A stretch of DNA of 40,712 nt from Gemmatimonadota bacterium (GTDB taxonomy: Bacteria > Gemmatimonadota > Gemmatimonadetes > Gemmatimonadales > Gemmatimonadaceae), in assembly GCA_027622655.1 (NCBI GenBank), contig JAQBYI010000028.1, positions 1 to 40,712 on the forward strand, read 5' to 3'. The notes under the pieces are model-generated. The model was given only the letters and a program-made list of their open reading frames with translations, made no database searches and was not told where the DNA came from. The position numbers and the translations under genes were made by a program. Each line of letters starts with the position of its first letter. Within the stretch, counting starts at the first letter, position 1. Positions 1-40,712 of the stretch are shown in pieces.

Positions 1-775
1 CGGCTCCACGCCCGCCGGCTCCAAGCCCGCCGGCTCCACGTCCGCCACCGCCCGAGCGGTCGCGGAGCATGCTTTCGGAAAACCGCGGTACGCCGCCGGG
101 AACGTTGTACGAACCGCGCGACTGAAGGTTGCCGACTGCGTCGAAGTTGGCTTCGCCCAGGTCATCGGCAACGATGATCACCGCCGTCGCGCCCCGGCGC
201 GCCATGGCGGCGGCCTGCACGTTGAGCCCCTGGCGAACGGCGCGGTACTCCGGCGTGTTGATCGTGCTGCGCGTGCCCGCGGACGTCGGTACGAGCGTTA
301 CGACTGCAACGCGGCCGAGCACGCTAATCGTTGAGTCGCTCCCGTCGCCGGCGAACACGGTGGTGCCAATGACGTCACCGACGGTGTTCGAGGTGGGGGT
401 CGCTTCGGTCCAGAGTTCGAACGGCTTGCCGGCAATCCGCACGGAACTCGCGGCGGTGGAGATGCGCGTGCGGCGCATGTTGAACCACTGGTACCAGGTG
501 CCGTCCTCACCGTACGGCTTGACGCCGGCCTTGGCGAGTTGGTCGGCGGTCCAAATCGACGCACGCATCTCGTCGAGCGTTCCCGATTCACGACCGCGCA
601 TCGCATCGCCTGCCATCACAAGCATATCAGCCTTGATATCAGCTTCCTTGATTGTGGTGTATGCCGCTGGTGTCCGGATGCCGGACGCCTGCGACCGGGC
701 GCTCACGGGCGCGAAGATGCCAATCGAGGCAGCGATCGCGATCGCTGCCGGGTATGCCGCAAGCTTCTGACTCAT
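1..775 (-). CDS. Secreted M28-family zinc peptidase, N-terminal part (runs off the window)
   Basis: The minus-strand frame starts with ATG at 775-773 and stays open to the window edge, so about 258 N-terminal residues are present and the catalytic end lies outside. Residues 1-30 form a signal peptide (MSQKLAAYPAAIAIAAS followed by a hydrophobic run and an Ala-rich cleavage region). Next comes the N-terminal lobe of an M28 peptidase (MAGDAMRGRESGT, then TADQLAKAGVKPYGEDGTWY), then a protease-associated insert (AAAMARRGATAVIIVADD). The last visible residues form a Gly/Arg/Ala-rich low-complexity stretch (positions 1-60). M28 enzymes of this layout are exported aminopeptidases; the zinc ligands cannot be checked here. 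Another M28 peptidase lies at 14376. The next gene upstream on this strand is the Rieske oxygenase, 32 bases away. Confidence 0.85.
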   Translation of the reverse strand, partial: MSQKLAAYPAAIAIAASIGIFAPVSARSQASGIRTPAAYTTIKEADIKADMLVMAGDAMRGRESGTLDEMRASIWTADQLAKAGVKPYGEDGTWYQWFNMRRTRISTAASSVRIAGKPFELWTEATPTSNTVGDVIGTTVFAGDGSDSTISVLGRVAVVTLVPTSAGTRSTINTPEYRAVRQGLNVQAAAMARRGATAVIIVADDLGEANFDAVGNLQSRGSYNVPGGVPRFSESMLRDRSGGGGRGAGGLGAGGRGA

Positions 776-807
776 GGACCAGACCTCTCAAAGATCGGTG
801 GAAACGA

Positions 808-1938
808 CTACTGCCCGGCCGACATGACCCTCAGGTACTCGCGGTCCCATGCGGCGGGAATACTCTCCCGTGGAGAATACGGCCCCGGGGCATAGGCACG
901 CGAGGAGACGCCGGCCTGGCTACGCGCGCAGATGTCCCAGTCCTGCCGGTTGGTGCGGTCCCAGAACTCTTCCGCATCGGCAATGTTGTATCCGGGTGCG
1001 GCGGGTGCGTCCGGGTGCACCATCCACTCACAACGGACTGCGCTTCGGTCAACGGCAACCGGCCGCACGGAGTAGAACACGGCGTAGTCCGGATGCATGC
1101 TGAGCATCATCGTCGGGAAGAGCGTGTAATAGTAGGCGCGAACCTTGTCGGCGTCGGAGAACTCGCCGAGCGGCAGCGCGCACGCCCGGCCGCTCATCGT
1201 GGCGCTCTCATGGGGCGCCTTGATCTCCATGTAGCCGCCGAGGAACGCGCCTTCGGTGAGGTCGTTCGCCCCACTCGTGTACGGCAGCTTTGTCGTGAGT
1301 TCGGGATGGATGGTGGGGCAATGGAGGCACTCGGAATAGTTCTGCATCACGAGTTTCCAGTTTGCCTTCACGTCATAGTCAATCCGGCGCACGGTACGCA
1401 GGCTCGCGAGGTTGTAGCGCGCAAAGCGGTTGTTCACCGGCGCGAATACGGTGGCGAACGGTTCGGGCGACTTCGACAGGTTCACGAAGAGAAATCCTTC
1501 CCAGCGCTCCAGGGCTACCGCGTGCAGCGGATAGTCGGCCATGGAGAAGCCTTCCGTCTCGCCCATGTGAGGCGCGCCGGTGAGGCGACCGTCGAGGCGG
1601 TAGGTCCACGCGTGGTACGGGCACTGGATCGTCTCGCCAAACCGACCCGTCGTTTCAGCGCACAGCCGCGTTCCGCGATGGCGGCACACGTTGTAGAACG
1701 CGCGAACCTTGGACTCGGCGCCGCGGTCGCGAACGATGATGATGCTTTCGCCAGCGACATCGGCAAGAACAAACGCTCCCGGCTCGGCGACATCGGATTC
1801 ACGACCAACACAAATCCAGTTCGACGCGAATACGCGCTCGCGCTCCTCGCGCAGGACTGTGTCCGACGTGTAATACTCGCCGAGCATGGTGCGCGCGCCC
1901 GCACGGTATGTGTCGGTCGTCGGGTGGAACATGGTCAC
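808..1938 (-). CDS. Rieske non-heme iron oxygenase, alpha subunit (quaternary-amine monooxygenase type)
   Basis: A 376-residue protein of normal length for a ring-hydroxylating-oxygenase alpha subunit. The Rieske 2Fe-2S ligands are visible as C85-R-H87 and C106-P-Y-H109. The catalytic mononuclear iron site is N200-Y-S-E203-C-L-H206 followed by H211. Glutamate at 203, where aromatic dioxygenases usually have aspartate, is typical of the carnitine, choline and glycine-betaine branch (CntA/GbcA-like). The start is GTG at 1938 with GGAG nine bases upstream; an ATG two codons later (1932) is possible. The enzyme needs a reductase, not seen here. Downstream on the same strand, but separated by an accessory stretch, lies an operon with a GcvT-like methyltransferase and DAO-type oxidase. 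Together these suggest breakdown of an N-methylated compound, which is inference; aromatic substrates are not excluded. Confidence 0.87.
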   Translation of the reverse strand: MTMFHPTTDTYRAGARTMLGEYYTSDTVLREERERVFASNWICVGRESDVAEPGAFVLADVAGESIIIVRDRGAESKVRAFYNVCRHRGTRLCAETTGRFGETIQCPYHAWTYRLDGRLTGAPHMGETEGFSMADYPLHAVALERWEGFLFVNLSKSPEPFATVFAPVNNRFARYNLASLRTVRRIDYDVKANWKLVMQNYSECLHCPTIHPELTTKLPYTSGANDLTEGAFLGGYMEIKAPHESATMSGRACALPLGEFSDADKVRAYYYTLFPTMMLSMHPDYAVFYSVRPVAVDRSAVRCEWMVHPDAPAAPGYNIADAEEFWDRTNRQDWDICARSQAGVSSRAYAPGPYSPRESIPAAWDREYLRVMSAGQ

Positions 1939-2024
1939 CAGCGGTAGCTCCGGGGTTCGGACTCAATCAGTAATCTGCGACCCGTGACCGAGGTGGCGTC
2001 AGCCCCTCGCCGGCTGGCGTCGCG

Positions 2025-2378
2025 TCACGCGACTCCAATATCCGCTGCCGCGGCCGCGAGGCGCCTGTCGAGCGTCAGGATCCGCGCGCCGCCGAGCACC
2101 GCCGAGGCGAGCAGGTGCACGTCGATCCAGCCAAGCCCGCGACGCATCAACCGGTGCGCTTCAACGAATGCCAGCACCTCGTGGTGCTCGGCCACCGGGA
2201 GCATGGGAAGTCGTTCGAGGAGCCCGAGGACCTCCGCCCGGTTGCCGAGTGCGCCGCACGCGAGCTCGCCGATGACGAACGGGTGCGTTGCCGATTCGCC
2301 GGCCTCGAGCAGCGTCCGGAGGGTGGCGTTGCCTCTCCGCAGGTGCTCGATCCAGACCGATGTGTCGGCGAGGATCAC
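2025..2378 (-). CDS. vapC: VapC-family PIN-domain ribonuclease toxin
   Basis: A 117-residue PIN-domain protein, typical VapC length. The N-terminal MILADTSVWIEHLR carries the first acidic residue (D5) and the conserved S/W. The second acidic position is in VIGELACGAL, and the C-terminal acidic residues lie in GWIDVHLLASA and ILTLDRRL. PIN toxins cut RNA using Mg2+ held by these acids. Translation starts at GTG 2378-2376, overlapping the antitoxin stop by four bases (GTGA), so the two are translationally coupled. It is the downstream gene of a two-gene toxin-antitoxin operon. Confidence 0.9.
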   Translation of the reverse strand: MILADTSVWIEHLRRGNATLRTLLEAGESATHPFVIGELACGALGNRAEVLGLLERLPMLPVAEHHEVLAFVEAHRLMRRGLGWIDVHLLASAVLGGARILTLDRRLAAAAADIGVA

Positions 2379-2578
2379 CGGCCCGAAGGGGCCGGCCGGC
2401 GGCGGGGAATGGGGCGCAGCCGGCGCTCGGTGCCCGCGAGCGCAGCCAGGCGGCGGGCGCTTTCGCGGGCGACGAGCGCTTCAAGCCCTGCGTGCACCAG
2501 GGCCGTCTTCTCCTCGATCCGGCTGAGGCGGCGCGCTTCGGCGAGCAGCGCGTCATCGATGTTGAGAGTGGTTTTCAT
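2375..2578 (-). CDS. vapB: VapB-family antitoxin
   Basis: A 67-residue protein beginning MKTTLNIDDALLAEARRLS, the ribbon-helix-helix DNA-binding signature of VapB antitoxins, followed by the helix ending in ALVHAGLEALVARE and a basic, proline-rich tail that would wrap the toxin. The start is ATG at 2578. An in-frame upstream extension to 2614 exists, but the homology begins at MKTTLN. No strong Shine-Dalgarno sequence precedes it, so it may be leaderless or nearly so. It overlaps vapC by four bases. VapB proteins repress their own operon by binding inverted repeats; a candidate palindrome lies at 2659-2673. Confidence 0.87.
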   Translation of the reverse strand: MKTTLNIDDALLAEARRLSRIEEKTALVHAGLEALVARESARRLAALAGTERRLRPIPRRRPAPSGR

Positions 2579-2658
2579 ATGTATCAGTATGGCGGATCCG
2601 ACCATACGCGACAAGCGGCATCGCGGACGTCGAACTGGTAAGGGTTTCTTACACGTTG

Positions 2659-2673
2659 CGTTCTCCGAGAACG
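2659..2673. promoter_or_regulatory. 15-base palindrome upstream of vapBC (candidate operator)
   Basis: CGTTCTCCGAGAACG is a perfect inverted repeat around one central base, 81 bases upstream of the vapB start. VapBC complexes bind such inverted repeats, so an operator role is possible but unproven. It also lies just beyond the terminator of the next gene. Confidence 0.3.
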
Positions 2674-2680
2674 TGGCGCA

Positions 2681-2735
2681 AAAAAAAACGCCCCACGGCG
2701 CGGGCGATGCGATCCCCGCGCCGTGAGGCGTCTTT
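2681..2735. terminator. Bidirectional rho-independent terminator
   Basis: A long hairpin (inner stem ACGGCGCGGG at 2695-2704 pairing with 2715-2724, outer stem ACGCC at 2688-2692 pairing with 2727-2731, ten-base loop) is flanked by eight A on the left and five T on the right. On the minus strand it gives a U-tract right after the gene ending at 2806, separating that transcript from vapBC. Confidence 0.85.
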
Positions 2736-2805
2736 TTCCCTGCAGCCCTTCAGTTGTCTTGAACGGCGCTCACATGACGAACGCCGTTCGGTTCGACGCG
2801 GCTAG

Positions 2806-3534
2806 CTACGCCGCGACGTCCAGCTTCACCTGCGTCGCCTGCGTTGCTTCAACGGCCGGCTCGATGCTGCCGGCCACCTCGGTCTCCTTCTTCGGGCGCG
2901 TGGCCGCGGCGACAACCCGCCGCACCACGGTCCACTCATGGAAGAGCGGCGTGCCGCGCACCACGATGCGACTCACCGCTGCCCCGACCATCAGAGCCGC
3001 GGCGCGCGCTTCCTTCAGCGTGGCCTCGACCCCGGCCGTCGCGCCCACGCGGTCGGCGATCTTCCGCCGGCGCGTGTCGATCGACGCCTGCACGGCATTC
3101 GCGGCGTCCGTCAACTGCTGGACGAACTTCGCCGGGAATGCCGCCGCCGAGTACAGCTGGGCGTAGGGCTGCGCCGCCACCGCCATCGCAAGCGCGGCAT
3201 CGACGAGCCTGGCCCCCCTCAGGTTGTTCGCCGACGGCGTGAGCGCCGCGAACTCCGGCACTCCGGCGAGCTGACCCTGCGCAAACATCGTCACCGGCGT
3301 CACGTGCCGGTCACGAAGGTCACGCTCCAGCGCCTTCTGCCGCTGGATTTCGCCGCGTGCGTCGCGCGCGCGGACGAGCTGGACATTCACCACGGAATCC
3401 AGCTTCGTCAGAGCCGCGTCGAGCTTCTTCCGTGCCTCGCTCGCGTTGACCTGGCCGAAGATGTCCGGGTGGGCATCCAGGAACTGCTGCTCGCGACGAA
3501 TGGCTTCGCCGCGGTACCGCTGGGACTTCATCAT
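2806..3534 (-). CDS. Unrecognised helical protein, 242 residues
   Basis: I do not recognise this protein. It is mostly alpha-helical in character, with charged segments (RYRGEAIRREQQFLDAHP, ARKKLDAALTKLD, ERDLRDRH) followed by Ala-rich helices and an acidic Ala/Thr-rich C terminus. There is no signal peptide, membrane segment or catalytic motif. The start is ATG 3534-3532, preceded by the strong Shine-Dalgarno GGAGGGG; a second ATG follows directly. The frame is also open far upstream, to a stop at 4143-4141, and that stretch is a 21-base periodic array (see repeat at 3562). A GTG at 3702 could start a longer form, but it lacks a good ribosome-binding site. The gene ends at the strong terminator at 2681-2735, so it is a single-gene transcript. 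Confidence 0.75.
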   Translation of the reverse strand: MMKSQRYRGEAIRREQQFLDAHPDIFGQVNASEARKKLDAALTKLDSVVNVQLVRARDARGEIQRQKALERDLRDRHVTPVTMFAQGQLAGVPEFAALTPSANNLRGARLVDAALAMAVAAQPYAQLYSAAAFPAKFVQQLTDAANAVQASIDTRRRKIADRVGATAGVEATLKEARAAALMVGAAVSRIVVRGTPLFHEWTVVRRVVAAATRPKKETEVAGSIEPAVEATQATQVKLDVAA

Positions 3535-3561
3535 GTTCCCCTCCAGGGAACAAGGGTTGGA

Positions 3562-4065
3562 CGCGCCGTAGGAACCCCCATCGGCCGGCGCGTCCGGCAC
3601 GCCGATGGGGGAATGCGTAATGTCGAAGTGTTTGTTCAGTGAGCCGGTGAACTCACGAAGTGAGTCAGAGAACTCACGCAGTAAGTCGGTGACGTCATCC
3701 ACCGAGTCGCGGTCGACCGACTGGTCGTCGCTGAGCCAACTCGGGCGATCGTGACCGGCATCGTCGCGATCGCGGCCGCATTCATATGAAACGAGCGCGC
3801 CACCGTGGCGACCGGGGTCGGCATTCTCGCGGTCGAGTGAACCGCTGCGCGAGTCGGCGAGTCGATACGGCTGATCGCTGGTGCCCGTTTGCCGCTCGGT
3901 AACCTGCTCAGGTCGATCGACGGGTCGATCCCGCTGTTCGGGGCAGCCGTTCCCGCGATCGGGGTAGCCGTTCCCGCGATCGGGGCAGCGATCCCTGCGA
4001 TCGGAGTAGCCGTTCCCGCGATCGGGGCAGAGATCCTCGCGATCGGGGCAGCCATCCTGCCGATC
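3562..4065. repeat. 24-unit array with 21-base period, in phase with the downstream gene
   Basis: Read on the minus strand from 4065, the DNA falls into 24 consecutive 21-base units without an insertion or deletion. The first seven units (about 3928-4071) are near-identical and most are centred on CGATCG; later units diverge. The first codon of each unit is GAN or GGN in 23 of 24 units, giving Asp in 18. In that frame the heptads read DRGNGYP, DRGNGCP, EQRDRPV, DRPEQVT, ending with DLLREFS, DSLREFT, GSLNKHF. The frame is open from 4140 into the gene at 2806-3534 but has no ATG, GTG or TTG before 3702. The other strand also stays open through the near-identical part (VPAIG-type repeats). 21 bases is also two DNA turns, so a protein-binding array is an alternative reading. 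Confidence 0.75.
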
Positions 4066-4283
4066 GGCGACCCCGGCTGGGGAACCGGTTTGGCTCCCCC
4101 TCCTACTTATAGAACGTAGCCGAGACCGTTTCGGGGGTAGTCACAACCAACAATCCCGTAACTGTAATCAGGACAACGATTTGACTTCTCCGCAAACGTT
4201 ACCGTCGAACCCTGTCGGGACACCGTTTTGTCGAGAGTATGGTTTTCGGCTCTCGCGGAGTGACCCAGGAGGCTGTAGACTCG

Positions 4284-5618
4284 ATGCTCCTCCACACTCC
4301 CGTGCGCATTCTCTCCAGTCGTCAGCCATTCGCGCAGCTCGTGGTGCGCGGCGTCCTCCGGATCCTGATCCGGAGTTGGCATCCGCACTACCTCGGCCCC
4401 GTGGTCATCCACGCGTCGTCGCGCCTTCCGTCGAAGGAGGACGTGGCCGCGTGGCTCGGTGACGAAGATTTCGCGCGGCACTTCGCGCAACAGGGCTGGA
4501 TGGATCGGGGCGACCTCAAGGTGCTGCCATACGGCGCAATCATTGGCACGGCGCAACTCATCGAAGTCCACCTCGGCCGCGACGTACACGAGGGCAGGGC
4601 CGGTCACCTCTCGTGGCGGCGGGAGACGGCCGACGAGGTTGCGGTGCGCGATCCGGAACTCGGCATGCTGAAGCTTGTGAAGACAAAGAAGCCATTCCTG
4701 CCGCTGCCGCTGCCGGACAACGCGTACGCGTGGGTGTTCGCCGACCCCGTGGAGTTCAAGCCGATCACGGGTGTGGACGGCAAGAAGCGGCTCTGGACAC
4801 TTGAGGGCGAACTTGAGGGTGTGATCGCCGATCGCGAGCGGCTGGCGCGAAAGCGCATTTGGCGGCCCGCGCCGGTGAACACGAAGCGGCGCGACAAGGC
4901 GCAGCGCGCGCTGCGCGAGCGGCGAAAGGAGGAGCGCGAGCGGTTGCTGCGGGAGGTGGAGGAGCGGGTCGTGCGGCGGCGGGCGATCGCGGCGATTCAC
5001 CTGAGGCGTGACGTGGAGGAACAGTTCCGCGTGGATCTGCACCGCTACGTGAAAGCGAACGCGGTGCCGTCAGAGGAAGGCGCCGATGCGATGGTGCGCG
5101 TGGACTTGCGCTTCCTCGGCCTGATGGGCCAGCGCGAGGTGGTGCCGTTCGAGGAGATGGAGCTCGCGCTGAGACGCACGATCAAGCGCAGCGCGGATGC
5201 TCAGCTCGCCGCGCGCCGGCGGGAGCGTCAGCGGGAGGACTTACTGAAGGTCTACGAGACGGCCACGTCGGAGGGCGTCACGGGTGTGAAGCTTCGCGAA
5301 CGGCTGGAGCGCGCGCTCAACCGGGCGCTGACGGAGGAGGGAGAGGACCTGGAGTTCGACCGTCGCGAGCGCCACCCGCTCGGCGAGGAGAAGGCGGCGA
5401 GGGCCAGGGCGCGGAAGGAAGAGCGTGCGAGGGAGGAGGAGCGGCGCCTCGCGGCGGAGGAGCATGAGCGCGAAGTGGCGCGGATGCTGTTCGAGGCGCT
5501 CACGCCTCGGCAGCGGCGGGCGTTGATCGAAGCGGAGGCGGAGGAGGCGGCATTGGCGGAGGTGTACCGACTTAATCGGGAGCAGTGGAAGGCGTTTGAG
5601 GCGTGGTGGAAGGAGTGA
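4284..5618 (+). CDS. ASCH-domain protein with long charged C-terminal tail
   Basis: The N-terminal ~170 residues match the ASCH fold, a small RNA-binding or nucleoside-handling domain related to PUA. Signs are SSRQPFAQLVVRGV, then SWHPHYLGPVVIHASS, then LPYGAIIGTAQLIEVH, then DNAYAWVFADPVEFKP and GVDGKKRLWTLEG. The remaining ~270 residues are extremely rich in Arg and Glu and probably form long helices or a coiled coil, ending in LTPRQRRALIEAEAEEAAL and a Trp-rich tip (QWKAFEAWWKE). The start at 4284 has AGGAGG eleven bases upstream; an in-frame ATG at 4239 is the alternative. It is the only plus-strand gene pair with terB here and faces away from the gene at 2806. ASCH proteins normally stand alone at 110-150 residues, so this fusion is unusual. 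The function of the tail is unknown. Confidence 0.7.
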   Translation: MLLHTPVRILSSRQPFAQLVVRGVLRILIRSWHPHYLGPVVIHASSRLPSKEDVAAWLGDEDFARHFAQQGWMDRGDLKVLPYGAIIGTAQLIEVHLGRDVHEGRAGHLSWRRETADEVAVRDPELGMLKLVKTKKPFLPLPLPDNAYAWVFADPVEFKPITGVDGKKRLWTLEGELEGVIADRERLARKRIWRPAPVNTKRRDKAQRALRERRKEERERLLREVEERVVRRRAIAAIHLRRDVEEQFRVDLHRYVKANAVPSEEGADAMVRVDLRFLGLMGQREVVPFEEMELALRRTIKRSADAQLAARRRERQREDLLKVYETATSEGVTGVKLRERLERALNRALTEEGEDLEFDRRERHPLGEEKAARARARKEERAREEERRLAAEEHEREVARMLFEALTPRQRRALIEAEAEEAALAEVYRLNREQWKAFEAWWKE

Positions 5619-5668
5619 CTGAGCTGGCCGGAGAATGAGGGCGCTGACGGGCCGCCGGGCCGAGCGCC

Positions 5669-5699
5669 GACGCGCGCACGCGCGCACGCGCGCACGCGT
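5669..5699. repeat. Alternating purine-pyrimidine tract with three copies of CGCGCACG
   Basis: Three exact tandem copies of the eight-base unit CGCGCACG (5673-5696) sit in an alternating purine-pyrimidine run just upstream of the TerB-like gene. Such tracts can adopt Z-DNA and vary in copy number. No promoter elements are obvious around it. Confidence 0.6.
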
Positions 5700-5712
5700 T
5701 ATCATCCGACGC

Positions 5713-6189
5713 ATGAAGCTCGTCGATTCCATCCGTTCGTTGCTCCGGCTTGCGCCGGAAGCGGGCGACGCCGAGCCGACACCGAGCGTCCCCGACGCGC
5801 CGAACCCGGTACACGTCGCCGCCTGTACGCTGCTGCTCGACGTGGCGTACGCCGACGGCGAGTTCGCCCCTTCCGAGCGGGCGCACCTCGAGTCGGTACT
5901 CGCTCGCCATTTCGGCCTCGACGCCACTGCCGGCGCCGAGCTCATCGCGATCGCCGAGCGCGAGCGTGCGCGGTCTATCGACTACTACAAGTTCACATCG
6001 GTACTCCAGCGCGAATACGACATCGGGCAGAAGATGGTGCTGGCCGAGATCATGTGGGGGCTGGTCCTGGCCGATGGCACGATCGCCGATCACGAGCAGT
6101 ACCTGACGCGCAAGATCGCGAACCTCCTCGATCTCGAGCCGGGATACCTGTCGCAGGCCAAATCGGCCGCCGCCAAACGTCGCGCGTAG
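5713..6189 (+). CDS. TerB-like (tellurite resistance TerB/COG4103) protein
   Basis: A 158-residue cytoplasmic protein with the paired helical halves of the TerB-like fold. The first has LLLDVAYADGEFAPSERAHL and the second has IMWGLVLADGTIADHEQYLT. Each half contains an ADG acidic turn followed by ExxxL, the metal-binding-like pattern typical of TerB and DUF533-type proteins. The start ATG at 5713 gives MKLVDSIRSLL and normal length; upstream in-frame codons lie in the simple-sequence tract. It follows the ASCH gene by 94 bases on the same strand, and they may be cotranscribed. Stand-alone TerB-like proteins of this size are common and usually not tied to tellurite. Role unknown. Confidence 0.8.
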   Translation: MKLVDSIRSLLRLAPEAGDAEPTPSVPDAPNPVHVAACTLLLDVAYADGEFAPSERAHLESVLARHFGLDATAGAELIAIAERERARSIDYYKFTSVLQREYDIGQKMVLAEIMWGLVLADGTIADHEQYLTRKIANLLDLEPGYLSQAKSAAAKRRA

Positions 6190-6229
6190 GCTCCACCTCA
6201 GAGCCCTCGAAGCGGAACACGGCGCGCGG

Positions 6230-7864
6230 TCAGCCCTTCCGGTCCGCGAGCACCGCGCGGGCAGCGTTCGCTCCCACTCCGCCGGCAATCGCTCCGCCGG
6301 GATGCGCGCCCGATCCGCAGACATACAATCCGGGCACCGGCGAGCGGTAATGACTGCATGCCGGCACAGGCCGCATGAAAAGCGCCTGATCGAGCATCAT
6401 CTCGCCGTCATACGCGTGTCCCTCGGGGAGCGCGTATGTCTGCTCAAGGTCGAGCGGCGTCAGAACCTGGCGGTGGAGGACTGACTCAGTCAGGCCGGGC
6501 ACGTGCCGTTCCAGCGTGGCCATGACCAGATCACCAAGTGCTTCGCGCGCAGGTGAGTCCCACGCGCCCTCGCGGAGTCGATACGGGGAATACTGAACGT
6601 GGATCGACATCACGTGCTTGCCATTCGGGGCAAGTGCTGGATCATCGACGGTCGGTATACGCGCGTCGAGCCACGGGTTCGCCGATACACGTCCGTATTT
6701 CGCGTCGTCGTACGCGCGTTCGAGGTAGTCCATCTCAGGCGCGACGACGATTCCGCGCACACGGCTTGAATCGGCGCCGGTATCTCCATCGCCAGCCGAA
6801 AGCGCAGGAAGTTGATCAAGCGCCAGGTTGACCTTCGCCCACGCGCCGCGGTATCGCACGTTGTCAACGGCGCGCACGAACTCCGGTGCAAGCCGCGACG
6901 GGTCGCAGAGTTCGAGGAACGTGTGGCGCGGACTCACGCCCGACACGACGCGACGCGCTGCGATTTCCTCACCTGATTCGAGTACGACACCAACCGCTTG
7001 TCCGGCGAGAACGAGCACTCGCGCAACCGGCGAATCGAGACGTATTTCGGCGCCCGCGGCGCGGGCCGAATCAGCGATCGCCTGTGCGAGCGATCCGAGC
7101 CCGCCGAGCGGAACGGTCGATGCCCCGATCGCCCCGACGTGCTGGCCGACCTGATGGTGGAGAAAGTTGAAGGCGGTGGCGGCCGCGCGCGGGCCTTGGC
7201 AAAGGTGGAGTACGCCACGGGTGGCGAGGGCACCCTTGAGCACCGGCGATTCGAATTCGTCGTCAAGTAGTTCAGCCACCGACATCGGCAACGCACGGAG
7301 CAGTTCCACCATGTTGCGGCGGCCCAGCCCGCGAAACCGAAGTCCCAGCTGCGCGGCCGTCGTCAGGTCGGCGCGCGAAGAAGCGTCAGGGGAGGGAACC
7401 GGCTTGGCGTACAGTTGCTCAAGGAAGCCACAGAGCGCGGCAATGCGTGCGGCGAACACCGGAAACCGCGCCGCATCCCGCGGCGAATGATGGCGCAGCG
7501 ATTCCGTGACTGGCCCCTGCGCGCCAAAGGCGAGTCGTCCACCGTCGGCACCCGGAGCAACAACGCGTGCGCCTGTCGCAAGGAGTTTGAGTCCGTGTTG
7601 TTCGAGGTCGAGTTCGCGCACGAGGTGGGGCGAGATCCATCCTGCATCGTGGCGGCACGTGTCGGCGCGGAATCCCGGTGCGAATTCCTCGGTCGTCGTC
7701 GATCCGCCAATCGTCGCTCGTCGTTCCAGTACAACTACGCGCGCACCGGCACGCGCGAGATAGGCAGCCGCTGTGAGGCCGTTCAGCCCTGCGCCGATGA
7801 TGACGGCGTCGTACGGCGCCTGCGTGCGCGGGGTTGTCGGTGCAGGTATCAGGGGATCGTTCAT
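6230..7864 (-). CDS. FAD-dependent oxidoreductase, phytoene-desaturase/PYROXD2-like (second copy)
   Basis: A 544-residue flavoprotein. The N-terminal dinucleotide-binding site is VIIGAGLNGLTAAAYLARAG followed by the acidic end of beta-2 (VVVLERR), then the family-typical GGSTTTEEF. The C-terminal FAD motif reads GLYVCGSGAHPGGAIAGGVG. This layout matches the PYROXD2 and carotenoid-desaturase-like NAD(P)/FAD family, whose substrates are mostly unknown. The start ATG 7864-7862 overlaps the upstream gene by four bases (ATGA). It is the last gene of a four-gene overlapping operon and resembles its upstream neighbour, so the pair probably arose by duplication or acts as a heteromer. There are no carotenoid genes nearby, so carotenoid synthesis is unlikely. 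Confidence 0.88.
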   Translation of the reverse strand: MNDPLIPAPTTPRTQAPYDAVIIGAGLNGLTAAAYLARAGARVVVLERRATIGGSTTTEEFAPGFRADTCRHDAGWISPHLVRELDLEQHGLKLLATGARVVAPGADGGRLAFGAQGPVTESLRHHSPRDAARFPVFAARIAALCGFLEQLYAKPVPSPDASSRADLTTAAQLGLRFRGLGRRNMVELLRALPMSVAELLDDEFESPVLKGALATRGVLHLCQGPRAAATAFNFLHHQVGQHVGAIGASTVPLGGLGSLAQAIADSARAAGAEIRLDSPVARVLVLAGQAVGVVLESGEEIAARRVVSGVSPRHTFLELCDPSRLAPEFVRAVDNVRYRGAWAKVNLALDQLPALSAGDGDTGADSSRVRGIVVAPEMDYLERAYDDAKYGRVSANPWLDARIPTVDDPALAPNGKHVMSIHVQYSPYRLREGAWDSPAREALGDLVMATLERHVPGLTESVLHRQVLTPLDLEQTYALPEGHAYDGEMMLDQALFMRPVPACSHYRSPVPGLYVCGSGAHPGGAIAGGVGANAARAVLADRKG

Positions 7865-9465
7865 GTGCGCCTCAGGATTTCGAGCGCAGCAAGTCGCCCA
7901 GACGCACCCATGATGCCACCGCCGGGGTGCGTGCCCGACCCGCACTGCCAATAGCCGTCGAGCGGTGTGGCGTAGCGCGCCCACGCCGGTGCAGGCCGGA
8001 AGAAGAAGAGCTGGTGGAGCGCGAGTTCTCCCTGAAAGATGTTCCCTTCCGTGAGTCCCGTGACGCGCTCGATGTCGGCCGGAGTGATCACCTGCCGGTG
8101 GAGAATGGACGACTTGATGTTGGGTGCGAAACGCGCAATCGCGTTGATCACGGCGTCGCCAAACGCCTCGCGCCTGGCATCGGTCCAACCGCCGGTGAGG
8201 TTGTACGGCGCGTACTGCACGAAAATGGACATCACATGCTGACCGGGAGGAGCCATGCCCGGATCAATCATCGACGGGATGATGATGTCCATGTACGGCT
8301 CGCGCGAGAACTCGCCGTACTTGGCGTCGTCGTACGCGCGCTCCACGTAGTCGAGACTTGGACTGATGGAAAATGCTCCACGCCACGCGGCCTCGCGCAG
8401 CACGGTACGGCGCGAATCGTCGCCAGCGAGGCAGGTGAAGTTGGGAAGTTCCGACAGCGCGAGATTCACCTTGCCCGACGATCCGCGGAACTTGTAGCGA
8501 CGAATCGCCGCGGTGAACTCGCCGGGCAGTTCCTTTGGTTCGACCAGTTGCAGGAAGCTCCGCGCCGGATCGAGTCCCGACACCACGACGGGCGCCTCGA
8601 ACTCGTCGCCGTTCTCGAGCGCCACGCCCGTGGCGCGCCCGTTCTTGACGATCACCTGCGCCACTGGCGCGTTCAGGCGAATCTCCGCGCCAAACCCGCG
8701 CGCCGCTCCGGCAATCGCTTCGCTCACGCCACCGGTGCCGCCCTTGGCAAACCCCCACGCTCGAAATACGCCGTCGATCTCGCCCATGTAATGATGCAGC
8801 AGCACGTACGCCGTTCCCGGCGATCGGGGACCGAGGAAAGTCCCGATGACGCCACTGGCCGACTTCGTGGCCTTGAGCACGTCGGTTTCGAACCATTCAT
8901 CGAGAAAATCCGCCGCGCTCATCGTCATCAGCTTGTGCAACGCGTGGAAATGCTCGGCGCCGAGCCCGCGCATGTGCTTGCCGAACTTGAGCATTCCCAT
9001 CAAGTCGCGCGGCGAAAGCGATGTCGGGTCGGGCGGGAGCATCGCGAGAATCGGCCGCACGGCCTGCGCCATGTGATGCATGAGTCGCCCGTACTCTTCG
9101 TACGCATCGGCGTCGCGCGGCGAATGGCGGTACAGCTCGCCACGGCTGAGGTCGTGATCGCTCCAGCCGGCGAGGTAGTCACCGTTGAACATCGGCGTGA
9201 CCGTGCTCTCGAGCGGGAGGATGTGCAGCCCGTGGCCCGGCAGATCGAGGTCGCGGATGATTTCGGGGCGGAGCAGGCTCACGACGTACGAGTAGACGGA
9301 GAACGTGAACCCCGGGAAAATCTGTTCGCTCACGGCAGCGCCGCCGACGAGCTCACGGCGCTCAAGCACGAGCACCTTTCGCCCTGCGCGCGCGAGATAG
9401 GCGGCCGCAACGAGTCCGTTGTGGCCACCACCGACGATGATTGCGTCGTAGTGTGCGCGCGTCAT
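7861..9465 (-). CDS. FAD-dependent oxidoreductase, phytoene-desaturase/PYROXD2-like (first copy)
   Basis: A 534-residue flavoprotein. The Rossmann motif is AIIVGGGHNGLVAAAYLARA, followed by VLVLERRELVGGAAVSEQIF; the C-terminal FAD motif is WQCGSGTHPGGGIMGASG. The start ATG 9465-9463 overlaps the stop of the methyltransferase gene (ATGA), and its own stop overlaps the next gene in the same way. The membership is PYROXD2-like. The operon context with a GcvT-like protein and DAO-type oxidase points to oxidation of an amine or N-methyl compound rather than a carotenoid, which is inference. An upstream in-frame extension to 9756 is out of character and rejected. Confidence 0.88.
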   Translation of the reverse strand: MTRAHYDAIIVGGGHNGLVAAAYLARAGRKVLVLERRELVGGAAVSEQIFPGFTFSVYSYVVSLLRPEIIRDLDLPGHGLHILPLESTVTPMFNGDYLAGWSDHDLSRGELYRHSPRDADAYEEYGRLMHHMAQAVRPILAMLPPDPTSLSPRDLMGMLKFGKHMRGLGAEHFHALHKLMTMSAADFLDEWFETDVLKATKSASGVIGTFLGPRSPGTAYVLLHHYMGEIDGVFRAWGFAKGGTGGVSEAIAGAARGFGAEIRLNAPVAQVIVKNGRATGVALENGDEFEAPVVVSGLDPARSFLQLVEPKELPGEFTAAIRRYKFRGSSGKVNLALSELPNFTCLAGDDSRRTVLREAAWRGAFSISPSLDYVERAYDDAKYGEFSREPYMDIIIPSMIDPGMAPPGQHVMSIFVQYAPYNLTGGWTDARREAFGDAVINAIARFAPNIKSSILHRQVITPADIERVTGLTEGNIFQGELALHQLFFFRPAPAWARYATPLDGYWQCGSGTHPGGGIMGASGRLAALEILRRT

Positions 9466-10649
9466 GTCCGCTTCCTCGCGGGATTGAAAAACGGTGTTGA
9501 CGTCACGCGCGCAGGAGCGCGCTTCCGATGGTGCTCGACAGTGACTTCCATTTCGACCGGGGTCCCGACTGATGCATGATCGGCGGGAAGGTGTGCGAGC
9601 GCGATGTATTGCTTGAGCAACGGGCTCCAGCAACCGCTCGTGGCATATCCGACCTGATCGGCCCCGCGATAGAGTGGCACGCTGGTGCGCCATGCCACGG
9701 TCGGAAGCCGCGGCGGGAGATTTACCGCGGCGTACAAACGCTCGAGCGGCTCCCACTCAACATTGATTCCGACAAAGCGCCACGCAGTTCCGCTCTCGTT
9801 CTCCGCGGCGAGTGCGTCACGACCGACGAAGAAATCCTTGTTGAGTTTTACGGTCCAGCCGAGGTTCAGTTCGTACGGCGATGACGTTTGCGCTGGTATC
9901 AATGCTTTGTGCGCGCTCACGTAATCCACGTCGGCGAGCATCAGGCCAGCCTCAATTCGCGCGAGATCGAGCGCAAGCATTCCCGTCGGCGTGATGCGGT
10001 AAGGCGTACCAGCGTCAATGAGCGCATCCCAGACCGGGAGAGCGTGCGCGGCGTCTACGAATATTTCGTATCCCAGGTCGCCCGTGAATCCCGTACGCGA
10101 AATGGTGACCGGCACGCCGCGGGCGGTCGCCGTCGTGAGGCGAAAGTATCCGAGGTCGGCGAGCGGGCGTTCGATGAGATGCTCGAGAATCGTTCTCGCC
10201 AATGGGCCTTGGAGCGCGAGCGCCGCCGTGGAATCCGACACGTCCTCGATGGCCACGCGGAGCGAATGCGCATTTTCGTGGAGCCACCGGAAGCTTGGGT
10301 CGGCGGACGTCAGCCGGAACCGTTCGTCATCGAGGCGCGCGACGGTGCCGTCGTCGATGACCTTGCCGGCCGAGTCGCACCAGGTGGTGTATGCGACCCG
10401 CCCCGGTGCCATCGCCATCACGTCGCGTGTGACGACGCGATCGAGCAGCCGTGCGGCGTCGGGGCCGGAGACGATGTACTTGTAGAGCGGTGACACGTCG
10501 AGCAGCGCCGCCGAGTTTCGAATCGCGTGGTATTCGCGTTCGTGTACGAGATCGTACGAACTTGCCGCGAAATGGCCGGCCCAGCGTCGCCAGTTCTGAC
10601 CGAGGCAAAGCGGGGCGGTGCGGGCGTGGAACGGCGTTTGCTTCAACAT
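9462..10649 (-). CDS. GcvT-like aminomethyltransferase (tetrahydrofolate-dependent demethylase family)
   Basis: A 395-residue protein of the GcvT/DmdA family. Recognisable parts are the N-terminal segment YHAIRNSAALLDVSPLYKY, the core TRDVMAMAPGRVAYTTWCD, LALQGPLARTILEHL, ISRTGFTGDLGYEIFVD, the domain junction ARIEAGLMLADVDY, and a C-terminal barrel domain. Proteins of this family move a methyl or methylene group from an amine or sulfonium donor to tetrahydrofolate. The ATG at 10649 overlaps the oxidase gene by seven bases. Sitting between a DAO-type oxidase and two FAD oxidoreductases, it probably captures the one-carbon unit released from an N-methylated substrate such as dimethylglycine or sarcosine. 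A DMSP-demethylase role is a less likely alternative. Confidence 0.87.
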   Translation of the reverse strand: MLKQTPFHARTAPLCLGQNWRRWAGHFAASSYDLVHEREYHAIRNSAALLDVSPLYKYIVSGPDAARLLDRVVTRDVMAMAPGRVAYTTWCDSAGKVIDDGTVARLDDERFRLTSADPSFRWLHENAHSLRVAIEDVSDSTAALALQGPLARTILEHLIERPLADLGYFRLTTATARGVPVTISRTGFTGDLGYEIFVDAAHALPVWDALIDAGTPYRITPTGMLALDLARIEAGLMLADVDYVSAHKALIPAQTSSPYELNLGWTVKLNKDFFVGRDALAAENESGTAWRFVGINVEWEPLERLYAAVNLPPRLPTVAWRTSVPLYRGADQVGYATSGCWSPLLKQYIALAHLPADHASVGTPVEMEVTVEHHRKRAPARVTSTPFFNPARKRT

Positions 10650-11818
10650 GTTTGCGCCGTCGCCTGCGAGAGGAGTTGAACGAGTTCGGGCGATTCACCG
10701 CAGGCGATCTGAGCGGCCGCGCGACCGCACATCGGTCCGAAGAGATTTCCGGTGCCGCAATACCCGCCTACCGCCCAGACGCTCGGCGCCACTTCGGAAA
10801 GGACCGGGAGTCCGCTCGACGTGTATGCCACGCGCGCGGCCCAGCGATGCGTCACACGGGCGCCCGTACGGATGCGCTCGCGCAGAACGGAATCGAGATA
10901 ATCCTGGATCTCGCTCGTCGGCTCAGGCGCAGCGCCCCATTCGCGGTCCATCGCGCGGTTTCGGCCACCGCCGAGCGCGATTCGACCGTCGGGGAGTTGC
11001 TGCCAGTAATCGAAGCCCCCGTTCGCCGACATAGGGCAGGGTATCGTCACGTCGTTCGCGGGCTCGGTGGCGAGCATCTGCAGGCGTGTGGTTCGTACCG
11101 TGCCGATGAGCGCGGGAATGAGATCCTCGAGTCCGCCGTCCACTGCGACGATGACCGTGTCGCACTGCACACGACCGAGAGTGGTGGTGACTTCGCCAGT
11201 GTCAATTGCCGTGACGGGCGTGCCCTCAAACAAACGCACGTTCGGGTGAGCGGCCGAATCACCACCGGATGACGCCGGTGCGCGCGGTTCAAGCAATGCG
11301 CGCGCCAGCGTGCGGCATCGGAGTTCAGGCTGCATCGCGCCATCGGTCGCCACGAAAACACCGCGTCCGAACGCGCTGTCCACTCGCTTCACGTCCACAT
11401 CATCGGCGAGCAGGGCGTCGAGTTGAAGTTCGCAATCGAGCCACTCCGCATCGTCGGCCGCGATCCTCAAAACTCCGACGCGCCGAAACGCCGCAGGCGT
11501 TTCGCGCACCACTCGGTCCAACTCGGCAGCGGTGAGCTCGTACAGCCGTCGCGCCCTCGCGTGTCCGAGCGCGTCCACCGCGTCGTGGTAGTAGTGCGAC
11601 GTTCCCGCGCGCAGAATTCCGCCGTTCCGGCCGGACGCTCCGCCGCCAACGACTCCCGCATCTACGCCAACCACCGAACGGCCGCGCGCGGCAAGTTCCG
11701 CAATTGCGGTGAGGCCGGATGCGCCGAGTCCCACGACGCAGGCGTCGGCGCGCACGTCGCCGTCAAGCGACGGCAAAGCGGACCAGTGCCCATCGTCCCA
11801 AACGGCTCGGTTGTCCAT
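10643..11818 (-). CDS. FAD-dependent amine oxidase, DAO family
   Basis: A 391-residue protein of the glycine/D-amino-acid oxidase (DAO) fold. Its FAD site is ACVVGLGASGLTAIAELAAR ending in VVGVDAG, followed by GGGASGRNGGILRAG. The C-terminal part has AARVAYTSSGLPVLSEVAPS and the FAD-contact stretch AVGGYCGTGNLFGPMCGRAA. Members oxidise secondary or tertiary amines such as sarcosine, glycine or gamma-glutamylputrescine. The start ATG 11818 gives MDNRAVWDDGHW, typical for the family. An extension to 11896 is in frame, but it reads through a simple-sequence spacer. It is the first gene of the overlapping operon that runs to 6230, so its promoter lies upstream of 11818. Confidence 0.87.
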   Translation of the reverse strand: MDNRAVWDDGHWSALPSLDGDVRADACVVGLGASGLTAIAELAARGRSVVGVDAGVVGGGASGRNGGILRAGTSHYYHDAVDALGHARARRLYELTAAELDRVVRETPAAFRRVGVLRIAADDAEWLDCELQLDALLADDVDVKRVDSAFGRGVFVATDGAMQPELRCRTLARALLEPRAPASSGGDSAAHPNVRLFEGTPVTAIDTGEVTTTLGRVQCDTVIVAVDGGLEDLIPALIGTVRTTRLQMLATEPANDVTIPCPMSANGGFDYWQQLPDGRIALGGGRNRAMDREWGAAPEPTSEIQDYLDSVLRERIRTGARVTHRWAARVAYTSSGLPVLSEVAPSVWAVGGYCGTGNLFGPMCGRAAAQIACGESPELVQLLSQATAQTC

Positions 11819-12070
11819 CACGTTTTTTTGGTGGGCATCGACAAGCGGGTAAATGGCAGACAGTTGACAGTTCACGGCCGACGGTTGGCGGCTCACGGAC
11901 GACGGCAGGCCACATTCAAATATGACGCCCGGCAGCGTTCCTCGCGCCGTGATTTGCGCGACTGACGGGGCAGTCCGGTTACGCGCTACGTGTCGGCCAA
12001 GGCGAGTAGAGAGTTCGCAGTAGCCCGTACGCGGTAGCGTGGAACAACGCGCGCAGTTCTACGGCTACAG
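11819..12070. other. Intergenic spacer with simple-sequence tract
   Basis: No gene is visible. Positions 11860-11912 hold a degenerate tandem tract (ACAGTTGACAGTTCACGG, then GACGGTTGGCGG and related words), the kind of decaying simple repeat found between genes. The promoter of the amine-oxidase operon should lie here, but no clear -35/-10 pair can be named. Confidence 0.5.
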
Positions 12071-12463
12071 TCAACCGTGTACCTGTGCCGCGCGCCGAGC
12101 CACGGCTGCAACGCGGATGCGACCGCCGACTACCGCCGAAACAGGTCCGAGCACGATCAACGCGGCGAGGTACCAGCGTTCCTGTCCCGGCTGCGGGTTG
12201 AAGAATCCCGATACGTTGACCACGAGAATCATCAGCGCGAGAATCATCGCGTGCGCCGAATGCCGTGCCTGCGCGAGGGATGCCGTGGCGTACCCGCCAA
12301 TGGCGCTGGCCGCGGCCGAGTACACGAGATTGATTGCCAGATAGGCGGGAGTCGGCGCGCCGGGCGCGATGCCCATTGCGAGCGCCGCCAGGATGGTGGC
12401 GATCAACACCGTGAAGGTCATGATCGCAAAGCCCGCGATCAGAGCAACGACGCTTCGGAGCAT
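12071..12463 (-). CDS. Small integral membrane protein, four predicted helices
   Basis: A 130-residue hydrophobic protein with four likely transmembrane helices (about residues 5-30, 40-60, 70-88 and 98-118). The first reads VVALIAGFAIMTFTVLIATI and the third AMILALMILVVNVSGFF. There are no catalytic residues or family signature that I recognise. It starts with ATG 12463, three bases after the stop of the membrane-GGDEF gene, so the two are surely cotranscribed. The start is supported by that spacing and the immediate hydrophobic helix. Confidence 0.7.
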   Translation of the reverse strand: MLRSVVALIAGFAIMTFTVLIATILAALAMGIAPGAPTPAYLAINLVYSAAASAIGGYATASLAQARHSAHAMILALMILVVNVSGFFNPQPGQERWYLAALIVLGPVSAVVGGRIRVAAVARRAAQVHG

Positions 12464-12466
12464 TTT

Positions 12467-13666
12467 CTAAACGCGCGCCGCCGCCGCTGCCGCCTCGGCG
12501 AGGTGTTCTCCGCCACGGAAGAACTGGACGGAGACCGCGGCTTCAGCCCGCAGCGGTTCCTTGGCGCCGGCAACGCTAAGCGCGGCCACGCGGCCCGCCA
12601 TGAACTCGATTCTCTCACGCGCCACCGAGGGCACGGCACGCGGCATCACGATGAGCAACTCGGCGGGACTCCAACGGTACACGCGGTCGTGCGCTCGTAC
12701 CGCGCTGTCGAGCACGCCACCGACGTTGGCAACCATCGCGTCTGCGACGGCCGGTCCGTACTGCGTCGTGACGCGCTCGTAGTTCGCAATCCTGAGCAGC
12801 GCTACCGATCCAAAGCTTGCGCGGGCAAAATCAAGTCCGACAAACGCGTCGAACGCCCTCCGGCCCAGAAGTCGCGCCTTCGAGTCGTAGAGATCGCCGA
12901 GTTTTTCGCGATCCTGAAGGAGCCGAATATGGGCGCGAGTGTCGTCCGCCTCACGGCGGCTGTCCTCCGTGAGGAGGCGCACCATCGCCCACGCGAGTGC
13001 GAAGCGAAGCAGGAGATCGGTGTAGAATCCGTACCGTGCCCAGCGCACGGCCCACGGCATCGAGGCCAGCTCAGGTGCTAGCGTCTGCGATGCGTAGAAT
13101 GCCGCGAGCGAAGCGCCGAGCAGCGCCAGCAGAGCGAAGCTGATCGCGGCGAACCACGTTCCGATGCTTCGCCGTGAGCGCGGGAGCGATCCGAAAAGAA
13201 ATGCGGCGTAGGTATACGCGAGCGCGGCTAACGGTCCGTGCATAATCCGAAACGGCGCCAGCGGCGTGGTCGTTGTATTGGCGAGCAGGGCAAGCACGAT
13301 GCCGATCGCTACGGCGACGCGTGGCATCCATTTGGCTACCTCCCCCCGCGTAAAGAGCTGAGCGCCGCTGACGAACATCGCCATCGCCATCACGCGGAAG
13401 ACGAGAAACGCCATCGCCGTCAGCTTCGTCGTGACGGGCGAGCTTGGATAGAACACGCTCGACGGGTTGACGAATCGTTCGTAAAACAGTCCGGCCGTGA
13501 GCGAGACAGCGAAAAAGACGAAGGCCTTTTCCCAGGTCGTAAAATACGGCCGACGGTCTGCCTGACCGCGCAGGAGCGTGAAGACGCCAACGATCACCAG
13601 CACGCCGAGCAGTTCGCTAAGCGGGCCGAGGGCGGCGATGTAGAGGTTTGGCGACACGGTGTTCAT
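12467..13666 (-). CDS. Seven-helix membrane protein with a degenerate GGDEF domain
   Basis: A 399-residue protein. Residues 1-225 hold about seven transmembrane helices (for example YIAALGPLSELLGVLVIVG, then VFFAVSLTAGLFYERF). A short helical linker (HIRLLQDREKLGDLYDSKAR) leads to a cytoplasmic domain with the GGDEF fold (LLGRRAFDAFVGLDFARA, then VALLRIANYERVTTQYG). The catalytic RxGGDEF loop is replaced by RWSPAELLIVMP at about residues 331-342. It therefore lacks the GTP-binding glycines and catalytic acids and cannot be an ordinary diguanylate cyclase. A sensor or binding role is inference. ATG at 13666; cotranscribed with the small membrane protein downstream. Confidence 0.75.
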   Translation of the reverse strand: MNTVSPNLYIAALGPLSELLGVLVIVGVFTLLRGQADRRPYFTTWEKAFVFFAVSLTAGLFYERFVNPSSVFYPSSPVTTKLTAMAFLVFRVMAMAMFVSGAQLFTRGEVAKWMPRVAVAIGIVLALLANTTTTPLAPFRIMHGPLAALAYTYAAFLFGSLPRSRRSIGTWFAAISFALLALLGASLAAFYASQTLAPELASMPWAVRWARYGFYTDLLLRFALAWAMVRLLTEDSRREADDTRAHIRLLQDREKLGDLYDSKARLLGRRAFDAFVGLDFARASFGSVALLRIANYERVTTQYGPAVADAMVANVGGVLDSAVRAHDRVYRWSPAELLIVMPRAVPSVARERIEFMAGRVAALSVAGAKEPLRAEAAVSVQFFRGGEHLAEAAAAAARV

Positions 13667-13697
13667 GAGCGCGACGTCAGCGAACTGTCGAGTCGCG

Positions 13698-14195
13698 TCA
13701 TCGGTCGGCCAGCGCCGAGGGTGCGAGCGCGCCGAGCGACTTGTTCACGCCGGTGACGATGCGCCGGTGGTAGTCGATCTGCCCGAGGTGGTATCCTAGA
13801 TGCACGGCCAGGTGGGCAACAAACCGTCCGATCGGCAGACGTGCACCGCCGACCTCAAGAGGGAACGGTTGATCGAGACGATCGTCGTCGAGCATGGCAA
13901 GCGCACGCGTGACCTCGTCCGCCGCGGCTTCCACCACGCGTACGAGCTCGTCGCGTTCAATATTTCGGGAACTGAATTCGGCTTCGCGGTCACGCACGTA
14001 TGTGCCGCCACCGAGCTGAGTGCCGATAAACCATCGCAGGTTGCCCGCAATGTGCAGTGCCAATGTGCCCGCAGAGTTGGGCAGCCCTGGTGGCAGGGCC
14101 CAGATCGAAGCCGTGTCGGGATACGCCAGCAATTGATCGCGCACCGTTGCCAGTTCGCGGCCGATCAGTCTCGCGTAATCGCCTTGCACGCCCAC
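13698..14195 (-). CDS. DinB-like four-helix-bundle protein
   Basis: A 165-residue protein of the DinB/DUF1572 superfamily. Candidate metal ligands are the His in LALHIAGNLRWFIG and the two in FVAHLAVHLGYHLGQIDYHR, the usual three-histidine pattern. The superfamily includes thiol-dependent S-transferases, but the substrate here is unknown. I choose GTG 14195, eight bases after GGAG, which gives the usual length and starts close to the family core (DYARLIGRELATVRDQLLA). A longer frame reaches 14306, but its extra residues do not look like the family. It ends 31 bases before the membrane-GGDEF gene on the same strand. Confidence 0.8.
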   Translation of the reverse strand: MGVQGDYARLIGRELATVRDQLLAYPDTASIWALPPGLPNSAGTLALHIAGNLRWFIGTQLGGGTYVRDREAEFSSRNIERDELVRVVEAAADEVTRALAMLDDDRLDQPFPLEVGGARLPIGRFVAHLAVHLGYHLGQIDYHRRIVTGVNKSLGALAPSALADR

Positions 14196-14269
14196 GTGTG
14201 TGACTCCAATTGATTCACCGCCAAGGTAATGCGCGGCTGGTGAGTCCGTGAGGTCGCCAGCAGGTTGAG

Positions 14270-14292
14270 ACCGGAGGTGTTCACCCTCCGGT
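14270..14292. promoter_or_regulatory. Inverted repeat between divergent genes
   Basis: ACCGGAGG at 14270-14277 pairs perfectly with CCTCCGGT at 14285-14292 around a seven-base loop, in the region between the DinB-like gene and the M28 peptidase gene, which diverge. There is no T-tract, so an operator or leader hairpin is likelier than a terminator. Role unknown. Confidence 0.3.
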
Positions 14293-14375
14293 GCGCGGAC
14301 GCGCACGGCGCGACCACCGGGTTACGTCGGTCAGCGGCTCGCCTTATCGTTTGGCATCACTCAGGAGCCAAAACC

Positions 14376-16640
14376 ATGCCCCGACTTGCTCGTTTCGCCT
14401 CTGCTGCTGCCGCACTTCTCATGCTCCTCGCTGCCTCCGCGGAAGATCCGCCGCTGCGCGGCTACACCGCGGAGTCGAGCAAGATTCAGCGCGAGTGGGA
14501 AACGAAGTTCCGCGCGGTTCCCGATACCGCCCGCCTCCGTGCGTCGCTTCGGAACCTCGCGTCGCGACCGAATCACCTCGGCTCGGCGCACCAGAAGGAG
14601 AACGCTGAATTCCTGCGCGATCAGTTCCGGGCGTGGGGATGGCAGGCCGAGATCGAGGAGTTCCACGTCCTCTTTCCGACGCCCAAGGAGCGGGTGCTCG
14701 AAATGGTCGCGCCAACAAGGTTCGTCGCGCGCCTCGACGAGCCGGTGCTCAAAGAAGACCCGACATCGTCGCAGAAGAAAGAGCAGCTACCGACCTACAA
14801 CTCGTACTCCGGCGACGGCGATGTCACGGCCCCGCTGGTCTACGTGAACTACGGTACGCCGGCGGACTACGAAGAACTCGACAGGCGCGGAATATCGGTG
14901 CGCGGTGCGATCGTCATAGCGCGCTACGGCGGAAGCTGGCGTGGTATCAAGCCAAAGGTCGCATACGAGCACGGGGCCGTAGGGTGCCTGATCTACTCCG
15001 ATCCGCGCGACGACGGCTACGCGCAGGGTGAGGTATATCCGGCGGGTCCGTGGCGCCCCAAGGACGGCGTGCAGCGCGGGAGCGTGATGGATATGCCGGT
15101 CTACCCGGGCGACCCGCTGACGCCAAACGTCGGTGCGACGAAGGACGCGCAGCGTCTCGACATGAAGGACGCAGTGACGATCATGAAGATCCCCGTGATG
15201 CCGATTTCGTACGCCGACGCCCAGCCGTTGCTGGCTGCCATGACGGGCCCGGTCGCGCCGGCCGCGTGGCGTGGGGGGCTTCCGATCACATATCGCATCG
15301 GTCCCGGACCCGCACGTGTACACCTCAAGCTCGTCTTCGACTGGAAGATCACGCCACTCTACAACGTGATCGCGCGCATGCCAGGATCGACGTGGCCGGA
15401 CGAATGGGTCGTGCGCGGCAATCATATGGATGGCTGGGTCAACGGCGCGCAGGATCCGCTTTCCGGGTTGACGCCAATGCTCGAGGAAGCACGCGCGATG
15501 GGTGAACTGGCCAAGCAGGGATGGAAGCCAAAACGCACGATTGTGTACGCTTCGTGGGACGGTGAGGAACACGGACTCATTGGGTCAACCGAATGGGCCG
15601 AACTCCACGCGGACGAGTTGCAGGCCAAGGCCGTGATGTACGTGAACACTGACGGCAACGGACGCGGGTACCTCAACGTCGGCGGTTCGCACTACCTGGA
15701 GAATCTCATCAACTCGGTGGCGCGCGACGTCGAGGACCCCGAGACGAAGCAATCGGTTTGGAAGCGCATGCAGGCCGCAGTGATCCGTAACGGAAACGAA
15801 ACGACGAGGGCCGAGGCGCGGGGCGGACGCGCCGATCTCCGGATCGACGCACTTGGCTCGGGCTCCGACTACACCCCGTTCATTCAGCACCTCGGCATTC
15901 CGACGTTGAATCTCGGGTTTGGTGGTGAGGGTGGCGGTGGCATCTATCACTCCATCTACGATTCGTTCGCGTGGTATACGCGGTTCAGCGATACGAGCTT
16001 CGAGTATGGTCGCGCGCTGGCGCAGGTCGCGGGTATGACCGTGATGCGCACGGCAAGTGCCGATGTGCTCCCGTTTCAGTTCGATCATCTGGCCGAAACG
16101 GCGCGTGGTTATGCGGCGGACCTGAAGGCATTGCGCACAACCGAAGCCGCCCGGATCGCCGAGACCAACCGTCAACTCGATGAGGGTGTGTTTGCCGCAA
16201 CGACTGATCCGCAGAATCCGATCCTGCCGCCGAAGCGGGAAGCGTTGGCGCCGCAACTGGAGTTCAGCGCGGTGGACAACGCGGTGGACTCACTCACGCG
16301 GGCCGCACGACGTTATGAGCAGGCCCAGGCAACTGCGATGGCGCTCAACTTCGCATCGGTGGCGCTGGGCCAGCTGAATGCTCTTCTGCGGATGAGCGAT
16401 CAGGAATTGTTGCTTCAGGAGGGCTTGCCGAAGCGGCCGTGGTTCAAGCACTCGCTCTACGCCCCGGGGCTGTACACGGGATACGGCGTGAAGACGATGC
16501 CGGGCCCGCGCGAAGCGATGGACCAGCACGACTGGAAGAGCGCCAACCTCGAGCTCGCTCGCGTGGCGGGCGCGCTCGACAAGGAAGCGGCACTCATCCA
16601 CAAAGCGGCGGCGCTGCTCGAACGCAAAATCGTGCCGTAG
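14376..16640 (+). CDS. Secreted M28B zinc peptidase, glutamate carboxypeptidase II-like
   Basis: A 754-residue exported peptidase. Residues 1-22 form a signal peptide (MPRLARFASAAAALLMLLAA). The protease-associated domain (about 130-290) contains RGAIVIARYGGSWRGIKPK and GCLIYSDPRDDGY. The M28 catalytic domain has H350 in NHMDGWVNGAQDP with the bridging D360, the acid pair E397-E398 in WDGEEHGLIG, D426 in NTDGNGRG and H525 in IYHSIYDSF, so the two-zinc site is complete. The C-terminal ~170 residues are the helical transferrin-receptor-like dimerisation domain. The ATG at 14376 has AGGAG nine bases upstream. Family members release C-terminal acidic residues or cleave small peptides outside the cytoplasm. 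It is transcribed alone and divergently from the DinB-like gene. Confidence 0.92.
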   Translation: MPRLARFASAAAALLMLLAASAEDPPLRGYTAESSKIQREWETKFRAVPDTARLRASLRNLASRPNHLGSAHQKENAEFLRDQFRAWGWQAEIEEFHVLFPTPKERVLEMVAPTRFVARLDEPVLKEDPTSSQKKEQLPTYNSYSGDGDVTAPLVYVNYGTPADYEELDRRGISVRGAIVIARYGGSWRGIKPKVAYEHGAVGCLIYSDPRDDGYAQGEVYPAGPWRPKDGVQRGSVMDMPVYPGDPLTPNVGATKDAQRLDMKDAVTIMKIPVMPISYADAQPLLAAMTGPVAPAAWRGGLPITYRIGPGPARVHLKLVFDWKITPLYNVIARMPGSTWPDEWVVRGNHMDGWVNGAQDPLSGLTPMLEEARAMGELAKQGWKPKRTIVYASWDGEEHGLIGSTEWAELHADELQAKAVMYVNTDGNGRGYLNVGGSHYLENLINSVARDVEDPETKQSVWKRMQAAVIRNGNETTRAEARGGRADLRIDALGSGSDYTPFIQHLGIPTLNLGFGGEGGGGIYHSIYDSFAWYTRFSDTSFEYGRALAQVAGMTVMRTASADVLPFQFDHLAETARGYAADLKALRTTEAARIAETNRQLDEGVFAATTDPQNPILPPKREALAPQLEFSAVDNAVDSLTRAARRYEQAQATAMALNFASVALGQLNALLRMSDQELLLQEGLPKRPWFKHSLYAPGLYTGYGVKTMPGPREAMDQHDWKSANLELARVAGALDKEAALIHKAAALLERKIVP

Positions 16641-16805
16641 GCCGGGTTTGGTACTCGAGACGGTACTACTGCTTTAACCGCGGAAACTCCACGGAACAAA
16701 GCCGGAGATTCGCGGAGACTGCAAACACAACTACAACTGCAAGAGCAAATACTGGGGGGGGGCTGCAACGACGAGCTACCGTCTGAGCAGTTCCCCCGCC
16801 GGCAA
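16641..16805. other. Spacer between convergent genes with a degenerate GCGGAGA-type tract
   Basis: No gene is visible. Positions 16676-16722 carry a decaying repeat built from words such as CCGCGGAAACTCC, CCACGGAAC and CGCGGAGACT, followed by an A/C-rich stretch and a run of eight G near 16755. No clear hairpin terminator was found. Confidence 0.45.
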
Positions 16806-18446
16806 CTACTCTGGCGTCAAAGCGCCTATTCCCGTGCGCCGTCGCTCCTGCTGTACGTACCACTCGACTTCTCGCAGCAGTGCCTGCGCGTCGAACGCGA
16901 CGCCGCCCTTGATGGTCCACGCAACGCCGCCCTGCTTCCATTGTTCCGCGCGCGGTACGAGCCCGTAGAATCCGTAGCCGCGCCCGTACATCACCTTGAA
17001 GTTGTCGATCGGGTTCCCGTTGATCACCGCCAGATCGGCGGTGCATCCGACGCGCACGCCGCACCCGTCCTTCATCCCCAGCGCCTTCGTGGCGTTCGTC
17101 GTCGCGACCCTGATGACGTCGATGGGGTTGATCCCCGCTTCCTGCATCAGTTCGAGTTCACGAATGAGAGCGAGGCCGCCAATCGCTCCTTCATCGCTGC
17201 CGGCTGTGAGAAGCCCGCCACGCTCGTGGTATGTCCGCACCCACTTCATCCAGATGGCGAAGTTGCGCTTCCAGTTGATCTCGTCCGAAGTTTTCCACTC
17301 GGTCTTGAACGCGCCGTGTGCGCCCGAATCCGGGCTGGCGGCGATCTGGCTCGGATGGAACAGTGACTCCTTCGGCGGCATGCCCATCGCCCGCCACAGG
17401 TCGCGGTTGTCCTCGTACACCGTCAGCGTCGGGTTCCAGTTCGTCCCGTTCTTGACCATCAAATCAATGACCTCGCTCAGTCGTTCCGGCTGCTTGTCGG
17501 CCTCGGACCAGAGCAACCCTGCGTAGCGGAAGCGGTCGAGTTCGTTCCAGTAGTTGTAGTCCGTTGGCAAGGTCTGCGACCCCGTCAGCGCCGCGTCGGG
17601 AACTCCGTACCAGTGTTCGATACTGCGCACTCCCGCGTTCGATGCGACGCGCGCGTCCGATTCCGAGATCTTGAGGTCCACCATCGTGAACATGCCGAGC
17701 TTGTTGGACTCGTCGGCGATGGCTTCCATCACGTCGGGATAGTGGCCCGGACTCTTGGACACCTTCACGCAATCGGCTCCGAGCGCCTTCATCTCGTTCA
17801 CCAGAACGCGCGCCTTGTCCGGCGTGTTGCCCACGTCCCATTGGCGAAGCGGAATCGGCCAGCGCTGGCAGAGGACGAGGCGCGGCGCGACTATGGCGTT
17901 CGCCGCCGACTGCTGCCGGCTATCGGCGAGCAATCCAATGCCTGCACCGTTCCCGGCGTCACGCACTGTGGTCACGCCGTGACCGAGGTACATCCGGTAG
18001 GCGTAATCGAGTCCGCGCGGTCCGAGATCATTGTCCTTTGGCGGAAGGTGCGCGTGCATCTCGACGAGACCTGGGGTCACGTACATGCCGGTGGCATCAA
18101 TCACGAGGTCACCCGTGGGCCGCCGAAAGTCGCGGCCGTAGCCGCGGGCGTTGACGGGATCCATCGGGACCATGTCGACGATGATGCCGTTCTCGATGAC
18201 TATGTCCACTGGGCCTTCGGGGGGCATCGCGCGGTTGGTGCCGGGCGTCCCGCGGCCCGAGAGCACGATGGCGCCGCGCACAACGAGCCGCTTCACCGAC
18301 ACGCCGCGCGTCGTGCCCATGGCGAGCGGCGTCGGCCCGTTGTTCTGAACGGCGAGCACTTCGCGCCCGCCCTGCGCCACCGCCACGGCCGGAACGGACG
18401 CGACAAAAGCCGCGAGCCAGAGAAAACTGGATCGATGACGTGTCAT
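16806..18446 (-). CDS. Secreted amidohydrolase (imidazolonepropionase-like)
   Basis: A 546-residue metal-dependent hydrolase. Residues 1-25 form a signal peptide (MTRHRSSFLWLAAFVASVPA then VAVAQ). The amidohydrolase barrel shows VIDATGMYVTPGLVEMHAHL with H131-x-H133, DCVKVSKSPGHYPD with a candidate lysine, SIEHWYG with a metal His, and LLTAGSDEGAIGG with the catalytic Asp. The following DLAVINGNPIDNFKV is the usual C-terminal beta-sandwich return. The ATG at 18446 is chosen because GGAGGGG ends two bases before it; an ATG four codons upstream lacks this. Substrate unknown; such proteins often act on N-acyl or cyclic amides or prolyl peptides in the periplasm. It lies downstream of the UPF0182 gene on the same strand. 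Confidence 0.9.
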   Translation of the reverse strand: MTRHRSSFLWLAAFVASVPAVAVAQGGREVLAVQNNGPTPLAMGTTRGVSVKRLVVRGAIVLSGRGTPGTNRAMPPEGPVDIVIENGIIVDMVPMDPVNARGYGRDFRRPTGDLVIDATGMYVTPGLVEMHAHLPPKDNDLGPRGLDYAYRMYLGHGVTTVRDAGNGAGIGLLADSRQQSAANAIVAPRLVLCQRWPIPLRQWDVGNTPDKARVLVNEMKALGADCVKVSKSPGHYPDVMEAIADESNKLGMFTMVDLKISESDARVASNAGVRSIEHWYGVPDAALTGSQTLPTDYNYWNELDRFRYAGLLWSEADKQPERLSEVIDLMVKNGTNWNPTLTVYEDNRDLWRAMGMPPKESLFHPSQIAASPDSGAHGAFKTEWKTSDEINWKRNFAIWMKWVRTYHERGGLLTAGSDEGAIGGLALIRELELMQEAGINPIDVIRVATTNATKALGMKDGCGVRVGCTADLAVINGNPIDNFKVMYGRGYGFYGLVPRAEQWKQGGVAWTIKGGVAFDAQALLREVEWYVQQERRRTGIGALTPE

Positions 18447-18497
18447 GCTCCCCTCCATTGCGAACGTGAGGTGTGTTTTAGCTCTACGGGTGCCTCT

Positions 18498-21284
18498 CTA
18501 CGGATTCCCCGTCCGACTCTTCAACTCGCGCAGTACGGCGCCGAGTTGCTCGATCTCCCGACCGTAGTCAGCCCAGTTGCCGGAGCGTTGCGCCGCGATC
18601 GCGCGGTCGTAGTGCTGCTGCGACCGCTGGAGCAGGGCGTCAATCGAGGAATCGCGTTGGGGGGCAGACGCTGCAATCGCTTCGATTGCCGTCTGCACGG
18701 GCCGAACGCCGCCGGTCCCGAACACCATCGCCAGTCCTTCGTCGAGCGTCGTCGCCATCACCACCTGGTTTCCGTGCGCGACGACCACACGCTTCAATTC
18801 GGGAATTGACGCTTCGCCCGACGCCTGCAGGTAAATCGGTTGGACGTAGATCAGTGACTCGTCGATCGGAATCACCAGCAGCTCGCCACGAATGGCCTGC
18901 GAGCCGCGCTGGTCCCAGAGTGAGAGCTGGCGCGAAATTTCAGTGTCCTGCTCGATGCGGTTCACGATCTGCCGCGGACCGTACACCAGGCTCTGCTTTG
19001 GAAAACGGTAGACTATGAGCTTGCCGTACTCGTCGCCGTCCATCCGCGCCACGAGCCATGCTGCGAGGTTGTCCTTTCCGCGTGGCGTAAACGGCGTCAT
19101 ATAGATGAACTCGGCCTCCGTTTCACCCGGGAGCCGCATGATCATGTGGCGCATGTAGGGGCTGATCCCGCGGTCTCGCTGCGCCCCTTCGGGAATCTGC
19201 CACTGGTCTTCGCGATGGTAGAACGCGTCCGGCTCCTTCATGTGATACGTGCTCAGGAGCGTCGCCTGGAGGCGAAAAATTCCATTGGGGTAGCGGAGGT
19301 GGCGCTGGAGATCCGGCGACATCTCGCTCAACGGACGGAACACGTCCGGGAAGATCTTTTCGTACGCAAGCGCCATCACGTCGGTGGAGTCCGCCAGATA
19401 TGCAGTGATTGCGCCATCGTAAGCGTCGATGGTCACCTTCACACTGTTGCGCATGTAGCTGACGCCTCCGGCCACCCGCGCTGAGTACGGATAGTGCGTG
19501 CTGCTGGTGTAGGCGTCGAGTACCCAGACGAGCCGACCGTCTTCCGTCACGACGAGATACGTCTCGGGATCGAACTGGAGGAACGGAAGCGCACGAGACG
19601 CGCGTCCGAGAACGTTGCGGTGCATCAGGACGCGCGCCGAGTCACCGATGTCGCTTGACGTGAGAATGTTCAGGGACCCGAGCTGCCACGCGAAGAGTGC
19701 GCGCAGCAAGGTCGAGCCCACGCTGATTCCCCCGGTGCCTTCGTACTTGGAATAGATGTTGGCGTCGCCTGCCGGGTAATCGAACTCGCGCTGAGCCGTG
19801 CGCACAAATACGTACGAACTCGTGAGCTGGCCGTAATAGATCTCGGGCCGCGTCAGCTTGAGCGACGTCGTGGATTCCGGCGGCAGATCCTTCACGAAGA
19901 GCACCGGCAGCCCCTCGGTCGTGACTTCGTTTACGGGGGCCATCGCGAGACCCATTCCGTGCGTGAATGTCAGCCGCTCGTTCACGAAACTCTGCGTCGG
20001 GAGTGACGCCGAGTTCAGTTCGCGAGCGGAGAGATGCACCTGGCGGTACTGGCCGTCAATCATGTATCGGTCGTCATTCACCGTCACGAAGTCGTAGTAC
20101 GTGCGAATCTCCTGCAACTGACCGAGCGTCTGCATGAGGAGGTCGCGGTCCCATAGGCGAATGTTGGTGATTGTCGGTGCGTTCGCCCTGATGTTCGCCA
20201 TCGTGAGTTGCGCTTCACCCGAGAGATCGCGCACGGCCACGTCATCGATGCGCCAGGCCCGCCGCGTGGCGTCGATGTGCCGCTCGAGGTACGGAAGCTC
20301 GCGGGCGAGTTCGTTCGGCGTGACCAGGAGGCGCTGCATCGCTGTCGGAATCACCCCGCGCCCGACAATGCCGATCGTGGCGTACGCGGCTGCCGCGATC
20401 GCCAGATTCCTCATCAACTGCCCTTTGGCCGCTCCGTAGAGCGTTGCCGCCGCCGCGCCAAGCGCAGCAACGGCGGACACGATGATGGCCGGAAGCGTCG
20501 CGTGTATATCGGTGTAGCTCGCGCCGACGAGTGGTCCGGTGGTGGACGAGGCCAGCTCGGCGCGCGTGACTACCCAGAGGCGCACCGCGAGCAGGACAAA
20601 GAAGAATGCCGCCAGCCCGGCAACGTGCCAGCTGGCGCGGGGCGTGGCGGCGGCGCCCGGCGTCTGCGGCACGGCCTGCGGCACAGGTAGTTCGCGTTTG
20701 AGCACATACAGAAACGCGACCACAATGGTCGTGAGCGCTGTCACGAACAGCGCCGTCGCGAGTAAGCCGGAATACGCCGGCAGCCGGAAGAGATAGAAGC
20801 TGATGTCGTTGCCGAAAAGCGGTTCCGTAATGCCCGTGTCGCTGCCACGCGCCGCGAGGAGGTAGCTCATCCAGCTGTTCGACGCCGTCATTCCGATCAC
20901 ATACGAGATGAACCCGGACCCGACCAGGAACATTGAGGGGAGCGCCCGGCCAATTACCGTAGGCTCCGCACCAAGTCCGGTCGCAAAGAGCGTGAGCTCG
21001 TGCGTTGACCGCGGCGCCGCGCGCCGAATGTTCGCGTAAAGGAAGACGAACGTGAGTCCGCCCATGAGCAGGAGCAGTCCGATCCGCCATCCGAAGGATG
21101 CGAGGAAGACCTGCTCGAATTTCACTTCCCGTGACCAGAGCCAGTCCACGGCAAAGCCGCCGAACCACGGCACGATTACGAGAAGCAGGAAGCCCGCGAT
21201 GAAGACAGTGCGCGCGAGCTTGATGAATCGGCGTACCGACACGGGGTCGACGCGGATTCCGAAGTTGCCGCCGGGATCAGTCAT
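18498..21284 (-). CDS. UPF0182-family large membrane protein
   Basis: A 928-residue protein of the UPF0182 (COG1615) family, normal length. The first third has about seven transmembrane helices, beginning FIAGFLLLVIVPWFGG and including IGLLLLMGGLTFVFLYANI. The remaining two thirds are a large extracytoplasmic domain with family-typical segments such as RPEIYYGQLTSSYVFVRT, FDYPAGDANIYSKYEGTGG, LVWVLDAYTSSTHYPYS and YDGAITAYLADSTD. The C terminus has the helical QRSQQHYDRAIAAQRSGNW segment. Function in bacteria is unknown. The start ATG 21284 gives MTDPGGNFGIRVDP directly before the first helix; an extension to 21341 is not supported. It sits 53 bases downstream of the gluQ frame on the same strand. 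Confidence 0.93.
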   Translation of the reverse strand: MTDPGGNFGIRVDPVSVRRFIKLARTVFIAGFLLLVIVPWFGGFAVDWLWSREVKFEQVFLASFGWRIGLLLLMGGLTFVFLYANIRRAAPRSTHELTLFATGLGAEPTVIGRALPSMFLVGSGFISYVIGMTASNSWMSYLLAARGSDTGITEPLFGNDISFYLFRLPAYSGLLATALFVTALTTIVVAFLYVLKRELPVPQAVPQTPGAAATPRASWHVAGLAAFFFVLLAVRLWVVTRAELASSTTGPLVGASYTDIHATLPAIIVSAVAALGAAAATLYGAAKGQLMRNLAIAAAAYATIGIVGRGVIPTAMQRLLVTPNELARELPYLERHIDATRRAWRIDDVAVRDLSGEAQLTMANIRANAPTITNIRLWDRDLLMQTLGQLQEIRTYYDFVTVNDDRYMIDGQYRQVHLSARELNSASLPTQSFVNERLTFTHGMGLAMAPVNEVTTEGLPVLFVKDLPPESTTSLKLTRPEIYYGQLTSSYVFVRTAQREFDYPAGDANIYSKYEGTGGISVGSTLLRALFAWQLGSLNILTSSDIGDSARVLMHRNVLGRASRALPFLQFDPETYLVVTEDGRLVWVLDAYTSSTHYPYSARVAGGVSYMRNSVKVTIDAYDGAITAYLADSTDVMALAYEKIFPDVFRPLSEMSPDLQRHLRYPNGIFRLQATLLSTYHMKEPDAFYHREDQWQIPEGAQRDRGISPYMRHMIMRLPGETEAEFIYMTPFTPRGKDNLAAWLVARMDGDEYGKLIVYRFPKQSLVYGPRQIVNRIEQDTEISRQLSLWDQRGSQAIRGELLVIPIDESLIYVQPIYLQASGEASIPELKRVVVAHGNQVVMATTLDEGLAMVFGTGGVRPVQTAIEAIAASAPQRDSSIDALLQRSQQHYDRAIAAQRSGNWADYGREIEQLGAVLRELKSRTGNP

Positions 21285-21337
21285 TAGACATACAAGTTGG
21301 CCTGTTTCGGCGCCTGACGATAGCGCCGCTCCTGAAT

Positions 21338-22222
21338 TCATTCAGCCGGCGCGAACATCCGGGCGACGTCAAGCGCGTGAACGGGCTCCGGCTCGGCCTG
21401 CAGTCCAGCCGCCCGGGCCGCCTCGCCAATGACCGAAGCCGCTGTCAATCCGGCGGCACGCAATTCGCGAACACCGGTGTCGCCGTCCGATTTGCTCAGC
21501 TTCGCGCCGCCGGTCTTTCGCACGAGCGCGTGATGGTAGAACGCAGCCGGCTTCGCTCGCCCGATCAGGCGGGCAAGTCGCAGCTGGCGTCCCGTAGAGG
21601 CAAGCAGGTCGTCGCCACGTACCACGAGATTCACGCCCTGATCGAAGTCGTCCACGGAAACCGCGAACTGGTATGTCCACTGACTGAACCGGTCGTGTGC
21701 GAGGAAATCGCCACATTCATCCGCCGGCGACTGCGCCTGCGGTCCGAGCGCGAGATCGTCAAACCGCTCGATCCCGGCGTCCATCCGTACGCGCCGTGCC
21801 GGAGTCGTCGCAGGACCCAGGTCGGCATCGCGGCAGGTGCCGGGATACCTGTATTCGACGCCGGGCGCAATCGCGTCGCCGCCGCCGCTCGTCGCGATGT
21901 CCTTGCGCGAGCACTCGCATGGGTACGCGAGGTGCGCGCGTTCGAGCTGCGCGAGGACGGTGGAATACCGTTCGCCACGTTCACTCTGGCGCGGCACCTC
22001 GGCGTCGGGGACGAAGCCGAGCCACGCGAGATCGTCCCGGATCGACGCCTCGAACTCCGGCCTGGACCGCGATCCGTCATGATCCTCGATGCGTAACAGC
22101 ACCTCTGCGCCGCGCGCGCGCGCCACGCCCCAGACGTGGATCGCACTGACGACGTGCCCGAGGTGGAGGTGGCCGGTGGGCGCCGGCGCGAAACGGGTGC
22201 GGAGCGGAGCTCCTACGGCTGG
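21338..22222 (-). CDS. gluQ: Glutamyl-Q tRNA(Asp) synthetase, start codon not identified
   Basis: A class I synthetase catalytic core without an anticodon-binding domain, as in GluQ-RS, which attaches glutamate to queuosine in tRNA-Asp. The frame contains TRFAPAPTGHLHLGH (HIGH-type ATP site, 22198-22154), LLRIEDHDGSRSRPEF, the Cys-rich YPCECSRKDI, YPGTCRD, DRFSQWTYQFAVSVDDFDQG and the ending KLSKSDGDTGVREL (KMSKS equivalent). From the stop at 22225-22223 to the HIGH motif there is no ATG, GTG or TTG; the first GTG (22126) lies after the motif and would remove it. The coordinate given is the limit of the open frame. The true start may be a rare codon, or a base may be wrong. It overlaps the end of the dipeptidase gene by up to ten bases and may be translationally coupled to it. 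Confidence 0.85.
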   Translation of the reverse strand, partial: PAVGAPLRTRFAPAPTGHLHLGHVVSAIHVWGVARARGAEVLLRIEDHDGSRSRPEFEASIRDDLAWLGFVPDAEVPRQSERGERYSTVLAQLERAHLAYPCECSRKDIATSGGGDAIAPGVEYRYPGTCRDADLGPATTPARRVRMDAGIERFDDLALGPQAQSPADECGDFLAHDRFSQWTYQFAVSVDDFDQGVNLVVRGDDLLASTGRQLRLARLIGRAKPAAFYHHALVRKTGGAKLSKSDGDTGVRELRAAGLTAASVIGEAARAAGLQAEPEPVHALDVARMFAPAE

Positions 22223-23643
22223 CTACCGGACTGGAGTTCACGAGCGACGCGTTCGTTCGCTTCCATCACGCGCAGCAGGTTGCCGGACCACATCTTGCCG
22301 ATCTGTTCTTCCGTGTAGCCCCGCTTCACCAGCTCGATCGTCACGTTGATCGCCTCGGCCGCGCAGTTGAACCCGTCAATTCCGCCGCCGCCATCGAAGT
22401 CCGAACTGATGCCCACGTGGTTGATGCCGATCAGCTTTACCGCGTAATCGATGTGATTGACGAAGTCCTGCACGTTGGCGCGGCGCGCCGGGGTCGGTGC
22501 CGGATGGGTCTTGTCGATGGCGTCCAGCTTCGCCTGGAACCGTGTGCGCGTCGCGTCGTCCATGGCGTCGAGCGGGTTGCCGCGGCCACCGCGCCCGCCG
22601 GCCCGCCCTCCGCCACGACCGTCGGCCGCGGCTGCGCCCTCTGGTGGATATCCGACCGAGCACTCCGCCGAGCGTGGGAGTGCGACGCCGCGCCCGCCAC
22701 CACCGCGCCCAACGTTGTTTGCCGGGACGCCAAACTCGCTCGCCAGCGCGGCAAGCGCCGCCACGCGCTCGGCTGAAGGCGCCGGTGTGCAGTTCACGTA
22801 CGACGAAAACGCTACCGTCTGCATCACTCCGCCGTTCTCTTTGAGCGCCAGCAGGAGTTCATCGTCAAGGTCGCGCGACGCGGTAGTGCAGAGTGCGCGA
22901 ACGGCGGAGTGCGAGGCGACGACGGGCGCCTCGCTGTTGGCCATCACCCACAGGTTCGATGCCTTTGACGGATGCGAAATGTCGAGCATGATGCCGTACT
23001 TGTTCGCTTCGGCCACCACCAGCTTGCCCAACGGACTGACACCGTTCCACATCCAAACATCGTCTCGCTCGCCTGTATTCGAGTCGGAGAGCTGGCTGTG
23101 GCCGTTGTGCGCGAGCGAGAGGTAACGGGCGCCATAGTCGGCGTACTTCTTCACGTTCGTGATGTCGGTGCCGATGCCGTATCCGTTCTCGACGCCCATG
23201 AGAGCTACGAGTTTTCCGGCCGCGACGATGCGCCGCACATCGGCAGCCGTCTTTGCGATTTCGATCTGCTCCGGCGCCAGTTTTTCAGCCAGCTTATGCA
23301 CCGCCTCGAAGAGTGCGACGTTCGACGCGTGCGCGCGGGCGTAGCCTGCCGGCGTAAAGTCGTTCGCCTGGCCGATGTAGATACTGAAGAAGATGCCGTT
23401 GAACCCGGCGCGCATTTTCGGCAGGTCCACCTGCCTAGGGAGGCCCGTCACATAGTTCGGCGCCGAATCGCTCATCACGTTCGCCGAAAAGTCGACGTGC
23501 GTGTCGAGCTTTATGACCCGGCTGTGAATACCCCGGGCCGTTTCGTCGAGCCCGATGTCAGGTTTGCACGCGCCGAGCGCAATCGACGCGATCGGGATCA
23601 GCGCGAATACGGCAGCGCGGCGAACGAAACGGATTCGTGGCAT
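22213..23643 (-). CDS. Membrane dipeptidase (M19 family), lipoprotein
   Basis: A 476-residue lipoprotein. The signal peptide ends at the lipobox LGAC with C26 (ALIPIASIALGACKPD). The M19 renal-dipeptidase fold has the zinc ligands HxD in KLDTHVDFSA, Glu in LMGVENGYGIG, His in MLDISHPSKASN, His in VVASHSAVRALC, and the late Asp in HVGISSDFDGGGG. It hydrolyses dipeptides, often with D-residues, at the outer face of a membrane. Between about residues 330 and 390 it carries a Gly/Arg-rich insert (NVGRGGGGRGVAL, then GRGGGRAGGRGGRG) not typical of the family. The start ATG 23643 is at the signal peptide. It diverges from the FecR-like gene. The gluQ frame begins inside its last codons. Confidence 0.92.
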   Translation of the reverse strand: MPRIRFVRRAAVFALIPIASIALGACKPDIGLDETARGIHSRVIKLDTHVDFSANVMSDSAPNYVTGLPRQVDLPKMRAGFNGIFFSIYIGQANDFTPAGYARAHASNVALFEAVHKLAEKLAPEQIEIAKTAADVRRIVAAGKLVALMGVENGYGIGTDITNVKKYADYGARYLSLAHNGHSQLSDSNTGERDDVWMWNGVSPLGKLVVAEANKYGIMLDISHPSKASNLWVMANSEAPVVASHSAVRALCTTASRDLDDELLLALKENGGVMQTVAFSSYVNCTPAPSAERVAALAALASEFGVPANNVGRGGGGRGVALPRSAECSVGYPPEGAAAADGRGGGRAGGRGGRGNPLDAMDDATRTRFQAKLDAIDKTHPAPTPARRANVQDFVNHIDYAVKLIGINHVGISSDFDGGGGIDGFNCAAEAINVTIELVKRGYTEEQIGKMWSGNLLRVMEANERVARELQSGSQP

Positions 23644-23823
23644 CGGTTTAGGCCTTTCGAAGCGTGGAGAAGTGAACCTATCCGGGTTAACGTATTGCTT
23701 AGGCGTGCCGCTGGCGAATGGCGCTGCGCCCCTGTCCCCGGTAACCGTTGCTGCCCTTTCCGATCCCGGGCTGTGGCGGTAGTGTATCGGCAGGACCGAA
23801 CGACCCCACTCCAGGAGATCAGT
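23644..23823. promoter_or_regulatory. Divergent promoter region between the dipeptidase and FecR-like genes
   Basis: This 180-base spacer must hold both promoters, since the two genes start at its opposite ends. The FecR-like gene has the Shine-Dalgarno CAGGAG eight bases before its ATG. I cannot name convincing -35/-10 pairs. Confidence 0.4.
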
Positions 23824-24705
23824 ATGGCCGTAGACCCGGGAAAGCCCACCAACCAGCCGCATGCGCACCCGCATCACCATGCGCACATCCAGACTGTCGA
23901 TGCGGGCATGCCGATTGGTCAGATCCTGATCGTCGGCGGTATCGTCGCGTTGCTTGGCGGCGGCGGCCTGTGGTACCTCGACCGGAAGGGCGAGGACACC
24001 AAGCTCAATACGCTGTTCAAGTCACAGGACACGCGAAAGATCACGACCAACAACGGGCAGCGCGGCAACGTCACGCTGAGCGACGGCTCAATACTCAGTG
24101 TCGGGCCGGCCACGAAGCTTACGATCATTCCCGAATACAACACCCTGTATCGCGGTGTGCAGGTCAATGGAACGGCGGGGTTCGACGTGAAGCCAAGCGC
24201 CGGTGTTCCGCTCGAAGTGCGCGCCGGCGGCGGCATTTTCGTGCTGGATGAAGGCGCGTTTGTGGTGCGCAGCTATGAAGATGAAGGCGATGCGACGTTC
24301 AAGCTCACGTCCGGCTCGGTCCAGGTGAGAGCCAAGGATGCGCGCCTTGAAATCACGGCGCCTGCGCTGCTCTACATTGGCAAGGACTCGACGGTTTCAG
24401 ACGCGGACTCAGTGGCGGTCGATATTGCCACGTCGTGGGTGGATGGGACGGTGAAATTCGTGGACATGCCGATTCGCGGCCTCCTGCCGCTGCTCAACAA
24501 GTATTACGCGCTGTCCATTGAACTGACCGATGAAGCGCTGCTCAGCCGCACCGTAACGATGGAAGCGTCGCTTGAGTCGAAGCAGATGGCGATTGACGCA
24601 CTGGAGAAGGCGGCGTTCGTGAAATTCGCATACAACGGCACGACGCCGACACTCAAGGACGATCCGGCTGCCGCTGCTCGTGCCGCGCGAGCCGCGAAGA
24701 AATAG
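23824..24705 (+). CDS. Membrane-anchored FecR-like protein with His-rich N terminus
   Basis: A 293-residue protein. The cytoplasmic N terminus is His-rich (HAHPHHHAHIQ) and is followed by one transmembrane helix (about residues 31-50, GQILIVGGIVALLGGGGLWY). The periplasmic part has a FecR beta domain (about 60-180; RGNVTLSDGSILSVGPATKL, VQVNGTAGFDVKPSAGVPLE, FKLTSGSVQVRA) and a C-terminal STN-like domain (FVDMPIRGLLPLLNKYY to VKFAYNG). Classical FecR proteins are anti-sigma regulators next to an ECF sigma factor and a TonB receptor; neither is present here. The helix comes right after a short N terminus that lacks the classical anti-sigma segment. A different role, perhaps metal-linked, is inference. 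ATG with CAGGAG upstream. Confidence 0.82.
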   Translation: MAVDPGKPTNQPHAHPHHHAHIQTVDAGMPIGQILIVGGIVALLGGGGLWYLDRKGEDTKLNTLFKSQDTRKITTNNGQRGNVTLSDGSILSVGPATKLTIIPEYNTLYRGVQVNGTAGFDVKPSAGVPLEVRAGGGIFVLDEGAFVVRSYEDEGDATFKLTSGSVQVRAKDARLEITAPALLYIGKDSTVSDADSVAVDIATSWVDGTVKFVDMPIRGLLPLLNKYYALSIELTDEALLSRTVTMEASLESKQMAIDALEKAAFVKFAYNGTTPTLKDDPAAAARAARAAKK

Positions 24706-24736
24706 CGCTTGGCGCAGGTGTGACAGTGTGAACAGT

Positions 24737-24777
24737 GCAAACGCGGCGCCCGGTTCAGAACCGGGCGCCGCGTTTGC
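24737..24777. terminator. Bidirectional hairpin terminator between convergent genes
   Basis: A perfect 19-base-pair stem (24737-24755 with 24759-24777) around the loop CAG lies midway between the convergent FecR-like and carbonic anhydrase genes. The stem ends in AAA and TTT rather than a long U-tract. Shared transcript termination is the simplest reading. Confidence 0.75.
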
Positions 24778-24791
24778 GTTACGGTGTCCTG

Positions 24792-25439
24792 TCAGCCGTT
24801 CAGCGCCGCAACAGCCTTCTCGTACGCAGTCTCGATTTCAGCCGCGCACGACGCCTCGAATCCGAGGTCGCGAAGTCGCCCATCGTGCAGCCCGTAAATC
24901 CAGCCGTGCACCGTGAGTGACTGGCCGCGAGCCCACGCGTCCTGCACGATGGTAGTTCCGCAGACGTTCCGGGCCTGCTCGAGCACATTCGCCTCGCAAA
25001 GTCGATCAGCCCCTGCGTCGGGGTTCGCCGCCCGCTGCAGAAGGGCGCGGTGCTTGTCGCTCACGTCGTGCACATGCCGCAGCCAATTATCAATGAGCCC
25101 GATTTTTCCATTGTCGTACGTCGTACGCACGCCGCCACATCCATAGTGACCGCACACGATGATGTCCTCGACGTGCAGCGCGTCTACGGCAAACTCAATC
25201 ACCGAGAGGCAGTTCAGGTCGGTGTGCACAACCACGTTAGCCACGTTGCGGTGCACGAAGAGTTCGCCCGGGGCGAGATCGACGATCTCGTTGGCCGGAA
25301 CGCGGCTGTCGGAGCATCCGATCCAGAGGTAGCGCGGTGCTTGCTGGGCGGCGAGGTCCGAAAAAAACGTCGGCCGTTCCGCGACGACGCGTTCGGCCCA
25401 GCGCCGGTTGTTCTCGAGGAGCTTGCCGACGCTGCCCAC
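24792..25439 (-). CDS. can: Beta-class carbonic anhydrase
   Basis: A 215-residue cytoplasmic enzyme interconverting CO2 and bicarbonate. The zinc site is complete: C42-S-D44-S-R46, then H98 and C101 in VCGHYGCGG. The Asp-Arg dyad (D44, R46) is the usual one. Other family segments are FVHRNVANVVVHTDLNCLSV and GWIYGLHDGRLRDLGF. Length and motifs match the E. coli Can type. The start is GTG 25439, one base after the stop of the FKBP gene, so the two are cotranscribed and probably coupled. It ends just before the shared terminator at 24737-24777. Confidence 0.93.
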   Translation of the reverse strand: MGSVGKLLENNRRWAERVVAERPTFFSDLAAQQAPRYLWIGCSDSRVPANEIVDLAPGELFVHRNVANVVVHTDLNCLSVIEFAVDALHVEDIIVCGHYGCGGVRTTYDNGKIGLIDNWLRHVHDVSDKHRALLQRAANPDAGADRLCEANVLEQARNVCGTTIVQDAWARGQSLTVHGWIYGLHDGRLRDLGFEASCAAEIETAYEKAVAALNG

Positions 25440-25440
25440 G

Positions 25441-25914
25441 CTACGGGATGCTGATCAGTTGAACCGTGAACACGAGGACGGAATTCGGCGGAATCGCGCC
25501 GACCGATCCTCCGCCGTACGCCAGTTCGGACGGAATGACGAGCTTTCGAGTTCCGCCGACGCGCACGCCGAGCATTCCCTCGTCCCAGCCCTTGATCACC
25601 TGCTCGGCGCCGAGCGTAAACCCGAACGGCGTCTTGCCAATGCTCGAGTCGAACTCGGTCCCGTTAGCGAGGTAGCCCGAGTAGTGCACCGTCACGTGAT
25701 TACCGGCCGCCGTCGGTGCCCCGGCACCGACCGTCACGTTCTGGTAGTAGAGGCCACTCGCGGTCTTGGTCATCGTTGTCAGGTCGATGCCGAGCGAACT
25801 GGCGAACGTAGTGTGCTCGACATCCAGTGCCGGCGCCAACGGCGACTCGAACGTGCACGACGTACACGCGAGAGCGACCAGGACGACTGACGCGGATCGG
25901 GTAATGGAACGCAT
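25441..25914 (-). CDS. FKBP-type peptidyl-prolyl isomerase, probable lipoprotein
   Basis: A 157-residue exported FKBP. The N terminus MRSITRSASVVLVALACTSC is a lipoprotein-like signal with cysteines at residues 17 and 20. The FKBP domain fills the C-terminal ~110 residues: TASGLYYQNVTVGAGAPT, VTVHYSGYLANGTEFDSS, FTLGAEQVIKGWDEGMLGVR, LVIPSELAYGG and PPNSVLVFTVQLISI. These are the canonical rapamycin-site residues, including the GxxxFD-type turn and the VIKGWDEG loop. It should catalyse proline isomerisation in secreted proteins. The ATG at 25914 is chosen because it begins the signal peptide. Cotranscribed with the carbonic anhydrase, one base downstream. Confidence 0.92.
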   Translation of the reverse strand: MRSITRSASVVLVALACTSCTFESPLAPALDVEHTTFASSLGIDLTTMTKTASGLYYQNVTVGAGAPTAAGNHVTVHYSGYLANGTEFDSSIGKTPFGFTLGAEQVIKGWDEGMLGVRVGGTRKLVIPSELAYGGGSVGAIPPNSVLVFTVQLISIP

Positions 25915-25951
25915 GCTGCTTGACTGCCTCGGGGAAGGGCGGATGACCGTT

Positions 25952-26518
25952 CTACTGCTGAAGGATAACCGTGTTCCGCGGCGCGGCCCACCGCCGGTAA
26001 AAGGCGGCCAGAACTGCTCCACTCATGGTTTCAAGCACCAAGAGCCCGATCCAGAGCTGAACGACGTTGCCTCCACGTACCACCGGGAGGGGGCCGCCTC
26101 CCGCGGCGAGGAGAATGGCGGCGGCGAGCGCACCTGCGAGCGCCGCGCGTCGAGACTTGGTTACCAGCCAGAGCGCCAGCGTTCCGCCGCACAGCGCGAG
26201 CGCCAGCGCAATCCAGTCGAACCACGCGGGAAACGAAGCGTCGGTACGGTATCGCATGATGTTGGCGAGCGCCGTGGCTGGCAGGGCTGACAGCCACATC
26301 AGCGCGCCAAACCGCACCCCTCCGGCCGCCGTGACGCGACCGGGCACCGCAATCGCGAATTCGTGGTAGGCCCACGTCACGATCACCCCGACGGCGATGA
26401 CGAAGGGAATACCACCGACGAGGTCGCCCCATACTGGCTTGACGACGATCGCGTGCAATGTCGCGAAGAGCGCGAGCGCGGTCAGCCCGAGTGCACAACC
26501 GATAGCTACGACGCGCAC
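25952..26518 (-). CDS. Integral membrane protein, about six helices
   Basis: A 188-residue hydrophobic protein I do not recognise. Predicted transmembrane segments lie at about residues 3-26, 36-52, 68-88, 101-118, 127-146 and 153-172, for example GCALGLTALALFATLHAIVV and ALAGALAAAILLAAGGG. No catalytic motif is visible. The start is GTG 26518, followed at once by the first helix; no better start exists. It is on the same strand as the TlpA gene upstream (about 100 bases) and the FKBP gene downstream (37 bases). A loose operon with them is possible. Confidence 0.65.
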   Translation of the reverse strand: MRVVAIGCALGLTALALFATLHAIVVKPVWGDLVGGIPFVIAVGVIVTWAYHEFAIAVPGRVTAAGGVRFGALMWLSALPATALANIMRYRTDASFPAWFDWIALALALCGGTLALWLVTKSRRAALAGALAAAILLAAGGGPLPVVRGGNVVQLWIGLLVLETMSGAVLAAFYRRWAAPRNTVILQQ

Positions 26519-26617
26519 GTGGCGGCGCGGGATAGCGTGTGGATAGGACGCATGCAGAGCCCGTTGATGTGGGGAGAACGATCGCGGCCCGGAGTCCGGA
26601 GCCGCTGCAACACTACC

Positions 26618-27169
26618 TTAGCCAGCCAGCGCGCTTTCGAGCGCGGCGCTCAGGGTGGAGTCGGTTGGCTGGATGGGGCCGATTTTGCGCCACCGAATGA
26701 CGCCCTGACGGTCGATCAGGAACGTCTCGGGCACGCCGATCAACCGAAACTGCGCCGATACCCGTTCGTCGGGGTCGAGCCAGACTGGGTAGGTCATCGA
26801 GAAGTCGCGCATGAACTCGCGAATCCCCGCTTCCATTCCGGGAACGTCGACGCTTACGCCGGCCACTACGAGGCCGTCCTTTGCGTAGCGCTGGTGGAGC
26901 GCCTCCAGCTGAGGGATCTCGTCGCGACACGGATGACACCACGTCGCCCAGACGTTGAGCAGCACGACCTGGCCGCGCAGGCCGGCGAGTGACACCGAAT
27001 CACCCTCGAGGGCGAGCGTCGCGTAGTCCGGCGCCACGCTGCCCACGGCAATCGTTCCTTTGGGCGCGTCGGCGCTGCACGCGGCAACGAACGCTGCCGT
27101 CACCGCGATGGAGAGTGCCAGAGCGCTCCTCGTACGGGCGCCGACTCGAGCGCCTGTGGAGCCTTTCAC
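26618..27169 (-). CDS. TlpA/ResA-type thioredoxin-like lipoprotein
   Basis: A 183-residue extracytoplasmic thiol-disulfide oxidoreductase. The signal ends at the lipobox VAAC with C31. The thioredoxin fold starts at GSVAPDYATLALEGDSVSL and has the redox site W-C78-H-P-C81 in NVWATWCHPCRDEIPQLEAL. The cis-proline loop is GVPETFLIDRQG. TlpA and ResA proteins reduce apo-cytochromes or copper-binding proteins outside the membrane. The start GTG 27169 overlaps the stop of the beta-propeller gene by four bases (GTGA), so the two are coupled and probably act together. Confidence 0.9.
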   Translation of the reverse strand: MKGSTGARVGARTRSALALSIAVTAAFVAACSADAPKGTIAVGSVAPDYATLALEGDSVSLAGLRGQVVLLNVWATWCHPCRDEIPQLEALHQRYAKDGLVVAGVSVDVPGMEAGIREFMRDFSMTYPVWLDPDERVSAQFRLIGVPETFLIDRQGVIRWRKIGPIQPTDSTLSAALESALAG

Positions 27170-28428
27170 CGAAACTCGCTGACGCTCGCCCGCGCGACTT
27201 TCACGGTCGAGGGGCGACCCGGAACAGTCCAGGCGAAATAGACTTGATCGCCGGCGAGCGCCATTCGCGGAAAGCCGCTCGCTCTCGCAGCCGTGGACGA
27301 CGCAACTGTCATCGGTGCTGACGCGCCTTCCTTCTCGCGCACACGTCGCACCTTCACGCTCGCCACGTCGCCGCCGGTGCGCTCGATCCAGCTCACAAGC
27401 GCGCTACCGTCGGGAAGCAGAACCGCACCGACGCGCCCTGCGGGATTTCCCTCATCGACCGTGATCGGCGCGCTGAACGTCGCGCCGGCATCCGATGAAA
27501 ACGCGATTTTCACGCGCGCCACATCCTTGGCGGCTGTGTACCACGCGAGCGCGACGCGCTTGCCCGCGGCCGCGACGAACGGACCGTTCACGGGGCACGC
27601 GTTGATTTCCCAACCGTCAGAATGGACTGGTGTAGGCGTGGTCCACGCGCCCCGCACCCGCCGCGTCACGTAGATGTCTCGGATCTCTTTCTCGCTCCGG
27701 TCACGGTACGCCACGATCGGGCCGTCCGCAGTCATCGCAGCCGTGGTTTGGCAGCAGTCGCAGGCTCGCCCGTCGAGGAGTATCTCCTTCACCGGCGTTC
27801 CCGGCGCGCCGAGCGTCGTCGCGAAAACCATCATCTCCTGGATCGGAGCCTTGCCGGTCTTGTCTGCCTTTCGCCCGTCGAGCCAGACGGCGCCGAAGCC
27901 GTTCCCCTCGGGCCAGAGCGTCACGAATCCTTTCTCTGTTGACGACCGGTCCGCGTGCGGTGCGATCGGTTCCTTCCATGTGCGCCCGCCATCGGTGGAC
28001 TGCGCGATGCGCACGTCGTACGCGTACGACGTCGTGCCGTGCTTCTGCAGCCAGTGCGCGGCCAGACGTCCGTTGGTCTGCACGGCCATCGACGGGAAAT
28101 CGGCCCAATTCACCATCAAGTCCCGCGAAGCGCGAATCGTCTGGGTAGCGGACCACCGTTTGCCGTCGTACGACGCGAATCGCAACGCCATCGCCGAGTC
28201 GGGAGCGGGCTCAAGCCACGACAGATACACCTTGCCATCGGGGCCGACCGCGAGGTTCGATTCGGCGGCGCCGGGACCGGTTGGACTATCAATGGAATCG
28301 ATGTTGCTCGCTCCAGCGATCGCCGTGGCGATCGGCTCGGCATCGGCCGGCGCCCAAAGGCCCAACCCACCGGCAAGTATGGCTACCGTGCCAAGCACGG
28401 CAATCGTCGATTTCGCTGAGCGATTCAT
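27166..28428 (-). CDS. Secreted sialidase-like (BNR repeat) beta-propeller protein with CDCC motif
   Basis: A 420-residue exported protein. Residues 1-31 form a signal peptide (MNRSAKSTIAVLGTVAILAG). The rest is a six-bladed propeller with Asp-box-type repeats such as AQSTDGGRTWKEP and AFSSDAGATFSAPI. The Arg triad and acid residues of true sialidases cannot be confirmed, so a glycosidase activity is doubtful. In the middle it carries a compact cysteine cluster, DGRACDCCQTTAAM, unusual for a sialidase. Together with the four-base overlap with the TlpA-type thioredoxin this hints that the cysteines bind a metal or need reduction, which is inference. The ATG at 28428 begins the signal peptide. 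Confidence 0.82.
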   Translation of the reverse strand: MNRSAKSTIAVLGTVAILAGGLGLWAPADAEPIATAIAGASNIDSIDSPTGPGAAESNLAVGPDGKVYLSWLEPAPDSAMALRFASYDGKRWSATQTIRASRDLMVNWADFPSMAVQTNGRLAAHWLQKHGTTSYAYDVRIAQSTDGGRTWKEPIAPHADRSSTEKGFVTLWPEGNGFGAVWLDGRKADKTGKAPIQEMMVFATTLGAPGTPVKEILLDGRACDCCQTTAAMTADGPIVAYRDRSEKEIRDIYVTRRVRGAWTTPTPVHSDGWEINACPVNGPFVAAAGKRVALAWYTAAKDVARVKIAFSSDAGATFSAPITVDEGNPAGRVGAVLLPDGSALVSWIERTGGDVASVKVRRVREKEGASAPMTVASSTAARASGFPRMALAGDQVYFAWTVPGRPSTVKVARASVSEFR

Positions 28429-28508
28429 GAGAACAGGTCCTATTTCGAGAGAGTACGAAGTTCGGTGTTCGTGTCGTGTGGCGTCAATGGCACGCCAGTC
28501 ACTCGGGG

Positions 28509-28667
28509 CTATTCGTAGCGTCTGGCGAGCCTGACGCCGTACCAGATGCCGAAGCCGGTTCCCACAATCATCAAGACAAACCCCGTCATGATCCCGATTT
28601 TCGCGCCGAGCCACCAGTCGAGCGAGCTGCCTACCGTCGTGGCGATAAAGACAAACAGCTTCTTCAC
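28509..28667 (-). CDS. Small membrane protein of 52 residues
   Basis: A short frame starting GTG 28667 and reading KKLFVFIATTVGSSLDWWLG, then a second hydrophobic helix (IMTGFVLMIVGTGFGIWYG) and a basic end (VRLARRYE). Two helices with glycine-zipper-like spacing make a real protein likely; I recall similar short proteins in related genomes, but this is from memory. It lies 16 bases after the ankyrin gene and may be the last gene of that operon. The Shine-Dalgarno sequence is weak. Confidence 0.65.
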   Translation of the reverse strand: MKKLFVFIATTVGSSLDWWLGAKIGIMTGFVLMIVGTGFGIWYGVRLARRYE

Positions 28668-28683
28668 TGCGCTGTGCGCCGTG

Positions 28684-30630
28684 TTAACACGACACGCACT
28701 TGTGACTGTTCTTTGAACCCAGTCGTTCGAGCAACGCCACCGTTTCGAGGTACGGCGAAATTCGCTGCACTGGCCCGTTCGCCATGTCTGCCGTCGTCTG
28801 CCCCGAGCGGGCGACCGCCTTGACGTCGGCACCTTTCGAAACGAGATAGTTGATGAGATCGTTGTCGCCGCGTGCGGCGGCAAAATGGAGAGCAGTGAAA
28901 CCGTTGGGATCGCGCGCGTTCACGTCGGCGCCAAGTTCCTCGACAAGAAACCTCACCGCCGAAACCCAGCTGTCGGGTGCGTGCCGGTGATCGTTCGCGG
29001 CGAATCCCTGCCCGTACCCTACCCCGGCCGCGGCCACGATGGCGGGAATGCCGGGACCGCCGGCTTGGATCGGCGGAAGTCCTGACGGGTCGAGGCGGAC
29101 CGGAACGTCCGCGCCACCGTCGGGACCAACGGTTCCGCTTCCGGCCGCACCATCACTTCCGCGGCCACCCCGTCCACCTCGAGCGCGCACCGGCTCGCGA
29201 ATTGTCGCGATCTTCGGGTCGGCGCCGCGCGCGAGGAGCAGCTTCATTGCCGGAATGTCCGTCGCGTACGCCGCGCGCCAGAACGGGGTCGCGCCGTTGA
29301 AGTCCACACGCAGGTTGTCACGGTTGTAGGTGGTGTACCAGAGGCTACTCTTGAGCCGCGCGTTCGGGTCGGCCTTGGCGGCGAGCAGCGCTTCCATCAA
29401 TTCCATGTACGAAGTCTGCTGCTGGAGATTGAACGTCGGCTGAGGCGTGCGCGACGTGGGTGCCCACTCCTTGTTGATCACGGCGTAAAGCGGCGTGGCG
29501 CCCGCATTGCTCGCAAGGTTGGGATCCGCGTTGCGGGCCACCAGCATCTTCGCGATGTCGTAGTGCCCGTTGATCGTCGCGAGGAGCAGCGGTGTCGTGC
29601 TGTCCGCGGCGCTGGCTTGATCGATGTTTGCGCCGCCGTCGAGCAGTGCACGTACAGTTTCGGTGTGGCCGTCACGAATGGCGAGCATCAAAGCGGTCAG
29701 GCCGCCCTGAACGCCCACCAGCGCGGTGTAGCCCGGAGGATCGGTGTCGCCCGCGTTGCCCGCGGCTACGGCGGCGCGCGCCGTGTCCTCTGCCGAATCA
29801 GCGGCTGCCGAAGCTACGTCGCCCGTACTCGCGCGTTCGAGCGTGAGTGCGGCGCGCACCGCCTGCTGAACCTGCTGCGCGTCGGGATGCCAGCCGACGA
29901 CCGTGTCGGCGCCCTGCGCCTTGCGAAGCTGGCCCAGCACCTCGTTCCGGCGCTGACGAGTGACGCGATCCTGCGCCTCGAGCGCAACGAGGTCCACGAC
30001 CTTCGCAGTTGCGGCAGCGTTGGCGCCACGCGCAAGCAGCACGCGCACGGCTTCGGTTCGCCCCCGCGCGGCGGCGAACATCAATGGCGTATGACCCCAC
30101 GCGGGCTCCATGACGTTCGCATTCGCGCCACGTTCGAGCAGTTGCCGCACCGCGTCGGCATTGCCGGAGAGAGAGGCCAGGTGCAGTGCCGTCACTCCGG
30201 TCGAGTTCGGCGTAGCGAAGTCGGCGCCGCCTTTCAGCAGAGCGGCTACCACCTGCGCGTGCCCGTTTTCCGCCGCCAGATGGAGCGGGGTCAGCGCGCC
30301 GATCCGCGTTGTCGCCGAGTGGCGTGCCTTGGATTTCAAAAGAAACGCAGTCAGCTCGGTGTCACCGTTGCGTGCGGCCCAGTGCAAAGCGGTCATGCCG
30401 TCGCCCTGTGCTTCGTTCACGTCGGCGCCCTTGCTCACAAGCGCGCGTACGGCCGCTGCGTCGCGTCGTTGCGCAGCGTTGGCCACCGTTGAGCTCACCG
30501 ATGTCGGCTGACGTGTCGGCGGCGGCGCCGACGCCGGTACGTGCAACGGCGCCGCCGGCCGCGCACCGGCCAACAATGCCGCGGCCGCGAACGCCGCACC
30601 CAATCGGGTCACCCGGTTCGCGACGCTCAC
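28684..30630 (-). CDS. Secreted ankyrin-repeat protein
   Basis: A 648-residue protein. The N terminus (RVTRLGAAFAAAALLAGARP) is a signal peptide. From residue ~50 there are about nine ankyrin repeats in two blocks, for example GMTALHWAARNGDTELTAFL, TPLHLAAENGHAQVVAALL and GFTALHFAAARGDNDLINYL. The blocks are separated by an Ala-rich linker (about 235-300), and a Gly/Arg-rich insert (about 500-540) sits before the last repeats. It ends in the cysteine pair KCVSC. Ankyrin repeats bind proteins. The start GTG 30630 overlaps the DUF1552 gene by four bases (GTGA), so it is coupled to that gene and likely works at the cell surface with the DUF1552 and DUF1592 proteins. Confidence 0.9.
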   Translation of the reverse strand: MSVANRVTRLGAAFAAAALLAGARPAAPLHVPASAPPPTRQPTSVSSTVANAAQRRDAAAVRALVSKGADVNEAQGDGMTALHWAARNGDTELTAFLLKSKARHSATTRIGALTPLHLAAENGHAQVVAALLKGGADFATPNSTGVTALHLASLSGNADAVRQLLERGANANVMEPAWGHTPLMFAAARGRTEAVRVLLARGANAAATAKVVDLVALEAQDRVTRQRRNEVLGQLRKAQGADTVVGWHPDAQQVQQAVRAALTLERASTGDVASAAADSAEDTARAAVAAGNAGDTDPPGYTALVGVQGGLTALMLAIRDGHTETVRALLDGGANIDQASAADSTTPLLLATINGHYDIAKMLVARNADPNLASNAGATPLYAVINKEWAPTSRTPQPTFNLQQQTSYMELMEALLAAKADPNARLKSSLWYTTYNRDNLRVDFNGATPFWRAAYATDIPAMKLLLARGADPKIATIREPVRARGGRGGRGSDGAAGSGTVGPDGGADVPVRLDPSGLPPIQAGGPGIPAIVAAAGVGYGQGFAANDHRHAPDSWVSAVRFLVEELGADVNARDPNGFTALHFAAARGDNDLINYLVSKGADVKAVARSGQTTADMANGPVQRISPYLETVALLERLGSKNSHKCVSC

Positions 30631-32003
30631 AGCGAAAACTCTCCGGTGCTGTCGCCGAAGCTCTGCAGGTCATCGTGGCCGAGCCGATGGAGCATCGTGA
30701 GCATCGCGTTCGCCATCGGAGTCGCATCGGGCGCCTTGAGGTGCATGTTGCCGGCCAGCTGGCCGTTTGCGCCCCCGAGAAATATCAGCGGGCAACGGCG
30801 GTGGTTGTGCACGTTGCTGTCGGCCATTGGCGAGCCGAACATCACCAGCGTCTTGTCGAGCAGCGGTGATTCACCGTCCATCGTCGAATTCAGCCGCTCC
30901 ATCAGGTACGGGAGCATTCCGACGTGGTATTTGTTGATCTCATAGAATTCGGAAACGCGCTTCGGGTTGTTGCCATGGTGCGACGCGTTGTGAAACCCCG
31001 TCGAAACTCCGCTCTCGGGGAATACGCGCCCGGACGCATCGCGCCCAGTCTTCAGCGTGAACACGCGGGTCGTGTCGGCTTCGAACGCGAGCACCTGCAG
31101 GTCGAACATCAGCTTGATGTGTTCCTCGTACGAATCGGGTACGCCCGTCGGCGCGGCCGCAAGCTCGCGCGGCTCACCGCTGTTGTTCCGGGCCTCCGTG
31201 CGCTGGATGCGGCGTTCGATTTCGCGCACGTTCTCCAGGTACTGCTCCATACGGCGTCGGTCCGCAGCGCCAAGCTCGCGTTGCAAGTCGGCCACGCGTC
31301 CGGTAATGAAATCGAGAATGCTCCCCGTCGTACGCCGCCGGGCCGTTCGCTCGGCCACCGTTCCGCCGGCGCCGAAAAGCTGATCGAAGGCGACCCGCGG
31401 GTCACGAATCATCGGCAGCGGTTCGGTGGGCGACGCCCAACTGATCAGGTCGGTGTACGCGCACGAGTAGCCGTACGCACAGCCGCCGGCACGATCGATG
31501 GGTTCGATGCAGAGCTGCATGGAGGGAATCGGCGTCGCCTGGCCGAAGCGCTGCGCATGGAGCTGGTCGAACGACGTGCCGACGAAGATGTCAGAGCTTT
31601 CGGTCTGCGTCGGATGCGCCTGGGTAAGAAAGACGGCGCTCGACCGGAAGTGATCGCCGCCGATCTCCTCAGACTTGTATGCCTCGGCCATGCGCACGTC
31701 GGTGTTGCTCACAATCGTCAGGTGCTTTCGCCACGGCTCCAACGGGAGCAGCGCTGAGGGCGTGAGGTCGAAATCGCTGCCTATCGCCGACGGGGCCCAG
31801 AAGTTCTGCGTCGCGCCGTACGGACTGCTTCCGGCAGCTCCATGCACCGCTTCAATGCATATCAGGCGCGTGGGGTCGTTCGCTTCCGCGAACCGCATCA
31901 ACCCGCGGACGGGGATCATCGCGTCGAGCATTGGCAGTGCGACTGTCGCACCCATGCCGCGGAGGAATGTGCGTCGCGGAAGCTCTTTCCCTGGAATCAG
32001 CAT
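30627..32003 (-). CDS. DUF1552 protein with Tat signal
   Basis: A 458-residue protein of the DUF1552 family, common in Planctomycetota, Acidobacteriota and relatives. It has a twin-arginine signal (PRRTFLRGMGATVALPMLDA). Family features include ICIEAVHGAAGSSPYGATQN, SCAYTDLISWASPTEPLPM, VFTLKTGRDASGRVFPESGV, TGFHNASHHG and LLDKTLVMFGSPMADSNVHN. The last shares alkaline-phosphatase or sulfatase-like residues with DUF1501 proteins. The activity is unknown. Tat export implies folding in the cytoplasm, often with a cofactor. ATG 32003 with the upstream diheme gene ending 29 bases away; it overlaps the ankyrin gene downstream. The three form one operon. Confidence 0.92.
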   Translation of the reverse strand: MLIPGKELPRRTFLRGMGATVALPMLDAMIPVRGLMRFAEANDPTRLICIEAVHGAAGSSPYGATQNFWAPSAIGSDFDLTPSALLPLEPWRKHLTIVSNTDVRMAEAYKSEEIGGDHFRSSAVFLTQAHPTQTESSDIFVGTSFDQLHAQRFGQATPIPSMQLCIEPIDRAGGCAYGYSCAYTDLISWASPTEPLPMIRDPRVAFDQLFGAGGTVAERTARRRTTGSILDFITGRVADLQRELGAADRRRMEQYLENVREIERRIQRTEARNNSGEPRELAAAPTGVPDSYEEHIKLMFDLQVLAFEADTTRVFTLKTGRDASGRVFPESGVSTGFHNASHHGNNPKRVSEFYEINKYHVGMLPYLMERLNSTMDGESPLLDKTLVMFGSPMADSNVHNHRRCPLIFLGGANGQLAGNMHLKAPDATPMANAMLTMLHRLGHDDLQSFGDSTGEFSL

Positions 32004-32031
32004 GCGTCGGTTGCCGGTGTGCGGAGGTGGT

Positions 32032-34494
32032 TCATCGTTCGGGCTCGGCAGCGGCTTCGTTCCGCCGCATCGTGAACGCTGCGCTGTTCACGACGCCGAG
32101 CACGTACGACGAGAGGCGATGATTCTGTTTCTCAGCGGTCCGGACGATCGTGCGCACGGCCGGCATGTCGAAGTACTCAACCCGGCGTCCTAGTCCGTAC
32201 GCCATCAGGTTCTGGGTGAACGTGCGTAGCAGTGTTTCCTTGTGCTCAAGCAGGGCGCGGCGCAGATCGGTTGGGCTGGCTACCGGCGTGCCATCCCAGA
32301 GTTCACCGCGCGGATCAATGGGCATCCCATTGTCGCGCACACGCCACCGGCCCGTGACATCGTAGTGCTCGAGTGCGAGCCCAATCGGGTCCATCATCTT
32401 GTGGCACGACTGGCAAGCCGGGCTGCGGCGGTGCTCTTCCATCCGTTCGCGCACGGTCAGCAGCTGGCCGTCACGCGAGTCGGCAGTGGCTTCGAGGTCA
32501 GGCACACCGGGCGGCGGTGGCGGCGGCGGACTGTTGAGCAGGACTTCCATCACCCACTTGCCGCGCTCGACAGCCGATGTGCGCGTGGCCTGCGACGTCA
32601 AAGTCAAAACGCTCGCGTGCGCGAGCAGTCCGCGGCGATTCGGGTCGGTTTGCGGCACGCGACGGAACTGGTTGCCGGCAACACCGGCTATTCCATAGTG
32701 CGCGGCGAGCCGCTCATTCACAAACGTGTAGTCGGCATTGAACAGTTCGAGGACGCTGCGGTCCTCGCGCACGATGTACTCAACCAGCAACTCGGTCTCG
32801 CGGTGCATGGCACTTCGGAGCTGCTCGTCGAAGTTCGGGTACTGGCGCACGTCAGGCTGGACCGCATCGAGGTCGGCCAATCGCAGCCACTGGCTGGCAA
32901 ACCTCGTGGCGAGGGTCGCCGCGCGCGGGTCGGCCAGCATGCGGGCGACCTGTCCGTTGAGCACTGAGCGGTCGGCGAGCTTGCCCTGACTTCCGAGCGT
33001 CACCAGTTCGTGGTCGGGTGGCGCGGCCCAGATGAAGAATGCGAGGCGCGACGCCAGATCTGTTCCGCCGACCCGGACGTTTTCGCCTTCAGTCTCGGGC
33101 GCCGTTGGGCGTTCGAAGCGGAACACGAAGTCAGGACTCGCGAGCGTCGCCGTGAGTGCCGTTCGCACGCCGGCCTCGAACCCGCCGGTCGCAGCGCCGA
33201 TATCGTACAACTCCATCAGCGGATCAACTTCCCGATCAGAAATGGGGCGCCGGTACGCTGACGCAGCGAGGCGTGTGACGATCGATCGGGCGCATTGGCG
33301 CGACACATCGGCCGACGCGCCAGCCGGAGGCCTGCAGGTGAAAATCCGACGTCGCGTAGGATTGTCGGACACGCCGGTCGGATTCGTGGGCCCGGCGATG
33401 ACCAGGTCGCGCAGGTGCGGAACGGATGAAAAGCCGTACGCAGTGGCGTTCGACGTGCTGGCGAGCGACCACGCCAGTGGCGAGATCAGATCCTGCAACA
33501 CGTCCTGGGACACGGGCGGAATGAACGCGGCCGAAACGCGATGTGGTCCTGCCGTGATGCGCACCGGCTCCGTTGCCATCGATACGCCGTTCGGGTCGGA
33601 CGCCGTCATCCAGCGATCCATGTCGAGCACGGCCACGCGGCTGCCGTCAACCGACAGCTCAACCTGCTCGCTACGCGCATTGCCGCCGGCGAAAGCGCCC
33701 GTCGTCTCGTGATAGAAGAAGAGGCGAAAAACGTATTCGCCATCGGCGGCAAACGTGTGCACAACCGAAACGCCGCCGCGCGTACCGATGGGCGCGCCTT
33801 CCACGTGGTCGGTCTGCGATGCCGTGCGCGGGACCGTGAACGTCGCCGCCGACGGCGTTACCTGCGGATTTCCCACTGCGCGCCAGCTGATGTCACTTGC
33901 GGCCCGCAAATACGCGTCGAGAAGCGTGGGCGAGAGAAGCTGCGCGTCGGCGATGTTGTCGAAATTCTCGCTCTTTGTATCGAGCGGCAGCCAATCCGCG
34001 GCGTCAATCTCGAGGCCGATGAGGTCGCGCACCGCCGCCGAGTATTCTGCGCGGTTCAGTCGCTGAAACGTGCGGGCGCCCGGATTGGGGTTCGCGCGCG
34101 CGTCGGCGTCAAGCTGGTTCTCGAGTGTTTCAATGATCGCGGCGAGTGTGTCCGCGCTCGGACGGGCCTGCCCGGGCGGCGGCATCATCCCCGTGCGGAG
34201 CTTCGCGATGACATTTTCGGCCATCTCGGGCGACTTGGTCGGCGCCGATACGTCAAAGTGCTCGAGCGACAGATTGCCGCGACGCACTCTGTCGCTATGG
34301 CAACGCTGACAGCTGCGCCGGATGACGTCGTTGAGTTCCGCAGCCGGTATTGGGGACGCGCGATGAACACGCGCCGGAACGGCGTGGACGCCCTCGTTGG
34401 TCAGGACAGCGGGCGCCGCGTCAGCGGCTGGGCCGATGGCGCGGAACGCAGAAATGAGTCCGACCGTGGTCGCCAACGCAGCGAGTGTCTTCAC
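32032..34494 (-). CDS. Diheme DUF1587/1592/1588/1585-type secreted protein
   Basis: An 820-residue exported protein with the planctomycete-type domain series DUF1587, DUF1595, DUF1592, DUF1588 and DUF1585. Two CxxCH heme sites are present: C62-Q-R-C-H66 (RRSCQRCHSDRVRRG) near the N terminus and C694-Q-S-C-H698 (PACQSCHKMMDPIGLALEHY) near the C terminus. Family landmarks include RLNRAEYSAAVRDLIGLEID, LASRLAFFIWAAPPDHEL and VNERLAAHYGIAGVAGNQFR. The middle (about 230-340) holds a carbohydrate-binding-like beta domain. The start is GTG 34494 with AGGGG six bases upstream, followed by a signal peptide. It leads an operon with the DUF1552 and ankyrin genes. Function is unknown; an electron-transfer enzyme for polymer or lipid attack is inference. 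Confidence 0.92.
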   Translation of the reverse strand: MKTLAALATTVGLISAFRAIGPAADAAPAVLTNEGVHAVPARVHRASPIPAAELNDVIRRSCQRCHSDRVRRGNLSLEHFDVSAPTKSPEMAENVIAKLRTGMMPPPGQARPSADTLAAIIETLENQLDADARANPNPGARTFQRLNRAEYSAAVRDLIGLEIDAADWLPLDTKSENFDNIADAQLLSPTLLDAYLRAASDISWRAVGNPQVTPSAATFTVPRTASQTDHVEGAPIGTRGGVSVVHTFAADGEYVFRLFFYHETTGAFAGGNARSEQVELSVDGSRVAVLDMDRWMTASDPNGVSMATEPVRITAGPHRVSAAFIPPVSQDVLQDLISPLAWSLASTSNATAYGFSSVPHLRDLVIAGPTNPTGVSDNPTRRRIFTCRPPAGASADVSRQCARSIVTRLAASAYRRPISDREVDPLMELYDIGAATGGFEAGVRTALTATLASPDFVFRFERPTAPETEGENVRVGGTDLASRLAFFIWAAPPDHELVTLGSQGKLADRSVLNGQVARMLADPRAATLATRFASQWLRLADLDAVQPDVRQYPNFDEQLRSAMHRETELLVEYIVREDRSVLELFNADYTFVNERLAAHYGIAGVAGNQFRRVPQTDPNRRGLLAHASVLTLTSQATRTSAVERGKWVMEVLLNSPPPPPPPGVPDLEATADSRDGQLLTVRERMEEHRRSPACQSCHKMMDPIGLALEHYDVTGRWRVRDNGMPIDPRGELWDGTPVASPTDLRRALLEHKETLLRTFTQNLMAYGLGRRVEYFDMPAVRTIVRTAEKQNHRLSSYVLGVVNSAAFTMRRNEAAAEPER

Positions 34495-34574
34495 GCAGTC
34501 CCCTTAGGACAATCCTGTTGAAACTGCGGCTGACCCAGCAACCACGCAAGCGTACGGGGCCGGGCCGCCGGCAA

Positions 34575-35135
34575 CTACCTCGTCGCGGGGCAGCCCGTCG
34601 GGACTTCCGGTGACGGCGCGCCGAACGAACCCAACACGAGTCGCGCCGAAGAACCGTCGAGAATCAGCGTGAACAGATTCGAATACGCCGAATCACAAAG
34701 CTCGGCCATTTTCGGGCCGCCAAGTGCCTCGATGATGTGTGTCACCGTGTTGCTGTGGCCCACTACGAGCACCGTCTGACCGGCGTGCTTGCGGACGGCG
34801 TCAGCCGTGGCCCTGGCGTGAACGGCAACCGGCCCGCCCGCGCTGACAGTTTCCATTGTCACGCCGTTCGCATCGGCGGTTGGCCGCCCGGTTTCACGCG
34901 TGCGCACCAGCTGGGTCGTGATGACGGCCTGCACTTTCGCATTGGCGAGCCGTGCGGCGAGGTCCTTGGCACGCGCCACACCGGCTTCGGTAAGCGGCGG
35001 ATCGTTCGCGGGCGTGGTTCCTTTTTCGGCGTGGCGCACGATCACCACCACGGTGGGTGCCGACTGGGCCGCGGCGGCCAGCGGTAGCAGTGCGGCGAAC
35101 GCAAACGCACGAAAAAGGCGCGTGGTCACGGACAT
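34575..35135 (-). CDS. Secreted histidine phosphatase-family protein
   Basis: A 186-residue protein with a signal peptide (about residues 1-23, LFRAFAFAALLPLAAAAQ). The histidine-phosphatase core has the RH motif R34-H35-A-E (VVVIVRHAEKGTTPANDPPL), the LTEAGVARAKDLAARL helix, TTQLVRTRETGRPTAD, and the second catalytic His in VLVVGHSNTVTHII. It resembles SixA-like and phosphoglycerate-mutase-like phosphatases. Substrate unknown. ATG 35135. It follows osmC by 11 bases on the same strand and is probably cotranscribed with it. Confidence 0.88.
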   Translation of the reverse strand: MSVTTRLFRAFAFAALLPLAAAAQSAPTVVVIVRHAEKGTTPANDPPLTEAGVARAKDLAARLANAKVQAVITTQLVRTRETGRPTADANGVTMETVSAGGPVAVHARATADAVRKHAGQTVLVVGHSNTVTHIIEALGGPKMAELCDSAYSNLFTLILDGSSARLVLGSFGAPSPEVPTGCPATR

Positions 35136-35146
35136 GGGTGTGTGCC

Positions 35147-35575
35147 TCAGCCGGTGATGAGTTGTGCGTCCACGGTTGAGGGTACCGCGGACAGGGCGCG
35201 CGCAATGATACAGCCGACTCTGGTCTCCTCGGCGAACTTCGCAAACTCCTCAGCCGAGAGGCCGGGCACGTCGCCGCGGGTCACGAGGTCGATACCGGAA
35301 ATCGAGAAGCCTGCGTTGCCTTTCGTGATGTGGACGGTGGCGGTCGTGGACACGCTCTTGGGCGAGTGGCCCGCCTTGCCCAGGCTAGCCGAGAGCGCCA
35401 TCGAGTAGCACGCTGCGTGGGCAGCACCGAGGAGTTCTTCCGGGTTGGTGCCGGCGCCGTGTTCAAATCGGCTGAGAAATGAGTACGGACCGTCGAACGA
35501 TCCGCTTTCGAGTTTGACCGTTCCCGTGCCGGTCTTGAGATCTCCGTCCCAACGTGCGTCTGCGCGACGATCCAT
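35147..35575 (-). CDS. osmC: OsmC-family peroxiredoxin
   Basis: A 142-residue thiol peroxidase of the OsmC type, which reduces organic and fatty-acid hydroperoxides. The two catalytic cysteines are C56 (HAACYSMALSASLG) and C122 (EETRVGCIIARALS), with the conserved Glu in GTNPEELLGAAHAA and Arg in SFLSRFEHG. Length and motifs match OsmC (wDGDLKTGTGTV near the N terminus). ATG 35575. Upstream on the same strand, 119 bases away, lies the AhpD-like selenoprotein frame. OsmC-type enzymes need a dithiol reductant, and AhpD-like proteins provide one in some bacteria, so the neighbourhood makes biochemical sense. Confidence 0.92.
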   Translation of the reverse strand: MDRRADARWDGDLKTGTGTVKLESGSFDGPYSFLSRFEHGAGTNPEELLGAAHAACYSMALSASLGKAGHSPKSVSTTATVHITKGNAGFSISGIDLVTRGDVPGLSAEEFAKFAEETRVGCIIARALSAVPSTVDAQLITG

Positions 35576-35694
35576 GGTGTTTCATCTCCGTGCCGCCGTA
35601 TAGGCGGTGATGTAGTGTCGGAACGGAATCTAGTGAAGGGCCTCGTGCCATCGGCTCATTCCAGAGCGCGGCGCCGGCTTCCCTCGCTTGCTGC

Positions 35695-36139
35695 TCACGG
35701 CGCCGTGCCGCCAGTCTCGAGTTCTACCCCGAGTCCGTCGGCAATCCGGTTCACGAACGCGAAGTAGCTCACGATGGCACATGCGTCGTGGATGGCCACG
35801 TCGTCGAGTCCGGCATCGCGCAGTTTCGCGATGTCGCCCGCGCCAATGGATGCCGGGTCACTCGTTAGTCGCTCCGCGTAGTCGAGGAGTGCACGCTCGC
35901 GCGCGCTGAGCGCACTCGGCCGCGTATCACCATGTTCGAGCGCCGTCAGGAGCGCGTCCTGCGCCGGCGGTTCCATTCCCTCTGCTTCGAAAATGAGACG
36001 GAGACCCGCTCCGTGATGGTGGATTCAATAACGGCACTTGTTGAGCGCCGACACCCGCAGCGCCATCACCTCACGTTCGCGGCGGCTGAGAGGTCCTGGC
36101 GCGTGCATCAGTTCGCGATAGAGAGCGTAGTGTGAACAG
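35695..36139 (-). pseudogene. AhpD-like (CMD family) selenoprotein with in-frame TGA, 5'-truncated by IS481-type element
   Basis: Read on the minus strand, one frame runs from the IS edge at 36139 through an in-frame TGA (36027-36025) to the stop at 35697-35695. Before the TGA it reads HYALYRELMHAPGPLSRRER and then ALRVSALNKCRY; after it, IHHHGAGLRLIFEAEG, MEPPAQDALLTALEHG and AIVSYFAFVNRIADGLG. This is one continuous AhpD-like/carboxymuconolactone-decarboxylase protein. In the family the motif is CxYC followed by HHG, so the TGA stands exactly at the second redox cysteine, giving CxxU. A SECIS-like hairpin follows the TGA. About 50 residues expected at the N terminus are missing; the frame upstream enters the IS end. 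No matching 5' part is visible on the far side of the IS. It may be dead, or start at an internal ATG (ELM). A sequencing error in TGC/TGT is the alternative. Confidence 0.8.
35998..36014 (-). promoter_or_regulatory. Bacterial SECIS-like hairpin after the in-frame TGA
   Basis: ACGGAG and CTCCGT form a perfect six-base-pair stem around the loop CGGGT. It starts ten bases after the TGA on the minus strand. The E. coli fdhF SECIS mini-hairpin starts eleven bases after its UGA and shows a G-G-U loop, so spacing, size and loop agree. SelB binding is inference. Confidence 0.7.
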
Positions 36140-36181
36140 CCGGGGAGATGGGTGACAGAACGTCCGGGGACATAGCTAACA
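36140..36181 (+). repeat. Left inverted repeat of the IS481-type element (double motif)
   Basis: CCGGGGAGATGGGTGACA and CCGGGGACATAGCTAACA, separated by six bases, mirror the two motifs at the right end. Confidence 0.8.
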
Positions 36182-37345
36182 CTTTTTCTTCTGAGAAGGT
36201 GCCCCGGTGATGAGGTGGGTGCGCTCGTCGAAGCGACCGAGCAGGGTGTCATAGTAGATGATGTTCCAGAGCCCGTCTTGCACCTCCTCGAGGCCGATGT
36301 AGTCGTCGTTGAGCGCTTGGCTCAGGAAGTGCTGGCCAGAATGCAGGCGGAACGTACCGGCACTGCTGACGCGCCGCACGGCGAAGTGGCCAGGATACTC
36401 TGGGGGCGCAATGCGCTCGGGGTACGGGCGGGGCGAAGGGCGCCAGCGTGATGCCGGTGTTTCGTCGTCGAGGGCTTCATGTGGCCGGATCTCATTGTAG
36501 GTACGCTGGAAGGTGTTGAAGACGCGCTGCTGCACGCAGAGATTCGCGGCCGCCGGTCGGATCGCGCGCGCCTTGAGCGTGCGGTGGAGCCGTTCATGCG
36601 CGCCGTTCTCCTGCGGACTCCCGGGTGTGATGCGTTGGTGTGTGATGCCGAGCTGCAGCCACCACACGTTAAGGCGGTTGAGCCCGTGAATCCCCGTCGA
36701 GGCAAAGGGCGAACCGTTGTCACTGCGAATCGCCTCGGGCAAGCCCCACCGCCGAAAGAGCTGGCGGAGGAGGGGCTTTACCCCGGCGCCCTTCACGTCC
36801 AGCAGGCCGTGGCAACAGAGCAGGAAGCGACTGAAGTGATCGATGACCGTCAGGGGATAGCAGTAGACCCGGTTCTGCGTCCGGAACTGCCCCTTGAAGT
36901 CGATCGTCCAAATCTGGTTCGGCGCGGTCGTGACGGCAGGCACCGTGCCCGGGTGCTTCCACTTGGTACGCCGGCGCCGATGTCGCACGCGATCGTGGCG
37001 CTCGAGGATGTCGAAGATTGTGCTCCGGGCCGGCCACTCACGCGTCGCGTCGCGCGTGCGGAGCCGCTTCAGAATCTTGCGGGCGCCCCAGCCATAGCGG
37101 GAATGCTCACGCAGAATGAGCTCCACGACGTCGGCTGGCGTTGCGTGTGGCGACGACCGCGGCGCGCGACTCTGGTCATGCAACCCGCGCACGCCCTGCG
37201 TCGCATATCGATGCGCCCAGGTGTAGTCGGTGTTGCGGCTGACGCCGTATCGTTCACACAGTTCGGTCATCGTCCATTGACCGCTCTCCAGATCTTGCAC
37301 AAAATGGTGACGTTCCAGCACGGGATTGGTCTCCTGCCAAGGCAT
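36176..37345 (-). CDS. IS481-family transposase
   Basis: A 389-residue DDE transposase that appears intact. The N-terminal helix-turn-helix has QWTMTELCERYGVSRNTDYT, followed by RYGWGARKILKRLR. The integrase core has the catalytic acids in IWTIDFKGQF, AIRSDNGSPFAS and SPQENGAHERLHRTLK, in the usual D-D-35-E order. The C terminus is the family beta-rich domain (GTFRLHSGQHFLSQALNDDY). ATG 37345 is chosen because GGAGGAG sits directly upstream; an ATG twelve codons earlier lacks this. It is the only gene of the element at 36140-37416. Confidence 0.93.
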   Translation of the reverse strand: MPWQETNPVLERHHFVQDLESGQWTMTELCERYGVSRNTDYTWAHRYATQGVRGLHDQSRAPRSSPHATPADVVELILREHSRYGWGARKILKRLRTRDATREWPARSTIFDILERHDRVRHRRRRTKWKHPGTVPAVTTAPNQIWTIDFKGQFRTQNRVYCYPLTVIDHFSRFLLCCHGLLDVKGAGVKPLLRQLFRRWGLPEAIRSDNGSPFASTGIHGLNRLNVWWLQLGITHQRITPGSPQENGAHERLHRTLKARAIRPAAANLCVQQRVFNTFQRTYNEIRPHEALDDETPASRWRPSPRPYPERIAPPEYPGHFAVRRVSSAGTFRLHSGQHFLSQALNDDYIGLEEVQDGLWNIIYYDTLLGRFDERTHLITGAPSQKKKC

Positions 37346-37375
37346 CACTCCTCCACCCAGAAGGGGTTGAAGAAG

Positions 37376-37416
37376 TGTCACCCATGTCGCCGGACACCTG
37401 TCACCTATGTCCCCGG
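37376..37416 (-). repeat. Right inverted repeat of the IS481-type element (double motif)
   Basis: TGTCACCCATGTCGCCGG and TGTCACCTATGTCCCCGG, separated by five bases, are the reverse complement of the left-end motifs with few mismatches. Transposase binding to these is expected. Confidence 0.8.
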
Positions 37417-37504
37417 GTTGTACCAGGCTGCTGACTAACCGGCGGTCCAGGCGAACGAAGGGTACACGCTGCGAAGAGCCAGGCGTTGCCGCTCGTGCAC
37501 TGAT

Positions 37505-38722
37505 TTACGTAGCCTGGTAACGCCGCGCGACGTAGTCCTCAAGAATCGCGAGAAACTCCGGCACGATAGAGTCACCTTTCAGCGTTACGTGCAGCGCTCC
37601 GTCGATGTACACGGGGGCTTTGGGTTCCTCGAATGTCCCCGGAAGCGAAATGCCAATGTTCGCGTGCTTGCTTTCGCCCGGCCCGTTTACGACGCACCCC
37701 ATGACGGCGACATTCATCTCTTCGACGCCGGGGTGACGATCGCGCCACAGCGGCATCTGGACGCGAAGATATTCCTGAATGTCTTCTGCCATTTTCTGAA
37801 AAAAAGTGCTCGTGGTACGCCCGCAACCGGGACACGCGCTCACCTGTGGAGTAAAGCTCCGAAGTCCGAGCGACTGCAGTACTTGCTGAGCGATGAGCAC
37901 TTCTTCCGTCCGATCACCGCCGGGTCGCGGGGTCAGCGATACTCTGATCGTGTCGCCAATGCCCTCGGCCAGGATGAGCGACAACGCCGCTGTCGTGGCA
38001 ACGGTGCCCTTCATTCCGAGCCCTGCTTCGGTCAGTCCGAGATGCAGCGGGTAGTCGCAACGCACTGCGAGCCGTCGATAGCAATCGAGCAGGTCCTGCA
38101 CTTGCGAAATTTTCGCAGAAACCACGATCCGGTCGTGAGCAAGCCCGGTCTCTTCCGCGAGCAACGCCGATCGAAGGGCGCTTTCGATCATTGCTTCCAT
38201 GTACACATGCTTGGCGTCGAGCGGCTCGGCCGCGGTCGCGTTGGCATCCATCATCGATGTCAATAGATCCTGATCAAGCGATCCCCAGTTCACACCGATT
38301 CGTACCGGCCGATCGTGGTCAACTGCCACCTTGATAATCGTCTGGAAATTTTCGTCGCGATGCCGAGTCCCGACGTTGCCGGGGTTGATCCTGTACTTCG
38401 CCAGCGCAGATGCACACGCCGGGTGGCGAACGAGCAACAGATGGCCGTTGTAGTGGAAGTCGCCAATAATCGGGGTGTCGACGCCGGCATCCGCACACCG
38501 CGCGACGATTTCCGGTACTGCGCTCGCAGCTTCATCGTTGTTTACCGTAATACGGACGAGCTGCGAGCCGGCGGTTGCGAGCGCGATGACCTGCGCAGCC
38601 GTCGCCGCGGCATCGGCTGTGTCAGTATTCGTCATCGACTGGACGACGATGGGTGCAGATGATCCGATCGACACCGGTCCGATTCGGGCCGTGACGGTTT
38701 GACGGCGTGGTTTGAAAATCAC
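37505..38722 (-). CDS. ispG: 4-hydroxy-3-methylbut-2-en-1-yl diphosphate synthase (IspG/GcpE)
   Basis: A 405-residue enzyme of the MEP isoprenoid pathway. It uses a 4Fe-4S cluster to reduce the cyclic diphosphate to HMBPP. Visible features are [20 protein letters not shown] near the N terminus, [46 protein letters not shown], and the cluster cysteines in [12 protein letters not shown] and [20 protein letters not shown]. It is the short, single-barrel bacterial form. The start GTG 38722 leads into the family region; AAGGAG lies twelve bases upstream, a little far. It sits alone between two insertion sequences, and both IS ends lie outside the gene. Confidence 0.95.
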
Positions 38723-39108
38723 GAAACGAGCGTTCTCCTTGAAGATCGGGAAAGCGGTAGAAGCATAACTTGAAGTCGGAAGCTTCTGGGGGGACGGGAA
38801 ACGCACTTGGCATTGGCGGGCGCGCCAAACGAACGGAATTTTCCGTCGCAATCAGGCGTCCGTTTAGTCCCGCTCGGAGCCTGTTCGAGGTACGGGATCT
38901 GTGGTCGAACAACCTCTTGCACATCGGAACTGGAGGGCCTAGCTTCGACTCCGATGCGGAGTCAGGGTGTGTGGATATTCAGGCCTTTCAACCGCATCGG
39001 CCCAAGGCGGGGGCCCATGTGAAGTCCGCGCAACAGATTGTCCTGTCAGGGTACGGCGTGTCCCGCTCCCGGCGACAATCAACTACACACCCTCTCTGCC
39101 AATATGAG
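38723..39108. other. Spacer upstream of ispG, with a small hairpin
   Basis: I see no gene in these ~390 bases. Positions 38947-38963 form a perfect hairpin (GACTCCG, loop ATG, CGGAGTC), of unknown role. The ispG promoter should lie near 38730-38850, but no clear elements can be named. The IS3-type element begins at 39109. Confidence 0.4.
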
Positions 39109-39162
39109 TGAGACACCGATCCTCCCGGAGTTTAGTGTACGAGGGTGATCGAGGATGTCCGC

Positions 39163-39585
39163 ATGTCGTCGTTGTCTCTTGCTTCCAGGCCAGTGCTCGC
39201 ACACGATGTTGGGGTGTCGCCCGCCCGTGACCGCCGCCGGTTCACCACCGCGTTCAAGCTGCAGATCCTCGAGGAGGCGGCCCGTTGCGTCGCGCCCGGC
39301 ACGCTCGGCGCGCTGCTGCGCCGGGAAGGGTTGTACTCGTCGCACCTGAGCGTGTGGCGGGCGGCGGCGAAGCGCGGGGAGTTGACCGGCCCCGCGCGGC
39401 GCCGTGGCCCGAAACAGACGCCGCCGGATCCGCGCACGCAGCGGATCCTCGTGCTGGAACGCGCGCTCGCCAAGGCCACCGCGCGCGCCGAGCACGCTGA
39501 GGCGTTGGTGGAACTCCAAAAAAAAGTGGCCGAGTTGCTCGGCCGAACACTCCCGACGGCCGACGGGCCGAACGGAGCACGCTGA
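39163..39585 (+). CDS. IS3-family transposase OrfA
   Basis: A 140-residue protein with the helix-turn-helix of IS3 OrfA (DRRRFTTAFKLQILEEAARC, then LGALLRREGLYSSHLSVW) and a C-terminal leucine-zipper-like helix (ERALAKATARAEHAEALVEL). The ATG at 39163 has GAGGA seven bases upstream; GTG 39145 is an in-frame alternative. It contains a run of eight A at 39518-39525 near its end, and the OrfB frame is open from there, so a -1 frameshift can make an OrfAB fusion. The stop TGA overlaps the orfB start (TGATG). Confidence 0.88.
   Translation: MSSLSLASRPVLAHDVGVSPARDRRRFTTAFKLQILEEAARCVAPGTLGALLRREGLYSSHLSVWRAAAKRGELTGPARRRGPKQTPPDPRTQRILVLERALAKATARAEHAEALVELQKKVAELLGRTLPTADGPNGAR
39518..39526 (+). 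other. A8G slippery sequence for programmed -1 frameshifting
   Basis: Eight A followed by G lie about 60 bases before the orfA stop. The OrfB frame is the -1 frame and has no stop from 39519 to the orfB ATG, so slippage would give the full transposase, as in other IS3 elements. Confidence 0.65.
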
Positions 39586-40646
39586 TGGCCGCCGTCCAGA
39601 CCCGCGGCGCCCCACTGCGCGTGCGTCCGGCCTGCCGCGCGCTTGGGGTCGCGCCGGCCACGTACTATCGGCATCAACAACCGGCGGTGTTGGGGCCGTG
39701 GCCCCGCCGGCACGCGCCCCGTGCGCTGACCGTGGCCGAACACCAGACCGTGCTCGACGTGCTGCACGCGCCCCGTGCGCTGACCGTGGCCGAACACCAG
39801 ACCGTGCTCGACGTGCTGCACGCGCCCCGCTTCCTCGATCTGGCACCCGCCCAAGTCTACGCCACGCTGCTCGACGAGGGCACGTATCACTGCGCCGAAC
39901 GCACGATGTACCGGGTGCTCGCCGCCCAGGGCGAAGGTCGCGAGCGGCGCGCCCAACGCCGCGGGCCGATCTACGCGGCGCCCGAGTTGCTCGCCACCGC
40001 CCCCAACCAGCTCTGGAGCTGGGACATTACGAAGCTCAAGGGCCCGGCGAAGTGGACGTACTTCTACCTCTACGTCGTGCTCGACGTGTTCAGCCGCTAC
40101 GTCGTGGGCTGGATGGTCGCGCGGCGCGAAGCCGCCGCGCTCGCGGAACACCTCATCGCGACCAGTTGCACGCGACAGGACATCCGCCCCGCCCAGCTCA
40201 CGATCCACGCCGATCGCGGATCCTCGATGACGTCGAAGCCGGTCGCGCTGCTCTTGGCCGATCTCGGCGTCACGAAAACGCACTCCCGCCCCTCGGTGTC
40301 GAACGACAATCCGTACTCCGAGGCCCAGTTCAAAACGCTCAAGTACCGGCCGGACTTTCCCAACCGCTTTGGTTCCCTCGAGCACGCGCGCGTGCACGGC
40401 AATGATTTCTTTCCGTGGTACAACACCGAGCACCGGCACTCGGGGCTCGGGCTCCACACGCCGCACGATGTGCATTACGGCCTCGCGGAAGCGCGCCGCG
40501 CCCAGCGGGCCACGGTCCTCACGGCCGCGTACATCGCGCGGCCGGACCGCTTCGTCCGACACCACCCCGTACCCGCCGCACTTCCGACGGCGGCGTGGAT
40601 CAATCCACCCAAACTCCTGGTCGCGTCACAGGACGCTGCTCAGTAA
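39585..40646 (+). CDS. IS3-family transposase OrfB (DDE), with internal 18-residue duplication
   Basis: A 353-residue transposase catalytic subunit. The integrase core holds the acids in LWSWDITKLKGPAKW, TIHADRGSSMTS and NPYSEAQFKTLKYRP, the D-D-35-E set, with the IS3 ending HRHSGLGLHTPHDVHYG. The N-terminal part has the Orf-typical CRALGVAPATYYRHQ. A perfect 54-base tandem duplication at 39711-39818 repeats 18 residues (RALTVAEHQTVLDVLHAP) in frame; homologs are expected to have one copy. Whether the duplicated form is active is unknown. It starts at the ATG overlapping the orfA stop and is also reachable by -1 frameshift. Confidence 0.9.
   Translation: MAAVQTRGAPLRVRPACRALGVAPATYYRHQQPAVLGPWPRRHAPRALTVAEHQTVLDVLHAPRALTVAEHQTVLDVLHAPRFLDLAPAQVYATLLDEGTYHCAERTMYRVLAAQGEGRERRAQRRGPIYAAPELLATAPNQLWSWDITKLKGPAKWTYFYLYVVLDVFSRYVVGWMVARREAAALAEHLIATSCTRQDIRPAQLTIHADRGSSMTSKPVALLLADLGVTKTHSRPSVSNDNPYSEAQFKTLKYRPDFPNRFGSLEHARVHGNDFFPWYNTEHRHSGLGLHTPHDVHYGLAEARRAQRATVLTAAYIARPDRFVRHHPVPAALPTAAWINPPKLLVASQDAAQ
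39711..39818 (+). repeat. Perfect 54-base tandem duplication in orfB
   Basis: Two identical 54-base copies (39711-39764 and 39765-39818), followed by eleven bases of a third, keep the orfB frame. A recent slippage event, or an assembly artefact, would look like this. Confidence 0.9.
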
Positions 40647-40712
40647 ACTCAGTCCACCCGGTGTCTCAAAATCGTTGACAGGTTCCGATGCTGTTGCGAT
40701 GCATCGCTCGAT

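Follow-up and report, generated by a model that had tools for sequence, protein, structure and literature searches.

The window, the whole 40,712-nt stretch of DNA analysed here, carries on its minus strand part of a gene for an AhpD-like protein, interrupted by an in-frame TGA codon and bounded on its 5' side by an insertion sequence of the IS481 family (Table 1). The frame passing through 36144 reads PGCSHYALYRELMHAPGPLSRREREVMALRVSALNKCRY-TGA-IHHHGAGLRLIFEAEG...GLGVELETGGTAP-TGA. Around the internal TGA (36027-36025) it runs ...SALNKCRY-TGA-IHHHGAGL... in a single phase, and the next stop is the TGA at 35697-35695. An earlier sequence-only reading had placed the frames on either side of the TGA in the same phase, and this is correct (CRYU-IHHHG, one continuous frame). 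The range given there, 36139-35695, comprises 445 nt and translation from 36139 is out of frame; the correct frame goes through 36144 and 36138. The remaining 145 codons form an open frame in which, according to the alignment, all invariant core residues are kept.

Table 1. Features of the AhpD-like locus, in window coordinates
Feature	Position	Strand	Basis or remark
OsmC-family peroxiredoxin gene, ordinary Cys enzyme	35147..35575	-	119 nt downstream of the AhpD-like gene
Retained part of the AhpD-like (TIGR01926) selenoprotein gene, conserved His codon (HYALY) to TGA stop	35695..36132	-	one in-frame Sec TGA
Fusion frame from an ATG inside the IS, 185 aa	35695..36252	-	IS-derived N terminus and AhpD core, Sec at residue 76
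Predicted bacterial SECIS hairpin ACGGAG-CGGGU-CUCCGU	35998..36014	-	11-27 nt past the TGA
In-frame TGA, predicted selenocysteine codon, second position of CxxU	36025..36027	-	frame, homologue mapping, alignment
TGC, partner Cys of the CRYU motif	36034..36036	-	frame, homologue mapping
IS481-family insertion sequence	36133..37424	-	approximate ends, set by comparison with other copies
IS481-family transposase, LZ_Tnp_IS481 and integrase core domains	36176..37381	-	profile search
ispG (presumed), chromosomal gene across the IS from the AhpD-like gene	37505..38851	-	

The gene across the insertion sequence is presumably ispG, a name given from knowledge of the sequence and not from a family search. 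It shows up to 90% identity to same-genus copies over the C-terminal 200 residues, and the OsmC gene shows 71-76% identity to its nearest same-genus copies, indicating that both sides of the element belong to the same lineage. One same-genus genome (G001) contains a second ispG copy, 63% identical, on contig C112 (L188). The OsmC-family peroxiredoxin fits a peroxide-related context; in the relatives examined this gene does not adjoin an AhpD-like gene, and therefore no operon is claimed. Elsewhere in the window, an exact tandem repeat of a 54-bp unit (2.2 copies, 39710-39829) lies in frame within an ORF (39585-40646) that resembles a transposase gene, close to the end of the contig, and at 28684-34494 a large ankyrin-repeat protein gene adjoins two genes that, judged by eye, resemble a DUF1552/DUF1592-type pair.

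Family assignment and the predicted selenocysteine codon

With the TGA read as a residue, the product scores 103.1 bits against the TIGR01926 profile (peroxidase-related enzyme; curated cut-off 81.8), aligned to profile positions 47-173 of 178, and also matches Pfam CMD in the profile search; membership in the AhpD-like family, claimed by the sequence-only reading, is thus borne out. The fold is known from solved relatives, e.g., 2oyo, 2pfx and 6k40, and the AhpD-like chain 2ijc, of about 145 aa, covers the same core (query 15-141). The proton relay of AhpD from Mycobacterium tuberculosis and of PA0269 from Pseudomonas aeruginosa consists of Glu, Cys, His/Tyr, Cys and His (PMC3141380), and the window gene has E25, C37, Y39, U40 and H44 (P0002 numbering) at the AhpD spacing. 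By analogy with the family, the intact enzyme probably carried out peroxide reduction or electron relay.

The 3.14-Mb genome holding the window, assembled in 115 contigs, contains a full tRNA-Sec gene, selC (79.2 bits, anticodon TCA). Adjoining it is an ORF that we take, from reading it and without a family search, to be selD. Also encoded are selB (328 bits in the joined frame, above the cut-off) and selA (528 bits), so that all four genes that the sequence-only reading had named for a search are accounted for. selA occurs in 16 of the 18 genomes of the genus, and none of those with a completeness of 90% or more and a contamination of 5% or less lacks it; this indicates a lineage trait and not contamination. 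Two more AhpD-like CxxU genes with one TGA each, both with an apparently intact 5' end, are located on contigs C92 (L010, RCRYUIDAHAEFL) and C67 (L011, DCPFUVKSHAAVA) of the same genome.

The equivalent codon was mapped in relatives that came from 149 related genomes and from scanning GTDB genomes, and Cys homologues from plasmids were fetched as controls. Among 112 mapped rows, with the window and the two paralogs from its genome counted in, TGA was found in 108 and TGC or TGT in four. Of the Cys rows, L015 was wrongly mapped to an unrelated locus, and L026 and L081 represent one and the same gene; of the genuine rows, 108 of 111 have TGA. The homologues with TGA come from many phyla, and the earlier suggestion to look for Cys or Sec at this position is answered by Sec in most homologues and Cys rarely. 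Since the frame beyond the TGA continues the same AhpD-like protein and the TGA is conserved in homologues, its occurrence is not due to chance. Judging from these sequence comparisons, the in-frame TGA is almost certainly the selenocysteine codon of an AhpD-like antioxidant protein. The proposal of the sequence-only reading that this TGA encodes selenocysteine is strongly supported, for the second position of CxxC, by the decoding machinery, the TGA homologues and the conserved hairpin described below.

The hairpin downstream of the TGA

Positions 11-16 after the TGA pair with positions 22-27, forming a 6-bp stem closed by the 5-nt loop CGGGU. The apical loop starts after a 16-nt spacing and has G at its second position. 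The bSECIS model constrains the loop, the stem, the position of the G and the spacing, and it limits the free energy to at most -7.5 kcal/mol (PMC13188914); the window hairpin conforms to the four structural rules (PMC13188914), and its energy, -7.3 kcal/mol for 33 nt and -8 for 51 nt, is at the edge of the limit, which counts against the interpretation proposed below. The energy of the window hairpin alone is not lower than that of shuffled sequences (z 0.43). Because such single-sequence folding is uninformative, covariation and synonymous-codon shuffles were used.

The HHx subfamily forms all six pairs in 40 of its 56 distinct TGA sequences and the HAEFL subfamily in all of its 14, while the fully paired hairpin occurs in none of ten Cys homologues. 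At the same hairpin site the base pairs differ between the two TGA subfamilies, and pair 14-24 occurs as the compensatory types G-C, A-T and C-G. In synonymous-codon shuffles, based on pooled codon use and uncorrected for the shared ancestry of the sequences, a mean of 0.7 of the 56 HHx sequences were fully paired (maximum 5 in 1000 shuffles), and a mean of 0.4 of the 14 HAEFL sequences (maximum 3). Under such shuffling, full pairing has a chance of 1.5% for the window taken by itself. A scan of the window at Rfam gathering thresholds gave no match.

A third subfamily, HAHDL, lacks the hairpin at positions 11-27; in almost all of its 34 sequences GACCTC/GAGGTC pairing is possible at positions 19-36. 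The loci with this shifted SECIS-like hairpin are L034, L035 and most of L085-L126.

The junction with the IS481-family element

The transposase matches Pfam LZ_Tnp_IS481, rve and rve_3 above cut-off, and its best NCBIfam model is IS481, with 215.4 bits just below the cut-off of 224. The element has inverted repeats near its termini and is multicopy in the genome, with identical ends; other copies are located at contig ends. Its right end abuts the AhpD-like gene at the conserved His of 'HYxLY', at about codon 38 of the family. Intact relatives begin MAFIRY...DPDNIIQIHAVHPAVMRQ before HYxLY, with the general N-terminal pattern MAFI..DNIIQIHxVHPxxMR, and in the window IS sequence stands in that place up to the His codon. 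Compared with the homologue L050, which has Sec at residue 73, the window keeps the codons from residue 38 on, and about 37 codons are missing. A complete TIGR01926-type N-terminal segment is therefore absent, and a search for it elsewhere in the genome matched only weak paralogs; a functional protein may thus not be produced from this copy. The earlier view of an intact gene merely overlooked by gene calling is not supported, because the first ~37 codons are missing at the IS481 boundary.

No target duplication was found at the flanks of the window's own element. Two other copies, with flanks paired by reading across the element, share the 3-bp repeats CTC and TTC. In these pairs, C62 is joined with C72 in what by eye is presumably a helicase-like frame, and C33 with C22 in a presumably aminotransferase-like one. 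In the five relatives inspected, a convergent HD-type gene, with a start read by eye as GYSDRINHA(L/F)AFAAKHHD, lies downstream of ispG; in the window (37425-37505) the element is reached within about 80 bp past ispG. A 75-residue query from one relative gave only a weak match in the window genome, to a long different frame, and there was no convincing match when the ispG-downstream regions of the relatives were compared with the window and with the contigs that end in the IS. That neither a target duplication nor the HD-type gene was found suggests, as the simplest account, that an IS-linked deletion took place between ispG and the AhpD-like gene.

The tree groups the window gene in a clade of nine members (support 100/98), which are Acidobacteriota and Gemmatimonadota sequences apart from one labelled as a planctomycete. 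The same-genus genomes yielded, above the threshold used, only C92-type paralogs (HAEFL) and not the window gene; the gene may thus have been gained by transfer or lost repeatedly.

Interpretation and relation to known systems

An ordinary stop codon or a nonsense mutation at the TGA, with a dead fragment downstream, would accord with a gene already damaged at its 5' end. This is very improbable given that TGA occupies the same codon in homologues of many phyla, that compensating changes preserve the hairpin and that the genome has the full Sec machinery. With selenocysteine accepted, the truncated copy could still be expressed as a shortened selenoprotein, translated either from within the element, as the 185-aa fusion frame, or from an internal ATG. 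The open frame, Sec codon, hairpin and invariant core residues are all preserved, AhpD-like chains of ~145 aa such as 2ijc cover the same core, and the catalytic two-helix hairpin is self-contained and has been described as structurally independent (PMC3141380). However, the lost segment DNIIQIHxVHP is well conserved in the subfamily, the native start is gone, the start in the element lies inside the transposase gene in another frame, and a recent pseudogene, too, would be expected to keep 145 codons open; expression of this kind appears unlikely. Less likely still is that the IS481 event made a new expressed selenoprotein, a minimal working Sec AhpD core with its start within the element and the conserved N-terminal segment dropped.

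The junction itself might be an assembly artefact in which different IS copies were joined, the intact gene being present in the organism or in a sister strain. The multiple copies of the element, which elsewhere break contigs, and the absence of a common target duplication at its two flanks in the window are consistent with such an error, and the draft assembly joins these flanks across a 1.3-kb repeat, so that the junction may be misassembled on its ispG side. The boundary between the IS end and the AhpD-like gene, however, is local and within the span of short reads, so at least one copy of the element should really abut the gene; moreover, the missing N terminus was found on no contig of the genome, and the other left-flank contigs (C39, C83, C62 and C33) do not carry it beside the element. 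An artefact of this kind is accordingly unlikely.

The window most probably holds the C-terminal four-fifths of an AhpD-like (TIGR01926) selenoprotein gene that lost its 5' part through an IS481-family event and is now most likely a recent pseudogene, although the 145-codon open frame and invariant core residues would also fit a gene that is still expressed. In the ancestral intact gene, SelB and tRNA-Sec would have inserted selenocysteine at the UGA under the direction of the hairpin starting 11 nt downstream, and the CxxU redox centre most likely reduced peroxides or acted as a thiol-selenol relay. Through the IS481-family event, most likely an insertion and then a deletion or a recombination between IS copies, the gene would have lost its native start along with its first ~37 codons, and it would remain as a presumed pseudogene that still bears the Sec codon and the SECIS.

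Gene callers treating TGA as a stop would split AhpD-like CxxU genes, as the window gene is split. An insertion sequence can cut a selenoprotein gene and yet leave its Sec codon and SECIS intact, and therefore a TGA-split gene can be both a true selenoprotein gene and damaged. The covariation and synonymous-codon analyses add evidence for Sec-encoded AhpD-like CxxU proteins in Gemmatimonadota, Acidobacteriota, Planctomycetota, Chloroflexota and other phyla.

Publications of 2005 and 2008 described selenoproteins of the AhpD-like CxxU type, and a review from 2026 tabulates TIGR01926 with this motif (PMC13188914; PMC1088965; PMC2398784). TIGR01926 CxxU is thus already catalogued as a bacterial selenoprotein family, of which the window gene is a further, IS-damaged member. 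Membership of NCBIfam NF041238 (AhpD_rel_CFYUT), the alkylhydroperoxidase-related (seleno)proteins, was rejected: this family likewise comprises a related AhpD domain with Sec forms, but the window gene, at 61.9 bits, is far below its cut-off of 175. M. tuberculosis AhpD and P. aeruginosa PA0269 share with the window gene the spacing of the relay residues, which in the window gene are Glu, Cys, Tyr, Sec and His, the TGA being the equivalent of Cys133 of M. tuberculosis AhpD (residue roles according to PMC3141380); both are Cys enzymes needing no SECIS, whereas the window gene has Sec for the second catalytic Cys. The closest resemblance is to the TIGR01926 selenoproteins, which have the same CxxU motif, UGA at the second Cys and a SECIS-like hairpin directly downstream. 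The window copy differs from them in having an IS481 terminus in place of the 5' part.
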